64,000 nucleotides of DNA from Bryobacteraceae bacterium (GTDB lineage Bacteria > Acidobacteriota > Terriglobia > Bryobacterales > Bryobacteraceae): NCBI GenBank assembly GCA_025055455.1, contig JANWXD010000018.1, positions 1-64,000 on the forward strand, written 5' to 3'. A program made the position numbers and the translations under genes. Below are positions 1 to 64,000 of the stretch, in pieces. Below the pieces are notes generated by a model. That model searched no databases. It saw nothing but the letters and a program-made list of their open reading frames with translations, and had not been told where the DNA came from. Numbering within the stretch: the stretch's first letter is position 1; each line of letters opens with the position of its first letter.

Positions 1-2
1 CC

Positions 3-494
3 ACGGGCGTGGAGATGGTCCAGGTTCGCGAGAAGGACCTCGCCGCAAGGGAATTGCTGGGGCTGGTGCGCGATATTCGGGCTTTGCCCAATCCGCACGG
101 CGCCAGAATCCTGGTCAACAGCCGGCTGGACGTGGCCTTGACCGCCGGCGCCGACGGCGTGCACCTGCCGGCCGACTCCCCGCCGCCCTTCCGACTGCGC
201 ACCGTGACGCCCCCCGGCTTCCTCATCGGGACCTCGTGCCACAGCCTGGAGGAAGTGCAGCGGGCGCAAGCCGAAGGCGCCGACTTCGTCGTGTTCGGGC
301 CGGTCTTCTCCACGCCCTCGAAGGACGCTTACGGGCCCCCGCTGGGTCTCGATGCCCTGGCTGCGGCCGCCCGAGCGGTGCGCATCCCCGTTTTCGCACT
401 CGGTGGCGTGACGTGGCAGAATGCGCACCTGTGCCTCGAGGCGGGAGCCGCCGGCATCGCGGGAATCCGGCTGTTTCAAGAAATCCTTGGCTGA
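3..494 (+). CDS. ThiE-like thiamine phosphate synthase, 5' truncated
   Basis: TIM-barrel protein of the thiamine phosphate synthase/TenI family, which joins the pyrimidine and thiazole halves of thiamine. The frame is open to the window edge, so the true start lies outside; the GTG at base 9 is probably internal because it falls just before the conserved VQVREKDL strand. Visible family features are the [16 protein letters not shown] segment, the [13 protein letters not shown] phosphate-loop strand, FALGGV and the final [12 protein letters not shown] strand. The usual N-D-R of the family is N-S-R here and the Gln-Asp that normally follows GVHL is missing, so a TenI-like or non-catalytic relative is possible. 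It ends 49 bases before the convergent der gene. Confidence 0.8.
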
Positions 495-543
495 CCGACG
501 GCGGCTCGCTCCCACTTCGGATGCCGGTGTTTTGAAAAGCTGC

Positions 544-1836
544 TCAGGAGCGGCGGAACTTCAGCACGATGGGCGTGCCCTCGAAGCCGAAGGCCTCCCG
601 CAGCCGGTTGATGAGAAAACGCTCCGTCGAAAAATGCACGGGCTTGTCGCCGTCCCGGAACAGGACGAACGTTGGGGGGCGGATTGCGGGCTGCGTCCCA
701 TAACGAATTTGTAGATCCGACCCAAGCGTGAGCGAGTGCAGGAAGCGATTCAGCTCGCCGGTGGGAACGCGCTTGGAGGCAGAGTCGAACACGCGGCGGA
801 TAAGGGGAAACAGCTGGCGGATTCCGGCGCCGGTTTTTGCCGCCAGGAAGGCGATCGGGGCGTATTCCAGAAACTTGAGCTGGCTGCGCACATGTTCGAC
901 GAACGCTCGCTTGTCTTTGTTCGGGGCGATGTCCCACTTGTTGACGCACAAGATGATGGCGCGGCCCTCTTCGTGAGCGTAGCCACCGATCGTAGCGTCC
1001 AGCCCCACCACACCTTCGACGGCGTCCAGCACCAGCAGCACGACGTTCGCCAGACGGATGTGACGCCGGGCCATGACCACGCTCAGCTTCTCGGCCATGA
1101 GTTTGGTTTTGCCTTTGCGCCGGATGCCGGCAGTGTCGACGAAGGTGTAGTCGACGCCTTCCACGGTAACCGTTTCGTCCACGGCGTCTCGCGTGGTGCC
1201 GGCCACCGGCGTGACAATCGAGCGCTCGTGGCCCACTAGGGCATTGAGGAGCGTGGACTTGCCCACGTTAGGGCGTCCGATGATGGCCACTTTAATGGGC
1301 GCTGGGCGCTCTTCAGTGTCTGGGGCTACAGGAAACTCGCGGGTGGTGTGTTGGAGAAGCTCGTCCAGTCCCAAGCGGTGTTCGGCCGAAAGTGGGAACA
1401 CATCGGAGATACCGAGCTCGTAGAATTCGTTCGACAGCGGCTCCCGCGAGGGGCTGTCGATCTTGTTGACGGCGACGGTGAGCGGCTTGCCCAGCCGGCG
1501 CAGCAGCTGCGCCAGCTCGCGGTCGGCGGCGGTGACGCCGCTGCGGCCGTCTACGACGAGGACAATGTGCGCCGCCTCGTCCAGAGCGACCCGGGCTTGC
1601 TTGAAAATTTCCGCGGCGATCCCTTCGGAGGCGTGGGGCAAGAGTCCACCCGTGTCCACGATGCGGAATCGCCGGCCGTGGTAGGCGGCTTCCCCCTCGA
1701 TGCGGTCGCGCGTGATGCCGGGTTCGTCGCCCACGATGGCGCGCCGGCGGCCTAGGATCTGGTTGAAGAGTGTGGATTTCCCTACGTTCGGTCGGCCGAC
1801 GATGACGAGCGTGGGCAGGAAGCCCGACTCCGCCAT
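544..1836 (-). CDS. der: Ribosome biogenesis GTPase Der (EngA)
   Basis: Essential tandem-GTPase that acts in 50S ribosomal subunit assembly. Two complete G domains are visible: GRPNVGKST near residues 14-22 with DTGG and NKID, and a second GRPNVGKST near residue 188 with DTAG and NKWD. A C-terminal KH-like domain follows and ends in a basic tail. At 430 residues the length is normal for the family. The ATG at 1836 has GAAGG seven bases upstream and fixes the N-terminus just before the first P-loop strand. Its start codon overlaps the ATG of the divergent siroheme synthase-like gene (shared bases 1834-1837), so the promoters of both genes must lie inside each other's coding region. Confidence 0.97.
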
Positions 1837-2335
1837 GCGCCTTCATGATAGCATCGGCGTCGCGGTGCTCTACTATCCGGTGTTCCTGGACTTGCGAGGA
1901 CGTCGCGTGCTGGTGGTGGGCGCCGGGCGCGTCGGGCTGCGCAAAATCCGCGGCCTGCTCGAGGCCGGCGCGGAGGTGACAGTGGTGGATCCGCACGGGA
2001 GCCCCGAGCTGGAGCGTCTGCCGATCCATTTGCGACGGCGCCGCTTCCGGCGCGCAGATGTCCGCCGTCACGTGCTCGTGTTCGCCGCCACCGATCAACG
2101 GGACGTCAACCGAGCCGTGGCCGAAGAGGCCCGGCGGCTCGGCATCTGGGTCAACGTGGCCGACAACCCGGCCGAGTGCGACTTCCTCGTGCCGGCTCGG
2201 GTCCGGCGAGGGAACCTGCAAATCGCGGTATCGACGGGTGGCCAGAGTCCGCGGCTGGCGGCGGAGCTGCGGAAGAAGCTGGAAATGTTGCTGGCTGGCG
2301 AAGCGGACGTGGTCCCACGCCGGAGGCGAAGATGA
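1835..2335 (+). CDS. Precorrin-2 dehydrogenase / sirohydrochlorin ferrochelatase-like (CysG N-domain)
   Basis: Rossmann-fold enzyme of the CysG N-terminal/Met8 type, which oxidises precorrin-2 to sirohydrochlorin with NAD and inserts iron to make siroheme. Seen directly: the opening [19 protein letters not shown], the nucleotide loop [21 protein letters not shown] and [15 protein letters not shown]. It is a single-domain form without the C-terminal methyltransferase. Two starts are possible: ATG 1835 (166 residues), which overlaps the der start, or GTG 1865 (156 residues), which fits the family N-terminus better; neither has a convincing ribosome site at ideal spacing. Runs into a strong hairpin shared with the convergent gene. 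Confidence 0.88.
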
Positions 2336-2344
2336 AGTACGGCT

Positions 2345-2385
2345 GTAAGTCGCGTGGACTCTTTCGTGAGTCGAACGCGACTTAC
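2345..2385. terminator. Long hairpin between convergent genes, overlapping a stop codon
   Basis: Perfect 10-base arms GTAAGTCGCG (2345-2354) and CGCGACTTAC (2376-2385) enclose a second perfect stem GACTC/GAGTC (2357-2361, 2368-2372) with a six-base loop. It lies just after the siroheme synthase-like gene and contains the TAA stop (2384-2382) of the convergent TolB-like gene, so it could end transcription in both directions. There is no long U-run. Confidence 0.65.
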
Positions 2386-3284
2386 TCAGTGACCAACAGC
2401 GAGTAGCTTACGAAAGCGAAATACTTGCCGTCGGGCGACCAGGAATTGACGTTGATGGTTCCCTGGCCGCCGAACAGCCGCGCGATCACCTCGATCTCGG
2501 CAGGACGCGGACTCCGGCCCGGGAGCGGCATCCGCCGCAGCACGACGTTGCGGTTCGGAGGATGCCCCCGAGTGCCTTTCTCGTAGGAGAGGAAGACGAG
2601 CCACTTGCCGTCGGGCGAGGGGTGTGGAAACCAGTCTTCCCATTCATCATGGGTGATGTGCTCGGCGCGCACGTCGTTTTCGCCCGCGCCCGTGGCCGGC
2701 ATGCGCCAGATATCCCAGCTTCCGGACCGGTCCGAGTTGAAGTAGATCCAGTGGCCGTCCGGCGAATAGTCAGGTCCGTCGTCGTAGGCAGGGTGAACCG
2801 TGAGCCGTATCTCCTGGCCGCCTTCGACGGAGATCGCGTAGATGTCGAAGTTTTTGTTCCGCTCGCCGCAGTAGACGAGCGTGCGGCCGTCCGGCGACCA
2901 GCCGTGGTAGTAGCTGGGCCGCAGTGAAGTGATCTGCCGCGGCTCACCTCCGGTGGATGGCAGCAGGTAGATGTGTCCGGCCGAAATGGCGAACCATCGG
3001 CCGTCCGGGGAAATTCCGTGGTCGTTGTTGATGCCGCTCACGGATCCAGTGGGAACCGGCTGCGGGTCGCCCCCGGCGACCGGCAGTTTCCAGAGCTTGC
3101 CTTCCGAGTTGAGAAGCAGATAGGTCCCGTCCGGGGACCAGTTCGGGGCTTCGAACAGCTTCGGCGCGCTGTAGATCACCCGCTGGTCGCGGCCGTCGGC
3201 GGAGAGGATCGTAACGTAGCTCTTCACGGGCGGCCTCGGCTGGCCCAGGACGAGGAGGGGAACCAAGAACAGCGCGGGGCGCAT
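2382..3284 (-). CDS. Exported TolB/PD40 beta-propeller protein
   Basis: About 300 residues: a short hydrophobic N-terminus ([11 protein letters not shown]) that looks like a signal peptide, then at least five PD40/WD40-like blades marked by repeated [44 protein letters not shown] and [10 protein letters not shown]. This repeat family forms TolB-like propellers that bind peptides or glycans outside the cytoplasm; the ligand cannot be told. The frame is open to 3497, but the ATG at 3284 is preferred because it starts the signal peptide and a perfect TATAAT ends six bases upstream, with no Shine-Dalgarno, suggesting a leaderless message. No TolB, TolR or Pal neighbours are present, so it is not housekeeping TolB. 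Confidence 0.85.
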
Positions 3285-3290
3285 GGGGCG

Positions 3291-3296
3291 ATTATA
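3291..3296 (-). promoter_or_regulatory. -10 box TATAAT six bases from the start codon
   Basis: Perfect TATAAT on the minus strand with exactly six bases (CGCCCC) before the ATG at 3284. The predicted transcription start falls on the A of ATG, so the mRNA would be leaderless. No recognisable -35 box lies 16-18 bases upstream. Confidence 0.5.
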
Positions 3297-3472
3297 CGGG
3301 TTCTCAGAGGCGCAGCGGCGGGCCGCCGGGCCGGCGCGCCAGCCGGCCGCGGGATGAGCCAGGTTGGCGAGCGCCACGGCGGCGTATTTGGGATCTCTAC
3401 GAAGATCTGCGGAGCCATAGGAGCGGTCTCGTCTTTTCCACCGGCTGGCCCCGGACAGCATCCCTGACGTGG

Positions 3473-3488
3473 CATTCGACGTCGAATG
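3473..3488. repeat. Perfect 16-base palindrome CATTCGACGTCGAATG
   Basis: The two half-sites CATTCGAC and GTCGAATG are exact reverse complements with no spacer. It lies about 180 bases upstream of the TolB-like start, in non-coding DNA, as an operator for a dimeric regulator could. Nothing else identifies a bound protein. Confidence 0.4.
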
Positions 3489-3675
3489 TCGGATCACAGG
3501 CGGGACCGGTGCCGTTTCATTCCATCGGCCACGCCGGTGAAGCTTGCGAACGGCACCGGTTATCTGGCGCTTGTAAGCGCCGAAGGACTTGTTGGTTCTT
3601 GTCCGCTCAACCAGACAGGTAGATGGCCGCTACGTAACCGAAGCAGGAACCACAGCAAACGGGCGCCACACCAGG

Positions 3676-5427
3676 CTAACGGATTCTCGGCGGCTCGGGG
3701 CGTTGGTACACCAGCCGGCCGCCGAGATACGTCCGCTCCACCTGAATCTCGGGGATCTCGTCCACGGCACAGGTCAGAATGTCCCGGTCCAGGATGATGA
3801 AATCGGCGAGTTTGCCCGCTTCGAGCGAACCTTTTTGTTTCTCTTGGAACGTCAGGTAGGCGTTGTTGATGGTGTAGAGGCGGATCGCCTGTTCGCGGCT
3901 GAGGGCTTGCTCCGGCCCGAGCGGCTGGTCCAGCCAGCGGGGGCGGCGCGTGAGCACGATCCAAATGCCCAGGAACGGATTGTACGGATTGATGGAACGG
4001 CGGCTGCCGATTTTCTGCATGTGGTCGGAGCCGCCGCCGACGATCACGCCTTCCTCGAACAGCGTTTTGTAGGGGTGGAAGTAGCGCAGCCTCTCCTGGC
4101 CGAAATGGCGCAGCAGCGTGCGGCCGTCCAGATACAGCCATGGGGGTTGCATGTTGGCCACCACGCCGAGGCGTTTCATCGTAGCGATAGCTTCGCGGGT
4201 CATGAAGCTGGCGTGACTCATGTTGGGCCGCCGGTCGCGAACCGGGAAGTCATTTTTGTCGATCCGCTCATAGGCCTCGAGGAGCGTTTCTACGGCGCCG
4301 TCGCCTTGTGCGTGGGCGGTGAACTGGAAGCCGTGGCGCAGCGCCTCGCGCGCGATGCGGTAGAGTTTGTCCGGCTCGATGAAGCGCATCCCGCGATAGG
4401 TCGGGTCTTCAATCCCATAGAGCGGGCTGATGCCCCACGGCTGGAGCATGAAGGCGCTGCCCGTGAGCATGCCCCCGTCGAGGAAGGTCTTCACGCCCCG
4501 CAGCCAGAGCAGATTATCGTATCGGTGCAGCGGGTCTCGGGCGGCTTTCCGCAGCCGTGCTTCGATCTGTTCCAGAGGCGCCTGGGCGTCTACGTGCAGC
4601 GTGAGGAACGTGCGGCAGCTCAGTTCGCCGCGCTCCTTGAGCAGGCGGTACAGTTCCACCTCGTCGTCTTGGGTGTTGGCGTCCACGATGCTGGTGAGTC
4701 CCACCGAATTGTAGTCGGCCAACAACTCCTTCAAGCGACGCAGGCGATCCTCTCGCGTCGCCTTCGGTTCGCTCGGCGCAACCCGAAGGAACCGGCCGCA
4801 GTTTCGCAGAATTCCGGTCGGCTCTCCCGTGGCGTCGCGCTCCACGCGGCAGGGCTGGCCGTCGGTGACTTTGAAGTTGCGGTCAATGCCGCTCCGCTCG
4901 AGCGCCAGCGAGTTGAGCGAGGCATCCGGACCGGTGCGAAACACCACGGGATGGTGCGGGGCGGCCTCGTCCAGCTCTCTTCGGGTGGGATAGCGCTGCT
5001 CTTTGAGGCGCGTGATGAAGACCTGCGAAACGACGATCCACTGCCCAGGCGGAAGCGCCGCGGCCCGCGCACGCACGTAGGCGAGCACGTCCTGGATGGA
5101 CTCCATGTCGGGCACGGGATGGTCGAACTCGAACATCGAAGCCGCGGGCGCGTGGACATGAGAGTCGATCAGGCCGGGCAGAACGGTCTTGCCCTGGAGG
5201 TCCAGCTTCTCGGTCTTCGGCCCTGCGAGTTTCAAGATCTCGGCGTCCGACCCGGTGGCCAGGATGCGGCCGTCCCGCACGGCCAGGGCTCGAGCGATGC
5301 GAAACCGCGGGTCGACGGTTACGATCTTGCCGTGGTAAACAATGAGATCGGCCGCACCTTGCGCTGCCCAGACAGGGTTGCAAGCAGCCAGCAGTGCGCT
5401 CGCGAGCATGAGGCAGCGCGACATCAT
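3676..5427 (-). CDS. Exported amidohydrolase, YtcJ-like (amidohydrolase family 3)
   Basis: 583 residues with a cleavable signal peptide (LASALLAACNPVWA, cut after AQ). The body matches the YtcJ-like metal-dependent amidohydrolases: ADLIVYHGKIVTVDP, PGLIDSHVH with the first metal-binding His pair, a downstream AHAQGDG, and GSDHMQKIG followed by INPYNPF near the C-terminus. Family members hydrolyse N-formyl or amide bonds of unknown secreted substrates. Two adjacent ATG codons (5427, 5424) follow AGGAGG, at five and eight bases, so either can start. It diverges from the alpha/beta hydrolase gene, and a dyad symmetric sequence lies in the shared 100-base intergenic region, suggesting coordinated control. 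Confidence 0.9.
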   Translation of the reverse strand: MMSRCLMLASALLAACNPVWAAQGAADLIVYHGKIVTVDPRFRIARALAVRDGRILATGSDAEILKLAGPKTEKLDLQGKTVLPGLIDSHVHAPAASMFEFDHPVPDMESIQDVLAYVRARAAALPPGQWIVVSQVFITRLKEQRYPTRRELDEAAPHHPVVFRTGPDASLNSLALERSGIDRNFKVTDGQPCRVERDATGEPTGILRNCGRFLRVAPSEPKATREDRLRRLKELLADYNSVGLTSIVDANTQDDEVELYRLLKERGELSCRTFLTLHVDAQAPLEQIEARLRKAARDPLHRYDNLLWLRGVKTFLDGGMLTGSAFMLQPWGISPLYGIEDPTYRGMRFIEPDKLYRIAREALRHGFQFTAHAQGDGAVETLLEAYERIDKNDFPVRDRRPNMSHASFMTREAIATMKRLGVVANMQPPWLYLDGRTLLRHFGQERLRYFHPYKTLFEEGVIVGGGSDHMQKIGSRRSINPYNPFLGIWIVLTRRPRWLDQPLGPEQALSREQAIRLYTINNAYLTFQEKQKGSLEAGKLADFIILDRDILTCAVDEIPEIQVERTYLGGRLVYQRPEPPRIR

Positions 5428-5454
5428 TCCGTCCTCCTGTCGGGAATTCTATCG

Positions 5455-5478
5455 AAACCTGGGAACCGAACCAGGTTT
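5455..5478. promoter_or_regulatory. Dyad AAACCTGG-N8-CCAGGTTT in divergent promoter region
   Basis: Perfect 8-base inverted repeat (5455-5462 and 5471-5478) separated by eight bases, centred between the amidohydrolase start (5427) and the alpha/beta hydrolase start (5528). Symmetry, spacing and position fit a binding site for a dimeric transcription factor controlling both genes; an RNA hairpin is the alternative. Confidence 0.5.
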
Positions 5479-5527
5479 GCCAAGGACCCGGCGGGCCGCG
5501 CGGACTATGATGCATCAGGGAGGAGCT

Positions 5528-7642
5528 ATGCGATTAGGACTGGCCGTCTTCTCGCTGGCGACGTTGTGTGCGCTCACCGCGGCGGCGCAGACTGCCGAGC
5601 GACTCGATTTTCTGGCAGGACACCCGGATTTCCGGGAGGTCAGCAGGATGCTGCCGGATTACTGCCGGCGGATCGCCTCCGAACATCTGGCGGCGCGGCG
5701 CCGCCAGATCGCACGCCTGACCGGACCGGCGGACATCGAGGCCCGGCGCCGCTATGTACGCGAGAAGATGATGCGCGCTCTCGGCGGTTTCCCCGAACGC
5801 ACGCCGCTGAACGCGCGGGTCACGGGCGTCCTCGAGCGGAACGATTACCGCATCGAAAAGATCGTTTTCGAAAGCCAGCCGGGCTTTTTCGTCACGGCGA
5901 ACTTGTATGTGCCGAAAACCGGGAAGCCGCCGTATCCCGCCATTCTTTTTCCCTTAGGGCATGAGCCGGGGGGTAAGTCGAATCCGACTTGGCAACAGGC
6001 GCTGGGCACCTTCGCCAAGAAGGGCTTTGTGGCCCTGGCCTGGGATCCACTGGGTCAGGGCGAGCGCGTTCAACTCTACGACCCGGATCTCGGCGAATCC
6101 AAGCTGAGAGGCTCCACCATCGAGCACACCATGCTCGGAACCCAATGTCTGCTGGTCGGAGATAATGTGGCGCGCTACATGATCTGGGATGGCCTGCGCG
6201 CCCTGGACTACCTGCTTTCGAGGAAAGAGGTGGATCCCCGGCGCGTGGGCTGCACGGGGAACTCCGGCGGCGGCACGCACACCGCATACCTGGCAGCGCT
6301 AGATGACCGGATCCAGGCGGCCGCGCCGTCTTGCTATCTGACCAATTGGGAGAGGCTGCTCGAAACCATCGGCCCGCAGGACGCCGAACAATGCCTGCTG
6401 CCTTGGCTCGCCAACGGCTTGGACCACGCGGATTTCGTCCACGCTTTCGCGCCGAAGCCTTACTTGCTCCTGGCGGCCATCCGCGACTTTTTCTCGATCG
6501 TGGGCACGCGCGAGACCTTTCATGAGAGCGAGCGCATCTACGCACTGCTCGGCGCGCGGGAGAAACTGGCCCTGGTGGAAGCCGACGACGGGCACGGCTA
6601 CTCGAAGCCCCGCCGCATGGCGGCGTACCGATGGTTCAGCCGGTGGCTGAAGAACGCGGAGGACGAGGAACCCGAACCGCAAATCCTCTTGGCCACGGAA
6701 GAAGAGCTGTATGCGACGCGGACCGGCCAGGTGGCGACTTCCTTGGGAGGCGAGACGGTCTTCACGCTGAACCAAACGCGCGCCGAGCGACTTCGTCGGC
6801 AGGGAGCTCCCCCTGGGGGAGCACAGCTTGCAGCTCTGATCGGGTTCCAGCGGCCAGAGGGAGCTGTGAGAGTCCGGGCATTCGGCGAGATCGAGCGCCC
6901 CGAGCTCCGCATCGAGAAAATCGTTTACGAAAGTGAGCCGGGCATTGCGGTGCCCGGTCTCGTGTTGGTCCCGAAGACGCCGCTCGCACGAAAGCCGGCC
7001 GTGATCTACGTGCATGGCCGGGGCAAAGCCGCGGCCCGCGAGGACATCGAGGCCCTGGCCCGATCCGGCCAGATCGTGCTTTCGATTGACGCGCGCGGCT
7101 TCGGAGAGACCCGCCACACCAGCAATGATTACGGCCCCGACTGGGCGCGCTACTTCGGCGACTACGACTGCGCCATGACCGCTCTGCTCGTCGGCCGGAC
7201 CCTGGTGGGCCTGCGGGCGCTCGACGTGGTGCGCGGCGTAGACGTGCTGGCGCAGCGGCCGGATGTGGATCCAGACCGTCTAGCGGCCCTGGGCGTGGAG
7301 GCCGGGGCTGTGCCCGTGCTGCACGCCGTTGCGCTGGAGGCGCGCATCCGCAAAGTGGCCCTCGAGCGCATGCTAGCTTCCTACGATTCCGTCGTCCGGC
7401 ACCGCATCCACCGAGGCGTCTTCGAACAAGTGATCCCCGGCGTGCTCCAGCATTACGATCTGCCCGAGCTGGCCGCCAGCCTGGCGCCGCGCTCGGTCTG
7501 GGTCGTCGACCCGATCGCACCCGTAGGGAGCGTGCTCCCGCTGGACGAAGCCCGGCAGCTTTACAAACAACCCAACATAAAGCTGCTGCGGCGACGGCCA
7601 GAGCAATCCGCCGCGGAACTCTACGGCGGCTGGATCGAGTGA
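5528..7642 (+). CDS. Exported tandem alpha/beta hydrolase (acetyl-xylan-esterase-like)
   Basis: 704 residues with a signal peptide (GLAVFSLATLCALTAAAQ). Two alpha/beta hydrolase halves are visible. The first carries LFPLGHE (oxyanion region), the nucleophile elbow GNSGGG and a C-terminal DDGHGYS histidine, as in acetyl xylan esterase and dienelactone-hydrolase-like enzymes. The second half repeats the entry strand (IEKIVYESEPG, echoing IEKIVFESQPG) and has YVHGRGK, but where the nucleophile elbow should be it reads GVEAG, so Ser is Glu and this half is probably not catalytic. The ATG at 5528 follows GGGAGGAG closely. The TGA stop sits in the loop of a 13-base hairpin. Confidence 0.88.
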   Translation: MRLGLAVFSLATLCALTAAAQTAERLDFLAGHPDFREVSRMLPDYCRRIASEHLAARRRQIARLTGPADIEARRRYVREKMMRALGGFPERTPLNARVTGVLERNDYRIEKIVFESQPGFFVTANLYVPKTGKPPYPAILFPLGHEPGGKSNPTWQQALGTFAKKGFVALAWDPLGQGERVQLYDPDLGESKLRGSTIEHTMLGTQCLLVGDNVARYMIWDGLRALDYLLSRKEVDPRRVGCTGNSGGGTHTAYLAALDDRIQAAAPSCYLTNWERLLETIGPQDAEQCLLPWLANGLDHADFVHAFAPKPYLLLAAIRDFFSIVGTRETFHESERIYALLGAREKLALVEADDGHGYSKPRRMAAYRWFSRWLKNAEDEEPEPQILLATEEELYATRTGQVATSLGGETVFTLNQTRAERLRRQGAPPGGAQLAALIGFQRPEGAVRVRAFGEIERPELRIEKIVYESEPGIAVPGLVLVPKTPLARKPAVIYVHGRGKAAAREDIEALARSGQIVLSIDARGFGETRHTSNDYGPDWARYFGDYDCAMTALLVGRTLVGLRALDVVRGVDVLAQRPDVDPDRLAALGVEAGAVPVLHAVALEARIRKVALERMLASYDSVVRHRIHRGVFEQVIPGVLQHYDLPELAASLAPRSVWVVDPIAPVGSVLPLDEARQLYKQPNIKLLRRRPEQSAAELYGGWIE

Positions 7643-7657
7643 ACCTCGATCCAGCCG
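7627..7657 (+). terminator. 13-base perfect hairpin with the stop codon in its loop
   Basis: Arms CGGCTGGATCGAG (7627-7639) and CTCGATCCAGCCG (7645-7657) pair perfectly around a five-base loop TGAAC that contains the TGA stop of the hydrolase gene. There is no U-run. The next recognisable sequence, starting at 7658, is the sulfatase relic. Confidence 0.6.
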
Positions 7658-8257
7658 GATCACGGTGAGGAATTCCGGGAACGCAGCTGGACCGTGCACG
7701 GCCCTCGCTCTGTCCGGAACGCACGCACGTGGCCTCGCTGATGTGGCATCCCGAGCTGCTGCCGGCCCGTGGGTTACCGAGCCGGTCCCAGTGGAGGACT
7801 CGGTTCCACCCGCGCTCGAACTCCTCGGGGTGCGACCCACAAACTTGGGACAGGTCCAGAACCTCGTCCCGCCGATGCACGGCGCGAGGATGGAGTGAAA
7901 GACTCCCCTCATGGCGTCGCGCTTCGCGCATCCGAACGCGAAGTCGTCCGCTTTCCTGTCGGAGTACCGCACCGACACAGTGGCCTTGATCACCGGCGAG
8001 TGGAAACTGATTTGGCGCGAACAAGCCGACCAAGCCGGCCTGCCGAAGGTCGACCTATAGACCGTCGCACGGACCGGAAGGAAACGCGCAACGTGGCGGC
8101 GTAAGACCCAAACGAGGTGCGGCGCCTGAAAGAGGACCTGGATCGTTGGATCGAGGCCAGAAGCAGGTGGGCGAACGGGTGGGGCGGGGTGCGCCAGCGC
8201 CTCTCGATCCCCGGCAGGTCGAGCGGCTGCGCAGTTTGGGTTATATCGGGAAGGAGA
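7658..8257 (+). pseudogene. Decayed C-terminal part of a sulfatase
   Basis: No frame is intact, but stitched together three frames read as the C-terminal third of an arylsulfatase-type enzyme. In order: DHGEEFRE (the sulfatase DHGE metal region) at 7658, MWHPELLPARG near 7740, VTEPVPVEDSVPPALELLG near 7773, then after a TGA SEYRTDTVALITGEWKLIW near 7960, then in another frame RKETRNVAA, a TAA, DPNEVRRLKEDLDRWIEA near 8108, and finally LDPRQVERLRSLGYIGKE ending near 8257. At least four frame changes and three in-frame stops are needed. The N-terminal two thirds with the catalytic Cys/Ser motif are absent; the relic begins immediately after the hairpin of the hydrolase gene. Confidence 0.85.
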
Positions 8258-9328
8258 ATGCTGTGCCGGGTCTGCGGAAAAGGCCGGACACTCGTAAGCG
8301 CGGCGCCGGGAGTCTGCCTGAATTGCATCCGCGTGCGGCCCGGGGAGGCGCTGGCAGTCGCGGAGCAGGCTCATGCCGCTACGCGCCGGGCGTTCGCCTT
8401 GCCGGAGATGCCGCCGCAGACCGCCGGCGGAAGGCTCTGTCCCCTGTGCAGCCGTGAGTGCGTGATCGGGGAGGGCCAGCGCGGCTACTGCGGGCTGCGC
8501 ACCGTCCGCAACGGCCGGCTGGTGAATCTCGCGGGGACGCCCGCCCGCGGGCTGCTCACCTGGTACCGTGACCCGCTGCCCACGAACTGCGTGGCGGACT
8601 GGGTTTGCCGCGGCAGCCGGATGCAGGGTTTCCACAACCTCGCCGTCTTCTACGAGAGTTGCACACTCAACTGCCTTTTCTGTCAGAACTGGCATTTCCG
8701 GGAAACGCGCGTCACAGCTTCCGGGATCTCGGCTGAGGAACTCGCCTCCGCCGCCAACGCACGGACCTTTTGTGTTTGCTTCTTCGGCGGCGATCCGGCC
8801 TCGCAGATGCCGCACGCGCTGGCCGCCGGACGCCTTTTGGCGAGACGCGGCGTGACGGTGTGCTGGGAGACAGCCGGAATGTCGCGTGCGAGGCTGCTGG
8901 ACTACGCGGTCGAGCTCTCTTTGCGCAGCGGCGGATGCGTCAAGTTCGATCTGAAGGCATATGACGACACACTACACCGCGCGCTCACCGGGGGCTCCAA
9001 TGCGCCGACGCTGGAGAATTTCGCTCGAGTTGCGCGGCGGATCCCGGAGCGGCCGGATCCACCGCTGCTCGTGGCCAGCACGCTCTTGGTGCCCGGTTAC
9101 GTGGACGCCGCCGAGGTCGGCCGCATCGCACGCTTCATTGCGTCGCTCGATCCGAGTATTCCCTACGCGCTGCTCGGCTTCGCGCCGCACTTTGCCATGG
9201 GCGACCTCCTGCGCACTTCGCTTTCTCATGCCGAGGAGGCGGAAGCCGCGGCGCGGGCAGCAGGGCTCACCCGCGTCCGTATCGGGAACCGCCACTTGCT
9301 CGGGGCGGATTACCCGTCAGTGGGGTAG
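8258..9328 (+). CDS. Radical SAM protein, AmmeMemoRadiSam/PFL-activase-like
   Basis: About 356 residues. Two N-terminal cysteine-rich knuckles (CRVCGK with CLNC, then CPLCSREC with YCGLR) precede a radical SAM core with the CX3CX2C motif CTLNCLFC, binding the 4Fe-4S cluster that cleaves S-adenosylmethionine. FFGGDPASQMP is the GGE-like strand and KFDLKAYDD a later barrel strand. This architecture resembles AmrS-type and pyruvate-formate-lyase-activase-like proteins; the substrate is unknown and no MEMO or AMMECR1 gene is adjacent. The ATG at 8258 is only one base after AAGGAG, an awkward spacing; upstream frame belongs to the sulfatase relic, so the relic may have supplied its ribosome site. 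Confidence 0.87.
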   Translation: MLCRVCGKGRTLVSAAPGVCLNCIRVRPGEALAVAEQAHAATRRAFALPEMPPQTAGGRLCPLCSRECVIGEGQRGYCGLRTVRNGRLVNLAGTPARGLLTWYRDPLPTNCVADWVCRGSRMQGFHNLAVFYESCTLNCLFCQNWHFRETRVTASGISAEELASAANARTFCVCFFGGDPASQMPHALAAGRLLARRGVTVCWETAGMSRARLLDYAVELSLRSGGCVKFDLKAYDDTLHRALTGGSNAPTLENFARVARRIPERPDPPLLVASTLLVPGYVDAAEVGRIARFIASLDPSIPYALLGFAPHFAMGDLLRTSLSHAEEAEAAARAAGLTRVRIGNRHLLGADYPSVG

Positions 9329-9360
9329 AGAATGTCTGCTGCTTGCTTTAGGCAGCTTCA

Positions 9361-9387
9361 GCCCGCCGGTACGTTTTCCCGACGGGC
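9361..9387. terminator. Hairpin between convergent radical SAM gene and receptor remnant
   Basis: GCCCG (9361-9365) pairs with CGGGC (9383-9387), and after one mismatch CGG pairs with CCG around a loop containing TTTT. It lies 33 bases after the radical SAM stop. Confidence 0.45.
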
Positions 9388-9399
9388 CGCAAACTCACG

Positions 9400-9693
9400 T
9401 CAAAACTCTACTCGCACGTTGAACTGGATCAGCCGGCTCAGGCCGTTCTGAGCGGTCACGCGACCGAAATTACCGCTGGTCGGATCGGTGTTTGGGCCCT
9501 CGAAATTGGTGTGGTTGGTGGCGTTGAGCATGTCGACGTCGAAACTGGCCCTCCAGCGCTCGGTGATCCGGAAGACCCGCTTGATTTTGACGTCCCAGTT
9601 GCGGATTCCGTCCTGGCGCAGCGCGTCCAGCCGCGTCGGGAACACGCGGGCGCCGATTCCAGGACTTGTCAAGAGACGAGCCTCGCGAGGCAA
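9400..9693 (-). pseudogene. C-terminal stub of a TonB-dependent receptor
   Basis: About 95 residues that match only the last strands of an Oar-type TonB-dependent receptor: RVFPTRLDALRQDG, GIRNWDVKIKR, RASFDVDMLNATNHTNF and a terminal strand FNVRVEF ending in Phe, the usual outer-membrane barrel signature. The intact paralogue in this window (59495-62740) has the equivalent GLRNWDLSLLKNF and LFNAFNTTQFNG. Upstream of 9693 the receptor similarity stops and the 97 bases to malQ show nothing recognisable, so the plug and most of the barrel are gone. Not expected to make a functional protein. Confidence 0.75.
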
Positions 9694-9790
9694 AGGCTTC
9701 CGAGCAGCGCGCCGTCCCCCAGCCGTCTGAGGACCGTGGCCTGTGGATTGCGGCGCCCTTGGATCCGTTCGGAGGCGCGCTGGCCCCCGC

Positions 9791-12013
9791 TCAGGACCAG
9801 TTCCGCCGTCCCGTGCGCTCCAACCAATGCCGCAGCATGGCGGTGACAGCGCGCGCCTCCGGCAAACTGCGTAGTTCTTCGACCGTAAAGCGCATTTTGT
9901 GGCGCCAGTTCGGATACTCGCCCGTGGTGCCTGGCACGTTCTGTTGTTCCGTTTCTTTGGTCAAGTCCTCCTGGTTGACGAGCATGAGCATCGAGGGCGT
10001 AGTGGCCAGAAACCCGACGATCGCGTTGTGCAGCTCTCCGGTCAGTTCGGCGATGGCGGCAGCGTCGTGCGGAACGAAGTCCGGCAGCAGCCCGAGGCGG
10101 AACAGCAAGTCGAGAAGCCTTTGCTTGTCGAGACAGCGGCCACGAAGTGCCTCGCGATACTGGGCGTCGGTCAGCCGGCCCGCGGCCCGCCGCGCTTCAA
10201 TATCCCGGCCGAGCCAAAAGCCCGCCAGGGTCGGCAAGTCATGCGTCGTGGCGGCCACCAGCGCCTGTCGAGGATACTGCTCCGGCGGGCGAAACTCCCC
10301 GTCACTGTTTTTTTCGAACCACAGTACTCGATAGCCGAGGATGCCGAAGCGTTCCATCTCCGTGCGGATCCACGGCTCGACGGTTCCCAGATCCTCGCCG
10401 ATAATCACCACGCGGTTTCGGACGCTCTCCAAGGCGAGGATGCGGAGCAAGTCCTCGTGGAAGTCGCGTACATAGGCGCCTCGGGCCGCCTCCATGCCAT
10501 CGGGGATCCAAAACAGCCGGAAGAAGCGCATGACATGATCCACCCGTAGGGCGCCTCCGTGAGCGCAATTGCGGCGGATGGATTCGACAAACAGCCGGTA
10601 AGCCGTGCGGCGGTGGTGGCGCGCCTGGGGCGGCGGAAAGCCCCAGTCCTGTCCGCCGGGCGAGAAGTCATCCGGCGGCGCGCCCACACGGCAACCTTCG
10701 GCGAAAAACGGCCGGCGAGCCCACACATCGGCGCCACAGCGGTCGGTGGCCAAGGCGAGGTCATGGTACAGACCGATGCGCATGCCCTTGTGCCGCGCGT
10801 ACTGCTGGGCCGCGGCCAGTTGCTGCTCGAGCTGCCATTGCACGTACTTGTGGAAGAGAACGTCGCGCCGCCGCTCGCGCGCGAACGTGCGCACGGCATC
10901 CGAGTCGGGATGGCGGTACGCTTCGGGCCACTCCGGCCAGACCCAGATCCCGGGGTTGTGCGCGCGTATCCATTCGTCCAGGGCGCAGTAAACGGCAAAC
11001 TGCTCCAACAACTCGCCCTGCTGAGCGCAATAGTGCTCGAAAGCTTCGTGGCGCGAGGGCGTGGCGTCTTCCAGGAAGGTTTCGTAGGCGATTTCGAGAA
11101 ACCGGCGTTTGAGCGCCCAGACTCGTTCGTATTCCACCAACGGCGCGGCGCGCAGGTTACGGATTTCGTCTTGTACTTCCGGGCTGGCGAACAGCGACCG
11201 CGCCCGGCGCGAGCGCTGGAACTCTTCGATGCGCTCCACGTCGACGTAAAGGGGGTTGCGAAAAAAGACCGAGTTCGGCAGATAGGGACTGGTGTTGAAC
11301 GGGGTGCGGTTGTGGATGGCGTGCAAGGGGTTCAGTGCGACAAAGGACACGCCGGCGTCGTCCGCCGCCCAGTCGAGGAAGCGCTCGAGGTCGGTGAAGT
11401 CGCCGCAGCCCCAGTTGCGGGCCGAGCGCAGGCCAAACAAACTGATGGCGATTCCCGCCATACGGCCCCCGGCGAGCAGCTCCGGCGGGAGCCACGCACG
11501 CTGGGGGCAAACGATCAGCGGGCTCGAGGCCACTGCACCGCCGACTTCCACTTGGATGGAGTGGTAGCCGAGGCGCAGCGGCGGAAGCGGGGTTCGCTTG
11601 CGGCAAAAGAGTTGGCCGCGCAGAAAGGCCGACCCTGATTCCGGGAGCCCGGCGGTCGGCACGACCCAGTGCTCCTGGCCCTCCCCTTCCCAACGAATTG
11701 TGATCGCAGCGTGTTCCGCCTCCTGGGGAACATTGAGGGGCAACTCGCGGGCTGCTTCGTCCAGGACCAGAACGGGAGGAAGCAGCTGCGACCACTCTTG
11801 CCAGAGAGCCCCTTCCACCGCCGCATCGAGGGTCTCACGGCTGGAGCAGTCCACCCCCATGGCTTGCAGGATCGCGCGCAAAACGTCGGGCTCGGCGACG
11901 TGCCGCACGCCCCGCACGTCCCAGTACTCGAGCTGGACTCCGAAGAAAGCAGCGGCGCGGGTGAGGGCTTCTTCCTCCGTCGCCGAGGGAACGAACGTGA
12001 TGTGGAAGGCCAC
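9791..12013 (-). CDS. malQ: 4-alpha-glucanotransferase (amylomaltase)
   Basis: GH77 enzyme that disproportionates maltodextrins during glycogen/maltose metabolism in the cytoplasm. The catalytic set is complete: nucleophile Asp in LRVDHVMRFF, acid/base Glu in IIGEDLGTV and transition-state Asp in TTHDLPTLAG. SARNWGCGDFTDL and LNPLHA mark the first barrel strands. A roughly 200-residue N-terminal extension precedes the barrel, as in longer bacterial MalQ forms, giving 740 residues. The frame runs on upstream through nuoB, so the start is taken as GTG 12013, giving AFHITFVPSATEEE; no Shine-Dalgarno is visible, but TAGAAT lies five bases before it. Diverges from nuoB. Confidence 0.93.
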   Translation of the reverse strand: MAFHITFVPSATEEEALTRAAAFFGVQLEYWDVRGVRHVAEPDVLRAILQAMGVDCSSRETLDAAVEGALWQEWSQLLPPVLVLDEAARELPLNVPQEAEHAAITIRWEGEGQEHWVVPTAGLPESGSAFLRGQLFCRKRTPLPPLRLGYHSIQVEVGGAVASSPLIVCPQRAWLPPELLAGGRMAGIAISLFGLRSARNWGCGDFTDLERFLDWAADDAGVSFVALNPLHAIHNRTPFNTSPYLPNSVFFRNPLYVDVERIEEFQRSRRARSLFASPEVQDEIRNLRAAPLVEYERVWALKRRFLEIAYETFLEDATPSRHEAFEHYCAQQGELLEQFAVYCALDEWIRAHNPGIWVWPEWPEAYRHPDSDAVRTFARERRRDVLFHKYVQWQLEQQLAAAQQYARHKGMRIGLYHDLALATDRCGADVWARRPFFAEGCRVGAPPDDFSPGGQDWGFPPPQARHHRRTAYRLFVESIRRNCAHGGALRVDHVMRFFRLFWIPDGMEAARGAYVRDFHEDLLRILALESVRNRVVIIGEDLGTVEPWIRTEMERFGILGYRVLWFEKNSDGEFRPPEQYPRQALVAATTHDLPTLAGFWLGRDIEARRAAGRLTDAQYREALRGRCLDKQRLLDLLFRLGLLPDFVPHDAAAIAELTGELHNAIVGFLATTPSMLMLVNQEDLTKETEQQNVPGTTGEYPNWRHKMRFTVEELRSLPEARAVTAMLRHWLERTGRRNWS

Positions 12014-12049
12014 TACTGATTCTAACTGGATTCGTGGGAGAATAAAGAT

Positions 12050-12619
12050 ATGCCGCTCGACCGCTCGGCGCGGTTCAACATGACGGGGATGTCCGATGTG
12101 CCGGAGGACTTCTTCGCGCGCGTGGACAACGAAGAGTTTCGCGCGCCCGTAGAGGGCGTGTTGACCACCACGGTCGACAAGGTAATCAACTGGGCGCGCA
12201 AGAACTCCATCTGGCCCATGACCTTCGGCCTGGCCTGCTGTGCCATCGAGATGATGGCCATGAGCGCCTCGCGCTTCGACATTGCGCGGTTCGGGGCCGA
12301 GGTGTTCCGGGGCTCGCCGCGCCAGTCGGATCTGATGATCATCGCCGGCAGGGTGTCCAACAAGATGGCGCCCGTGATCCGCCAGCTTTACCAGCAGATG
12401 CCGGAGCCGAAATGGGTGATCTCGATGGGCGCCTGCGCCACCTCCACCGGCGTCTTCAGCAACTATGCCCTCATCCCCGTCAATCAGATCATCCCCGTGG
12501 ATGTGTATGTGCCGGGTTGCCCGCCGCGCCCCGAGCAGCTCATTTACGCCATCATGTTGCTCCAGAAGAAGATCGAGCGGCAAAGGGGCACGGCGCGGGA
12601 AGTGCTGAATCTCGCCTGA
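12050..12619 (+). CDS. nuoB: NADH-quinone oxidoreductase subunit B, orphan copy
   Basis: 189 residues of the NuoB/PSST family, which in complex I carries the N2 4Fe-4S cluster that passes electrons to quinone. All cluster-type cysteines are present: the adjacent pair in [10 protein letters not shown], one in GACATS and one in [13 protein letters not shown] 12050 has GGGAG about nine bases upstream. No other nuo gene is nearby: malQ diverges to the left and the PDZ gene converges on the right. It may serve a complex I encoded elsewhere, or be a solitary second copy. Confidence 0.92.
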
Positions 12620-12922
12620 GCGCGGGGGCTCACGCCGCCCCGGAGGCGGCCTGAGGGCGTTCTGGATTACCTACCTCGTGAGGCGGCCTGCCACGGAAGC
12701 CGCTCTGGCGTCAAGAGTCCCAAACCAACGGGTTCACAGTCTGGCGAATCGGGAGTTGGCGCGGAGGATCGGGACCACGCGCTGGGGCGCGCTGGAACAC
12801 AAGGCGCAATTCCAGCGCACGGATTGATTGCACCGGGACCGCGTTCTTCGGATCCGCGTCCCGCGCTCCGGGGTGCTCGCTTGTGTCGATTGCGACTGGG
12901 CGGCCTGCCCGCCGGCGGTTCT
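12620..12922. other. 303-base gap between convergent genes, with a hairpin
   Basis: Immediately after nuoB lies a GCCGCC/GGCGGC hairpin (12634-12639, 12645-12650, five-base loop), a possible terminator. A start-less open frame of about 60 codons ends at the TGA at 12827 (ending EHKAQFQRTD); I do not recognise it. Nothing else is supported. Confidence 0.45.
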
Positions 12923-13912
12923 TTACAGCTCCTGTTGCTGGCCGACCCGCTCGACGCGGGGACGCTCCGGCCGCGACACCGGCTCCTCGAGCGTCACCGT
13001 CACATTCATCTCTTTGCGGTTGCGCACCAACGCGAGGGTGACCGTTTTTTGCTCCCGGCGAGCCTCCCGGAGCCGCCGCGACAGCTCCTGCGGCGAGTCC
13101 ACCGGACGGTCGTTCACCCTCGTGATGACGTCCCCGGCCTTGATGCCCGCTTTTTCGGCGGGCGAGTCTTTCAAGACGGTCCGAACCAGCACGCCCTCTT
13201 TCACGCCAAAATAGTCCGCCAACTGGTCACTCAGGGACTCCGCCTCGATGCCGAGCAAAGTGGTCCGCCAAGACATGAGCGGGCTCGGGAGATCGGGTAT
13301 GCGGAACACCCGAATCTCACCTGCCTCCCGGCGGACGCGGTCCAGTTCCCGCTGTAACCGGTCGAGATCGAACGAAAATACGCCACGGTCTCGAGTGGTT
13401 CCGATCGTGGCCGTGACGGTTTGGGTTTGTCCCTCCCGGCTGATGAGCAGCGTTGCCTTGCGGCCGGGCGGGGTTTCGCGGACCAAACGGATGAACTGCT
13501 CGGTGCCTTCGACCCGTTGACCGTTGTATTCGAGCACCACGTCGCCTTTCTTCAGTCCCGCCTTCTCCGCGGGGCTGTCGGGTTCGACGCGGGTAATTTC
13601 GACGCCCCGCTCTTCTTTGAGCTTGAGGGCCTTGGCGCGCTCGGCGTCGATTTCCGCCACGCCCACCCCGAGAAAGCTGCGGCTGCCAGAGCGGATGACG
13701 ATCGCGCGATCCTCAGTGGCGGCCTCAGAGTCCGGATCGGAATCCAGCGGAAGCAGGGCGACGGTGTGCATGTAGGGCGCCGCCCGAGAGCCTCCAGTGA
13801 CCGTCCCATGGGCTGGGGGCGCGATGGGGCTCAGGTCGTACGCCAGCAACGTCGAAGCGAGCGCCATGGGCGCCAACACGGTTCTCGTCGATGGGTTTGT
13901 CAGCCAAGCCAT
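12923..13912 (-). CDS. Exported double-PDZ domain protein
   Basis: 329 residues: a hydrophobic N-terminal segment (MALASTLLAYDL), a linker, then two PDZ domains. The first spans roughly residues 78-165 (FLGVGVAE, SPAEKAGLKKGDVVLEYNG, VRETPPGRKATLLI) and the second 220-305 (LLGIEAESL, DSPAEKAGIKAGDVITRVND). No trypsin-like catalytic motifs remain, so it is like the PDZ half of DegQ/HtrA without the protease. AGGAGG sits six bases before the ATG. It is the last gene of the sigma/anti-sigma operon, 36 bases after the DUF4097-like gene, suggesting a role in sensing or binding misfolded envelope proteins. Confidence 0.88.
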   Translation of the reverse strand: MAWLTNPSTRTVLAPMALASTLLAYDLSPIAPPAHGTVTGGSRAAPYMHTVALLPLDSDPDSEAATEDRAIVIRSGSRSFLGVGVAEIDAERAKALKLKEERGVEITRVEPDSPAEKAGLKKGDVVLEYNGQRVEGTEQFIRLVRETPPGRKATLLISREGQTQTVTATIGTTRDRGVFSFDLDRLQRELDRVRREAGEIRVFRIPDLPSPLMSWRTTLLGIEAESLSDQLADYFGVKEGVLVRTVLKDSPAEKAGIKAGDVITRVNDRPVDSPQELSRRLREARREQKTVTLALVRNRKEMNVTVTLEEPVSRPERPRVERVGQQQEL

Positions 13913-13948
13913 TACAATCCTCCTGTCGCGGCCGACTGGTGGCCGCGC

Positions 13949-15115
13949 TTACTTTCGCCGGAGGTAGATCGTGCCGCCGGCTGCCGAGATTTCGAGCAGG
14001 GGGCCGCCACCGTTCAGGGAGCCTTCAGCCATCACCACGGGGGCGCTCGGAGATCCGGCCGGCTTGATGGCCAGCTCGCGGAAGTCCGAGACGATCTGTC
14101 TCACCCTCCAAGGCGATTGGTTCCAAGCTCGTACGCTCACCGCTAAGTTAGACGGAATGTACACGGTAATGTCACCTGCATGGGTTCGGAGGTAAGACTC
14201 GTCGAATTCCAACCGGACCAGTTCCGCCACGATGCTACCGGCGGAGGTCGAGGCCTGGATGGGTCCGGCGATGCCCCGCAAATCCAGCGGGCCCACCCCG
14301 GATTGGGCTCGCACCCCCGCCGCCGCCCCGACGGTGATGGCTCCTGAACCCGTGGCGCCAACCACCATCCCGCCGGCGTGACGGACCCGGATGAGTCCTC
14401 CGGCGGTGTTGGCGACCACGGTGGAGGCGGCGCGTTCCACCTGGATGTTGCCACCCGCCGTGACCGCCTCGAGTTTTCCTCCGATTTCTCCGACGACGAT
14501 CTCCCCGCCGGCCGTTTCCAGGCGGGCGTTGCCGGCAATCCGCCGAGCCCGAATCGAGCCTCCACCCGAGCGGCAATGGAGAGCGCCATTCAGATCGCCT
14601 GCTTCGATGTCGCCGCCCCCAGTTCGGGCAATCACGTCGCCGCCGATTCGATCCAGCCAGATGCGGCCTCCGGCGGTGGCCACCCGCACCGCGCCGTCCA
14701 ACCCCGCGATCCGAACCGAACCCGTTGCCGCTGTCAACACGGTTCGGCTCACGGCGGAGGGCACCTCCACTTCGAGTTCGCATGCCGTCGCCGAGCGCAT
14801 GGGCTGGCTCACCCAGAGAGCAATGCCGCTCCGGCTGCTCGCGCTTCGCAGGACGATTTGGCTCAAGAGCCGCCGGGCCTGCCCCTGCTCCGCCGCCCGC
14901 ACGCGTCGAACGAGAACATAACGGATGGCGGACCGGCCGGCTACGCCCCGAACGCTCAGCGAACCCGGACAGGAAATGCGCAGGCTCTCGATCTCCCCCG
15001 TCGGCACTTCGCCCTGCACGGTGTCCACCCAGAAGCTGCCTTCGCGGCGAAGCGGCGGGTCGGTTTGAGCCGCAGCGAGAAGCGCAAAACCGAGAAGAAC
15101 CGCACCACCCCGCAT
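13949..15115 (-). CDS. Exported DUF4097-like beta-helical envelope protein
   Basis: 388 residues with a signal peptide (AVLLGFALLAAAQ). The centre is a run of short repeats of the DUF4097/putative auto-adhesin type: GSVRIAGLDGAVRVATAGG, GGDIEAGDLNGALHCRSGG, NARLETAGGEIVVGEIGG and so on, each about 20 residues, expected to form a beta-solenoid. The C-terminus ISAAGGTIYLRRK closes the stack. Its ATG overlaps the TGA of the anti-sigma gene by four bases (ATGA), so the two are translationally coupled. The frame continues upstream to 16000 without a stop, but that part is a shadow of the anti-sigma gene. Function unknown; proteins of this family often accompany ECF sigma/anti-sigma pairs. Confidence 0.83.
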   Translation of the reverse strand: MRGGAVLLGFALLAAAQTDPPLRREGSFWVDTVQGEVPTGEIESLRISCPGSLSVRGVAGRSAIRYVLVRRVRAAEQGQARRLLSQIVLRSASSRSGIALWVSQPMRSATACELEVEVPSAVSRTVLTAATGSVRIAGLDGAVRVATAGGRIWLDRIGGDVIARTGGGDIEAGDLNGALHCRSGGGSIRARRIAGNARLETAGGEIVVGEIGGKLEAVTAGGNIQVERAASTVVANTAGGLIRVRHAGGMVVGATGSGAITVGAAAGVRAQSGVGPLDLRGIAGPIQASTSAGSIVAELVRLEFDESYLRTHAGDITVYIPSNLAVSVRAWNQSPWRVRQIVSDFRELAIKPAGSPSAPVVMAEGSLNGGGPLLEISAAGGTIYLRRK

Positions 15116-16005
15116 CAAAACGTCTCCACAGACGCGTTCATCTCGCGCAGCGCCTTCTGGCACCGGTCCCGGACATAGAGATTTTCTTCTTTGTGCAGGA
15201 GCTCTTGGAGCAAACCCGCCAACTCCAACTCCTTGTGCTGCGTGAGCAAGTCGATGGCCTCGATGCGGACCCCGGCGTTGTCGTCGGCCAGCAAGACCTG
15301 CGCCAAAACCGCGCGCACCTGGGCGTCGGAGGCGTACGGGCGCAAGGCCTGGAGAGCTTTGAGCCGGACGCCCGGATTCGGGTCCGAACGTAGAGCGTGC
15401 AGTAGAGCCTCGCGAACGTCGGGCGATTCGGTTCGTACGCGGAGCACATCCATCGACAGCGCACGGAGTCCGGGGTCCGGCGAAGCGCTGGCGGCGGTCA
15501 GCAGGAGCCGCCGGATCCGGTCGTCCTCCAAAGTCCCCGTCAGCACGCGCTGCCGCGTTTCCTCGAGCACGATGCGCACCTTGCCGGAGGAACCCGGCTC
15601 GACAGAACGCACCTGGACCGCGACCGGTTCGGGGGCCGAGGGCAGAGGCCATCGGGAAGCCCCATCCGGAACGAGCCGCGCAGACAGGAAACCGGCGATC
15701 AGGAGTGCCAAGGCGGCGGCCGGCTTCCAAACCCACGGCGGCGCCAGCCGGCTCCACCATGGCGCATGCCCGACACTCAGGCGTTCCAGGCGTTCGGAAA
15801 GCCTGGCGCGGCATTCGGCTAACAGGTGCTGCGGTGGCGCCGCAGCCGCCTGGTTCAGGGCGCGGTGCCAGGCGCGCTCCCCCTCGAGCGCTTCCCGACA
15901 GCCGAGGCAGTGTTCGAGGTGTTCCTCGAGCCGCTCTTCTTCCTCGAACGACAGCTCCCCGTAAAGCAACAGCGGCAATTGCTCCCGAACGTGCGCGCAC
16001 GTCAT
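15115..16005 (-). CDS. Anti-sigma factor with zinc-finger (zf-HC2) and HEAT repeats
   Basis: 296 residues. Residues 1-40 form a zf-HC2 anti-sigma domain (CAHVREQLPLLLYGELS then HLEHCLGC, the H-x3-C-x2-C zinc site), which binds ECF sigma factors. A single membrane segment (AAALALLIAGFLSARLV, about residues 95-112) follows, and the rest, outside the membrane, is a set of HEAT-like repeats (DPGLRALSMDVLR, NPGVRLKALQALR, NAGVRIEAIDLL). The combination suggests a membrane anti-sigma whose periplasmic arm senses a protein partner. Start and stop overlap the sigma and DUF4097-like genes by four bases each. Confidence 0.87.
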   Translation of the reverse strand: MTCAHVREQLPLLLYGELSFEEEERLEEHLEHCLGCREALEGERAWHRALNQAAAAPPQHLLAECRARLSERLERLSVGHAPWWSRLAPPWVWKPAAALALLIAGFLSARLVPDGASRWPLPSAPEPVAVQVRSVEPGSSGKVRIVLEETRQRVLTGTLEDDRIRRLLLTAASASPDPGLRALSMDVLRVRTESPDVREALLHALRSDPNPGVRLKALQALRPYASDAQVRAVLAQVLLADDNAGVRIEAIDLLTQHKELELAGLLQELLHKEENLYVRDRCQKALREMNASVETF

Positions 16006-16628
16006 CGAAAATCTCCCAGAGCTTGACGCATCTTCCGCGTGGCGCGAAACAGACAGTTTTTCGCGGCCTCCTCGCTCGAGCCGAGAATTTCGCCGATCGT
16101 TTTCAGCCGCAAGCCCTCGTAATGGCGGAGTTGGAACACCAGCCGCTCCCGTGGTGTCAGCGAGGCCAAGACCTTTTCTATCCGGGCTTTGAGCTCCAGG
16201 CTGAGCAGCCTCCGTTCCGGGTCCGCGGCGGCGTGGTGTTCGGCGAGAACTTCCGTTCGGTCTCGGGCGCCGTCCTCCGTCTCCCTCACCGCTGGCTCCT
16301 CAGGTCGGGCCTTTCGTTTGCGGAGCCAGTCCAAGCACACGTTGGTCACGATCCGGTATAGCCAGGTGTGAAAGCTACAATCGAACCGGAACGTGTGCAG
16401 GTTCTTGTAGACTCGCAAGAAGGCCTCTTGGTAGACGTCCCGGGCGTCTTCGGCACTGCCGAGCAAGTTCCATGCCAGACGCAGTACACCCTGATCGTAG
16501 GAGCGGACCAAACGCTCGAAAGCTTCCCGGTCGCCTCGCTGAGCGGCGCGAATCCAGGCGGCTTCGTCCGCCTCCGAGGCCGCGCTCCACTCAGCACTCA
16601 AAGCGGCATCCCGTAAGACCGCCAACAC
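16002..16628 (-). CDS. ECF RNA polymerase sigma factor
   Basis: 208 residues with both ECF regions. Region 2 reads GDREAFERLVRSYDQGV, DARDVYQEAFLRVYKNL and FHTWLYRIVTNVCLDWLRKR (the -10 recognition helix and core-binding helix); region 4 reads LTPRERLVFQLRHYEGL with KTIGEILGSSEEAAKNCLFRATRKM, the helix-turn-helix for the -35 element. The first codon is GTG 16628 and no clear Shine-Dalgarno is seen, so the first 20 residues are uncertain. Its stop overlaps the anti-sigma start (ATGA). An ECF-like promoter lies just upstream, fitting autoregulation. The operon points to an envelope stress response. Confidence 0.93.
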   Translation of the reverse strand: MLAVLRDAALSAEWSAASEADEAAWIRAAQRGDREAFERLVRSYDQGVLRLAWNLLGSAEDARDVYQEAFLRVYKNLHTFRFDCSFHTWLYRIVTNVCLDWLRKRKARPEEPAVRETEDGARDRTEVLAEHHAAADPERRLLSLELKARIEKVLASLTPRERLVFQLRHYEGLRLKTIGEILGSSEEAAKNCLFRATRKMRQALGDFR

Positions 16629-16640
16629 CCACCATTGGTT

Positions 16641-16668
16641 ATAGACGGGCCGCGTGGGGAAAGGTTAG
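16641..16668 (-). promoter_or_regulatory. Possible ECF-type autoregulated promoter
   Basis: On the minus strand CTAACCTTT (16668-16660) is followed 17 bases after its AAC by GTCTAT (16646-16641). An AAC-containing -35 and a GTC-containing -10 at this spacing are typical of ECF promoters, and it lies 13-40 bases before the sigma factor start. Confidence 0.4.
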
Positions 16669-16778
16669 TTTTCGGCCGAGGCTGAACTTGCGATGTCGGT
16701 GATCGCCGACGAGGCCGACAAGCTCTGCCCGCTCGGCGCAGCGACGCGCACGCCTTCGGCGATGGGTCAGATCGATGC

Positions 16779-17975
16779 TCAGACGGAAACTTTTCCGTCC
16801 GGCAGCAGCTTGGCCTGTCGGCCTTTAAGGAATGCGATGTTGGCCAAATGAGGACCGGCGACGGCGTCGGCGGCCACCTCCACCGGGCAGTTGGGCTTCT
16901 CCCGCGTCTTGATGCAATCCAGAAAATTCTGGCAGTGGTCTTCGGCCCGGACCGGAAGCTTGGCGAAAAAGATCGGCTCGCGGTTGGCTTTTTCTCGCCA
17001 CGGTTCCTGATAGACCCGGTAGCCCTCCTCGTCGAGAACGAGGGTGCCTTTGTCGCCCTGAAAGGTGATGGACCAGCCGTTCTCGTAGGAGTTGCAGTAG
17101 TTCAGCGTCCAGGTCGCCACGAAGGTGGGATACTCGAAGACGGCACAGAACACCTCCGGATGCTCGGCGCCGGTCATCTTGTTGACCTGGCCGTAGCAGA
17201 TGGCCGATAAGGGTGGGCCGGAGTTGGTGAACCACTGCACCACGTCCATCAGGTGTGTGCCTTGGTCGGTCATGTTGCCGCCGGCATAATCCCAGAAGAA
17301 GCGCCAGCGACGGAAGCGCATAGGTTCGAGGGGGCGCTTCGGGGCATCGCCGAGGAACCGGTCCCAGTCGAGCTTGCCCGGCAACGGGGAGTTATCGAGC
17401 GGCCCGGCGACGTTCCAGTTCCACATGGGTTTGACCATGGAGATCTTGCCGAGCACGCCATCATCTACGATCTTTTTGGCGGAACGAATTACGGCCGCGC
17501 TCCGGCGCTGCATGCCGATCTGGACCACCTGTTTGCTGGCCCGCACCGCCTGGACCATCTTGGCGCTTTCTTCCAAGGTGCGGGACAGGGGCTTCTCGGC
17601 GTACACATCTTTGCCCGCCTCCAGGGCGGCCAGCAGCATGGGGCAGTGGTGGTGGTCCGGACCCGCTAGGACGACGAAGTCGATCCCCTTCTCTTTCTCC
17701 AGCAGCTCCCGATAATCCACGTACGTCCGGGCCTTCGGGGAATCTTTGAGAGCCAGCTCCAGGTGGGGCTCGTAGACGTCGCACAGCGCCACCGGACGGC
17801 AGCCGAGCTTCTGGAAGACACGGTTGAGGTAGCGTCCCCGGCCGCCGGTGGCGATGACGGCGTAGCTGAGCTGATCGTTGGCGCCCCACGCCGTTCGAGG
17901 CACGAACAGGGGAGCTGCCAGCGCCAAGCCGGTGCCCAGGGAATCTTTCAGGAAGCGCCGGCGATCCGAATCCAT
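16779..17975 (-). CDS. Tat-exported Gfo/Idh/MocA family oxidoreductase
   Basis: 398 residues. The N-terminus has a twin-arginine signal (RRRFLKDSLGTGLALAAPLF), followed by a Rossmann fold (YAVIATGGRGRYL, VALCDVYEPH) and the family motif AEKPLSRTLEES with Lys-Pro of the active site. The C-terminal half is the alpha/beta oxidoreductase domain (WWFFWDYAGG-like region reading RFFWDYAGGNMTDQGTHLMD). Family members oxidise or reduce sugars and related compounds with a tightly bound NAD(P); exported versions are common in acidobacteria and planctomycetes. GGAGG lies eight bases before the ATG. Apparently monocistronic; the next gene on the strand starts on its own ribosome site. Confidence 0.9.
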   Translation of the reverse strand: MDSDRRRFLKDSLGTGLALAAPLFVPRTAWGANDQLSYAVIATGGRGRYLNRVFQKLGCRPVALCDVYEPHLELALKDSPKARTYVDYRELLEKEKGIDFVVLAGPDHHHCPMLLAALEAGKDVYAEKPLSRTLEESAKMVQAVRASKQVVQIGMQRRSAAVIRSAKKIVDDGVLGKISMVKPMWNWNVAGPLDNSPLPGKLDWDRFLGDAPKRPLEPMRFRRWRFFWDYAGGNMTDQGTHLMDVVQWFTNSGPPLSAICYGQVNKMTGAEHPEVFCAVFEYPTFVATWTLNYCNSYENGWSITFQGDKGTLVLDEEGYRVYQEPWREKANREPIFFAKLPVRAEDHCQNFLDCIKTREKPNCPVEVAADAVAGPHLANIAFLKGRQAKLLPDGKVSV

Positions 17976-18006
17976 AGAGAAAACCTCCGCTCAATCATAC
18001 AACAGC

Positions 18007-18708
18007 TCAGTGGCCGTGCCGGCCTTTTTCCGCCACCAAGATCCGCGACGGGTACAGGCCCTGCCGGACGTATTCTTCCGTTAGGATCAGGAAGCCGGTG
18101 GCTTGGAGGGAGGCAGTCAAGCGTCCGTCGACCTGCCGTCCCCAGAAGGAGGGTGCCAAGCGGCCGAGCACGCGGTAGATTCGATTGAACCCGTGTCGGT
18201 TTTGGCTGATGGCGACCAGCGTCAGGCGCCCGTGGCGGCGCAAGACGCGATGGAATTCGCCGAGCGTGGCCAAGATGTCCTCCGCTGGCAGCAATTCGAG
18301 CAGATAACAGCACACTACCGCGTCGAAGCTCTCGCTGCGAAAAGGAATGCGGCGGGCGTCGCCGGCCGGACAGAGGGTCCGCGCGGCGGGAAACTCGCGG
18401 CGCACGCGCCGCTGGGTGCGGGCCGCCATGTTGGGCGAAAGATCGAAGCCGAGCGTCGTCCCACCGGGGTTGGCCCGGACCAGACGGCGGAACATCTCCC
18501 CCGAGCCGGTCGCGGCTTCGAGCACCAGCATGCCATCCCGGATGCCTGACAGCGCCACCGCGCGGCGGTGCGCAGCGGCGTGGAACAGCAGCGTCGAAAG
18601 CGGATAAACGAGCGCGACGCGGTCGTAGATACGCCGGATCCGGTCCAAACGAAAAGGGACTTCCGAGTCTGCTTTGCGGGGCCGGATGAAGAGTTCCAGG
18701 TCTGCCAA
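18007..18708 (-). CDS. Class I SAM-dependent methyltransferase
   Basis: 233 residues with the SAM-binding core: motif I VLEAATGSGEMF, motif II GFDLSPNM, DARRIPFRSESFDAVVC and the post-motif LGEFHRVLRRHGRLTLV. The first 45 residues (RIRRIYDRVALVYPLST) resemble the N-terminus of UbiE/quinone-type methyltransferases, but the substrate is not determined by sequence. The start is TTG 18708, supported by AAAGGAG eight to nine bases upstream. It lies 25 bases downstream of the histidine kinase gene on the same strand and may be co-transcribed with it. Confidence 0.87.
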   Translation of the reverse strand: MADLELFIRPRKADSEVPFRLDRIRRIYDRVALVYPLSTLLFHAAAHRRAVALSGIRDGMLVLEAATGSGEMFRRLVRANPGGTTLGFDLSPNMAARTQRRVRREFPAARTLCPAGDARRIPFRSESFDAVVCCYLLELLPAEDILATLGEFHRVLRRHGRLTLVAISQNRHGFNRIYRVLGRLAPSFWGRQVDGRLTASLQATGFLILTEEYVRQGLYPSRILVAEKGRHGH

Positions 18709-18733
18709 AAAAGCGCTCCTTTGTCGACAGGTT

Positions 18734-20044
18734 TCACGAGGCCGCGGCCAAGCTGGCTTGCAGCTCCGGAATTTCGATCTCGATGCGCGTACCTTGGCCG
18801 GGCTTGCTGTCCACGTACATTCGGTAGTCGTCCCCGAAAAGGACCTTCAAGCGTTCGTTCACGTTGCTCACCCCGATGCCTTGCTCGAGCAGCCTGGCCA
18901 GTTTGGCCTCCGGGATCCCCACTCCGTTATCTTCCACCGCCAGATGCAACCGTCCGCCGTGCAGGCGGCTGCGCACGCGCACGGTGCCGCCGTCCAGCTT
19001 GCCGCTCAAGCCGTGCCGGATGCAGTTTTCCACTAGCGGCTGGAGCAGCATGCTAGGCACCATGCGGTCCAGCGTTTCGGGGGCGATGTCCTTTTCGAAC
19101 CGCAGCTTGTCGCCGAATCGGACCATCTCGATGGAAACATAATCCTCGATGAAGCTGAGCTCCTCTCGAAGCGAGGCGAAGTTTTCGTGCTTGCGCAGGA
19201 GCCGCCGCAAGATGTTGGAGAGTTTATAGACCACGGCCCGGGCTTGCTCCGGGTCGGAACGGATCAGGGAAGAAACCGAGTTGAGAGTGTTGAACAAAAA
19301 ATGCGGGTTGATCTGGCTCGACAGGGCGTCGAGCCGCGCTTGCATCAGCAGACGCCGCTGCTCCTCCAGCTTGGTCTCGTTGCGCGTGTTGTTCCAGATC
19401 TTCAAGGGCAAGGTCACTGCCAGCAGCGTCGTCAGATAGACGGCGACTACGGCGAAGGGATGGGCGCCCGGCCAGTCCGGGTGAAGGTGGAAAACGGAGC
19501 CGGGAAACACGCGGGCCAAGCTCTGGCGGAGGAATTCCACAAGGAGAACGCACAGCAGAAAGAACAGGTGAAATGCGCTGCGCCGGTGATCATGGCCCGG
19601 CCGGAAGACCCGATACAGACTGAGGTCAAAGAACGGCGAAAAGCGCCAGATCTCCTCCTTGTCCGGGGCGCAATCGCGGAGCAGCCCCGCGAGCACCCCG
19701 ACGCCGGCGAACAACGGCATGGACAGGAATTCCCCGTTGAACGTGGCGGGCAACGAGATGAGCACGCCCGAAACCAGCCCCGTGACATAGCCGCCGAGGA
19801 TGCCTGCCAAAAAGCTGCCCTCCAGCCCCAAATCCACGGCCTGGTAGGAGCGGGTGACCACACGCACCGCCACCCCCGTGGCGAAGACGCTGGCCAGGCT
19901 GAGCGCCAGAAGCAGCCGCTGGTTCAACGTCCGTTCCTCGCGCATCAGCATCCGTTTGAATGCCTTGGAGCGGACAAAGATGCTCGCCAGCGCGGCCACG
20001 ACACCGAGTTTCACCAGCAGCCGGATCAGGTGCTGTTCCACCAT
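18734..20044 (-). CDS. LytS/YehU-type sensor histidine kinase
   Basis: 436 residues. The N-terminal half is hydrophobic with about five to six membrane segments (VVAALASIFVRS, LLLALSLASVFATGVAV, LAGILGGYVTGLVSGVLISL and others), like the 5TM receptor of LytS-type kinases. The catalytic half has the His_kinase motif INPHFLFNTLNSVSSLI with the phosphorylated His, then an ATPase domain with LLQPLVENCIRHGL (N box), VEDNGVGIP (G1) and GIGVSNVNERL (G2). Such kinases normally pair with a LytTR response regulator; none is adjacent, so the partner must lie elsewhere. ATG 20044; diverges from ribA with a 68-base spacer. Confidence 0.93.
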   Translation of the reverse strand: MVEQHLIRLLVKLGVVAALASIFVRSKAFKRMLMREERTLNQRLLLALSLASVFATGVAVRVVTRSYQAVDLGLEGSFLAGILGGYVTGLVSGVLISLPATFNGEFLSMPLFAGVGVLAGLLRDCAPDKEEIWRFSPFFDLSLYRVFRPGHDHRRSAFHLFFLLCVLLVEFLRQSLARVFPGSVFHLHPDWPGAHPFAVVAVYLTTLLAVTLPLKIWNNTRNETKLEEQRRLLMQARLDALSSQINPHFLFNTLNSVSSLIRSDPEQARAVVYKLSNILRRLLRKHENFASLREELSFIEDYVSIEMVRFGDKLRFEKDIAPETLDRMVPSMLLQPLVENCIRHGLSGKLDGGTVRVRSRLHGGRLHLAVEDNGVGIPEAKLARLLEQGIGVSNVNERLKVLFGDDYRMYVDSKPGQGTRIEIEIPELQASLAAAS

Positions 20045-20112
20045 GCCTTGTCGCCGTTCCGGTGCGCTTCGCGTTCATTATAATGGAGAAAGTCGCCGGC
20101 GGCCAGAAGGTT

Positions 20113-20730
20113 ATGAGGGAAGCCTGTTCGGCAGGAGGGGTCCGCAAAGTGGCCGAAGCGGAGTTTCCCACCCGCTTCGGTCGATTTCGGATTTACGGCT
20201 TCGCACGGACGGGGGCGAACGCGGCCGAAGAAGCCGTGGCGCTCCGCATGGGAGAGCTCCAGGGGGAGCCCCCGCCGCTGGTTCGCATCCACTCGCAGTG
20301 TCTGACGGGGGACGTGTTTCACAGCCTGCGGTGCGACTGCCGGGCGCAGCTCGAGATCTCGCTCGAGCGAATCACCGCCGAAGGTCGCGGCCTCTTGATC
20401 TACGAGAATGCGGAAGGCCGGGGCATCGGCTTATTGAACAAGCTGCGCGCCTACGAGTTGCAGGACCAGGGCGCGGACACCGTGGAGGCCAACGAAGCTC
20501 TCGGCTTCGCTGCGGATCTCCGCGACTACGAACTTCCCGCCGCCATCTTGCGGTACTTCGGCATTGGGGAAGTGCGTCTGCTGTCCAACAATCCCCGCAA
20601 AATCGAAGCGCTCGAACGGGCCGGGGTCCGCGTCGCCGAGCGGGTGCCGTGTCTGCCCGCCGTCGTTTCCGCGGAACAGTACCTTCGCGCAAAGAAAGAA
20701 AAACTCGGTCACTTGCTCGAGGGTTTTTGA
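20113..20730 (+). CDS. ribA: GTP cyclohydrolase II (riboflavin biosynthesis)
   Basis: Opens the imidazole ring of GTP at the first step of riboflavin synthesis. The zinc cysteines are in HSQCLTGDVFHSLRCDC, and EGRGIGLLNKLRAYELQDQG, DTVEANEALGFAADLRDY and LLSNNPRKIEAL follow the family order. The usual RQEGR is NAEGR here, so the residue before the EGR signature differs. Two starts are in frame: ATG 20083, whose first bases overlap a TATAAT (20079-20084) and which lacks a Shine-Dalgarno, and ATG 20113, after AGAAGG. The later start fits the family N-terminus (205 residues) and lets the TATAAT be the promoter. It is a stand-alone cyclohydrolase with no DHBP synthase domain. Confidence 0.93.
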   Translation: MREACSAGGVRKVAEAEFPTRFGRFRIYGFARTGANAAEEAVALRMGELQGEPPPLVRIHSQCLTGDVFHSLRCDCRAQLEISLERITAEGRGLLIYENAEGRGIGLLNKLRAYELQDQGADTVEANEALGFAADLRDYELPAAILRYFGIGEVRLLSNNPRKIEALERAGVRVAERVPCLPAVVSAEQYLRAKKEKLGHLLEGF

Positions 20731-20835
20731 GCCTCGGCTGGTCCGCTAACTCTCCGTCGAGCTCCTGCTTGACCTCACCCCTTAGGGCGAATCGAAGGTT
20801 TTTCGGAGTGGGCCCGCCCGCGAACCCGCCGAGCT

Positions 20836-22119
20836 TCAACGCGCCACTTCGAGGGCTACCACCGTATCGGCAGGATCCGGTCTCGAGGCCGGCAAGTGAA
20901 GGACCATCCCGCCCGGGATCTCCGTGATTCGCAACGGCTCCCCTGAGGCTAGAAGCTTTGCTGTCCTGACGCCTGGGATCTTCGGAATGGCCAGCGCCTC
21001 GTCCGGCCAGTCCAGCACGTGGACATATACGAAACCTGGTTTCTGTGTGGTGACGCCCCACGGCCGAGGCGGAATGGGGCCGCCCCGCGTGCCGTAGATC
21101 GACTCGCCGTAGCGCCGCAACCAGGCACCCATCTCTTTGAGGCGCTCCACGAACTCCGGCTGGATCTTGCCGTTGGGCATCGGCCCCACGTTGAGCAGGA
21201 AATTCGCGTTGTAGCCGGCAGCCCGGACCAGGTATTGGATCAGCTCGCGCGTGGTTTTGAATCGCTTGTCGTTGGCGTTGTAGCCCCAGGAGCGGTTGAT
21301 CGTGTCACAGGTCTCGAGCGGCAGCTCGCTGACCGCGGTTTCCGCCCGGAATCCCGTAGTGTTCTGGCCGGGAAGGTCCTTTTCGAACATCTGGAAATCT
21401 TCCCCCTCGAACGGACGTCGGTGGTGGTTGTTGCCGATGAGCGCAGCCGGCTGGAGGGCGTGAATCAACCGATACGTTTTCTCTAACCGCCAGTCGGCAT
21501 CTGGCTTGTCCCACAGGCCGTCGAACCAGATCCCAGCGACGGGGCCATAACCGGTGAGCAACTCCCGGAGCTGGTTGTCCACATAGTCCAAATAGCGGTT
21601 CCAGTCGCCATGGTCTGGCCGGCCGCTGGCGTGGCCAGTGCGCCCCCGCGGGTAATAGTCGGGATGGTGCCAGTCCAGATGCGAGTAGTAGAAAAACAGT
21701 TTGATCCCCTGCCGCCGGCACTCCTGGGCCAGCAATTGGAGCACGTCCTTTTTGTAGGGCGTCGCATCGAGGATGTTCCACTTGCTCTGGCGCGTGCCCC
21801 ACATGGCGAAGCCGTCATGGTGCTTGCTGGTGATGGTGATATATTTCATGCCGGCCTCTTTGGCCAGCGCCACCCACTCGGCCGGGTCGAATTCTGTGGG
21901 ATGGAAACGTTCGGCGAGCTTTTCGTACTCTGCGATGGTCATCTTGCGGTTGTTCATGACCCATTCCCCATCGCCGAGCACGCTGTAGACCCCCCAGTGG
22001 ATGAACATGCCGAACTTGGCGTCCTGAAACCACCGGCGCGCCTCGAGGTTTTCTGGCGCCGGCTGATAACGCGGCGCGGCCATCCCGGTGGCGAGCGCCA
22101 GCATTAGGAGCACGTTCAT
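20836..22119 (-). CDS. Alpha-L-fucosidase (GH29)
   Basis: 427 residues with a short hydrophobic N-terminus (VLLMLALATGMAA) that is probably a signal peptide. GH29 features: WFQDAKFGMFIHWGVYS, ITITSKHHDGFAMW, FFYYSHLDWHHPDYYP, the nucleophile Asp in AGIWFDGLW and SWGYNANDKRF with NANFLLNVGPMPNG. It releases terminal L-fucose from glycans. The C-terminal 90 residues form a small beta domain. It lies 16 bases upstream of the hydroxyacid dehydrogenase on the same strand and diverges, beyond that gene, from a sugar-acid dehydratase, which fits a deoxy-sugar catabolic group. Convergent with ribA. Confidence 0.92.
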   Translation of the reverse strand: MNVLLMLALATGMAAPRYQPAPENLEARRWFQDAKFGMFIHWGVYSVLGDGEWVMNNRKMTIAEYEKLAERFHPTEFDPAEWVALAKEAGMKYITITSKHHDGFAMWGTRQSKWNILDATPYKKDVLQLLAQECRRQGIKLFFYYSHLDWHHPDYYPRGRTGHASGRPDHGDWNRYLDYVDNQLRELLTGYGPVAGIWFDGLWDKPDADWRLEKTYRLIHALQPAALIGNNHHRRPFEGEDFQMFEKDLPGQNTTGFRAETAVSELPLETCDTINRSWGYNANDKRFKTTRELIQYLVRAAGYNANFLLNVGPMPNGKIQPEFVERLKEMGAWLRRYGESIYGTRGGPIPPRPWGVTTQKPGFVYVHVLDWPDEALAIPKIPGVRTAKLLASGEPLRITEIPGGMVLHLPASRPDPADTVVALEVAR

Positions 22120-22135
22120 CGGAGTCGCACCTCCG

Positions 22136-23098
22136 TCAGTAACCTCGCTTCTTGTCTACCACATTGAGGAGCGGCTCGCCTCGGAGAAAGCGCGCGAAAT
22201 TGTCCAAGAACACATCCATGGCGCGATCCAGCCACCCGGCAGTGTGGTCGGCGCAGTGGGGTGACAGCAGCACGTTGGGCAAAGTGTAAAAAGGATGCTC
22301 CGGAGGGAGCGGCTCCCGTTCGAACACGTCCAGCGCTGCGCCCCGAATCCAGCCTGCCTCCAGCGCTCGGACTAAGGCCTTCTCTTCCACCACCGGGCCG
22401 CGGCCCACGTTGACGAGCACGGCCGTGGGCTTCATCGCCCGCAGCTCGCGCTCGCCGAGGAGTCCCCGGGTCTCGGGCGTCAGCGGGGCGGCCACCACGA
22501 CGTAATCGGAAGCGGCGAGCACCTCGAGGCGCTGGTCGGGCGCGACCACGCGCTCGGCGAAGGGATCGGCGCCCGTGTCCAGCCGGCGTCGGACGGCCAG
22601 CACGCGCAGGCCGAGCGCACGGGCTTGAGCGGCGCAGGCTCTGCCAATGTCGCCGTAACCCACGATGCCCATCACCTTGCCGCGGACCTCTTCGACGTCG
22701 AAGGGATCCCAGCGCCGGGCGACCTGGCTCGCCAGCATGCGCCGAAAATCCTTGGCGAAAAAGAGGACAGCGGCCGTGACGAACTCGGCCAGCGCCGGGC
22801 TGAAAACCCCGCGACTGTTGGTCAGGACGACCGGGCTGGCCACGAGCTCGGGAAACAAAAGATCGTCCACCCCGGCGGCCCGCGAGTGAATCCAGCGCAC
22901 GCGGGGCGCCATGCGCCACACCGGTTCGAGCAGATGGCGGTTGGCTGACCAGCTCAGGATCACCTCGGCGTCGGCCGCTCGGTCCCGGAAGGCCGCGGGG
23001 TCGGCGCCGATGACGACTTCCACGTCGGCCGGAAGCGAGCCGAGTCGTCGTAGCGTGGGCTCTGCCGGATCGCCCAGCACCAGTAGCGTCACGCCCAT
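22136..23098 (-). CDS. D-2-hydroxyacid dehydrogenase, NAD-dependent
   Basis: About 320 residues of the D-isomer-specific 2-hydroxyacid dehydrogenase family. The NAD-binding motif is GIVGYGDIGRACAAQAR with a downstream Arg-rich strand; NVGRGPVVEEKALVRAL, ALDVFEREPLPPEHPFY and SPHCADHT give the catalytic Arg, Glu and His. Substrate cannot be told; lactate, glycerate or a sugar-derived 2-oxoacid are possible. ATG 23098 is taken as start; GTG 23110 is in frame and equally possible, and no Shine-Dalgarno supports either. It diverges from the sugar-acid dehydratase with about 60 bases between. Confidence 0.9.
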   Translation of the reverse strand: MGVTLLVLGDPAEPTLRRLGSLPADVEVVIGADPAAFRDRAADAEVILSWSANRHLLEPVWRMAPRVRWIHSRAAGVDDLLFPELVASPVVLTNSRGVFSPALAEFVTAAVLFFAKDFRRMLASQVARRWDPFDVEEVRGKVMGIVGYGDIGRACAAQARALGLRVLAVRRRLDTGADPFAERVVAPDQRLEVLAASDYVVVAAPLTPETRGLLGERELRAMKPTAVLVNVGRGPVVEEKALVRALEAGWIRGAALDVFEREPLPPEHPFYTLPNVLLSPHCADHTAGWLDRAMDVFLDNFARFLRGEPLLNVVDKKRGY

Positions 23099-23163
23099 GA
23101 CGGAGTACACAAATCTAGCACCATCTCCGAGGCCCCGAGGTAAGCTGTGAAAGACGTTACACG

Positions 23164-24330
23164 ATGCGAATCACCGACGTCCGCACGGTGGTGGTCAACG
23201 CCGGGATGCGCAACTGGGTCTTCGTCAAGGTCGAAACCGACGAACCCGGACTGTTCGGATGGGGCGAAGCCTCCCTGGAGTGGAAGACGCGCGCTGTGGT
23301 CGGGGCGGTCGAGGACTTGAAGCCGTTCGTTGTCGGCGAGGATCCCACGCGCATCGAGCACGTGTACCAGAAAATGTACCGCCAGCCGTTTTTCCGTCCT
23401 GGCATCATCGGCCAGTCGGCCATCTCGGGGATCGAACAAGCCTGCTGGGACATCACGGGCAAGTGGCTCGGCCTTCCCGTTTACAAACTCCTCGGCGGCG
23501 CGGTCCGCGACAAGGTGCGGATGTACACGCACCTGGGTGGCGGCGAGATGAAGGCGGTGTACGAAAGTTTCGATCCTGGCCGGCTCGTGGACCTTGCCCA
23601 GGAGGTGGTCGCGCGCGGCTATTCGGCGGTGAAGGTCGTCTGCGTGCCCTATTCGCAGCCCCTCATGAATCCCGCCACCGTCAAGCAATTTGCCCGCGCC
23701 ATCGGGCGGCTGCGGGAGGCGCTCGGCGAGGGCGTCGACATTATGGTGGACTTCCACGGGCGCACGTGGCCCGCCGTGGCGATCGCGTACATCCGCGCCA
23801 TCGAAGAGTATCAGCCTTACTTTTGCGAGGAGCCGGTGCCTCCGGAGAACGTGGACGCGCTCGCCGAGGTGCGCCGTGCCGTCCGAGTGCCGATCGCTAC
23901 GGGGGAACGCCTCGTGGGAAGGCACCAGTTCCGCGAAGTGTTCGAAAAGCAGGCGGCGCACGTCATTCAACCCGACTTGTGCCACTGTGGGGGGCTACTG
24001 GAAGCCAAGAAGATCGCTGCCATGGCGGAGGCCTACTACGTGGGCGTGGCGCCCCACAACCCGCTCGGGCCGGTGGCGAATGCGGCGGCGCTCCACTTTG
24101 CCCTCTCCACACCGAATTTCCTCATTCAGGAGGACATGCTGACCGACGTCCCCTGGCGATGGGACGTGGTGGACAGCGCCCTCCGCACCGAGAAGGGGTA
24201 CTGGCTTCCGGTGGACCGGCCCGGTTTGGGGGTCGCGGTGAACGAGGCGGCGGCCGCGCGCCATCCTTTTGTCCAGGAGCCGCTCCAATCGGCGGTGTTT
24301 GCGCCCGACGGGGCCGTGCTGGATTGGTAG
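23164..24330 (+). CDS. Enolase-superfamily sugar-acid dehydratase (galactonate dehydratase-like)
   Basis: 388 residues of the mandelate racemase/galactonate dehydratase branch. The metal ligands are visible: Asp in MVDFHGR, Glu in FCEEPVPPEN and Glu in IATGERLVG; the catalytic His is in GVAPHNPLGPVANAAA. An N-terminal capping domain (VRMYTHLGGG marks the domain border) precedes the barrel. The close agreement with D-galactonate dehydratase in EEPVxPENVDAL, IATGERL and QPDLCHCGG suggests dehydration of an aldonic acid to a 2-keto-3-deoxy acid, but the exact sugar is an inference. ATG 23164. Convergent with kgd, with only 25 bases between stops. Confidence 0.88.
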   Translation: MRITDVRTVVVNAGMRNWVFVKVETDEPGLFGWGEASLEWKTRAVVGAVEDLKPFVVGEDPTRIEHVYQKMYRQPFFRPGIIGQSAISGIEQACWDITGKWLGLPVYKLLGGAVRDKVRMYTHLGGGEMKAVYESFDPGRLVDLAQEVVARGYSAVKVVCVPYSQPLMNPATVKQFARAIGRLREALGEGVDIMVDFHGRTWPAVAIAYIRAIEEYQPYFCEEPVPPENVDALAEVRRAVRVPIATGERLVGRHQFREVFEKQAAHVIQPDLCHCGGLLEAKKIAAMAEAYYVGVAPHNPLGPVANAAALHFALSTPNFLIQEDMLTDVPWRWDVVDSALRTEKGYWLPVDRPGLGVAVNEAAAARHPFVQEPLQSAVFAPDGAVLDW

Positions 24331-24355
24331 TCCCGTCCCCGAAGGGAGGCCGTTC

Positions 24356-27300
24356 TCAGTTGACCTTGCGCCGCGCCACGACGCGCACGCCGCTCTTGCG
24401 CGGTGCTGCCGCGAACGCCTCTTCGATGACGGCGGCTTGCTCGGCCAAGTGACGCTTGTAGGATCCGGTCGCCGGGCTGGCGCTTTCCGAGCGTCCCACG
24501 TAGCGCAATTCGCGGCCGCTGGGCTCGAGCAGCGGCTGGAGCCACTCCCGCATGTGCCGCCACGCTCCCATGTTCCGCGGCTCTTCCTGCACCCACACCA
24601 CCTCCGCCGTCGCTGGGTACCGTGCCAGCTCATCTCGAAGCGCCGCCGCCGGGAAAGGATAGAGTTGCTCCACGCGCACGATGGCCACATCGTGCAGCCT
24701 GCGCCTCTGCCGCGTCTCTTCGAGCTCGTAATAGATCTTGCCCGAACACAGCAAGATCTTGCCGACTTGCTGCGGCTCGATGGGGGCGGTCTCCCCGAGC
24801 ACCGCGCGGAAACGGCCCGCCGTGAATTCCTCCAGGGAAGAAACGCAACGGGGATGTCGCAGGAGGCTTTTCGGAGTGAAGATCACGAGCGGCTTGCGCA
24901 CCCCGCGCCCCTGTGGCCCGCCGTACATCTGTCGTCGCAGAAGGTGGAAATACTGAGCCGGGGTCGTGCAGTTGGCCACCTGGATGTTGTTGTCGGCGCA
25001 CAATTCCAGGAAGCGCTCGATCCGCGCACTGGAATGCTCCGGGCCTTGCCCTTCGTAGCCATGCGGCAGCAGCAGCACCAGCCCGCTGGGCTGGCCCCAC
25101 TTGGCTTCACAGGCCACAATGTACTGATCGATCATGATTTGGGCGCCGTTGGCGAAATCCCCGAACTGCGCCTCCCACATCACCAACGTCTGCGGATCGG
25201 CCACGCTGTAGCCGAACTCGAAGCCCAGTACGGCGTACTCGCTCAGAGAGCTATCGAAGACGTCGAAGCGAGCTTGTCCCTCGGCGAGATGCTGGAGGGG
25301 GCAGTACTCGCGCCCGTTTTCGTAGTCGTAGAGGATGAGGTGCCGCTGCGTGAAGGTGCCGCGGCTGGAGTCTTGGCCGCTGAGCCGCACCGGCGTGCCC
25401 TCGAGCACCAGGCTCCCGAAGGCGAGCGCTTCACCGAAGGCCCAGTCGATCGGACCGCCTTGGGCGAAGGCCTCCCGCCGGCGCTCGATAAAGCCTCGCA
25501 GCTTGGGATGGAGGTGGAAACCCTCCGGCAAGGTGGTCAGGCCCTCGGCCACGCGCTCGAGGATGGGTAAAGTGGCGGAGGTCTCCGGCGCGTGGGCGCG
25601 GATTTCCTCCGGAGCCACGACACTCAGCTGCCCAGGCTCGTACTGCTCCGCTTGACGCTGGGCCGCCTCGAAGGCGGCGGCCAAACGGTCGGCGGCGCGC
25701 CGACGGATGCTGTCGACCTCTTCGCGGCGGACTACCCCCTCTCGGATCAGCCGTTCGGCGTAGAGGCTCGCTACGGAGGGATGGTCCTTGATCTTGCGGT
25801 AGAGGATCGGCTGGGTGTAGCTGGGATCATCCGCCTCGTTGTGTCCGTGCCGGCGGTAGCAGAACATGTCGATGACGACGTCCTTTTTGAAGCGCTGGCG
25901 GTAGTCGAACGCCAGCTGAGCCACGCGAATGGCGGCTTCCGGGTCGTCGCCATTGACGTGGAAGATCGGCGCCTGGACCATGCGCGCGACGTCGGTCGAG
26001 TACGGCGAGGAGCGCGCCTCTTCCGGCGGCGTGGTGAACCCGATCTGGTTGTTGATCACCAAGTGGATGGTGCCCCCGGTGCGGTAGCCCTCGAGCTGGG
26101 AGAAGTTGAGGGTTTCGGCCACTACGCCCTGGCCGGCAAAGGCGGCGTCGCCGTGCACCAGCAGCGGGATGACGCGCTCCCGTTGCGTGTCGCCGAGGCG
26201 GTCCTGCTTGGGGCGGACGATGCCCTCGACCACCGGATCCACGGATTCCAAATGGCTCGGGTTCGGGGCCACCGAGACCACGATTTCCCGTCCGGAGGGC
26301 GAGGTGCGCACGCCGCTGGCGCCCAGGTGGTACTTGACGTCGCCCGTGCCCTGCGTGCTCAGCGGGTCCATCTCCCCTTCGAATTCGGAAAAGATCTGCA
26401 CGAGCGGCTTGCCGATGATGTTGGCCAGCACGTTCAAACGGCCGCGGTGGGCCATGCCCATGACGATTTCGTGGACGCCGTGGTCCGCCGCGCGGCCGAT
26501 CAGTTCGTCGAGGATGGCAATCGCCGTCTCGGCGCCTTCCAGAGAAAAGCGCTTGTGGCCCACGAAACGCGCGTGCAGAAAGCGCTCGAACTCCTCGGCC
26601 TCGATCAGTCGCTCCAAGATGCGCAGCCGGGTGGCGCGCTCCAGCGGCCAGTTGTTGGTGTGCGGCTCCATGCGCAACTGCAGCCAGCGCTTTTGCTCCG
26701 GGTGCTGGATGTGCATGTACTCGCAGCCGATCTTGCCGGAATACGTCTTGCGCAGCGTCTCCAGGATCTCCCGCAGCGTGGCCACGGGCCGCGGGCCTCC
26801 CTCTCCGAGCGCCTCGCTTAGTGTCCCCGTTAGAAACTCCCGGTCCAAATCCCAGATGGTCAGGCCGTAGGTGGCCGGATCGAGTTCCGGATGATAGGCC
26901 GGTTCGGCGCCCAGCGGATCGAGATCGGCGATCAGGTGGCCACGCACGCGGTAGGCGTTGATCAATTGCAAGACTGCCGCTTCCTTGGCGATCTCCTCGG
27001 TGCGGGCCGCCAGGCCCGGCAGCGAGGCGGCGCGGTCCGGCTCCCAGCGCACGGGGCGGTAGGGCAATTTCAGATCCGCGAAGACCTGTTCGTAGAAGCC
27101 TTCCTCTCCCTGTAGCAGCTCCTGAATCGTCGCCAGAAACAGGCCGGACTCGGCACCCTGGATGATGCGGTGATCGTAGGTGCAAGTGAGCGTCATCACC
27201 TTGCTGAGGCCCAGCATGGCCCGCACTTCGGGGGCGACACCGCGGTATTCGGCCGGATAGTCGATGGCGCCCGTGGCGACAATCGCTCCTTGTCCCGGCA

Positions 27301-28015
27301 TGAGGCGCGGCACCGAACCCACGGTGCCCACCGTGCCCGGATTGGTCAACGAAATCGTGGTGCCTTGGAAATCCTCCAGCGTCAATTTGCCCGCTCGCGC
27401 GCGCTCCACTAAGTCTTCGTAAGCATTCAGGAAACTTTGGAAATCGAGTGCGCCGGCATTCTTGATATTCGGAACGACCAGCGAACGCGCTCCGTCTTTT
27501 CCCGGCAGGTCGATGGCCAGCCCCAGATTGATTCGCTGGCGCACCACGCGATACGGCTGACCGTCTTGTTCCGCATAAGTGTCGTTGAGGGTTGGATGGC
27601 GCCGCAGCGCTTTGACGATTGCCCAGGCAATCAGGTGCGTGTAGGAAACCTTGCCTTTCCCGAGCAAGGCGAGGTGGTTGTTGATGATCCGCCGGTTCTC
27701 GTCGATCACCTTTACGGGGATGATGCGCTGGGAGGTGGCGACTGGGATGGCGAGGCTGGCATTCATGTTCTCCGCGATGCGGGCAGCCGCCCCTCGGAGC
27801 GGCACGAGTCGGCCCTCAGGTGGGAGCGCCACGGCCGCCGAGGGCGAGATTGACGCCGCCCCCGAAGGCGTCCGGATCGCGGCCTCCGAGCCGGGGGCCT
27901 CGAACCATTGCCGCCAGCTCTCGTCGATCGCGCTGCGATCGTTGCGGTATTGCGCATACAATTCGTCCTCGAGCCAGTTGTTGATCTCGACAGACGGAGG
28001 GTTAGAACGCGACAT
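24356..28015 (-). CDS. kgd: Fused 2-oxoglutarate dehydrogenase E1 / succinyltransferase E2 (Kgd-type)
   Basis: 1,219 residues. Residues about 10-40 form the E1 N-terminal peptide (NNWLEDELYAQYRNDR). Residues about 95-330 are an E2 acyltransferase core with the catalytic YDHRIIQGAESG. The rest is a thiamine-diphosphate-dependent E1: AHRGRLNVLANIIGKP, HGDAAFAGQGVVAETLN, VINNQIGFTT for cofactor and metal, then the C-terminal transketolase domain. There is no lipoyl domain, so a lipoylated partner must be supplied by another protein. This fusion is known from actinobacterial Kgd. ATG 28015 starts the N-terminal peptide; the frame is open for 42 codons more. Feeds the TCA cycle; monocistronic here. 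Confidence 0.95.
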   Translation of the reverse strand: MSRSNPPSVEINNWLEDELYAQYRNDRSAIDESWRQWFEAPGSEAAIRTPSGAASISPSAAVALPPEGRLVPLRGAAARIAENMNASLAIPVATSQRIIPVKVIDENRRIINNHLALLGKGKVSYTHLIAWAIVKALRRHPTLNDTYAEQDGQPYRVVRQRINLGLAIDLPGKDGARSLVVPNIKNAGALDFQSFLNAYEDLVERARAGKLTLEDFQGTTISLTNPGTVGTVGSVPRLMPGQGAIVATGAIDYPAEYRGVAPEVRAMLGLSKVMTLTCTYDHRIIQGAESGLFLATIQELLQGEEGFYEQVFADLKLPYRPVRWEPDRAASLPGLAARTEEIAKEAAVLQLINAYRVRGHLIADLDPLGAEPAYHPELDPATYGLTIWDLDREFLTGTLSEALGEGGPRPVATLREILETLRKTYSGKIGCEYMHIQHPEQKRWLQLRMEPHTNNWPLERATRLRILERLIEAEEFERFLHARFVGHKRFSLEGAETAIAILDELIGRAADHGVHEIVMGMAHRGRLNVLANIIGKPLVQIFSEFEGEMDPLSTQGTGDVKYHLGASGVRTSPSGREIVVSVAPNPSHLESVDPVVEGIVRPKQDRLGDTQRERVIPLLVHGDAAFAGQGVVAETLNFSQLEGYRTGGTIHLVINNQIGFTTPPEEARSSPYSTDVARMVQAPIFHVNGDDPEAAIRVAQLAFDYRQRFKKDVVIDMFCYRRHGHNEADDPSYTQPILYRKIKDHPSVASLYAERLIREGVVRREEVDSIRRRAADRLAAAFEAAQRQAEQYEPGQLSVVAPEEIRAHAPETSATLPILERVAEGLTTLPEGFHLHPKLRGFIERRREAFAQGGPIDWAFGEALAFGSLVLEGTPVRLSGQDSSRGTFTQRHLILYDYENGREYCPLQHLAEGQARFDVFDSSLSEYAVLGFEFGYSVADPQTLVMWEAQFGDFANGAQIMIDQYIVACEAKWGQPSGLVLLLPHGYEGQGPEHSSARIERFLELCADNNIQVANCTTPAQYFHLLRRQMYGGPQGRGVRKPLVIFTPKSLLRHPRCVSSLEEFTAGRFRAVLGETAPIEPQQVGKILLCSGKIYYELEETRQRRRLHDVAIVRVEQLYPFPAAALRDELARYPATAEVVWVQEEPRNMGAWRHMREWLQPLLEPSGRELRYVGRSESASPATGSYKRHLAEQAAVIEEAFAAAPRKSGVRVVARRKVN

Positions 28016-28241
28016 TTTGGGGAACCTACATGACCATGATAGCGAAGGGCCTCGACGCTCCGTAGCGCGATCGGGCCTCTCGCGCGACGGCTCGTTTCTG
28101 CCCTTCGGCGCCTCGCATGGTCCTCGGCGGGCGACTGCCACAAGGCTGATTGCCGGTGCGAGCCGGTCGCGGACCGCGTCTTGCTGAGCCGTTCTCGTGC
28201 ACGGACGCCGCGCCCGACCTCGGGTCCCGCTCCAGCGCCGA

Positions 28242-29645
28242 TCACATCGAAAGACGCAAAATATCCGAGGCGACCTGGGCGAACGCTTGGTGAAGCGCGT
28301 TGGCGTCGGCGGCGTAGATGTAGCCTCCGACGGGCTTGCTCGGGTCGTAAATCGGGCTTTGCGGTACGTTCGCGATGCGGCGCATCAAGACCTGCTCGGG
28401 CTCCCCCGGCCCGCCGAGCGCGATGCAGTAGGTGACCACGTCGAGGCCATTCAACACGGACTCGTTCCGCACGCGCTGCGCGGCATTGTCCAGAGCGTTG
28501 GTGGCGGCGTTGGTCACCGTTTCCCAGTCATTCAAACGAATTCGGCCCGACCCATCTCGTCGGATTGGCGTCTTGTAGCCCACCAGGGAGTTGCCATAGA
28601 CATCCACTTCGTTGTGCGCTCCTGGGCGGGTCAGGGCGACGATGTCATCCACCACTCGCCGATAGCTGCTGGCGTAGTAGCAGCCCGTGCTTCCCGGCAC
28701 CACGCGCCAGTCAGGGTTCGGCGCCGGAGGCGGGCCGGTTTCCAGGGCGCGGAACACGCCCCATACTTGGGTCCCCGCAGGGGCCACCACGCCGTTTTTG
28801 TCGGATTTGTCGATGCAGGGGCTCGACGCTCTCACTTGCAGGGCGGGCATGTGGAGCGAGTTGGGTTGTCCGTCGGTAAAAAACAAGATCACATTCAGAG
28901 CACCGGGCTCGTTGAGCGCTCGCAGCTGCTGGTAGGCGAGCCAGTAGGGGGCTGCGGCGTTGGTCCCTCCGACGCAAGCAATGTTGTTGATCATGGTGGG
29001 CAGGTTGGTGCCGGAGCGGGACCGAAAGTCAAAGGCAAGGGGAAAGTCGACATTGTAAGTGGTGCCGAAGGTGATCAAGCCCACGCGGTCCCGGCCGTCG
29101 AGGAAGGCGTGGACGAAACTGTTGGCGGCCACGCGCAAGGGCCCGCAGGAATTCGACTCCGCGAGCGAACCCGAGCGGTCCAGCACCATCATAACGTTCA
29201 CGTCGCGCCGGGTGGCCTCGGCTACGCTGCGAACCGTAAGCGAGTTCACGGCGAAGATGCGCATGAAGTAGGTAGGGGCCGCCACGCTGGTTTCCACCCG
29301 GACGATGGAGGTCTTCGGCGGTGCCGCCGGGAAGCTGACGCTGATCTGTGGATTGAAGGCCCCTAGCCAACCGTCTACGAAGTTGGCCCGGAAAACCGCT
29401 TCCGCGGTCTGGACCGCGCTGGTGCGTTGCGAGGCCAAATCCAAGCCCCGGCTGAGCGAACGGCCGGCGGCCAAGGCCGCCCCGTCGGTGGCCGTCTGCA
29501 GGCGCCCTTTGGTGGCATAGGCCACGCCGGCGTCGATGGCCAAGCCCACCACCGGAATCACCACAAAGAGCAACGCCAGCGTCGTGAGCAAGAGCACGAC
29601 GCCGTGTTGCGGCGGCCGGCGGCCGCAGGAAAGTTGGCTTCGCAT
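28242..29645 (-). CDS. TadG-like pilus protein with a von Willebrand A domain
   Basis: 467 residues. The N-terminus (VVLLLTTLALLFVVIPVVGLAIDAG) is a TadE/TadG-type membrane segment followed by a short pilin-like stretch with YATKGRLQTATDGAALAAGR. A VWA domain starts near residue 150 with VMMVLDRSGSLAES (MIDAS DxSxS) and continues with FFTDGQPNS (second Asp). Such proteins sit in the Tad/Flp pilus export system and face the periplasm. GGAGG lies before the ATG at 29645. It is the last of three genes, 17 bases after the second TadE-like gene. No CpaF-type ATPase or TadB/C gene is in the window. Confidence 0.85.
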   Translation of the reverse strand: MRSQLSCGRRPPQHGVVLLLTTLALLFVVIPVVGLAIDAGVAYATKGRLQTATDGAALAAGRSLSRGLDLASQRTSAVQTAEAVFRANFVDGWLGAFNPQISVSFPAAPPKTSIVRVETSVAAPTYFMRIFAVNSLTVRSVAEATRRDVNVMMVLDRSGSLAESNSCGPLRVAANSFVHAFLDGRDRVGLITFGTTYNVDFPLAFDFRSRSGTNLPTMINNIACVGGTNAAAPYWLAYQQLRALNEPGALNVILFFTDGQPNSLHMPALQVRASSPCIDKSDKNGVVAPAGTQVWGVFRALETGPPPAPNPDWRVVPGSTGCYYASSYRRVVDDIVALTRPGAHNEVDVYGNSLVGYKTPIRRDGSGRIRLNDWETVTNAATNALDNAAQRVRNESVLNGLDVVTYCIALGGPGEPEQVLMRRIANVPQSPIYDPSKPVGGYIYAADANALHQAFAQVASDILRLSM

Positions 29646-29662
29646 GTGTCACCTCCGTTGCC

Positions 29663-30262
29663 TCAAAAAATGGCCCGTGCATAGTTCCCCGTGCCGGTAC
29701 GAAAGCCGGGGAAGTCAAACTGGGGCGAAGGGAAATACACCTCGACCACGTAAGCGTATTGGTCGTCCTGCAGTTGCATGAACGGAAAGTAAGCTACCGC
29801 CGAGGCGTCCTGAAAGTAGTTGCGCACGACGCCTTGTGCGTCCAGATCGCGCGGTGTGCCCAGTGAGCTGGCCCGCAGCGCAGGATTGCCGATGACGAAG
29901 CGTTGCACGATCACGTGGCGGTCGGCGTTGCACGGCGACAGATTCAGGGCGCGGCAGCGGCCCTCCGAAACCCACGTCACCTTGGACAGGATCACCACGC
30001 CGTTGCCGCCGGTGCGCGTTAGGCCCAATCCGCTGGCCAACCGGACGACCAGGTCCTTGTTGGCATCCACCGAGAAGTCCACGCCGCGAGCGTAGAGGGT
30101 GCCGACGCTGCGGCAGATGCTCACCACCCGTATGGCGCGGCTCAATCCCAGGCCGACGGACACCGTTCCCAGCAACAGCAACACCAAGGGCGAAATCACC
30201 AGGGCAAATTCCACGATGGCGTTGCCGCATCGGCCAGCCGTAAGGATCTTCCTCCTGCGCAT
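29663..30262 (-). CDS. TadE-like pilus assembly protein
   Basis: 199 residues. A basic N-terminus (RRRKILTAGRCGNAIVEF) is followed by one membrane segment (ALVISPLVLLLLGTVSVGLGL), the TadE signature GNAIVEFALV giving the pseudopilin-like entry. The remainder is a soluble domain with two cysteines (RCRALNLSPC). ATG 30262 has AGGAG four bases upstream. It follows the first TadE-like gene by 11 bases and precedes the VWA gene by 17, so all three are probably one transcript. Confidence 0.8.
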   Translation of the reverse strand: MRRRKILTAGRCGNAIVEFALVISPLVLLLLGTVSVGLGLSRAIRVVSICRSVGTLYARGVDFSVDANKDLVVRLASGLGLTRTGGNGVVILSKVTWVSEGRCRALNLSPCNADRHVIVQRFVIGNPALRASSLGTPRDLDAQGVVRNYFQDASAVAYFPFMQLQDDQYAYVVEVYFPSPQFDFPGFRTGTGNYARAIF

Positions 30263-30273
30263 AGCTCTCCTAC

Positions 30274-30798
30274 TTAGGGCGGCGGCAGCGGCGTGCCGAA
30301 CGGCAGCGATTGCAGCCGGTCGGCCGCCGCGGCGCGGACAACGATGGGACTCGCGCTCCGCCACAGCGGCACGATGGGCGACCAGGAGAAATCTTCCACC
30401 GAGACCTCGACGATGTTGCCGGCGGCGTTGGCGCCAGGACCCGTCGCCTCGGTGAAGGTGACCTGCGAATAAAAGCGAACCCGAATCTTGCTGAGGCCGC
30501 TCGCTCCCGCAAGGAATCCGAGGGCGCGTTGCTGCACGACCTGTTTGATCGATTCACTGTGCGACAAGCCTGGGATGGTCCGGTAGGTGATCGCGTACCG
30601 AACTCCCTCGGTTACAGCGTGCTGCAGCGCGCTACGCACAAAAATAGCGATCGCGAAGTCGGTGATCGCCAGAATGAGCGCCAGCGTTGGCACAAGGACC
30701 AGGCTGAGCTCCACCATGGCCGCACCGGTTCGGCGGCCGCAGAGTCGTCCCGGTCGAACGCCCAATGGCTGGGCCGACGCGGGGAACATGCCGCTCAT
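30274..30798 (-). CDS. TadE-like pilus assembly protein
   Basis: 174 residues. TadE signature RTGAAMVELSLVLVPTLALI with the single membrane segment continuing to AIAIF, and a soluble C-terminal domain ending in a proline tail. ATG 30798 is preceded by AGAGGA about eight bases upstream; a second ATG at 30789 is possible. First gene of the three-gene TadE/TadE/TadG group. Confidence 0.78.
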   Translation of the reverse strand: MSGMFPASAQPLGVRPGRLCGRRTGAAMVELSLVLVPTLALILAITDFAIAIFVRSALQHAVTEGVRYAITYRTIPGLSHSESIKQVVQQRALGFLAGASGLSKIRVRFYSQVTFTEATGPGANAAGNIVEVSVEDFSWSPIVPLWRSASPIVVRAAAADRLQSLPFGTPLPPP

Positions 30799-31229
30799 AG
30801 GCTCGGTCCTCTTTCGCTCGTCTTTTCTCAACGGCTGGGCACGCGGAAGTTTGAGAAATTCACATGATCTCGGGCAGAAGGAGATCGCCCTCCAGGGATT
30901 CCACCGACGGTCCCATCGGCTCTTGCCCTGACAGAACGGGTGCCGCCCAACGGGAGGCATGGCGAATACGAAAACGCATCAGGGCGATGTTCAAGGATGG
31001 GGAGGATTTTCGGGACCCGGATCGGGCCGTCGGGTGTGGGCTGGAGCGCTCTGGTCAAGACCGTTCGCTAGTTGCGGGCGAAGGCCTCCCCCGTGCTGCC
31101 ATTCCAAATTGATCCAGAGGGTGCGCCGGGACCAGATCGAGCCTGGCTGGTCAAACCGGGCCTGCTCGAAATCGAGTGGCCCCGCGAGCGGGGCGAAGAA
31201 ATCCCGGTGGAGTGACGCCTGCGGCGGCC
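30799..31229. other. 431-base stretch without an intact gene
   Basis: Between the TadE group (starts leftwards at 30798) and the end of the oxidase operon (31230). It should contain the TadE promoter near 30.8-30.9 kb, but no convincing -35/-10 pair was found. A possible gene relic occupies 31017-31215 on the plus strand. Confidence 0.45.
31017..31215 (+). pseudogene. Possible gene relic with an internal TAG
   Basis: An open frame without a start codon ends at TGA 31215 and contains one in-frame TAG near 31069. After it the translation reads RAKASPVLPFQIDPEG and later AWLVKPGLLEIEWPRERG, which looks protein-like in composition. I do not recognise the family. Could equally be chance in GC-rich DNA. 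Confidence 0.25.
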
Positions 31230-31532
31230 CTACCAGCCCTGCGGCAAGGGCAACCAGGTCCGCGTGAAGTAATCGCTGAGAGTCAGTCCGATGAGGATCA
31301 CCAGCCAGCAGAAGCCGGCGGCGATCACGAATTTGGTCAGCCGCGGACTGTGGCGCGCGTGCATGAAGAACAGCACCACGAGCGTGGCCTTGGTCACGGC
31401 GATCGCCAAGGCCACCACGATGCTCAGGTCGCCCATGTCGAAATACGAGACCCACACCGTGAGCACCGTCAGGACCATCAGCGCGGCGAACACCGCCAGG
31501 TAGACTCGCTTGGGTTCGATGTGCGTCACCAT
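31230..31532 (-). CDS. Cytochrome c oxidase subunit IV (prokaryotic type)
   Basis: 100 residues with three membrane segments (YLAVFAALMVLTVLTVWVSYF, IVVALAIAVTKATLVVLFFM, FVIAAGFCWLVILIGLTL), matching the small bacterial subunit IV that stabilises heme-copper oxidases. The central HARHSPRLTK loop is typical. Its ATG overlaps the TGA of the subunit III gene by four bases. It is the last gene of the alternative complex III/oxidase operon. Confidence 0.88.
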   Translation of the reverse strand: MVTHIEPKRVYLAVFAALMVLTVLTVWVSYFDMGDLSIVVALAIAVTKATLVVLFFMHARHSPRLTKFVIAAGFCWLVILIGLTLSDYFTRTWLPLPQGW

Positions 31533-32209
31533 CAGTGCACCCCCCGATGCCCGATCAGGTAAAGCAAGGGGAACAGGAAGATCCAGACGATATCCACGAA
31601 ATGCCAATACAGCCCCATCACCTCGACCGGCCAGTAATACTGCGCCGTGTAGCGACCCGACCGGGCTTTGGCAATGAAGTACGTCAGCAACCCGACGCCG
31701 ACCACCATGTGAAGCGCATGCATGCCCGTCATGGCGAAATAGAAGCAAAACATCATGTGCGCTTGGGCAGCGTGCGGACCGTCGAAGAAAAAATTCGGTC
31801 CCGGGATTAGGCGCTCCACGTACTTATGATGGTACTCGAACACCTTCACGACCAAAAAGACGAGGCCAAGCCCCAGCGTCGCGCTCAAGAAAGCCACCAA
31901 GTCCTGGCGCTTTCCCAATTGCGCCGCCCGCACCGCCAGCGCCATGGTGAGACTGCTCGCGATCAGCACCACCGTGTTGAGTCCGCCTAACATCAGATCC
32001 AAGCGCAGGCTGCCCGCGGCAAATCCCTCGGGATACGCGGCGCGGTAGACGGTGTACGCCGCAAACAAGCCTCCGAAAAACATGATCTCCGTCAGCAGGA
32101 ACACCCACATGCCGAGCGTGGAGGCGTCCATCTGCTGCTCGAGATCGTCGAACTGGTGTTGGAGGACCGCGGGATGCTCTACCGCGGCCACAGCGGTGTG
32201 CTCAGACAA
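31532..32209 (-). CDS. coxC: Cytochrome c oxidase subunit III
   Basis: 225 residues and about five membrane helices, the shorter five-helix subunit III seen in caa3-type oxidases. Family marks: [43 protein letters not shown] and [23 protein letters not shown]. The start is TTG 32209, chosen because AGGAGG lies six bases upstream and no ATG is available; it begins eight bases inside the end of subunit I. Part of the operon actA to subunit IV. Confidence 0.95.
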
Positions 32210-33830
32210 CTTGCGCCTCCTCGTGCGAATAGACGTAGGGTTCCTCGGTCACCACTGGCGTCTTCTCGAAGTTATAACTGGGCGGCGGAGAGGGGATCTG
32301 CCACTCCAAGCCGGTGGCGCCCCAGGGATTGGCTGGCGCAGGTTTGCCGTACCGCATGGACCAGATCAGATAAATCATCGGGATGATGTAGCCGACGGCC
32401 AGAATGGACGCGCCCGCCGACGACATCACGTTGAGCACCTGAAACTCCTCTGGATAGGCGTGATAGCGTCGCGGCATTCCCAGATAGCCGAGAATGAATT
32501 GAGGGAAGAAGGTCAAGTTAAATCCCACGAATAACACCAGTGCCGACAACCGGGCCCATCCTTCGGGGTACAGGCGGCCGGTAATCTTCGGCCACCAGAA
32601 GTGCAGTCCACCCAAATAGCCCATGATGGCGCCGCCGACCATAATGTAATGAAAGTGGCCGACCACGAAATAGGTGTCATGTAGGTGCACGTCCACTGCT
32701 AGGTTCGCCAAGAAAAGGCCTGTCAGACCACCGATCGTGAACAAGCCGATGAAACCCAGAGCATACAGTAGCGGAGTCTGGTAGGAGATCGAACCCCGGT
32801 ACAGGGTCGCCGTCCAGTTAAACACCTTGATCGCCGAGGGGATCGCCACGAGATAGCTGAGAATCGAAAAGACCATTCCGGCGTAGACCGACTGGCCGCT
32901 GACGAACATGTGGTGGCCCCATACCAGAAAGCCCAACACCGCAATCGCGACGCTCGACATGGCCACGAAGCCGTAACCGAAGATCTTCTTCCGGGAAAAG
33001 CAGGTCACCAGCTCGCTGATGACGCCCATACTGGGCAGAATCATGATGTAGACGGCCGGGTGGGAGTAGAACCAGAACAGATGCTGGAACAGGATCGGAT
33101 CCCCGCCGAGCTTCGGATCGAAAATCCCGATACGGAACGCCCGCTCCAGGCCCACGAGGACGATGGCGATGGCGACAACCGGCGTGCCCAGGATCTGAAT
33201 GACGCTGGTGGCATAGTGCGCCCATATGAACAGCGGCAGTCGGAACCACGTCAGGCCCGGCGCTCGCATCTTGTGAATCGTGACGATAAAGTTCAAACCG
33301 GTGAGGATCGACGAAAACCCCAGAATGAAGATCCCGATGGCGGTGGCCATCACCTGCGTATTGGAGTACGTGCTGCTGTACGGGGTGTAAAAGGTCCAGC
33401 CGGTGTCCACGCCCCCGGCCACCATAGCGTAGAGCGTGAACACCCCGCCGACCATGTAAATGTACCAGCTCAACAGGTTGATCCGCGGGAAAGCCAGATC
33501 CCGGGCGCCGATCATCATCGGCACCAGAAAGTTGCCCAACACGGCCGGCACGGCGGGTATGAGGAAGAAGAAAATCATCATCACGCCGTGCATGGTGAAG
33601 GCCTTGTTGTACGTCTCTGGCTGCATCAGATCGCCGGCCGGAGTAATCAGCTCGAGTCGGATCAGAACCGCAAAGAAGCCGCCGACGGCAAAGAAGAAGG
33701 TGATGGCGGCCAGATACAGCAGCGCAATACGCTTATGGTCCTTGGTGAGCAGCCAGGACTTGATGCCGTAGCTTTCGTTGAGGTAATTGGTTTTCGTTTC
33801 GACCGGTGGCGCGGTCAGTACGGTGCTCAT
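32202..33830 (-). CDS. coxA: Cytochrome c oxidase subunit I (A2-type heme-copper oxidase)
   Basis: 542 residues, twelve expected membrane helices. His81 ([10 protein letters not shown]) and the [12 protein letters not shown] pair bind the hemes; His257, with GHHMF further on, holds CuB, and FGYGFVAMS carries the K-channel residues. In helix VI the sequence is YSHPAVY (residues 255-261) rather than GHPEVY: the D-channel glutamate is replaced by the Tyr-Ser pair that defines the A2 subfamily. This is the oxygen-reducing, proton-pumping subunit. ATG 33830 overlaps the subunit II stop by four bases. Confidence 0.97.
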
Positions 33831-34777
33831 GGGCCTGTATCGATCCTTTCTCTGGTCCCGAGTGACTTGATGTACGCAATGAGCTGTAGCAGCTGTTCTT
33901 CGGTAAGCTGCCCTTCGAAGGTGGGCATGAGGGTGCGGTAGCCGGCGACGATCTTGGCCTGCGGCCGGAGGATGGACTCGCGCAAATAACTTTCGTCAGC
34001 GACGACTTTCTCCCCCGTGGCCAGGACCACGGTGGAACCGAACACGCCCGCCAGGACAGGGCCTCGGCCGGGGGCGTCGGCGCGGTGGCAGCTCTGGCAG
34101 CCGAGCTTCTGGAAGAGCCGCTCTCCGGCGGCCGCCATCGTCTCGGTCGTGGCCTTGCCGCTGAGCCAGTTTTCGTAATCCACCGGCTCCATTACGTACA
34201 CCCAGCCCTTCATCCGCGAATGTTCCGTGCCGCAATACTCGGCGCAGAACAGGTGATACTTGCCGACCTTGGTCGGCTGAAACCACATCGTGGTATAGCG
34301 GCCCGGCACGACGTCCATCTTCACCCGGAACGCGGGGATGTAGAAGCTGTGGATGACGTCCTCGGTGGTCATGACGAGCTTTACTGGCCGTCCCACCGGC
34401 ACGTGGAGTTCGTTGATCTCCCGGTGTCCCTCAGGATGCTGAATCTTCCACATCCATTGCTTGCCGACTACGAACATCTCCATGGCGTCCGCCGGCGGAG
34501 CGGAGTTGCGGAAGTAGACGACCGTGCCGTAGGCAAAGACCGCGATCGCGATGATGCCCGGCGTGATAGACCAGAAGAGCTCCAGGCGCAACGATCCCAG
34601 AATCGGCCGCGGGATCTCATCCGGCCGCCGGCGTCGGTAGCGGATCGCGAACACAAAGATCAGCGCGAAAATCAGGACCGTGAAAAACACGCTGATCGCC
34701 ACCAGGACCCAGTACAGCGTATCCACGCTCTGGGCGATGGTCGAAGCCTGTTCGGGAAGCAGCGGAAAGTCGGTCAT
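33827..34777 (-). CDS. coxB: Cytochrome c oxidase subunit II with fused cytochrome c domain (caa3 type)
   Basis: 316 residues. Two N-terminal membrane helices (residues about 21-45 and 70-90), then the cupredoxin domain with a full CuA site: His143, Cys178, Glu180, Cys182, His186 and Met189 ([12 protein letters not shown]). A C-terminal cytochrome c domain follows with heme site CQSCH at 227-231 and an axial Met region near [13 protein letters not shown]. The fusion means electrons enter through a covalently attached cytochrome, as in caa3 oxidases. No signal lipobox is seen. ATG 34777 overlaps the SCO gene stop. Confidence 0.96.
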
Positions 34778-35565
34778 ACCGGTTCGAACTTCTTCCGCCG
34801 GTCGCGGCGGAACATGGCGAGCAAGAAAACGCCGAGCGCCAGCACCGTGGCGATGCCTGCGGCTCGCAGCACATTCATGACGAGCAAGCTGTACTTGCCC
34901 GTCGCGGGATCGTAATGAAAACAGTACAGCAGGACCTGATCCACGGGCGTGCCGATTTTTCCGGCGGATGCCTCCACTAGCGCCAGCCGCAGATCCCGCG
35001 GCGGGTACTCGATGCCGTAAAGATAGCGGGCCAGGCGGCCGTCCGGCGTCAGCACCATGATGGCGCTGGCGTGCGCGAATTGATTGGCGGCCGGATCGTA
35101 CTTGTACCGGAACCCTACCGCTTGAGTCAATTGCCGTATCGCTTCGGCATCGCCCGTCAGGAAGTGCCAGCCCGCTGCCCCGGTGGGGCGTCCATAACGT
35201 TCGATATAAGACTGCTTCTTGGCGGCCGCCAGCTCATGGGTTTCGTTCGGATCGAAGCTCACCGTGAGGACCTCGAAGTCGCGGCCAACGTCCAAGTTGA
35301 TCGTGCGCAGGGTCTTCAGCAGCCCGTTGAGCACCATCGTGCACAGCATCGGGCACTCGTAGTAAACGAGCGACAAAATGACCGGACGCCGGTTGAAGTA
35401 CGTCTTCAAGGCCACCGCCGCTCCGGACTCATCCCGGAACGTCAGCTCCAAGGGCAGGCGGGCGTTGAGGCGCTGGTCAATGCCGACCTCGCGCAGCGGC
35501 GGCGGCAGCGCGGTCTGCGCCGCCAGCACTGGGGCCACGAGCCACGCCGCGAGGAGCCGCCTCAC
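34774..35565 (-). CDS. SCO1/SenC-family copper chaperone with C-terminal anchor
   Basis: 263 residues. Signal peptide at the start (LLAAWLVAPVLAAQ), a thioredoxin-like fold with the copper motif CPMLC (Cys71, Cys75) and the ligand His near residue 166 in NQFAHASAIMV. It should deliver copper to the CuA site of the neighbouring subunit II. Unlike classic SCO1, the membrane anchor is at the C-terminus (about residues 235-253, AAGIATVLALGVFLLAMF). GTG 35565 overlaps the previous stop (GTGA). Confidence 0.92.
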   Translation of the reverse strand: MRRLLAAWLVAPVLAAQTALPPPLREVGIDQRLNARLPLELTFRDESGAAVALKTYFNRRPVILSLVYYECPMLCTMVLNGLLKTLRTINLDVGRDFEVLTVSFDPNETHELAAAKKQSYIERYGRPTGAAGWHFLTGDAEAIRQLTQAVGFRYKYDPAANQFAHASAIMVLTPDGRLARYLYGIEYPPRDLRLALVEASAGKIGTPVDQVLLYCFHYDPATGKYSLLVMNVLRAAGIATVLALGVFLLAMFRRDRRKKFEPV

Positions 35566-35936
35566 GGTCCCTCCCGCTTCGGACTAGGCGACGACGACCG
35601 CGCGGGCAGGCCTCGCTCGGCCAGCAACTCCATGGCGCGATCGATCGGGATCCGCACGATGCCCGCGTCCCGATCCACCCAGCCGTAACTGTTCAGTAAT
35701 GCTGCCTCCGCCCGTCGCACGGCTTCTAGGTCGCTTTCTGGCGTAACCTGCAAGCGCGGGGCCGGAGGAAGTTCCCTTTGCGCCGGAGCGGCGGTGACGG
35801 CGCCTTCCTCTTTGGCCGCCAGATACCAAAACATCCACCCCATCGCAAGCAGGGAAATCACCAGCAGGACGAACAAGCCCACGAGCGAGAGCGTCAGGCC
35901 GCGGATGTTTGCGTCACGCGTTTCGTAGGCCCCCAT
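35562..35936 (-). CDS. Small membrane protein of the ACIII-oxidase operon
   Basis: 124 residues: one membrane helix near the N-terminus (LSLVGLFVLLVISLLAMGWMF), then a periplasmic tail ending GWVDRDAGIVRIPIDRAMELLAERGLP, a charged helix-like module. It lies exactly between actF and sco, with four-base overlaps on both sides, so its product is expected in or around the alternative complex III/oxidase supercomplex. The PIDRAMELLAERG module is known to me from acidobacterial respiratory operons, but I cannot assign a function. Confidence 0.75.
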   Translation of the reverse strand: MGAYETRDANIRGLTLSLVGLFVLLVISLLAMGWMFWYLAAKEEGAVTAAPAQRELPPAPRLQVTPESDLEAVRRAEAALLNSYGWVDRDAGIVRIPIDRAMELLAERGLPARSSSPSPKREGP

Positions 35937-37078
35937 CAGTAGCCTCCTTCGGCGGGCAACAGCGGTCGCCGCTTCAGCTGCCAGGTGAAAGCGGCCAGCC
36001 ACAGTCCACCGATCCCCACGGGCATCAACACATCCATCCAATGCACGGCAAGGCCACCGCTATGAAACGCCGGCATCACGATCCAGAACAGATCCACGAG
36101 CCGGACCAGCAGCACCCCGCCGGCAATGGCAGCAAGAATCCGGAGCCGCTGCTTGTTGTAACGCGACAGCAGCAGCACGAAGGGCACGACAAAGTGGAAG
36201 ACGAGCAGCGCTGCCGCCATCCAACCCCAGCCGCCGCTCAAGCGCCGCAGGTACCACGGAATTTCTTCCGGCAGGTTCCCGGACCAGATGATCAGGAACT
36301 GAGAGAAGCTCACATAGGCCCACAGCATGAGGAATGCCAGCATGAGGTTGCCCAGATCGTGAAAATGGGTGGGTCGCAGCACGTCCGACATGGGCTTGCG
36401 GTCGGCCAGCAGCCACAGGGCCACGATGACGAACGCGATCGTGGCCAGCGCCTCGCCCGTCATAAAGAGGATCCCGTAGATGGTGGAAAACCAGTGCGGC
36501 TCGAGCGACATGACCAGATCCACGGAGGCGAAGGTGACCGTCAGACCGTAGAGCACCAGACCCGGTCCGCTCAGCCACTGCAAGCGCGTCTTCACCTCGG
36601 GCCGCAGCGTGCGATCCTGCTCGTCGGACCATTTGTTCAGCCAGTACGCCAGCGCGATCCAGACGGCGAAGTAAAACGCCAGGCGCCCGAGGAAAAACGG
36701 CACGTTGAGGTACGGCGCCTTGTGGCGCAACAGCTCGTCGCCCGCGACCGCCTCCGGTCGCGCCCACACGTACAGCCGGGGCAGCCCGGCCAGCAGGGGC
36801 AGCGTCAGCACTGCCATCACCGGCAGCGTGCCCGCTCCGGACTCGAGCAGACGCCGGATTACTACTCCCCAACTGCCGCCCACCAGGTGATGCAGCATCA
36901 CGATGGCGAAACAGCCCAGGGCGATGCCGATCCAGAACAGGTAAGCGAACAGGTACGAGCGGAAAAACTGGTCCGGGTTGCCCGCCGCTCCGGCCGCACA
37001 GACTGCCAGCGCCACGGCTCCCGCCGCCAGCACGCGCCGTCGAAACCGATCGAACTCCGCCACCGCCCCTCCGTTCAT
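35936..37078 (-). CDS. actF: Alternative complex III subunit ActF (NrfD-like quinol-binding membrane protein)
   Basis: 380 residues with about ten hydrophobic segments, including FRSYLFAYLFWIGIALGCFAI, FYFAVWIALAYWLNKW and LMLAFLMLWAYVSFSQFLII. This is the second NrfD-like membrane subunit of alternative complex III, which oxidises quinol at the periplasmic face and gives electrons to cytochrome c or directly to the oxidase. The position after actE and before the oxidase genes is the standard one. ATG 37078 overlaps the actE stop. Confidence 0.9.
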   Translation of the reverse strand: MNGGAVAEFDRFRRRVLAAGAVALAVCAAGAAGNPDQFFRSYLFAYLFWIGIALGCFAIVMLHHLVGGSWGVVIRRLLESGAGTLPVMAVLTLPLLAGLPRLYVWARPEAVAGDELLRHKAPYLNVPFFLGRLAFYFAVWIALAYWLNKWSDEQDRTLRPEVKTRLQWLSGPGLVLYGLTVTFASVDLVMSLEPHWFSTIYGILFMTGEALATIAFVIVALWLLADRKPMSDVLRPTHFHDLGNLMLAFLMLWAYVSFSQFLIIWSGNLPEEIPWYLRRLSGGWGWMAAALLVFHFVVPFVLLLSRYNKQRLRILAAIAGGVLLVRLVDLFWIVMPAFHSGGLAVHWMDVLMPVGIGGLWLAAFTWQLKRRPLLPAEGGY

Positions 37079-37641
37079 GGCAGACGCTCCAGCCGCTTCC
37101 GCTCCTCTGCGGGCACGTCCGCCAGGGTGGCCCGCTGGCTCAGTTGCAGCGCGCGAACGTACGCGATGATCGCCCAGCGATCCTCCGTCGGAATGCGCGA
37201 GGCATAGCTGGCCATGGCGCCGAAGCCGTTCGTAATTACGTCGAAGTAGTGTCCGACCGGCGCTTCGCGCAGCCGGTCAATGTGAAACGAGGGTGGGTGC
37301 CGAAACCCCCGCTTGACGACCATTCCCTCGCCGTCGCCGAGCGCGCCGTGGCAGGGTGCGCAGAAGATGTTGTAGCGCTCGCGGCCACGTTCCAACACCG
37401 CGCGCGTGACAGCGAAGGGAAAGGTGGTGGCCGGCTCGTTGCCCATCCTGCCGGCGTAAAGGTGCTGGTCGACTTTCAGATGCCCCCGAGCCACCGTGCC
37501 CGGAACCAAGGGCCGCGCCGACCGACCGTCCTCGAAGAACGTGCTCGCCGCCAGCGGCTTGTATTTGGGCTGATCGTGCATGTCCTGCCGACAACCCGCC
37601 GCCAGCAGGCAAAGCAGCACCGGCGCCCCACCGTGAAGCAC
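37075..37641 (-). CDS. actE: Alternative complex III subunit ActE (monoheme cytochrome c lipoprotein)
   Basis: 188 residues. From GTG 37641 the product begins with a hydrophobic stretch and a lipobox (LLCLLAAGC, Cys17), so it should be lipid-anchored. The heme site is CAPCH at residues 94-98, followed by GALGDGEGM. The frame is open further upstream inside actD, but the GTG, one base after the actD TAG, gives a proper lipoprotein signal. This is the mono-heme subunit that delivers electrons from ActA towards the oxidase. Confidence 0.9.
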   Translation of the reverse strand: MLHGGAPVLLCLLAAGCRQDMHDQPKYKPLAASTFFEDGRSARPLVPGTVARGHLKVDQHLYAGRMGNEPATTFPFAVTRAVLERGRERYNIFCAPCHGALGDGEGMVVKRGFRHPPSFHIDRLREAPVGHYFDVITNGFGAMASYASRIPTEDRWAIIAYVRALQLSQRATLADVPAEERKRLERLP

Positions 37642-37642
37642 G

Positions 37643-38179
37643 CTACGGCGCAACTTCCACCACCTCCCGCGAGGGCAGGTTCTCGAGGAACCGCCGCGTG
37701 GCCACGAGGTCGAACTTCGGATCGCTGGCTTCGATGCACAAGAAAAAGCGGTTGTGCGTCGCCAGAGCAAAGCGTGGCGCGTTGAAGACGGGATGATACG
37801 GCTGCGGCAGGCCGTTCAACGCCAGCATGCCCAGCACCGCCGCCAGGGCCGCAAACAGGATCGTGGTCTCGAAAGTGATCGGAATGAAGGCCGGCCAGCT
37901 ATTGAATGGGCGGCCGCCGACGTTCAGCGGATAAATGATGGTCTCGATGGCCCACAACATGCCGAAGGCCGTCAGACATCCCACCAAGCCGCCGAGAAGC
38001 ACGATCAACGGCAAGGGGTTTTTCTGGACACCGAGCGCTTCCGCCAGGCCGTGCACCGGCATGGGCGAGTAGGCGTCCATCTTGCGATAGCCCTCGGCGT
38101 AGGCCGCCCGCGCCGCCGCCAACAGGTCCGCCGGATTGTCGAACTCCGCCATCAAGCCATATAGCCGCGTGGACTCCAT
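37643..38179 (-). CDS. actD: Alternative complex III subunit ActD (DUF3341)
   Basis: 178 residues: an N-terminal soluble part (YGLMAEFDNPADLLAAARAA, the DUF3341 opening, with MDAYSPMPVHGL), two membrane helices (IVLLGGLVGCLTAFGMLWAI and FETTILFAALAAVLGML) and a soluble C-terminus (FFLCIEASDPKFD). The order between actC and actE is conserved. ATG 38179, three bases after the actC stop. Confidence 0.93.
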   Translation of the reverse strand: MESTRLYGLMAEFDNPADLLAAARAAYAEGYRKMDAYSPMPVHGLAEALGVQKNPLPLIVLLGGLVGCLTAFGMLWAIETIIYPLNVGGRPFNSWPAFIPITFETTILFAALAAVLGMLALNGLPQPYHPVFNAPRFALATHNRFFLCIEASDPKFDLVATRRFLENLPSREVVEVAP

Positions 38180-38182
38180 GGG

Positions 38183-39571
<1,389 letters not shown>

Positions 39572-39577
39572 CTTGCT

Positions 39578-42556
39578 TCAGCCTCGTTCCAATGCCGGAT
39601 TGGGGTTGCGCACACGGGCCAGATACGTGGTCCGAGGCCGCGTGTTCAACTCCGTCAGGATCCCGTAATTCAAGGGCTGCGCTTTGAGACGCGCCAGGCG
39701 GCTTGCCGGGTCGTTCCAATCGCCGAACACGATCGCCTCGGTGGGACAGGCGGCCTGGCAGGCCGTGACGACTTCCCCATCGCGGATGCGCCGGCCTTGT
39801 TTTTCTGCCTCGATCCGCGCCGCGTTGATGCGCTGCACGCAATAGGTGCACTTTTCCATCACACCCCGGCTGCGCACGGTCACGTCCGGATTGCGCAACG
39901 CCTTCAGACTCTCCGTGGCCCAGTCCGCATACAGGAAGAAATTGAACCGTCGCACCTTGTAGGGACAATTGTTGGAACAGTACCGCGTGCCCACGCAGCG
40001 GTTGTACGTCATCTGGTTGAGACCCTCGGCCGAATGCGTCGTCGCCCCGGTCGGGCACACGACTTCGCAGGGCGCTTGGTCGCAATGCATGCACGGCACC
40101 GGCTGGTGGTAGATCGAGGGCTCGTCCAGACTGCCCTCGAAGTAGCGGTCCACGCGGAGCCAGTGCATCTCGCGGCCTCGGGCCACCTCGCGCCGTCCCA
40201 CCACGGGGATGTTGTTTTCCGCTTGGCAGGCCACGATGCAGGCCCCGCAGCCGATACAGGCGTTGAGATCGATGACCATGCCCCAAGAGTAGCCCTCGTA
40301 CTTGAAACCGGGATACAGGGACAGTTTGGGATCGGGATCGTGGGCCACGTGATGGGCAAAGTGGGGGTCTTTGTGAAACTCCTCGAGCGTGGCCGAGCGC
40401 ACCAGATGGCGCCCTTCCATGCTGTGATGTTCTTGGGTGACGGAAAGCGCCTTGCGCCGGCCCGTCTGGCGGATCTCCAGGTCATCGCGGCGCCACGGGG
40501 CTGCGGCCGAACGGATCCGGTGGGCATCGAACCCCGCCCCTGCCGCCACCTTGCCGGCGCGTCTTCGCCCGTAGCCCAGATGCACCGTCACCGAGTTGTC
40601 GGCGCAGCCGGGCAGAATCCACACCGGCGCCTCCACCGAGGTCTGGCCGCAACGCAACTCCACCACGTCTCCGTTGGCCAGTCCCAGCCGCTCCGCCAGG
40701 CGGGGACTCAGGAGCGCTGCGTTGTCCCACGTCAATTTCGTCAGCGGCTTGGGCAACTCCTGAAGCCAGCCGTTGTTGGCAAACCGCCCGTCCCAGATGG
40801 TCGGATCCGGACGGAAGCATAGCTCGACGCCCCGGCCACGTGAAGAAGGCGGGATGGCGAGCGCCTCCTTGCGCACGGCGACCTTTTTCGGCGGCGAGGC
40901 CGTGCCGGCCACGACGCCATCGTGCAGCGCCGTTTGCCAGAACGTCTCGAAATCCGACCCGCGATAGTGCCTCTGCCAGTACTCGCGGACGATGTCGTAG
41001 CCGCTGCGATCCGGCTTGCCGCTCCAGGCCGAGACCATCTCGTGCGCCGACTTGCCGCCGTAAAGCGGCGCGATCAACGGCTGCTGGATGGTCACGGTGC
41101 CGTCGAAGGCCCGCGCGTCGCTCCAGGCCTCCAGATAGTGCGTCTCTGGCACATGCCACTGGCACAGGGCGGCGGTTTCATCGTCGTAGAGTCCCAGGTG
41201 GATCCGGAGGCTCACGTTGCGCAGGTGTCGGGCGAACTCCAGATCCGCCGGCGCGTCATACGCCGGATTGGCGCCCAGGATGAGCAGCGTCTCGACGCGG
41301 CCGGCCTTCATGTCGTCGACGAGCTGCCGCAGAGAAGCCATCTGGGGCGAAGGATCCGCTTCCGGCGGCTCGACGTACACCACCGTGCGACCCACGTTGC
41401 CCAGGGCCTCGTTCAGGGCGTGCGCTAGTGCGTGAACGGTGGGAGGCTGCTGGTCACCGACCACCACCAGCGAGCGGCCCCGGTGTTGCAGCAAGTCCGC
41501 GGCGACGGCCTTGACCCAGTCGTTGGGGGCGGAGGTCCCCGCATTGGCCACGTTCAGACCGACCGCAGCCGCCACGACCCGCAGCAGGTGCTCAATCTCT
41601 CCGGCCGGCAGGGGGAGCCGGTGGTCTGCCGCCGCGCCGGTCACCGTCGGCGCCGGTTCGGCCACGTACAAGCGGTTCATGGCGGCTCCGGTTTCGTAAG
41701 GCCTGCGGCGGCGGGCGAATTCGCGCGCGTAGCGCACCGCGCCAGGGCCGCTGCCCAGCAGGTCCGCATCCAGAGCCAGAATCACGTCGGCGTCCTCGAG
41801 CCGGTAGACGGCGTGGACCGGCTCACCGAACGCCAGCCGCGCCCCTTCCCGCGCCTGGTCCCGGTTGCACGTTTCGTACTGATGCCAAACCGCCTCCGGC
41901 ATCTCGCGCAGCAAATCGCGCAGCTGAGCGGCGAGGGTAGGGGAAGTGACCGTCTCGGTCAAGATCCGGAATCCCGCCCCTTTGCGCGCCAGCAAACTCT
42001 CGCGGACGCGGCTCACTTCCGCCACGAAGCTGACCCAGGTGCTGATGCGGCCGCCTCGGGTTACAACCTGAGAGCGATCCGGATCATAGAGCGTCAGCAC
42101 GGAGGCCTGCGCGAACACGTCGGTGGCCCCCAGGCTGGCGGGATGCTGCGGGTTGCCTTCGACTTTGGTCGGCCGCCCCATGTGGCTTTCTACGAGCACA
42201 CCGCTGGCGAAGCCACCCAACGTCATAGCGGTAGCGAAAAACAGCGGTTTGCCGGGAATCACGTCCTCGGGCGCGCGCACATAGGGAACGATCTTCTCTG
42301 GCGGTTGCTTGGTGCAGCCCGTCAGCCCCGCCAGCCCGAAGGACGCACCCAGCAGTTGCAACATCCGGCGCCGGCTGGGCTGGTTCTCCCAGTCCGTGAC
42401 GCCAGGGGCGAATTCGTTCTCGAGCAGGGCACGGAATTCCGGCGTCTCGGCCAGTTCCTCCAAACTGCGCCAATACTGGCGGCCGTGCGCGCGAGCTAGA
42501 CGCTCCCGGAGGGCCGCAAGGTCGAGCTTGCCGCGCTCAATTTGGATCGAACTCAT
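39578..42556 (-). CDS. actB: Alternative complex III subunit ActB (iron-sulfur / Mo-like fusion)
   Basis: 992 residues. The N-terminus is a molybdopterin-oxidoreductase-like domain preceded by a Tat-like RRRMLQLLGASFG signal; no metal-binding Cys or Sec is seen in it, as known for ActB. The C-terminal ~250 residues hold ferredoxin-type clusters: CIGCGACIVACQ, CMHCDQAPCEVVC, CVGTRYCSNNC and CTYCVQR with CQAACP. Electrons go from ActC quinol site through these clusters to the ActA hemes. ATG 42556 overlaps the actA stop by four bases; the frame is open upstream inside actA, but that is a shadow. Confidence 0.95.
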   Translation of the reverse strand: MSSIQIERGKLDLAALRERLARAHGRQYWRSLEELAETPEFRALLENEFAPGVTDWENQPSRRRMLQLLGASFGLAGLTGCTKQPPEKIVPYVRAPEDVIPGKPLFFATAMTLGGFASGVLVESHMGRPTKVEGNPQHPASLGATDVFAQASVLTLYDPDRSQVVTRGGRISTWVSFVAEVSRVRESLLARKGAGFRILTETVTSPTLAAQLRDLLREMPEAVWHQYETCNRDQAREGARLAFGEPVHAVYRLEDADVILALDADLLGSGPGAVRYAREFARRRRPYETGAAMNRLYVAEPAPTVTGAAADHRLPLPAGEIEHLLRVVAAAVGLNVANAGTSAPNDWVKAVAADLLQHRGRSLVVVGDQQPPTVHALAHALNEALGNVGRTVVYVEPPEADPSPQMASLRQLVDDMKAGRVETLLILGANPAYDAPADLEFARHLRNVSLRIHLGLYDDETAALCQWHVPETHYLEAWSDARAFDGTVTIQQPLIAPLYGGKSAHEMVSAWSGKPDRSGYDIVREYWQRHYRGSDFETFWQTALHDGVVAGTASPPKKVAVRKEALAIPPSSRGRGVELCFRPDPTIWDGRFANNGWLQELPKPLTKLTWDNAALLSPRLAERLGLANGDVVELRCGQTSVEAPVWILPGCADNSVTVHLGYGRRRAGKVAAGAGFDAHRIRSAAAPWRRDDLEIRQTGRRKALSVTQEHHSMEGRHLVRSATLEEFHKDPHFAHHVAHDPDPKLSLYPGFKYEGYSWGMVIDLNACIGCGACIVACQAENNIPVVGRREVARGREMHWLRVDRYFEGSLDEPSIYHQPVPCMHCDQAPCEVVCPTGATTHSAEGLNQMTYNRCVGTRYCSNNCPYKVRRFNFFLYADWATESLKALRNPDVTVRSRGVMEKCTYCVQRINAARIEAEKQGRRIRDGEVVTACQAACPTEAIVFGDWNDPASRLARLKAQPLNYGILTELNTRPRTTYLARVRNPNPALERG

Positions 42557-43200
42557 CGGTGACAAATCGAGCAGTCCGTCAACTTTCGTATCTGGTACTT
42601 CCGGACGAGTTCCCTCCCCAGGGTGAGCTGATCCACGGGCGGCCTCCAGTTCATGTTGAACACCTCTTCGCGCGGGCGGACGAAACGCTCCGGCTCCCGG
42701 TGGCACTCCAGACACCATTCCATCTGCAAGGTCTTGACGTTCCACATGAGCGGCATCTGGTCCACGCGTCCGTGGCAGGTGTCGCAGCCGATGCCCTTGT
42801 TGACGTGAATGCTGTGATCGAAGTAGACGAATTCGGGCAGGTCGTGGACCCGCGTCCACTGAATCGATTGATCCGTGCGGAAGCTGGCGCGCACCGGCTC
42901 CAGCATCGGGCTTTCGGCCCAGATTTGCGAATGACAGCTCATGCAGGTCTCCGTCGGCGGCATGCCCGCAAAGGCCGCGGTTTCCACCGTCGTGTGGCAA
43001 TAGCGGCAGTCGATGCCCATTCCACTGACATGATGTTTGTGGCTGAACGGCACCGGCTGCGGGCGCGCCACGCCCACGCCCGTCACGTACGAAGAACGCT
43101 GGATTTCATTGCCCGTCCACAACAAGCCGGCCACGAAGAACACCGCCCCGTAGATGCTCACCTTGGCGATCGTGTTCGTGCTGGGGTGGAAAATCTGCAT
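42553..43200 (-). CDS. actA: Alternative complex III subunit ActA (pentaheme cytochrome c)
   Basis: 215 residues: one N-terminal membrane helix (VSIYGAVFFVAGLLWTG), then five CXXCH heme sites at residues 65-69 (CRYCH), 86-90 (CMSCH), 139-143 (CDTCH), 163-167 (CLECH) and 210-214 (CSICH). The last site ends the protein. This is the heme-bearing subunit exposed to the periplasm. First gene of a twelve-gene operon ending at the oxidase subunit IV gene; the promoter and a leader hairpin lie upstream. Confidence 0.96.
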   Translation of the reverse strand: MQIFHPSTNTIAKVSIYGAVFFVAGLLWTGNEIQRSSYVTGVGVARPQPVPFSHKHHVSGMGIDCRYCHTTVETAAFAGMPPTETCMSCHSQIWAESPMLEPVRASFRTDQSIQWTRVHDLPEFVYFDHSIHVNKGIGCDTCHGRVDQMPLMWNVKTLQMEWCLECHREPERFVRPREEVFNMNWRPPVDQLTLGRELVRKYQIRKLTDCSICHR

Positions 43201-43222
43201 CGAAACGTCGAACAGGCAAACG

Positions 43223-43267
43223 TTCTCCCCCTTTGCCCTTGGGCCGTGGTGTTGTGGAGGGGGAGAA
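43223..43267 (-). ncRNA. Stem-loop at the predicted 5' end of the actA mRNA
   Basis: Perfect nine-base arms TTCTCCCCC (43223-43231) and GGGGGAGAA (43259-43267) enclose a 27-base loop that itself contains GCCC-TT-GGGC. The outer arm starts at the transcription start predicted from the promoter at 43274-43303, so the message should begin with a stem. A 5' stabiliser or a regulated leader are both possible. Confidence 0.5.
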
Positions 43268-43273
43268 ACCGGT

Positions 43274-43303
43274 AGTATATTTTCCCGTCGCAGAAACTGT
43301 CAA
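43274..43303 (-). promoter_or_regulatory. Sigma-70-type promoter of the ACIII/oxidase operon
   Basis: Minus strand TTGACA (43303-43298, perfect consensus), 18-base spacer, TATACT (43279-43274). The predicted start is near 43267, giving a leader of about 66 bases to the actA ATG. Confidence 0.75.
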
Positions 43304-43392
43304 ATTGGGGGGAATAAGAGGTTATTGTGGTCCGGTTATCCTGTTTTCCTCCAGCGGCAGTTCCGCGTCAGCTGCTGTAAGCTAAGGGGCTT

Positions 43393-46110
43393 ATGCGAAA
43401 CGCCATCGCCCTCTCCCTCGGCTTGGCCCTGACCACCGCCGCCGGGGCCCAAAGCCGGTTCGAATTCTGGCCCGGCGCGGTTTACGATCCGGCCATCCCC
43501 ACCTTCGAGAAGGTCCTCGGCTACGCGCCCGGTGAGCGGATCTCCTGGCACGCGGCCTTGCTCGAATACCTGGAAGCGCTCGCAGCCGCCGCGCCGGACC
43601 GCGTGCGACTGTTCGACTACGCCCGAAGCTGGGAGGGCCGGCGCCTGGTCTACGCGGTCGTGGGATCTCCAGCCAACCTGCGCCGGCTCGACGAAATTCG
43701 CGCCGGCATGGCACGGCTTGCTGACCCTCGGAAAACTCCGGAACCCGAAGCGCGCAAGTTGATCCATGCTCTCCCGGCTCTCGTGTGGTTGGCCTACGGC
43801 GTGCACGGCAATGAAATCTCCTCCCCTGAGGCCGCTCTGCTCACCACCTATCACTTACTGGCGGCGCGCAACGACAAGCTGGTCTCGGAAATTCTCAATC
43901 AGACCCTGGTCTTCATTGACCCCTGCCAGAATCCCGACGGCCGGGACCGGTTCGTCCACCACTTCGAACAGGCGGTGGGCCTGGAGCCCGACGCCAGCCC
44001 CCTCGCGGCGGAACACAACGAAAACTGGCCTGGCGGCCGCACCAACCATTATCACTTCGACCTGAACCGCGATTGGTTCGCGCTGACGCAACCGGAGACC
44101 CGAGGTCGCATCCGGGCGCTCCGCGAATGGTATCCCCTGGTGTTCGTGGATCTGCACGAGATGGGCTCCGAGACGACGTACTATTTTGCGCCCGAGGCCG
44201 TACCCTACAATCCGCACCTCACCCGCCAGCAGCGGGAGATCCTGGAGTGGTTCGGCAGGAATAACGCCCGCTGGTTTGACCGTTTTGGGTTCCTCTATTT
44301 CACCCGCGAAATCTTCGACGCGTTTTTTCCCGGCTACGGCGCCAGTTGGCCGTCCTACCACGGCGCCATCGCTATGACGTACGAGCAGGCTTCGACGCGC
44401 GGCCTTCTGATCCGCCGCAGCGACGACACCGTGCTGCATTTCCGCGACGCCATCCGCCGCCACTTCGTCGCCTCGATCTCCACCGCCGAAACCGCCGCGC
44501 GCAACCGCGAGAAGCTGCTGGAGGAGTTCTACCGCTACCGCCGCTCCGCGATCGAGGAGGGCGCCCGGGAGTTTCCCCGCGAGTACCTCTTGCCCCGGCG
44601 GGGCGACGTGTCGGCCGTGGACAAGCTCGCCACGCTCCTGGTCGAGCAGGGCGTCGAAGTGCGTCGCGCCACGGCGCCGTTTCGCAACGCCGGAGCGGAA
44701 TATCCGGCCGGCAGTTACGTCATCTCCCTAGCCCAGCCGACCAAGCGGCTGATCCGCACCTTGCTCGATCCGCATGTGCCCATGGACGAAGCCTTCATCA
44801 AAGAGCAGGAGCGCCGCCGCAAAAAGCGCCTGCCGGACGAAGTCTACGACGTCACGGCCTGGTCGCTGCCCGCGATGTTCAATGTAGAAGCGGTGGCGGC
44901 TTCCGAGACTTCCTCGGGCAATTTCGAGCCGTTCACCGCTCCTCCGCGCGGTCGCATCGCCGACGGCGAGGGCGGCGTGGCGTATCTGGTGCCGTGGGGG
45001 ACCTTGGCCGCCGGACGCGTGCTCACCGCCGCCTTACGGCAAGGCCTTCGCGTGCGCAGCACCGACCGGCCCTTCGCCCAAGGGGGCCGAAAGTATCCCT
45101 CCGGCACTCTCATCTTCCTGGTGGCGGAGAATCCTCCGGACCTTTCGGCGCGACTCGAAAAGATCGCGGCGGCGGCCGGGGCCGAGATCTACCCGACCGA
45201 CACCGGCTGGGTCGACGAAGGAGTCAACTTCGGCAGCAGCCGCGTAGTCTATGTTCCCAAGCCGTCCGTGGCCTTGGCGTGGGATACGCCGACCTCCGCG
45301 TACTCGGCAGGCTGGGCGCGCTTTGTGCTCGAGCGCCAGTATGACTATCCGGTCACGCCCATCCGCACGCGCCAGCTCGCGTCGGCGGACTTGAGGAAGT
45401 TCGACGTGTTGATTCTCCCGGGTCAAGGCCCGGGCAGCTACGCCTCGGTGCTCGGTCCGGAAGCGCCGCGCCGCTTGAAGGAATGGGTCAGCGCCGGCGG
45501 CACGCTGATCGGCATCGCCGGGGCGGTCTCCTACCTGGCGGATCCGCGCGTGGGTCTGCTCGCCGTTTCGCAGGAGAATCGGCCGCGTCCGACTCCGGAA
45601 GCGAAACCCGAGCCGGGCCGCCCCACGGGGGAAGCGGAACGGAGAACGGGCGAAACGGCCGAAGGCCGTGTCCCTGGAAGGCTCTTGGCGACGGAAGAGG
45701 ACTACGAGCGCGCCATCCAGCCCGACAGCGAGCTGCCCGACCAGGCGCTCGGCGTGCTCGTGCGCGCCCGGACCGATCCGGACCACTGGTTAGCCGCGGG
45801 CGCCCCCGCCACCGTCAACGCCCTCCTCGACAGCCGCGCCATTTTTGCGCCGATCAAGCTCGATAAAGGAGTGAACGTCGCTTTCTTCGAAGCCCCGGAC
45901 CGGCTCCTCGTCAGCGGCTACCTCTGGGAAGAGACCCGCAAGCAGCTCGCCTACAAGCCCTTAGTGATTGCCCAGCCGGAAGGGCGCGGCGTTGTGATCG
46001 CCTTCACGGCCGACCCGAACTACCGGGCCTATCTGGACGGCATGAACGTGCTGTTTCTCAACGCCGTCTTCCGCGGGCCGGCGCATGCCCGCCCGCTTCC
46101 GACGCACTAG
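43393..46110 (+). CDS. Exported M14 zinc carboxypeptidase with C-terminal amidotransferase-like domain
   Basis: 905 residues with a signal peptide (AIALSLGLALTTAAGAQ). The M14 peptidase core has the zinc site HGNE (GVHGNEISSPE) and the third ligand His in VFVDLHEMGSE; NHYHFDLNRDWFALTQPE is the substrate arginine region, and AMTYEQAS probably holds the catalytic Glu. The C-terminal part has a class I glutamine-amidotransferase-like fold (FDVLILPGQGP, GTLIGIAGAV) without an obvious nucleophile, as in other large M14 proteins, interrupted by a proline/glutamate-rich insert near 45585-45680. ATG 43393 follows AAGGGG. Diverges from actA. Confidence 0.9.
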   Translation: MRNAIALSLGLALTTAAGAQSRFEFWPGAVYDPAIPTFEKVLGYAPGERISWHAALLEYLEALAAAAPDRVRLFDYARSWEGRRLVYAVVGSPANLRRLDEIRAGMARLADPRKTPEPEARKLIHALPALVWLAYGVHGNEISSPEAALLTTYHLLAARNDKLVSEILNQTLVFIDPCQNPDGRDRFVHHFEQAVGLEPDASPLAAEHNENWPGGRTNHYHFDLNRDWFALTQPETRGRIRALREWYPLVFVDLHEMGSETTYYFAPEAVPYNPHLTRQQREILEWFGRNNARWFDRFGFLYFTREIFDAFFPGYGASWPSYHGAIAMTYEQASTRGLLIRRSDDTVLHFRDAIRRHFVASISTAETAARNREKLLEEFYRYRRSAIEEGAREFPREYLLPRRGDVSAVDKLATLLVEQGVEVRRATAPFRNAGAEYPAGSYVISLAQPTKRLIRTLLDPHVPMDEAFIKEQERRRKKRLPDEVYDVTAWSLPAMFNVEAVAASETSSGNFEPFTAPPRGRIADGEGGVAYLVPWGTLAAGRVLTAALRQGLRVRSTDRPFAQGGRKYPSGTLIFLVAENPPDLSARLEKIAAAAGAEIYPTDTGWVDEGVNFGSSRVVYVPKPSVALAWDTPTSAYSAGWARFVLERQYDYPVTPIRTRQLASADLRKFDVLILPGQGPGSYASVLGPEAPRRLKEWVSAGGTLIGIAGAVSYLADPRVGLLAVSQENRPRPTPEAKPEPGRPTGEAERRTGETAEGRVPGRLLATEEDYERAIQPDSELPDQALGVLVRARTDPDHWLAAGAPATVNALLDSRAIFAPIKLDKGVNVAFFEAPDRLLVSGYLWEETRKQLAYKPLVIAQPEGRGVVIAFTADPNYRAYLDGMNVLFLNAVFRGPAHARPLPTH

Positions 46111-46162
46111 CAGTCCGACACGCCTGGAAATGCGGGCGACAGTGCCGCGGCTAGCGGAGCGA

Positions 46163-46175
46163 GTGGCTCAGCCAC
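46163..46175. terminator. Small hairpin with the GT9 stop codon in its loop
   Basis: GTGGC (46163-46167) pairs with GCCAC (46171-46175) around TCA, which is the TGA stop of the minus-strand glycosyltransferase gene. It lies 53 bases after the convergent peptidase stop. Confidence 0.35.
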
Positions 46176-47031
46176 ACCCGGAGGCCAACGCCTCGTCTAC
46201 TGCCGCGAGAACTTGCTCCACCGTGACCGCCTCGATCGGAGTTCCCGGCCGGGCCGTGGCCACGATGCGGACGTTCGGTCCCCGAGGACCCCACACGCGT
46301 GGATCGGTAGGTCCGAAGATCGCCACCGTCGGCGCTCCGGCTGCGGCCGCCAGATGCGTGATACCCGAATCGTTACCGACGTAAATTCGGGCCCCGGCCA
46401 GCCAGCCGGCGAGCTCGTAAAGATTTTCCATGCGTACCGAAGCGACGCCCCAGGATCCCTCCTGAACCGTCCAGTTCTCGTTCGGCCCGGCGCACCACTG
46501 AACCGGCATCCGAGTTTCGAGCCACTGCGCCAGCTCCCGAAATCGACTCAGGGGCCAGTTCTTGGTTACGCTGCCCGAAAACGGGTGGATCACGGCATAG
46601 TTGCCCCCTAGCCTTGGGCAGCGGATGCGGGGGATCGGCTCGAGGCGTCGGTCCGAAAGCGTGCGAGCCTGGGCCAGGAAGAAGTCGGCGGCGTGCACCC
46701 TCCCGTTGGCCGGTGGAAGCGGCGGAAAGAACACGAACGGCAACTCCGCCACAGCGCGGCGAAACTGCTCGCGGCCGGTGCCATACCAGGAAACGATAGA
46801 ATCGAAGGTGCGCAACCGTTCCCAGAGCGGCCCAGGCGGCTCCACTCCAGGCAAGCCCACCAAGTCGAGCCCCGTGGAAGCGATGGAGCACACCCGGTCG
46901 GCCCATCCGAGCAGGGGGAGCACTTCCGAGCGCGCCCAGATTTCGGTGTAGGGGGCGCGCAAACATTCGAGTGCGGGCAGGGACAAGATCACGTCGCCGA
47001 TGGCCCCGGGGCGGATGATCAGACGCCGCAC
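46168..47031 (-). CDS. Glycosyltransferase family 9 (heptosyltransferase-like)
   Basis: 287 residues of the ADP-heptose:LPS heptosyltransferase superfamily. The N-terminal RRLIIRPGAIGDVILSLPAL is the family opening with the acceptor-side Asp; HPFSGSVTKNWPLSRF and YVGNDSGITHLAAAAGAPTVAIFGPTDP form the donor-binding C-terminal half. The protein is shorter than typical heptosyltransferases (about 340 residues). GTG 47031 is the only start at the right place and lacks a visible Shine-Dalgarno. Possibly in lipid A core or surface glycan synthesis. Confidence 0.85.
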   Translation of the reverse strand: MRRLIIRPGAIGDVILSLPALECLRAPYTEIWARSEVLPLLGWADRVCSIASTGLDLVGLPGVEPPGPLWERLRTFDSIVSWYGTGREQFRRAVAELPFVFFPPLPPANGRVHAADFFLAQARTLSDRRLEPIPRIRCPRLGGNYAVIHPFSGSVTKNWPLSRFRELAQWLETRMPVQWCAGPNENWTVQEGSWGVASVRMENLYELAGWLAGARIYVGNDSGITHLAAAAGAPTVAIFGPTDPRVWGPRGPNVRIVATARPGTPIEAVTVEQVLAAVDEALASGCG

Positions 47032-47183
47032 GCCGTTACGGCCTCGAGTGCGGCGCCGCTGAGCCGCGGTCCCGAAGCTTCGCCTCCGGCCCCGATCGGC
47101 GCAACCTTCCGCCGACCTCTACGTGCCCGCAAGCTCGCGGGTGCATAGCCACAACAACCGCCCTCGACGAGGTCTTGGCGCGC

Positions 47184-47690
47184 TCAAGGTTGGATGTTCA
47201 GCGGCACCCGCACTTCCGCCGTCCTGGGAGGCAGGCACGTCGAGTCGGTGCAGGCTTGATACCGCAAGCGGCCGCTCAACGCCGCTGGGCCAAGGGGCGC
47301 CGTTGCCGGGATCCGAAACCGCGTCGTGATGGCAAACTTTCCCGTGAAGACGGAGACGGGCTTCGCCGCGAAAGCGAATTTTTCGAGCTTCGGCTCGGGA
47401 TAGAGAATCTCGACAGGCTCGGCCGGGCCGGGTTTCCATGTGAGGCGCAGGGGGATGAGGTACGGGTCCGCCGGTGTGTGGCTGTTGACGTGATAACCCT
47501 CGAGGACCTCCAGTCCGATCACCACCTGGGCCGCCCCGCCCCGGCTAGCGCGCACCTCGGACGGAGCGCGCACCTTGAGCACCGCCTCCGTTTGCGCCGA
47601 GGCCGGCACGTACCACGTCAGCACCAGAAGCGCGGCCGCCGCTCGACTCGCCTTGCGCCAGCAACTCTTCGATTTCTCGTTCGTAGACAC
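47184..47690 (-). CDS. Exported DsbD N-terminal-domain-like protein
   Basis: 168 residues with a signal peptide (AAALLVLTWYVPASAQ). The body is a beta-sandwich like the N-terminal domain of the thiol:disulfide interchange protein DsbD (GYHVNSHTPADPYLIPLRL), with YQACTDSTCLPP holding the two cysteines that in DsbD accept electrons and pass them to partners. The membrane DsbD core is absent. The only start is GTG 47690, inside the end of the TlpA-like gene, so the two overlap by 146 bases; the ribosome site is not clear. Confidence 0.82.
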   Translation of the reverse strand: MSTNEKSKSCWRKASRAAAALLVLTWYVPASAQTEAVLKVRAPSEVRASRGGAAQVVIGLEVLEGYHVNSHTPADPYLIPLRLTWKPGPAEPVEILYPEPKLEKFAFAAKPVSVFTGKFAITTRFRIPATAPLGPAALSGRLRYQACTDSTCLPPRTAEVRVPLNIQP

Positions 47691-48210
47691 TCTTGCTCAC
47701 CAATCCGACGTGCACGGACGCGATTCGCCCCCGGCGGTCGATCAAGAAGCTCGTCGGCAGCGAGCTCACCCCGCCGTACAGATCCGCCACCATCTCGTCG
47801 CCGAGCAAGATGCGATAGTTCACCTTCAGCGCCGTCACGTAGGGCTTTACAACATCCCACCCTTCTTCATCCATCGAGATGCCGAGCACCACCAGGCCCC
47901 GCTCCCGGTGCTGCTGCTGGAATTCGTTGAACCAGGGGATTTCGATCCGGCACGGTCCGCACCAGGTGGCCCAGAAATTCAGTAGCACCACCTTGCCCCG
48001 GTAATCGGAAAGGCGCACCGTCCGGCCGTCGGCGTCTTTGAGCGCGAAATCGGGAGCGACCTTTCGCTCTGCGGGCGGCTTCAACGAACTCGACGACGCG
48101 GTCGCCTTCTTTTCTGCCGGCATGCACGCCGTCAGAAACACAGAGGCGAAAAGGACTGTCCCGACGGCGGAGCTCACCACCGCTGCCACCCGCTTCTCCT
48201 TTTCGTTCAT
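47545..48210 (-). CDS. TlpA/ResA-like thiol-disulfide lipoprotein
   Basis: 221 residues. Lipoprotein signal with lipobox LTAC, then a TlpA-like thioredoxin fold: VVLLNFWATWCGPCRIEIPWF with the redox CGPC, and SLPTSFLIDRRGRI with the cis-proline. It reduces apocytochromes or other exported thiols. ATG 48210 overlaps the previous gene's TAA in TAATG. GTG 48189, after AAGGAG, is an alternative but would remove the basic n-region. The last 49 residues (after EIEELLAQG), low in complexity, read through the start of the next gene; a normal TlpA ends near EIEELL. Confidence 0.88.
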   Translation of the reverse strand: MNEKEKRVAAVVSSAVGTVLFASVFLTACMPAEKKATASSSSLKPPAERKVAPDFALKDADGRTVRLSDYRGKVVLLNFWATWCGPCRIEIPWFNEFQQQHRERGLVVLGISMDEEGWDVVKPYVTALKVNYRILLGDEMVADLYGGVSSLPTSFLIDRRGRIASVHVGLVSKSVYEREIEELLAQGESSGGRASGADVVRAGLGANGGGAQGARSVRGAR

Positions 48211-48887
48211 TATACAGGGATCGAAGACTCCAGCCCTGCGTGACGCAGCCAGCCGCGCCGCTTGGCCCGGGCCGGCGCGCCCAAGGTAAACTCCTCGTGA
48301 TCCGTCACGCCCGCGAAACGCCATGCGGCCGTGTCGCAAAAACTCTCACACACGTATTCGCGCCAGCGGCGGGTTCGGCCGTGGGCGTCGGAGCGGCGAA
48401 GCCGCTGTTTGCGCCACTCCGCCGACCAGCCCAGCTCCCCCTGGACCCCGCGGCGAATCTCCTGCGCGAGCAGCGCCTCGAAGGAGCGCCTCGTGTCATT
48501 GCTGAGACGCACCCAGGTGAAATGGAAGATTTCGTGGATCAGAATCCGAGCCAGTTCTGCGGGACGGCCCAAAAGATCCCGGTCCAAGACCAGTTCGCGC
48601 GCTCGGATGAAGGCGCCCGCGTGCACGGCCATTCCTTGCTCGCGCCCGGACACGAGCTTCCTTCGGATCACGCTCAGCGCCGGACGAAAGCGAATGCGGA
48701 TCGGCCGACCTTCCGGCCGGGGCAGGCGGTTCAGGATGCGTGCCAGGAGCTGGGCTTGGTTTCGATCGCCCTCGCAGCGGATGACGGAGTCCCAGCCAAG
48801 CGCGGGAGTTACTGCGGGGCGGCGGTTTGGAAAAACGCCTCGTTTTCGACCTTGATTTCGATGCTGCTTTGCGTCGCCTGCATCCAT
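48210..48887 (-). CDS. Putative zinc metallopeptidase-like protein (HEIFH)
   Basis: About 225 residues; the hallmark is ILIHEIFHFTWVRLS, an HExxH metal site, and later ESFCDTAAW, where a further Glu could be the third ligand as in gluzincin-type peptidases. No signal peptide or membrane segment is visible. The start is uncertain: ATG 48887 lies 79 bases inside the upstream isomerase gene, and no other good start occurs before GTG 48674. The last codon TAA overlaps the ATG of the TlpA-like gene, so these two are coupled. Substrate unknown. Confidence 0.65.
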   Translation of the reverse strand: MDAGDAKQHRNQGRKRGVFPNRRPAVTPALGWDSVIRCEGDRNQAQLLARILNRLPRPEGRPIRIRFRPALSVIRRKLVSGREQGMAVHAGAFIRARELVLDRDLLGRPAELARILIHEIFHFTWVRLSNDTRRSFEALLAQEIRRGVQGELGWSAEWRKQRLRRSDAHGRTRRWREYVCESFCDTAAWRFAGVTDHEEFTLGAPARAKRRGWLRHAGLESSIPV

Positions 48888-49705
48888 TCGTTGAACTTTT
48901 GCTGGCGCAGCTGGTCCACGATTTGCGACTGTACCTCCTCGAAGGGTTGTTCGCGCAACTCCTCCAGCCGGAACAGGTAGTAGCCGTTCGGCTGTCGGAC
49001 GGGGTCGCTGATCTCGCCCAGCTTCAGGCCGAAGACGGCCGCTTTCACTTCCTCCGGAAGGTTGTCGGACCGGCGGATCACCCCAAAATCTCCGCCTTTT
49101 TCCCGAGAGATCGGGTCGCCGGAGTGCTGTTTGATCAGCGCCACGAAGTCGGCGCCCGAGCGGGCCTGCTTCAGTAGGGCCTCCGCTTTGGCCTTCGCCT
49201 CGCTTTCTGTCAATGCTGTGGCCGCTTGCCCGTCCGTTGCCGGACTCGATTCGGAGCGGAACGGGATGTAGAGCACTTTCACCCGGGCCTGGGCGTAATT
49301 CGCCTTGTGTGCCTCGTAGTGCTGGCGCGCCTCCTCGGGCGAGACCGTGATCTGGTTTTGCGCCTCGTTCAACTGCGCCTGGGCCATGGCGAGCATGCGG
49401 TTGTATTCGAGCTGTTCTCGGAGGGGACTCCGCTCGTGCAGGCGGTTTTTCTCCGCCATTTCGGCCAGACGCCGCAGCAGACCGTACTGCTGGAGGAACT
49501 GCAGGGAGCTGCGCCGCGCCACCTGCCGCGTGGCTGGCGCCACGGCCCGGAGGACAACCTCCAGGTCGCCCGCCGTCACCTTGCGGCCGTCTACGATGGC
49601 CACCACGGTATCCGGCGCCACGGGCTTCTCCGTCGGCGTTTGTGAAGCAGTCTGCGAAAAAGCCGCAACCGCCGACAGCAGCGCCGCACCAAAAGGAACC
49701 TTCAT
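48809..49705 (-). CDS. Exported PpiC-type peptidyl-prolyl isomerase (SurA/PrsA-like)
   Basis: 298 residues with a signal peptide (FGAALLSAVAAFSQ). Residues 30-150 form a SurA N-like chaperone part and residues about 155-265 a parvulin rotamase domain (ARSGADFVALIKQHSGDP, KGGDFGVIRRSDNLPEEVKAAV, PVRQPNGYYLFRLEEL). It folds outer-membrane or secreted proteins in the periplasm. ATG 49705. First gene of an operon with the HExxH protein, TlpA-like lipoprotein and DsbD-N protein, all about folding or thiols outside the cytoplasm. Confidence 0.92.
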   Translation of the reverse strand: MKVPFGAALLSAVAAFSQTASQTPTEKPVAPDTVVAIVDGRKVTAGDLEVVLRAVAPATRQVARRSSLQFLQQYGLLRRLAEMAEKNRLHERSPLREQLEYNRMLAMAQAQLNEAQNQITVSPEEARQHYEAHKANYAQARVKVLYIPFRSESSPATDGQAATALTESEAKAKAEALLKQARSGADFVALIKQHSGDPISREKGGDFGVIRRSDNLPEEVKAAVFGLKLGEISDPVRQPNGYYLFRLEELREQPFEEVQSQIVDQLRQQKFNEWMQATQSSIEIKVENEAFFQTAAPQ

Positions 49706-49830
49706 GGGTGGGTGATCCTCGCTCGAGCTATTGTTCCAATTCTAGCACTGCCCCCGAGCTATCCCCGCTCGTGTTTGACGTATACTAGCGCCTTTGGAGC
49801 CGAGGCTGTCGGATTCGGAGGTATGCTCTT

Positions 49831-50874
49831 ATGGCAGCGGCACGACCTGTCGAACTCCCCTCTGCCGTCCTCGAGCGGGCGGAGCGCTCGGAGCCTAACG
49901 CGGAACTGGCGCTGCGGTTCTTTTATTACATGTCGCTGATGCGCGAGGTCGAGGAGCGCATCGAGCGGAAGTTGTACCGCCAGGGGAAGATCGTCGGCGG
50001 CGTCTACGTGGGGCGCGGGCAAGAGGCCATCCCCGTCGGGGTGGGCCTGACCGCCGAACCCGAAGATGTCTTCTTCCCCAGCCACCGGGACTTGGCCCTG
50101 TTTTTCATCCGCGGCATCCATCCCCGCCACATCTTTGCCCAATACATGGGCCGCGTCGGGGGCCTGACGCGCGGCAAAGACGGCAACATGCACATGGGAG
50201 ACCTGAGCCGCAACATCGTGGCGATCATCAGCGCTATGGCCGCTTCCGTTCCCGTCGCCGCCGGGGCCGCCCTGGCCTTGAAATACAAAGGTACGCGTAA
50301 CGTCGCCTATGTCTTCTTCGGCGATGGCGCCACCAGCCGGGGAGACTGGCATGAAGGCATCAACCTCGCGGCCGTGCAAAAGGTTCCCTTGGTGCTGGTC
50401 TGCAACAACAACCAGTATGCCTACTCCACGCCCTTGGAAAAACAGATGGCTTGCGCCCACGTGGCCGACCGGGCGCCGGGTTACGGCATCCCGGCCGAGA
50501 TCGTGGACGGTAACGACGTCTTCGCCATCTACGAGGCGGCCCGGCGGGCCGTCGCCCACGCCCGCGCCGGTCTCGGGCCGTACATGATCGAGTGCAAGAC
50601 CTTCCGGATGACCGGCCACTCGGCACACGACGCGGCCGACTACGTCCCCAAACACCTTTGGGAAGAGTGGGCCAAGAAGGACCCCATCCTGCGGCTGGAA
50701 CGCACGCTGCTGGAACGGCAGTGGGCCGACTCGAAGACGTTGGAAGAGCTCCGCGCCAACATCCGCGCCGAAGTGGACGAGGCAGTCGAGTGGGCCGAAC
50801 GCAGCCCGTTCCCCGATCCCTCGGAGCTGCTCGATAACGTCTACGAGACGCCGCCGGCTTCATCGGAAAAGTGA
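49831..50874 (+). CDS. pdhA: Pyruvate dehydrogenase E1 alpha subunit
   Basis: 347 residues. Thiamine-diphosphate subunit of the alpha2beta2 E1: FFGDGATSRGDWHEGINLA and LVCNNNQYAYST form the GDG-NN cofactor motif, and SHRDLALFFIRG and MTGHSAHDAADYV are conserved substrate-side loops. It decarboxylates pyruvate and passes the acetyl group to a lipoylated E2. ATG 49831 follows GGAGG. A TATACT (49781-49786) upstream may be the -10 box. No E2 or E3 gene is beside it. Confidence 0.93.
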   Translation: MAAARPVELPSAVLERAERSEPNAELALRFFYYMSLMREVEERIERKLYRQGKIVGGVYVGRGQEAIPVGVGLTAEPEDVFFPSHRDLALFFIRGIHPRHIFAQYMGRVGGLTRGKDGNMHMGDLSRNIVAIISAMAASVPVAAGAALALKYKGTRNVAYVFFGDGATSRGDWHEGINLAAVQKVPLVLVCNNNQYAYSTPLEKQMACAHVADRAPGYGIPAEIVDGNDVFAIYEAARRAVAHARAGLGPYMIECKTFRMTGHSAHDAADYVPKHLWEEWAKKDPILRLERTLLERQWADSKTLEELRANIRAEVDEAVEWAERSPFPDPSELLDNVYETPPASSEK

Positions 50875-50880
50875 GGGCGC

Positions 50881-51852
50881 ATGGAAGTCACGTACTTGGA
50901 AGCTATCCGCCGGGGAATCTGGGAGGAAATGGAGCGGGATCCCAACGTGTTCCTGCTCGGCGAAGACATCGGCGTCTACGGCGGCGCCTTCAAGATCACC
51001 GCCGGCATGCTGGAGCACTTCGGCGAACGCCGCGTCATCGACACGCCGCTTTCGGAGTCGGCCATCGTAGGGGCGGCCATTGGCGCCTCCCTCATGGGCT
51101 TGCGGCCCATCGCCGAGATGCAGTTTGCTGATTTCATCTCCTGCGCCTACGACCAAATCGTCAACTTCGCGGCCAAGTGCCGCTATCGCTGGGGCGCCGC
51201 CGTGCCGATCGTCATCCGCGCCCCCTCCGGCGGCGGCATCCACGGCGGACCCTTCCACTCCCAAAACCCGGAGGCTTGGTTCGCCCACGTGCCCGGACTC
51301 AAGGTGGTTTGCCCGGCCACCGCATACGACGCTAAGGGTTTGATCAAAGCTGCCATCCGGGACAACGATCCGGTGATCTTCTTCGAGCACAAGGCCTTGT
51401 ACCGCCGCATCAAAGAGGTGATTCCCGACGGAGACTACACCGTGCCCATCGGCAAAGCGCGCTTGGATCGGCAGGGAACCGATCTTTCGATCATCACCTA
51501 CGGCGCCATGCTCTACGTGGCGCGCGACGCGGCCGACCAGCTCGCCGAGGAGGGCATCTCGGTCGAGATCGTGGATCTGCGCACCGTCTTTCCGCTCGAT
51601 GAGGAAACCGTCCTGGCGAGCGTCCGCAAGACCTCCAAAGCGATCCTGCTGCACGAGGACACCTTGAGCGGAGGCATCGGCGGGGAGATCGCAGCACGCA
51701 TCGCCGAAAAGGCCTTCGAGTACCTGGATGGCCCGATCGTCCGCATCGCCGCGCCGGACACACCCATCCCCTTCAGCCCGCCCCTCGAGGAGGCGTTCTT
51801 GCCCAACGCGGCAAAGGTCGTCGAAAAAGCGCGCTGGCTGGCCCGATATTGA
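50881..51852 (+). CDS. pdhB: Pyruvate dehydrogenase E1 beta subunit
   Basis: 323 residues. Beta subunit of the E1: GEDIGVYGGAFKITAG, DTPLSESAIVGAAIGASLMG, MQFADFISCAYDQIVNFAAK and APSGGGIHGGPFHSQNPEAW give the conserved beta core, and VDLRTVFPLDEETV with LHEDTLSGGIGGEIAARI the C-terminal transketolase domain. ATG 50881, six bases after pdhA, so the two are co-translated. Confidence 0.95.
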   Translation: MEVTYLEAIRRGIWEEMERDPNVFLLGEDIGVYGGAFKITAGMLEHFGERRVIDTPLSESAIVGAAIGASLMGLRPIAEMQFADFISCAYDQIVNFAAKCRYRWGAAVPIVIRAPSGGGIHGGPFHSQNPEAWFAHVPGLKVVCPATAYDAKGLIKAAIRDNDPVIFFEHKALYRRIKEVIPDGDYTVPIGKARLDRQGTDLSIITYGAMLYVARDAADQLAEEGISVEIVDLRTVFPLDEETVLASVRKTSKAILLHEDTLSGGIGGEIAARIAEKAFEYLDGPIVRIAAPDTPIPFSPPLEEAFLPNAAKVVEKARWLARY

Positions 51853-51935
51853 GCCGGCTCGAGGGGCGAACGGGGCAGGCAATCCGCGCAGGATCGCGCG
51901 CTGCCGCGTCAAGCCGAGTCGGCAGAACGAGAGCG

Positions 51936-52304
51936 CTACTGCACGGGCGTGCTCTTCAGCGCCCGTTTCACCGCCCGGATCACCAGCCGCCGCGGGTCGA
52001 GCAGGTGGCGAGGCCGGTATTGGGAGGGTGACCACCGGGAATCCGGGGCCAGTTGCACGCCAATGAAATACCCCGTCTCGCGGAACAGGCAATAGCGCAC
52101 GTTGCCCCTCAGCCGCATCTTGGCATGGCGCACCGTGACCGGCGTGTCCACCGGGATGGGGTCGTCCAGTTGCACACAGACGCCGCAGCGGGAAATATCC
52201 TCCAGATTGGCGACGCTCTTGCGCGTGTGGCCGGTCTTATCTTTCCACTCCACCTCGACCAGGTCCGCGCAAAGCAGCCGGACTTCGGCGCGGCGCTCGA
52301 TCAT
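51936..52304 (-). CDS. PilZ-domain protein
   Basis: 122 residues. RRAEVRLLC and LEDISRCGVCVQLDD give the two PilZ c-di-GMP-binding motifs (RxxxR, DxSxxG; the serine is kept), and the remainder is the small barrel. Likely a cyclic-di-GMP receptor for motility, secretion or surface behaviour. ATG 52304. Between pdhB and the peptide deformylase; no operon is evident. Confidence 0.8.
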   Translation of the reverse strand: MIERRAEVRLLCADLVEVEWKDKTGHTRKSVANLEDISRCGVCVQLDDPIPVDTPVTVRHAKMRLRGNVRYCLFRETGYFIGVQLAPDSRWSPSQYRPRHLLDPRRLVIRAVKRALKSTPVQ

Positions 52305-52338
52305 ACAGCCTCACTATCGTCTCGATGCTCATCGAGGA

Positions 52339-52884
52339 TTAGAAGACGTTTCGCCCTACGGACGGGGGCCCTGCGTTCCCCCGATAGCGGCGCTCATACT
52401 CCTCCCGTGTGGCCAGACTGTTTCGGTCGATCGCCCGATCCACTGCCAGCACGCCATCCAGGTGGTCCAGTTCGTGCTGGAGCAATTCCGAGAGGGCCGC
52501 CGAGGCTTCAACGGTCCGCCACTCCCCGAGGAGGTCTTGGTAGCGCACCCGGACAGTCACCGAGCGCTCCAGGTACACCAACAGGTTCGGAAACGAGAAA
52601 CACTCATCCCAGAGGCGGAACGTTTCCGCGCTCTGCTGCTCCAGCACAGGGTTGATCAAGGGCCCCGTGAAGTCCGTGGTTTCGATGTAGATCACACGCA
52701 GCGGCTCGCCGATCTGGACAGCGCTGATGCCCCGGCCGAAGCCATGCCGGGCGCGAAAGTCCCTGAGCGTGGCGCGCAGATCCCGCACCAGGAGGTGTGT
52801 GTGCGCAGGGCAAGCCACGGGTTCGGATACCACGCGCAGCAGTGGGTCGCCGAGCTGCAAAATCCTTCGGGCGGGCATGGCCAT
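52339..52884 (-). CDS. def: Peptide deformylase, divergent paralogue
   Basis: About 181 residues of the peptide deformylase family, which removes the N-formyl group from new proteins. Three motifs are recognised but altered: GRGISAVQIGEP (usual GxGLAAxQ), DECFSFP (usual EGCLS) and LQHELDHLDG (HExxH metal site, intact). The metal ligands Cys and two His are therefore present. The motif II form suggests a secondary deformylase or deformylase-like enzyme. Starts are ATG 52884 or ATG 52878, and no Shine-Dalgarno is seen. Diverges from the CPBP protease gene. Confidence 0.82.
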   Translation of the reverse strand: MAMPARRILQLGDPLLRVVSEPVACPAHTHLLVRDLRATLRDFRARHGFGRGISAVQIGEPLRVIYIETTDFTGPLINPVLEQQSAETFRLWDECFSFPNLLVYLERSVTVRVRYQDLLGEWRTVEASAALSELLQHELDHLDGVLAVDRAIDRNSLATREEYERRYRGNAGPPSVGRNVF

Positions 52885-52945
52885 TATGGTAGAGCTGCAT
52901 TGCAAGCGCCGCAACTCCGGCCGTGACGACCGCCCCCGTGCCACA

Positions 52946-53803
52946 ATGAAAATCGCCATGCAGCGCACGGGTGGCGGTTGGGTCGGTTTGTTTCTTCGCG
53001 TGGCCCTCTACGCCACGCTAGCGGTGGCTGGCATGGTCGTCTTCGGGCTGGCCGCGTCGTTCTGGGGGTACCTAGTGGCGGCCGCTCTGGGAACCTTCCT
53101 CGCCGCCGCCGTGGCCAACGCCCTGATGATGAACATCTTCGAGCGCGCCTCTGTGGCCCACGTCGGCCTGATGTGGAACGAAGCCTCCCGCAGGAATCTG
53201 CTGCTCGGTCTCATCGGGGGGACGGGAGGCGCCTGCATGGTACTGGTTCCCCCGCTTCTGCTCGGTTGGGCCCAGTGGCGGGCCACGGAGGGGGAATCAG
53301 GCCTGGACGCCGCCCTTTTCCTGTTCGTCACCTTGCTGTTTGGCGCCGTCGGCGAGGAGCTTCTCTTCCGCGGCTACGCCTTTCAAGTGCTCCTCCATCG
53401 CTTGGGACCCTACGGCACCATCTTTCCCACCAGCGTCCTGTTTGCCTTGGCTCACGCGGGGAACCTGAATGTGACCCCTCTGGCGCTGTGCAACACCGGC
53501 CTTTGGGGCGTTCTGCTAGGTTTCGCCTTCCTCCGCAGCGGAGACCTGTGGCTGCCCATCGGGCTGCACTTCGGCTGGAATCTTGCGCTCCCGTTGTTCG
53601 GAGTCAACCTGAGCGGGTTTACAATGAGGGTGACGGGCTACGCCATGGAGTGGAAGGTCGGCCCGTTGTGGAGCGGCGGAGCCTACGGGCCGGAGGGCGG
53701 GTTACTGACCTGCGTGGCGCTCGGGGCGCTGTTTTGGTTCTTGCGCCGCGCGCCGGTGATCCGTCAGAAGGCGTTCCTCTTAGAAGGCTGCGAGGGAATA
53801 TGA
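52946..53803 (+). CDS. CPBP family intramembrane metalloprotease (CAAX-like)
   Basis: 285 residues and about seven membrane segments (LFLRVALYATLAVAGMVVFGL, LVAAALGTFLAAAVANAL and others). Family motifs: EELLFRGYAFQVLL (EExxxR), FALAHAGNLN and LHFGWNLALP, which give the Glu and His residues of the ABI/CPBP active site. Such proteins process prenylated or membrane substrates, or serve bacteriocin self-immunity. ATG 52946 has no clear Shine-Dalgarno. The stop overlaps the start of the next gene (ATGA). Confidence 0.9.
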   Translation: MKIAMQRTGGGWVGLFLRVALYATLAVAGMVVFGLAASFWGYLVAAALGTFLAAAVANALMMNIFERASVAHVGLMWNEASRRNLLLGLIGGTGGACMVLVPPLLLGWAQWRATEGESGLDAALFLFVTLLFGAVGEELLFRGYAFQVLLHRLGPYGTIFPTSVLFALAHAGNLNVTPLALCNTGLWGVLLGFAFLRSGDLWLPIGLHFGWNLALPLFGVNLSGFTMRVTGYAMEWKVGPLWSGGAYGPEGGLLTCVALGALFWFLRRAPVIRQKAFLLEGCEGI

Positions 53804-54594
53804 GGCGCTTGGCTTCGATCCTGTCGGCCGCGGGGCTGGCGGCGGCCCTGCTCGCCAAGGATCGGGATTTGACCTTCGAGGAACGCGTCGAGCTGATTCG
53901 CGGACTCACGGCCGAGTTCGCCACCGCTAAAGCCTTCCTGCCGCGCTCGAAGAAGCCCCTCCTAGTGGACAGCAAAGGCGGTTTCGATTCCAAGCACTGG
54001 CAAGAGATCGGCCGGGAATTCGGCCCGGCGGCGCGCGTGGGCGATCTGGTCCAGATCACCAAAGTCAAGCTCGAGGACGACCGGATCGTTCTCGAAATCA
54101 ACGGCGGCATGAAAGGCGGCCGCAAATGGTACGAGCGCATCCAAGTCGGCACGGGCACCCGCACGGTCCCCATCAGCTCGCGCAATCACACCATGGCGCC
54201 GAGCGGCACCACGCTGGCGGTGGTCTTTCCAGGGCGGGTCCCGCCGCTCAAGGCGGCGGAGCTGAAAAAGCTCCTCGAGCCGGTGCTCGATTTCAACCTG
54301 CGCAGCGCCACCGAACAATACGTCGAAAAGCTGCCGGCGCCCATCCAGCAGGCCATCAAGGAGCAGCGCGCCATCGAGGGGATGGACCGCGAGCAGGTGC
54401 TGCTCGCCCTCGGCCGCCCCAAACACAAAGTGCGCGAAACCCGCGACGGGTTCGACTACGAGGACTGGATCTACGGCGAGCCTCCCGGCAAGATCACCTT
54501 CGTCACGTTCCAGGGCGACAAGGTCGTGCGAGTCAAGGAAGCCTACGCGGGCCTAGGCGGCGCTGTCATGCCTCCGCTGAAACCGCCCCGCTAG
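53800..54594 (+). CDS. Exported protein with BamE/SmpA-like C-terminal domain
   Basis: 264 residues with a hydrophobic N-terminus (ILSAAGLAAALLAK). The C-terminal 70 residues (EGMDREQVLLALGRPKHKVRE, WIYGEPPGKITFVTFQGDKVVRVKE) have the pattern of SmpA/OmlA (BamE) domains: a DxxxVxxxLGxP start and a Trp-Tyr strand. The central portion is charged and unrecognised. ATG 53800 overlaps the CPBP stop by four bases. The pair may form an envelope maturation module. Confidence 0.72.
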   Translation: MRRLASILSAAGLAAALLAKDRDLTFEERVELIRGLTAEFATAKAFLPRSKKPLLVDSKGGFDSKHWQEIGREFGPAARVGDLVQITKVKLEDDRIVLEINGGMKGGRKWYERIQVGTGTRTVPISSRNHTMAPSGTTLAVVFPGRVPPLKAAELKKLLEPVLDFNLRSATEQYVEKLPAPIQQAIKEQRAIEGMDREQVLLALGRPKHKVRETRDGFDYEDWIYGEPPGKITFVTFQGDKVVRVKEAYAGLGGAVMPPLKPPR

Positions 54595-54599
54595 TCTGA

Positions 54600-55697
<1,098 letters not shown>

Positions 55698-55698
55698 C

Positions 55699-56706
55699 TC
55701 AGCTCAAGGCATCCACCACGGCGTCGGTGAATTCCGTCGTGGTGGCCGTGCCTCCGACGTCTGGCGTCAAGCATCGTCCGGTGGCGTAGACCCTCTCCAC
55801 GGCGCCCTGCAATCGCGCGGCAGCCTGGGCTTCGCCCAGGTGCGACAACATCAGCGCGGCGGACAACATCAGAGCCGTCGGGTTGGCGATCCCTTTTCCA
55901 GCGATATCCGGCGCGCTGCCGTGCACCGCTTCGAACACCGCACAATCGTCACCCATGTTGGCGCCGGGCACCACGCCCAAGCCTCCCACCAATCCCGCCG
56001 CCAGGTCCGAGACGATGTCGCCATACAGATTCGGCATCAACAGCACGTCGAAGCTTTCCGGCCGCAGCACCAGCTGCATGGCGGCATTGTCCACGATCAG
56101 TTCGTTGTACTGGATCTCCGGGTAGTGCGCCGCGACTTCGCGGCAACAGCGTAAGAACAGCCCGTCGCCGAGCTTCATGATATTGGCCTTGTGCACAGCT
56201 GTCACTTTCTTGCGCCCGCTCCGCCGCGCTTGTTCGAACGTGTAGCGGGCGATGCGCTCCGAGGCGGCCCGGGTGATGACCTTCAGGCTGGTGACGACGT
56301 CCTTGACGACCTCGTGCTCCAGGCCCGCGTAGAGGTCTTCGGTGTTTTCTCGGAAGATGACCAGATCGATCCGCGTGTCGGCGAAGCGCGTTCGCAGGCC
56401 CGGCAGCCGCCGCACGGGCCTCACGTTAGCGAACAGATCCAGCTTCTTGCGCAGCGCCACGTTGACGCTTTGAAACCCGCCGGCCACGGGCGTCGTCACC
56501 GGGCCCTTCAAACCCACTCGGGTTCGGCTGAGCGATTCCAAGACCGCCGGCGGGACGTCCTCGCCGCACTGCTCGATGATTCGGCCCGTCAGCTCGACGC
56601 GCTCCCAGCGGATGGCCACCCCCGTCGCTTCGACGGCGCGCACCGTCGCCTCCGCCACCTCCGGGCCGATGCCATCGCCCGGCAGCAGCGTCACCGCGTA
56701 ACTCAC
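55699..56706 (-). CDS. NAD-dependent isocitrate dehydrogenase family protein
   Basis: 335 residues of the isocitrate/isopropylmalate dehydrogenase family. LLPGDGIGPEVAEA is the opening; SVNVALRKKLDLFANVRP and IVIFRENTEDLYAG-like LVIFRENTEDLYAGLEH fit the NAD-type isocitrate dehydrogenase; HKANIMKLGDG, NLYGDIVSDLAAG and HGSAPDIAGKGIANPTA complete the active site. The isopropylmalate enzyme is the alternative, but FRENTEDLYAG favours isocitrate. GTG 56706, with TATAAT seven bases before it. Diverges from purH by 44 bases. Confidence 0.9.
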   Translation of the reverse strand: MSYAVTLLPGDGIGPEVAEATVRAVEATGVAIRWERVELTGRIIEQCGEDVPPAVLESLSRTRVGLKGPVTTPVAGGFQSVNVALRKKLDLFANVRPVRRLPGLRTRFADTRIDLVIFRENTEDLYAGLEHEVVKDVVTSLKVITRAASERIARYTFEQARRSGRKKVTAVHKANIMKLGDGLFLRCCREVAAHYPEIQYNELIVDNAAMQLVLRPESFDVLLMPNLYGDIVSDLAAGLVGGLGVVPGANMGDDCAVFEAVHGSAPDIAGKGIANPTALMLSAALMLSHLGEAQAAARLQGAVERVYATGRCLTPDVGGTATTTEFTDAVVDALS

Positions 56707-56713
56707 TCCCGCA

Positions 56714-56719
56714 ATTATA
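56714..56719 (-). promoter_or_regulatory. -10 box TATAAT seven bases from a GTG start
   Basis: Perfect TATAAT on the minus strand ends seven bases before the GTG of the isocitrate dehydrogenase gene, so the transcript could have a leader of a single base. A Shine-Dalgarno-like GCGGGA lies in the same few bases, so a mixed arrangement is possible. Confidence 0.45.
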
Positions 56720-56750
56720 GCCGCAGGGCTGTGGCAGAATGAGGGATTCC

Positions 56751-58304
56751 ATGCCGAAGATCCAGCGCGCTCTCATCAGTCTGACCGATAAAACAGGCCT
56801 CGCGGATTTCGCCACGGGGCTCGCGCAGTTGGGGATCGAAATTCTGTCGACCGGCGGCACGGCTCGATCGCTCCGCGACGCCGGTCTGGCGGTGCGCGAC
56901 GTCTCCGAGGTGACCGGCTTTCCGGAGATGCTCGGCGGCCGCGTCAAGACGCTGCACCCGCGCATCGCCGCGGGCATCCTGGCGGTTCGCTCCAACGCCG
57001 AGCACCTGCGGGCCTTGGAGGAGCACGGCATCCCGGTGATCGACATGGTGGTGGTCAATCTGTACGCCTTCGAGCAAGCCGCGGAGCGGGCCGGCGTGTC
57101 CGTGGACGAGCTGGTCGAGCAGATCGACATCGGCGGGCCCACCCTCATCCGCGCTGCGGCCAAAAACTATCGGGATGTGGCCGTGATCGTGGCGCCGGAA
57201 GATTACGGGCCGGTGCTCGAAGAGCTCCGTTCCACCGGCGATCTTTCCCTCGCCACGCGCTGGCGCCTGGCGCAAAAGGCGTTCCGCCGAACGGCAAACT
57301 ACGACCGCGCGATCAGCGCACGGCTCGAGCGGATCTCCGTCCAAGACGGTAGCTTCGTCGAGCTGTCATCTCCGCTGCCGGAGGTCCTGGATCTGCGCGC
57401 GCCGCGGGCGCTCGATCTCCGTTACGGTGAGAACCCGCACCAGCGAGCCGCCCTGTACTCGGACCGGCGGGCCGGCATCGCAGGCGCCTGGCAGCTCCAG
57501 GGAAAGGAGCTTTCCTACAACAACCTGGCCGACTTGGACGCAGCCTGGCAGCTGGTGCACGAGTTCGACCGCCCGGCAGCCGCCATCATCAAACACACCA
57601 ACCCGTGCGGATGCGCCGAATCCGGCACTCTGGCGGAAAGTTACCGCCAGGCCTTCGCCTGCGACCCCGTTTCGGCCTTCGGTGGGGTCGTTGGCCTGAA
57701 CCGTCCGGTGGATGAGGAAACGGCGGCTGAGCTGGTCAAGACCTTTCTCGAAGCGATCGCCGCGCCGGACTATGCGCCGGGCGCTTTGGCGATCCTGTGC
57801 GCTAAGAAGAATCTACGCCTGCTCCGAGTCGCCTCATCCGTTCCGGACGCCTTGCTGATCAAGTCCATCAGCGGCGGTTTCCTGGTGCAGACTCCAGACA
57901 CGGCTCGTCTGGACCGCAGCCAAGCCCAGGTTCGCACCGAGCGAGCGCCGACGGAGGAGGAATGGGCCGCGCTCGAGTTCGCCTGGAAGGTGGTCAAGCA
58001 CGTCAAGTCCAACGCCGTCGTCTTCGCCCGGGCTGGTCAGACCGTGGGCATCGGGGCGGGCCAGATGAGCCGCGTGGATGCGGTCAAAGTGGCGGCGATG
58101 AAGGCGGTGTTACCCCTGGCCGGAACCGTGCTCGCCTCGGATGCCTTCTTTCCGTTTCCGGACGGCGTCGAGGAAGCCGCGCGCCATGGCGCCACGGCGG
58201 TGATCCAACCCGGGGGCTCCGTGAAGGACGAGGAGGTGATCGCCGCCGCCAACCGGCTCGGACTCGCCATGGTGTTCACCGGCGTCCGCCACTTCCGCCA
58301 CTGA
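56751..58304 (+). CDS. purH: Bifunctional AICAR transformylase / IMP cyclohydrolase
   Basis: 517 residues; the last two steps of IMP synthesis. The N-terminal IMP cyclohydrolase has [28 protein letters not shown] and [11 protein letters not shown]; the C-terminal transformylase has [26 protein letters not shown] (with the catalytic Lys-His), DPVSAFGG and [22 protein letters not shown] 56751 follows GAGGG by five bases; the ATG at 56739 is a weaker start. Confidence 0.97.
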
Positions 58305-58363
58305 CACTCCATTCCGCGGCATGTGTCTCCGTTTCCCATCGACGTTCCTCCCGGATCTGGGGC

Positions 58364-58382
58364 GGTTCCGGTCAGCGGAACC
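58364..58382. terminator. Hairpin between convergent purH and the TPR gene
   Basis: GGTTCCG (58364-58370) pairs perfectly with CGGAACC (58376-58382) around GTCAG, 60 bases after purH and 48 before the end of the TPR gene. No U-run. Confidence 0.5.
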
Positions 58383-58429
58383 ATCCGCTTCGGGCCGACC
58401 CGGACCCGCCCGAGGAAACGATGGCCGAG

Positions 58430-59491
58430 TTATTTCGGCGAGATGGCTTGTGAGGCGCTCTCCCGAAGGCGGAGCGTTTCCATGGCTTGCTCGACCTTCG
58501 CCGCCTGGGCTTGCTTGACTTTGTCGAATTGCCGGCGAGCCTCTTCCACGCGGCCCGTTTGGGAAAGCAGACGCGCCAAACGATACCGGGCGCCTGCCTT
58601 GTCCGGGTTCCTCCGAAGGACCTCCCGGTACATCCCGATGGCTTCCGCGGCGCGACCTTCCTCTTCCAACACGATGCCCAAACCCAGATATGCGTCCGTG
58701 AAATCCCGGTCGCATCGCAAGGCCCGCCGGTAATAGTCGGCCGCTCGATCCCGCTGCTGGCTTCGGCGCTCGACCTCACCCAAGCCATACAGCGCCGGCG
58801 CATAGCAGGGCTGAATCGCCAATTCTTTCTCGAACCACGGCCGGGCTTCGTCGAGCTGGTGTTGTTTCAAGTGGAGGAAGCCGATGGCGAAGTGGATCTC
58901 GGGCATGGAGGGGTTGGCGCGCAGCGCCGCCAGAAACTCCTCTTTGGCCTCTCGGTATTGTTGTTGCGCTTCGTAAGCCATGCCCACCAGCTTGTGCAAG
59001 AACGGAGAAGCCGGGTAGCGTGCGGCAAGTTCGCTGAAAGCCTGTTGCGCTTCCGGCGCCCGGCGCAACAGACGGTAACTCTCGGTGAGCAAGTACAATA
59101 CGTTCTCGCCGAACTTTTCGTGACCGCGAAGCGCTTCCAAACTTTTGACGGCTTCGTTGAGTCGGCCAAGGTAAAAGAGGGCCACGCCCTCCAGATACCG
59201 GGCCTCGGAGGCCAGCGAAGGATCCGCCGAGGCGGCCCGCAGCGGCACCAGAGCCTCCTGGAACCGACTCATGCGGAACAGCGTGAGCCCCAGGTTAAAC
59301 TGAACCGTCTTGTCTCCGGGAGCTCGGGCAGCAGCTTTGCGAAACCACCCTAGGGCCGCTCGGTAGTCGCCCCGTTGCAGGGCGGCTGCACCAGCCTTGC
59401 TGAGGGTTACCGTGTCCTGAGCCCCCAGGAGCCACGGCAACCCTGCCAGAAGAATTCCACCGGCTGCGAAGCCCGCGCGTCGCGCCCTCAC
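58430..59491 (-). CDS. Exported tetratricopeptide-repeat protein
   Basis: 353 residues with a signal peptide (GILLAGLPWLLGAQ). At least eight TPR-type units are visible (GDYRAALGWFRKAAARAPGD, LGLTLFRMSRFQEALVPL, GRLNEAVKSLEAL, QYREAKEEFLAALRANP, RAADYYRRALRCD and others), each predicting two helices, with a final coiled region. GTG 59491 lies three bases after the TGA of the TonB-dependent receptor gene, with GAGGG in between, so it is coupled to the receptor and probably works with it at the outer membrane. Confidence 0.85.
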   Translation of the reverse strand: MRARRAGFAAGGILLAGLPWLLGAQDTVTLSKAGAAALQRGDYRAALGWFRKAAARAPGDKTVQFNLGLTLFRMSRFQEALVPLRAASADPSLASEARYLEGVALFYLGRLNEAVKSLEALRGHEKFGENVLYLLTESYRLLRRAPEAQQAFSELAARYPASPFLHKLVGMAYEAQQQYREAKEEFLAALRANPSMPEIHFAIGFLHLKQHQLDEARPWFEKELAIQPCYAPALYGLGEVERRSQQRDRAADYYRRALRCDRDFTDAYLGLGIVLEEEGRAAEAIGMYREVLRRNPDKAGARYRLARLLSQTGRVEEARRQFDKVKQAQAAKVEQAMETLRLRESASQAISPK

Positions 59492-59494
59492 CCC

Positions 59495-62400
59495 TCAATA
59501 GTACAGCTTGAGGGCGAGCTGGATGCTGCGCGCGTCCCGAGCCGAGTTGGCGCTACCAAAGCCGGCGCCGCCAAACGACGTTAGGTAGCCGTTGAACTGG
59601 GTAGTGTTGAACGCGTTGAACAACTCCAAGCGGAACTGCAAGTTGGTGGATTCCTTGCCGAAGATTCCCTGGAAGTTCTTGAGCAGCGACAGGTCCCAGT
59701 TGCGGAGCCCGTCGCCGTAGACGATGTTGCGGCCGGCGTTGCCGAAGGCCCCGGCGGGGGGACGGACGAACGCCGCCGGATCGAAGAACCGTTCGCGCGT
59801 GCGCTGGTTGCGGGGCAAATTCGGGTTGCGTACCACATCAGGCCGGTAGAACGTGCCGCCGACACCTGCGTTGTCGCCCGGCAACGTTACGTTGAACGGT
59901 GTACCGGTCTGATAGCTGGTGATCCCGGACACCTGCCAGCCGCCCAAGACCGTCTTGAGCGCCCCGCTGGCGTTGCGGAAGAACGGCAGGTCATAGACAT
60001 AGCTGGCGACGAACATGTGCCGGCGATCGAAGTTGCTGTTGCTGCGCTCCAGTTTCGGATTGTAGCTATCCTGGTGTGCGTTGCCGGGAACGTCGCCGCT
60101 GGCATAGTCAATGGCATGGGACCAAGTATATGCCGTTTGCAGTGTGAGCCCCTTGTAATTTTCGGTGCGGAAGCTGACTTGCAACGAGTTATAGTTCGAG
60201 TTGGTCCCGTTGTAATACATGTTCAGGTTACCAAAACCTCGATAGGGTCGGACCTGTTGCACATTCGCGCGGCCTGCCAGCACGAGCGCCGCCCCGTCGC
60301 GGAACGGCTGGTTGAGGTTCCGCGTGCTCTGTAGGTAAGTGCCCTTCGTGCCGACATAAGCCGCCGAGAACACTACGCCGCTCGCCACGCGCCGTTGAAT
60401 CCCAAAGTTGTACTGGTGCACCTGGGGCATGTTGTAGTTGAAATCGTAAATGGTCATGTTGGGCGGGAAAATCGCCCGCGCGCCCCCGCCAGGATTGCTG
60501 AGCAGAGTGTTGAAGATCGTTGCCGATGTGGCGAACGGCGGATTCGGCGCTACATTGTAAATGTCGTTTCCTTGGATGCCCTCGGTGTACATCCCGTAGC
60601 CCAGCCGGAACACGGTATTGTCTCCCGCCGGCCGCCAGGCGATGCCGATCCGAGGCATGAACAGCTTCCAGTGGTTCTTGACGAGTCCCCGCGGGATGCC
60701 ATCCTTACCCGCCAGGCCCACGCCGTTCAGCAGGTCGCCGGTTCCTTCGATAATCCGGCCCGCCGAGTCGATCTGGGGAGCGCGAGCGGGATTGTACCGC
60801 TCCGGGTAGAAGCTGGCCACGCGGTCTTTTTCTTCGTAAGCATGGGGCAGCGCGGCCCACTGCAGACCAAGGTTCAGCGTGAGCTTGGAGGATGCTCGCC
60901 AGCTGTGGTTGATCCAGAGCAGCCCTCGCCGTGTGAGGTACTTGGGCATGGTCTGTTCGCTCAACTCCGTGTAGGAGAAAGCGCGACCCAGCAGAAAGTC
61001 GGCAAACTCGTGGCCCGTGACGCTTCCGTTGAAGGTGAACGATCCCTGGGTGGGGCCGAACAGATCCTGAGCCTTCGTATAGGGCATGAACTGGCCCCCG
61101 AAGATTAGCGTGTGTGCCCCCAGGTTCAAGATGACGTTGTTGCGGTAGTGGTAGGTGTTCAGCCAGTTGTCCCACGGCCAGGAGCCGAAGTCTACGTTGA
61201 CTCCCAGCGCCGGGCCGCTCAGGAAGATATTCGGCATGCGGTTGGCCCGGTTGTCGGGGAACAGCTCGGGAATCCGCAGCTCAGCCGGACGCCGGAACGT
61301 GCCCGTGGGCGTGAGATTGAGCGGCTGCCGGAGGAAGTTGAACGAGAGCTCATTGACCACGCGCGGACTGATGGTGGACGTCAGCTGCCAGTGGAAGGCT
61401 TTCGGGTTGTTGGTGAACAAGGTCCCCACGGTCGGATAGGTGGAGCCCGTCCACATGGTCGTGGCCTCCGTCTGCTTCACCCAGTCGAAGATAAAGCGGA
61501 AGAAGACTTGGTGTTTTTCCGAGATGTGGTGGTCGATCCGCAGAATCTCGTCCCGCACGTTGGTCGGCGTCGCAAACGAGCTTGCGAAGAAATTGCCGGA
61601 GGTCGGCAGCGGGAACAAGAAGTCCGGCGCACCCAGGATGCGGGCGTTGGGATCGATGCGGTCAGCCGGAATGCGGTTGCCGGGGAACGGCTGACCGGTA
61701 GTCGGGTCGGTAATGGGCCGGGGCCAGCTGGAAAAGTCGCCCGTGCGCATCTCGCGCGGCACCGCCGGAACGAAGAACGTCCGCCCACGCCGTAGCCGGC
61801 GCCACTCCTGGGACCAGAAGAAAAACGTCTTCGGCTCGCCCTTGTGCAGGCCCGGGATCTTCACCGGTCCGCCGATGTTGTAGCCGAACGTGTTCAGCCG
61901 CAGGTGCGGTTTCGGCCGCCCGGCCAGGTTGGTGAAGAAATTCGCCGCGTCCAACTTATCGTTGCGGAAGAACTCGAAAAAGGTCCCGTGGAATTCCCGG
62001 GTGCCCGACTTGATGGAGAGGTTGATCTGGCCCGCTGTGCCGAAGCCGGTGTCCACTTCCGTATTGGCCGTCTGCACCTTGAACTCGGCGATGGCATCCA
62101 TGGAGGGCAGCACCGCAATGCAGCCGCCGCAGCCGCGGTCGTAATTCTCCTGGCCGTCCACGCGCCAGACGTTGTGCGACGCCCGCATACCATTGAAAGA
62201 GATGCTCGCATTCGAGCTGACCCCCACCGGCAGGTTGAAGGCCGGCTGCGTGCTGGAGGCGCCCGGCACTAGAGCGGCCAAGTTCAGGAAGTTCCGCGTG
62301 TTGGTCGAAAGGGCCACCATCTGTGTTCCGGTGACCATCTCGCCCACCACAGCATTCTCGGTTTGCAAGGTCACCACTTCGGCCGTGACCTCCACCGTCT

Positions 62401-62740
62401 CGGTCAGCTCGCCGACGTCCAGTTGCATGTCCACCCGGATCTGGTCCCGGATGTTGAGCACGATGTCGGTCTTGCGCGAGGTCTTGAAGCCCTTGGCGCT
62501 GGCCTCCACCGTGTATGTGCCCGGAGGCAAACCCGCCGCCAGGAAGTTACCGGTCGCGTCCGTGGTGAAGCTTCGCGCCAGCCCCGTTTCCTGCGAAATC
62601 ACCCGGATTTCGGCGTTGGGCACCGCCGCGCCCGTTCGATCCGTGACGAGGCCGACGATCGAGCCGACGTTCTGAGCCCAAAGGCGCGAAAAACCAACCA
62701 GAAGTACTCCTGCGGCTAGGAGGATACGCGTGTTACCCAT
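59495..62740 (-). CDS. TonB-dependent receptor with carboxypeptidase-regulatory-like domain (Oar-type)
   Basis: 1,081 residues. Signal peptide (LAAGVLLVGFSRLWA), then a carboxypeptidase regulatory-like beta-sandwich (GSIVGLVTDRTGAAVPNAEIR, DATGNFLAAGLPPGTYTVEA), a plug domain (TVEVTAEVVTLQTENAVVGEM) and a large barrel ending LALKLYY with terminal Tyr. Oar-type receptors are typical of acidobacteria and import complex glycans or peptides; the ligand is unknown. AAGGAG lies seven bases before the ATG, and a strong sigma-70-type promoter is 40 bases further up. Operon with the TPR protein gene. A stub of a related gene lies at 9400-9693. Confidence 0.93.
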   Translation of the reverse strand: MGNTRILLAAGVLLVGFSRLWAQNVGSIVGLVTDRTGAAVPNAEIRVISQETGLARSFTTDATGNFLAAGLPPGTYTVEASAKGFKTSRKTDIVLNIRDQIRVDMQLDVGELTETVEVTAEVVTLQTENAVVGEMVTGTQMVALSTNTRNFLNLAALVPGASSTQPAFNLPVGVSSNASISFNGMRASHNVWRVDGQENYDRGCGGCIAVLPSMDAIAEFKVQTANTEVDTGFGTAGQINLSIKSGTREFHGTFFEFFRNDKLDAANFFTNLAGRPKPHLRLNTFGYNIGGPVKIPGLHKGEPKTFFFWSQEWRRLRRGRTFFVPAVPREMRTGDFSSWPRPITDPTTGQPFPGNRIPADRIDPNARILGAPDFLFPLPTSGNFFASSFATPTNVRDEILRIDHHISEKHQVFFRFIFDWVKQTEATTMWTGSTYPTVGTLFTNNPKAFHWQLTSTISPRVVNELSFNFLRQPLNLTPTGTFRRPAELRIPELFPDNRANRMPNIFLSGPALGVNVDFGSWPWDNWLNTYHYRNNVILNLGAHTLIFGGQFMPYTKAQDLFGPTQGSFTFNGSVTGHEFADFLLGRAFSYTELSEQTMPKYLTRRGLLWINHSWRASSKLTLNLGLQWAALPHAYEEKDRVASFYPERYNPARAPQIDSAGRIIEGTGDLLNGVGLAGKDGIPRGLVKNHWKLFMPRIGIAWRPAGDNTVFRLGYGMYTEGIQGNDIYNVAPNPPFATSATIFNTLLSNPGGGARAIFPPNMTIYDFNYNMPQVHQYNFGIQRRVASGVVFSAAYVGTKGTYLQSTRNLNQPFRDGAALVLAGRANVQQVRPYRGFGNLNMYYNGTNSNYNSLQVSFRTENYKGLTLQTAYTWSHAIDYASGDVPGNAHQDSYNPKLERSNSNFDRRHMFVASYVYDLPFFRNASGALKTVLGGWQVSGITSYQTGTPFNVTLPGDNAGVGGTFYRPDVVRNPNLPRNQRTRERFFDPAAFVRPPAGAFGNAGRNIVYGDGLRNWDLSLLKNFQGIFGKESTNLQFRLELFNAFNTTQFNGYLTSFGGAGFGSANSARDARSIQLALKLYY

Positions 62741-62780
62741 CGGTTTGCTCCTTACCTGTTTGGATTACCGACCCGGCCTT

Positions 62781-62809
62781 AGTATAGTGCTACTAGATTT
62801 CGGAGTCAA
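62781..62809 (-). promoter_or_regulatory. Sigma-70-type promoter of the TonB-dependent receptor operon
   Basis: Minus strand TTGACT (62809-62804), 17-base spacer, TATACT (62786-62781). Five of six bases match consensus in each box, and the start of the gene is about 40 bases downstream. Confidence 0.75.
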
Positions 62810-63097
62810 GACGAACGTTCGGCGAAAATGCGAACGCGATTAAGTTGATAACGCGCGCCGCCGTGAGGCTCTATCAGTCTCCTTGGAGCGCCCCAGGGTC
62901 CGACCGGCTGGAACCATCGTCACGGTTTGCGGCCCTGAGGACCTCGCGGATTCCTCCGCGGCGCCCGCGGGACGTGCGGCTCGAACCATGATGCCTGCTA
63001 TCGGAATCCCCGCCGGCCCAGACCGGTTCCCCGCCGCCCTCGCACTCGCAGTTCCGCCCTCGCCGGGCGCCGGCGGCCTGCTGTATCCTAGCCTCAT
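62810..63097. other. 288-base intergenic region
   Basis: Between the divergent receptor operon and the small gene at 63098. No start-bearing frame or repeat was recognised. Its right end holds TATCCT (63084-63089) before the small gene. Confidence 0.4.
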
Positions 63098-63379
63098 ATG
63101 GCCTTCGAGTCCGAGAAGACGATGTTCGAGATTTACCGGGACACCGTCTATTCGGGACGCTACAAAGTGGTGTACTTCACCGAGCTGGACGAGCACAACA
63201 AAGAGACCGAGATCAACCGGGCCATGGCGGGCGAGCATGTCTTCGACGGTTTCTTGAAAAACTACCGCAAGGACGAAGCCAAGGCGGTTATCGAACAGCT
63301 TCTGGAACGCCTGAACAATGGCGAGCGCCTGGATGCGCAGGAGATTCGCCGGGCGCTCGCCGCCCACTTGGCCGAATAG
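63098..63379 (+). CDS. Small unrecognised protein, 93 residues
   Basis: Charged, soluble 93-residue protein with no signal peptide: an N-terminal strand-rich part (MFEIYRDTVYSGRYKVVYFTEL) and a helical C-terminal part (KAVIEQLLERLNNGERLDAQEIRRAL). It is a single gene with a TATCCT eight bases upstream and no Shine-Dalgarno, so the message may be leaderless. The even composition and codon phase look like a real gene; I do not recognise the family. Confidence 0.6.
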   Translation: MAFESEKTMFEIYRDTVYSGRYKVVYFTELDEHNKETEINRAMAGEHVFDGFLKNYRKDEAKAVIEQLLERLNNGERLDAQEIRRALAAHLAE

Positions 63380-63436
63380 CCCGTCTGTCGAGCACTTCGT
63401 CTTCTCTAGCGGGGGAATGCCGTTGTCCCTGAAGAC

Positions 63437-64000
63437 TCACCGTCCGCGGCTCAGCCGCCGGAAATATTCGGCGACGGCTTCGGCGTAACCCGGAGGCGGA
63501 GGTTCCGAGGAGCTGATGCGAACCGAGCCCGAGGTTTTTTCTTCCAGTTGACGCCGCATCTGGATCTCCAGGTGGCCGAGCAGCGGCAAGATTTGCGTCT
63601 CAAGATGGCTGAGCAGCTGCGGATTTCCCGGAAAACGGCTGGGATCGAGGTGCCGGATGAGCCGGATCAGCTCTTGCAGTTCCCGTTCCGCCTCCGGGTA
63701 CTCCCGAAGGTCTTGCCGGAGCGCCGTCAGATCGCGGAGGCTGTCGCGGCGCCATCGCTCCAGATCCGCCGCCGTGCCCGAGCGGGGTTGGATTCTGCCG
63801 GCCGGGGGAATCAAGTCCCCTACGTTCCAGGCCGAGTGGACTTCGCCCGGTCCTCCCGTGTGCCAGCGGCTCCGCTCCCAAGCGGCGCCTTCACGGTTGC
63901 CGCCAAGCGGCCCGGAGTCTCCCCGCTCGGCTTCCCGCTGCCCCGTGGCGCCGGACTGGCGGCCTCGACCCTCTGCGGCGCCGGAACGGGCCGCTTGTTG
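63437..64000 (-). CDS. C-terminal part of an unrecognised protein, cut by the window edge
   Basis: The frame is open from the stop at 63437 to base 64000, giving at least 188 residues; the start lies outside the window. The first 75 visible residues are a Gly/Arg/Gln/Glu-rich low-complexity linker (QREAERGDSGPLGGN, AAWERSRWHTGGPGE). They lead into a helical C-terminal domain (DLERWRRDSLRDLTALRQD, ELQELIRLIRHLDPSRFPG, LLGHLEIQMRRQLEEK) ending in YAEAVAEYFRRLS. A TTG at 63814 has no need to be the start. Could be the tail of a large membrane or repeat protein. Confidence 0.65.
   Translation of the reverse strand, partial: QQAARSGAAEGRGRQSGATGQREAERGDSGPLGGNREGAAWERSRWHTGGPGEVHSAWNVGDLIPPAGRIQPRSGTAADLERWRRDSLRDLTALRQDLREYPEAERELQELIRLIRHLDPSRFPGNPQLLSHLETQILPLLGHLEIQMRRQLEEKTSGSVRISSSEPPPPGYAEAVAEYFRRLSRGR

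Follow-up and report, generated by a model that had tools for sequence, protein, structure and literature searches.

What stood in the 600 bases between an esterase-like hydrolase gene and an intact radical SAM gene, how was it broken, and could its remains now start the gene that follows? These questions arise from a stretch of 64,000 nucleotides (the window) of a Bryobacteraceae bacterium whose assembly is a 3.95 Mb draft in 145 contigs.

Identity and decay of the sulfatase relic

We aligned the window with a frameshift-tolerant sulfatase profile of 265 columns, built from 17 intact homologues (18 loci were tried, one being missed by the extraction pattern). The profile matched the forward strand at 7658–8250 in a single alignment, confirming to the base the start given by a first-pass annotation, which had read sulfatase C-terminal motifs across several frames from 7658. 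The score of 559 half-bits compares with a mean of 37.1 (sd 4.3) and a maximum of 63.6 for 200 dinucleotide shuffles of 7301–8500, and with 60 for the best unrelated place on both strands of the whole 64 kb. The relic corresponds to the last ~205 of ~780 residues and shares with the sulfatase family PF00884 having an SGSH_C-like C-terminus the ordered motifs from DHGEEF to LRSLGYIG. Its left edge is sharp, since 60 profile columns upstream of DHGEEF were on offer and remained unused.

The tblastn check that the annotation had proposed gave, with one intact homologue, five collinear pieces with a joint E of 8.5e-31; an early tblastn with short words and no filtering had returned mostly noise. 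The joined read-through (last ~107 residues) matched intact genes among 150 family genomes with a best E of 3e-30, and non-self rows down to E 3e-15 were 39–54% identical. Identity of the relic to the 17 intact homologues was 39–51%, pairs among these averaging 55.9%, and 25 of the 36 columns invariant in them were preserved, 11 being changed. Pfam found no sulfatase in single frames of the relic or in the joined read-through, where it gave only a sub-threshold Fucose_iso_C match (E 0.22); it took the profile alignment and the family-genome search to recognise the relic. Solved sulfatases matched weakly (best E 0.0024), the solved relatives bearing the names sulfatase and N-acetylgalactosamine-6-sulfatase. 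Among the papers listed by a literature search we recognised none as describing this remnant.

The claimed frame changes and stops are also seen. The profile alignment places four frame changes (modelled as 2-base steps) near 7703, 7771, 8058 and 8156, and two in-frame stops, TGA at 7896 and TAA at 8102; six-frame translation of 7600–8300 brings up the pieces that the annotation had named, and in it the sulfatase's own stop codon is gone and the relic frame runs open into the next gene. A functional sulfatase of PF00884 requires a catalytic N-terminal region with the formylglycine motif. The relic differs from the family in having neither this region, as the alignment begins at DHGEEF, nor a single open reading frame from which it could be translated as one protein. 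In agreement with the annotation, tblastn found no match to the N-terminal catalytic part anywhere in the window. No sulfatase can be made from the relic: it lacks the ~578 N-terminal residues, the catalytic part among them, and its remainder is interrupted by four frame changes and two stops. Nor does its own genome have another full-length copy; the nearest match there is a 37% paralogue on C58, and the other sulfatase matches are shorter or weaker.

Significant homology to an intact family, disabling lesions and no intact copy in its own genome make 7658–8250 a unitary pseudogene, the defunct C-terminal end of a particular sulfatase, and we hold this reading firmly. It resembles other unitary bacterial pseudogenes in the loss of the catalytic part, the frame changes and stops, the intact homologues in relatives and the absence of a functional copy in the genome. 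Nothing essential differs, the sole unusual detail being abutment on a living gene with a shortened 5′ end; the gene decay is ordinary, and the junction instructive.

Intact homologues and their neighbours

A search with the full intact protein found what the annotation had suggested looking for in related genomes: 18 long copies of the full-length sulfatase, in 16 of the 150 family genomes. With an additional C-terminal fragment in G061, cut by the contig start, there are 19 copies in all. The intact sulfatase has ~780 amino acids; both proteins scanned contain Sulfatase (PF00884) and SGSH_C, and one contains NPCBM. In all 17 of the 19 copies with enough 5′ flank, a TonB-type receptor gene lies upstream on the same strand, directly adjacent to the sulfatase in 16 and separated from it by another sulfatase in one. 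The receptor–sulfatase cluster is likely a sulfated-glycan uptake cluster.

Receptor and sulfatase are at times accompanied by GH20, amidohydrolase or esterase-like genes (loci L146–L155 and L178–L185). Within the fetched flanks, GH20 genes were found near 5 of the 19 copies, an amidohydrolase near 2 and a hydrolase near 2. Amidohydrolase and hydrolase are also the relic's neighbours in the window, suggesting that the relic is native to its present neighbourhood. The window's amidohydrolase gene (3676–5427, reverse strand; Amidohydro_3, E 8e-87) has a 64% identical counterpart near the intact sulfatase in G008 and G103. The esterase-like hydrolase gene (5342–7642, forward strand; AXE1, E 2e-20), whose true start is uncertain and whose 3′ end is full length, has a 62% identical orthologue in G061 that shares its contig with an intact sulfatase C-terminus.

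The left break

The hydrolase stop codon occupies 7640–7642 and sulfatase homology begins at 7658, placing the break at 7657/7658. A perfect hairpin with a 13-bp stem and a 5-nt loop (7627–7657, no strand assigned) spans this stop codon and ends one base before the relic, its left arm being the end of the hydrolase gene and its right arm lying between the stop and the relic. It is the longest perfect hairpin of the window and one of two with arms of at least 10 in the 64 kb. Either a trace of the rearrangement or a terminator that lacks a T run may be what we see. That it is a working hydrolase terminator and no such trace seems doubtful. Its position across the gene's stop codon and its strong folding (z −4.6) speak for a terminator. 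Against one, the missing T run kept it from being scored as such; a hairpin arm of at least 7 within 60 bases of the stop is absent from all 13 hydrolase orthologues examined (20 loci were fetched, of which one was the window itself and six were missed by the search pattern); and a perfect stem of at least 10 occurs at none of the 22 other open reading frame ends examined in the window. Between 7500 and 9900 we found neither a sigma-70 promoter nor a T-tailed terminator.

The right junction and the start of the radical SAM gene

The sulfatase alignment stops at 8250, four columns before the end of the profile, and therefore the natural C-terminus has been retained, with the stop codon gone. 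The radical SAM gene that follows (8258–9328, forward strand; Radical_SAM, E 9e-12) is intact. Its homology starts at residue 3, the Cys codon at 8264, and thus AAGGAG (8251–8256) and ATG (8258) both fall within a 13-base junction (8251–8263, forward strand). The frame of the gene is open upstream to the TAA at 8102, with in-frame GTG codons at 8117 and 8189. The best NCBIfam match is the AmmeMemoRadiSam system radical SAM enzyme (TIGR04337, E 1e-21); since its 77 bits are under the cut-off of 220, the gene belongs to a related but distinct family, having by sequence an N-terminal CxxC region. Orthologues are present in 8 of 237 family genomes, its own included, and the named records among the closest ones are largely Bryobacteraceae or other Acidobacteriota. 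Against six orthologues dN/dS was 0.08–0.16, with dS near saturation. The seven other orthologue loci have no sulfatase, hydrolase or amidohydrolase match in 1.5 kb flanks.

The gene has probably lost its own 5′ end. Its ATG lies 2 codons before the first conserved Cys, whereas in six of the seven other family orthologues the nearest in-frame ATG lies 14, 14, 15, 14, 18 and 26 codons before it (the seventh has none). Truncation is not proved by this short start, because 6 of 77 assessable wider homologues likewise begin with an ATG no more than 3 codons from the first Cys (80 were fetched; one without the N-terminus and two without the motif were excluded). Upstream of the orthologues in three genomes of one genus (g11; loci L021, L023 and L061) we found a common sequence, CGAGTATAATACCGGCSGATG, a −10-like box situated 8 bases ahead of the ATG, in the pattern of leaderless genes. 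Passages of PMC3160421 and PMC12340547 report such a −10-like box immediately upstream of the ATG in leaderless genes, and the former notes leaderless genes of this pattern in three of three acidobacterial genomes. In the window the radical SAM start has neither a CGAGTATAATACCGGCSGATG-type box, as visual inspection of the 20 bases preceding ATG 8258 showed no TANNNT, nor a Shine–Dalgarno sequence at normal spacing.

The annotation had proposed AAGGAG as the ribosome site of the radical SAM gene, and the pseudogene tail as a reused leader. Shine–Dalgarno sequences lie 5–13 bp upstream of starts according to a passage of PMC3160421; AAGGAG is an unlikely ribosome site because it stands only one base before ATG 8258. 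The broader idea of a reused leader fares better: as the gene seems short of its own start region, the relic tail or the junction may supply the start, and reuse of the tail is possible as judged from the DNA. A start at GTG 8117 would add 47 residues, beginning with ~13 that form the C-terminal helix of the sulfatase itself. The full version, in which the gene, deprived of its native promoter and ~14 initial codons, would have been rescued by the dead sulfatase tail supplying the start, at ATG 8258 or the in-frame GTG 8117, is a tentative proposal that we rate as rather unlikely.

A receptor tail beyond the radical SAM gene

Convergent with the radical SAM gene lies a truncated C-terminal tail of a different TonB-type receptor (9400–9684, reverse strand), which matches positions 769–838 of 838 of PF25183 (E 8e-16). 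The tail is 88% identical to an intact receptor (1297-aa frame) in G166 and free of lesions, so its truncation is probably recent. We rejected it as the relic's former partner: it is on the opposite strand and 30–39% identical to the sulfatase-linked receptors, against 88% to another receptor. No neighbourhood is shared by the loci of that receptor and the window, where only receptor-family matches and one weak open reading frame match were found. In the window's own genome, 114 segments match one TonB-type receptor, corresponding to dozens of such genes in 3.9 Mb. Truncated gene ends so close together point to a rearranged stretch.

Truncation of the sulfatase by an inserting radical SAM gene, the cause first offered, would fit the patchy presence of this gene (8 of 237 family genomes) and the broken genes on both its sides, but is very unlikely: the gene abuts the natural sulfatase C-terminus, the missing end of the sulfatase faces the upstream hydrolase at 7657/7658, and the repeats around the gene are short. 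We likewise rejected a mobile element as the source of the radical SAM gene, as the repeats listed around it (5000–10200) are short and chance-like.

Discussion

We consider it probable that the locus is a sulfatase remnant left by two rearrangement joins and free decay, beside a radical SAM gene kept intact. In one rearrangement, at 7657/7658, where the hairpin now stands, the interior of the sulfatase gene would have become joined to the end of the hydrolase gene upstream of it; another would have fused the natural sulfatase end to a radical SAM gene short of its own first codons. Free decay of the sulfatase part would have followed, with the radical SAM gene remaining intact and presumably started now from junction or relic sequence. 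We favour this history because the profile score is far above the shuffles; intact homologues exist in family genomes and none in its own; the left edge is sharp; the sulfatase stop is missing and the relic frame open into the next gene; radical SAM homology begins only at residue 3, orthologues having longer N-termini; and both upstream genes of the window have relatives among the genes neighbouring the intact sulfatase. Against it count the 6 of 77 short-start homologues, the junctions known from one assembly, and the blindness of Pfam to the relic.

An artefact of assembly or sequencing behind the junctions and frame changes, the true genome having an intact sulfatase or the pieces being misjoined, would suit a draft of 145 contigs with each junction in one assembly only, but is highly improbable in view of six lesions in 600 bases, alterations at 11 of 36 otherwise invariant columns, an adjoining radical SAM gene open throughout, codon-position GC alike in relic and neighbours, and a missing N-terminal part found nowhere else in the genome.

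With the sulfatase remnant and its two joins as the preferred history, breakpoints within 2 kb are placed to between a few bases and a few tens of bases, and the case documents a gene remnant that abuts, and possibly starts, a living gene. In this bacterial family the sulfatase is tightly linked to a TonB-type receptor; here only its remains persist.
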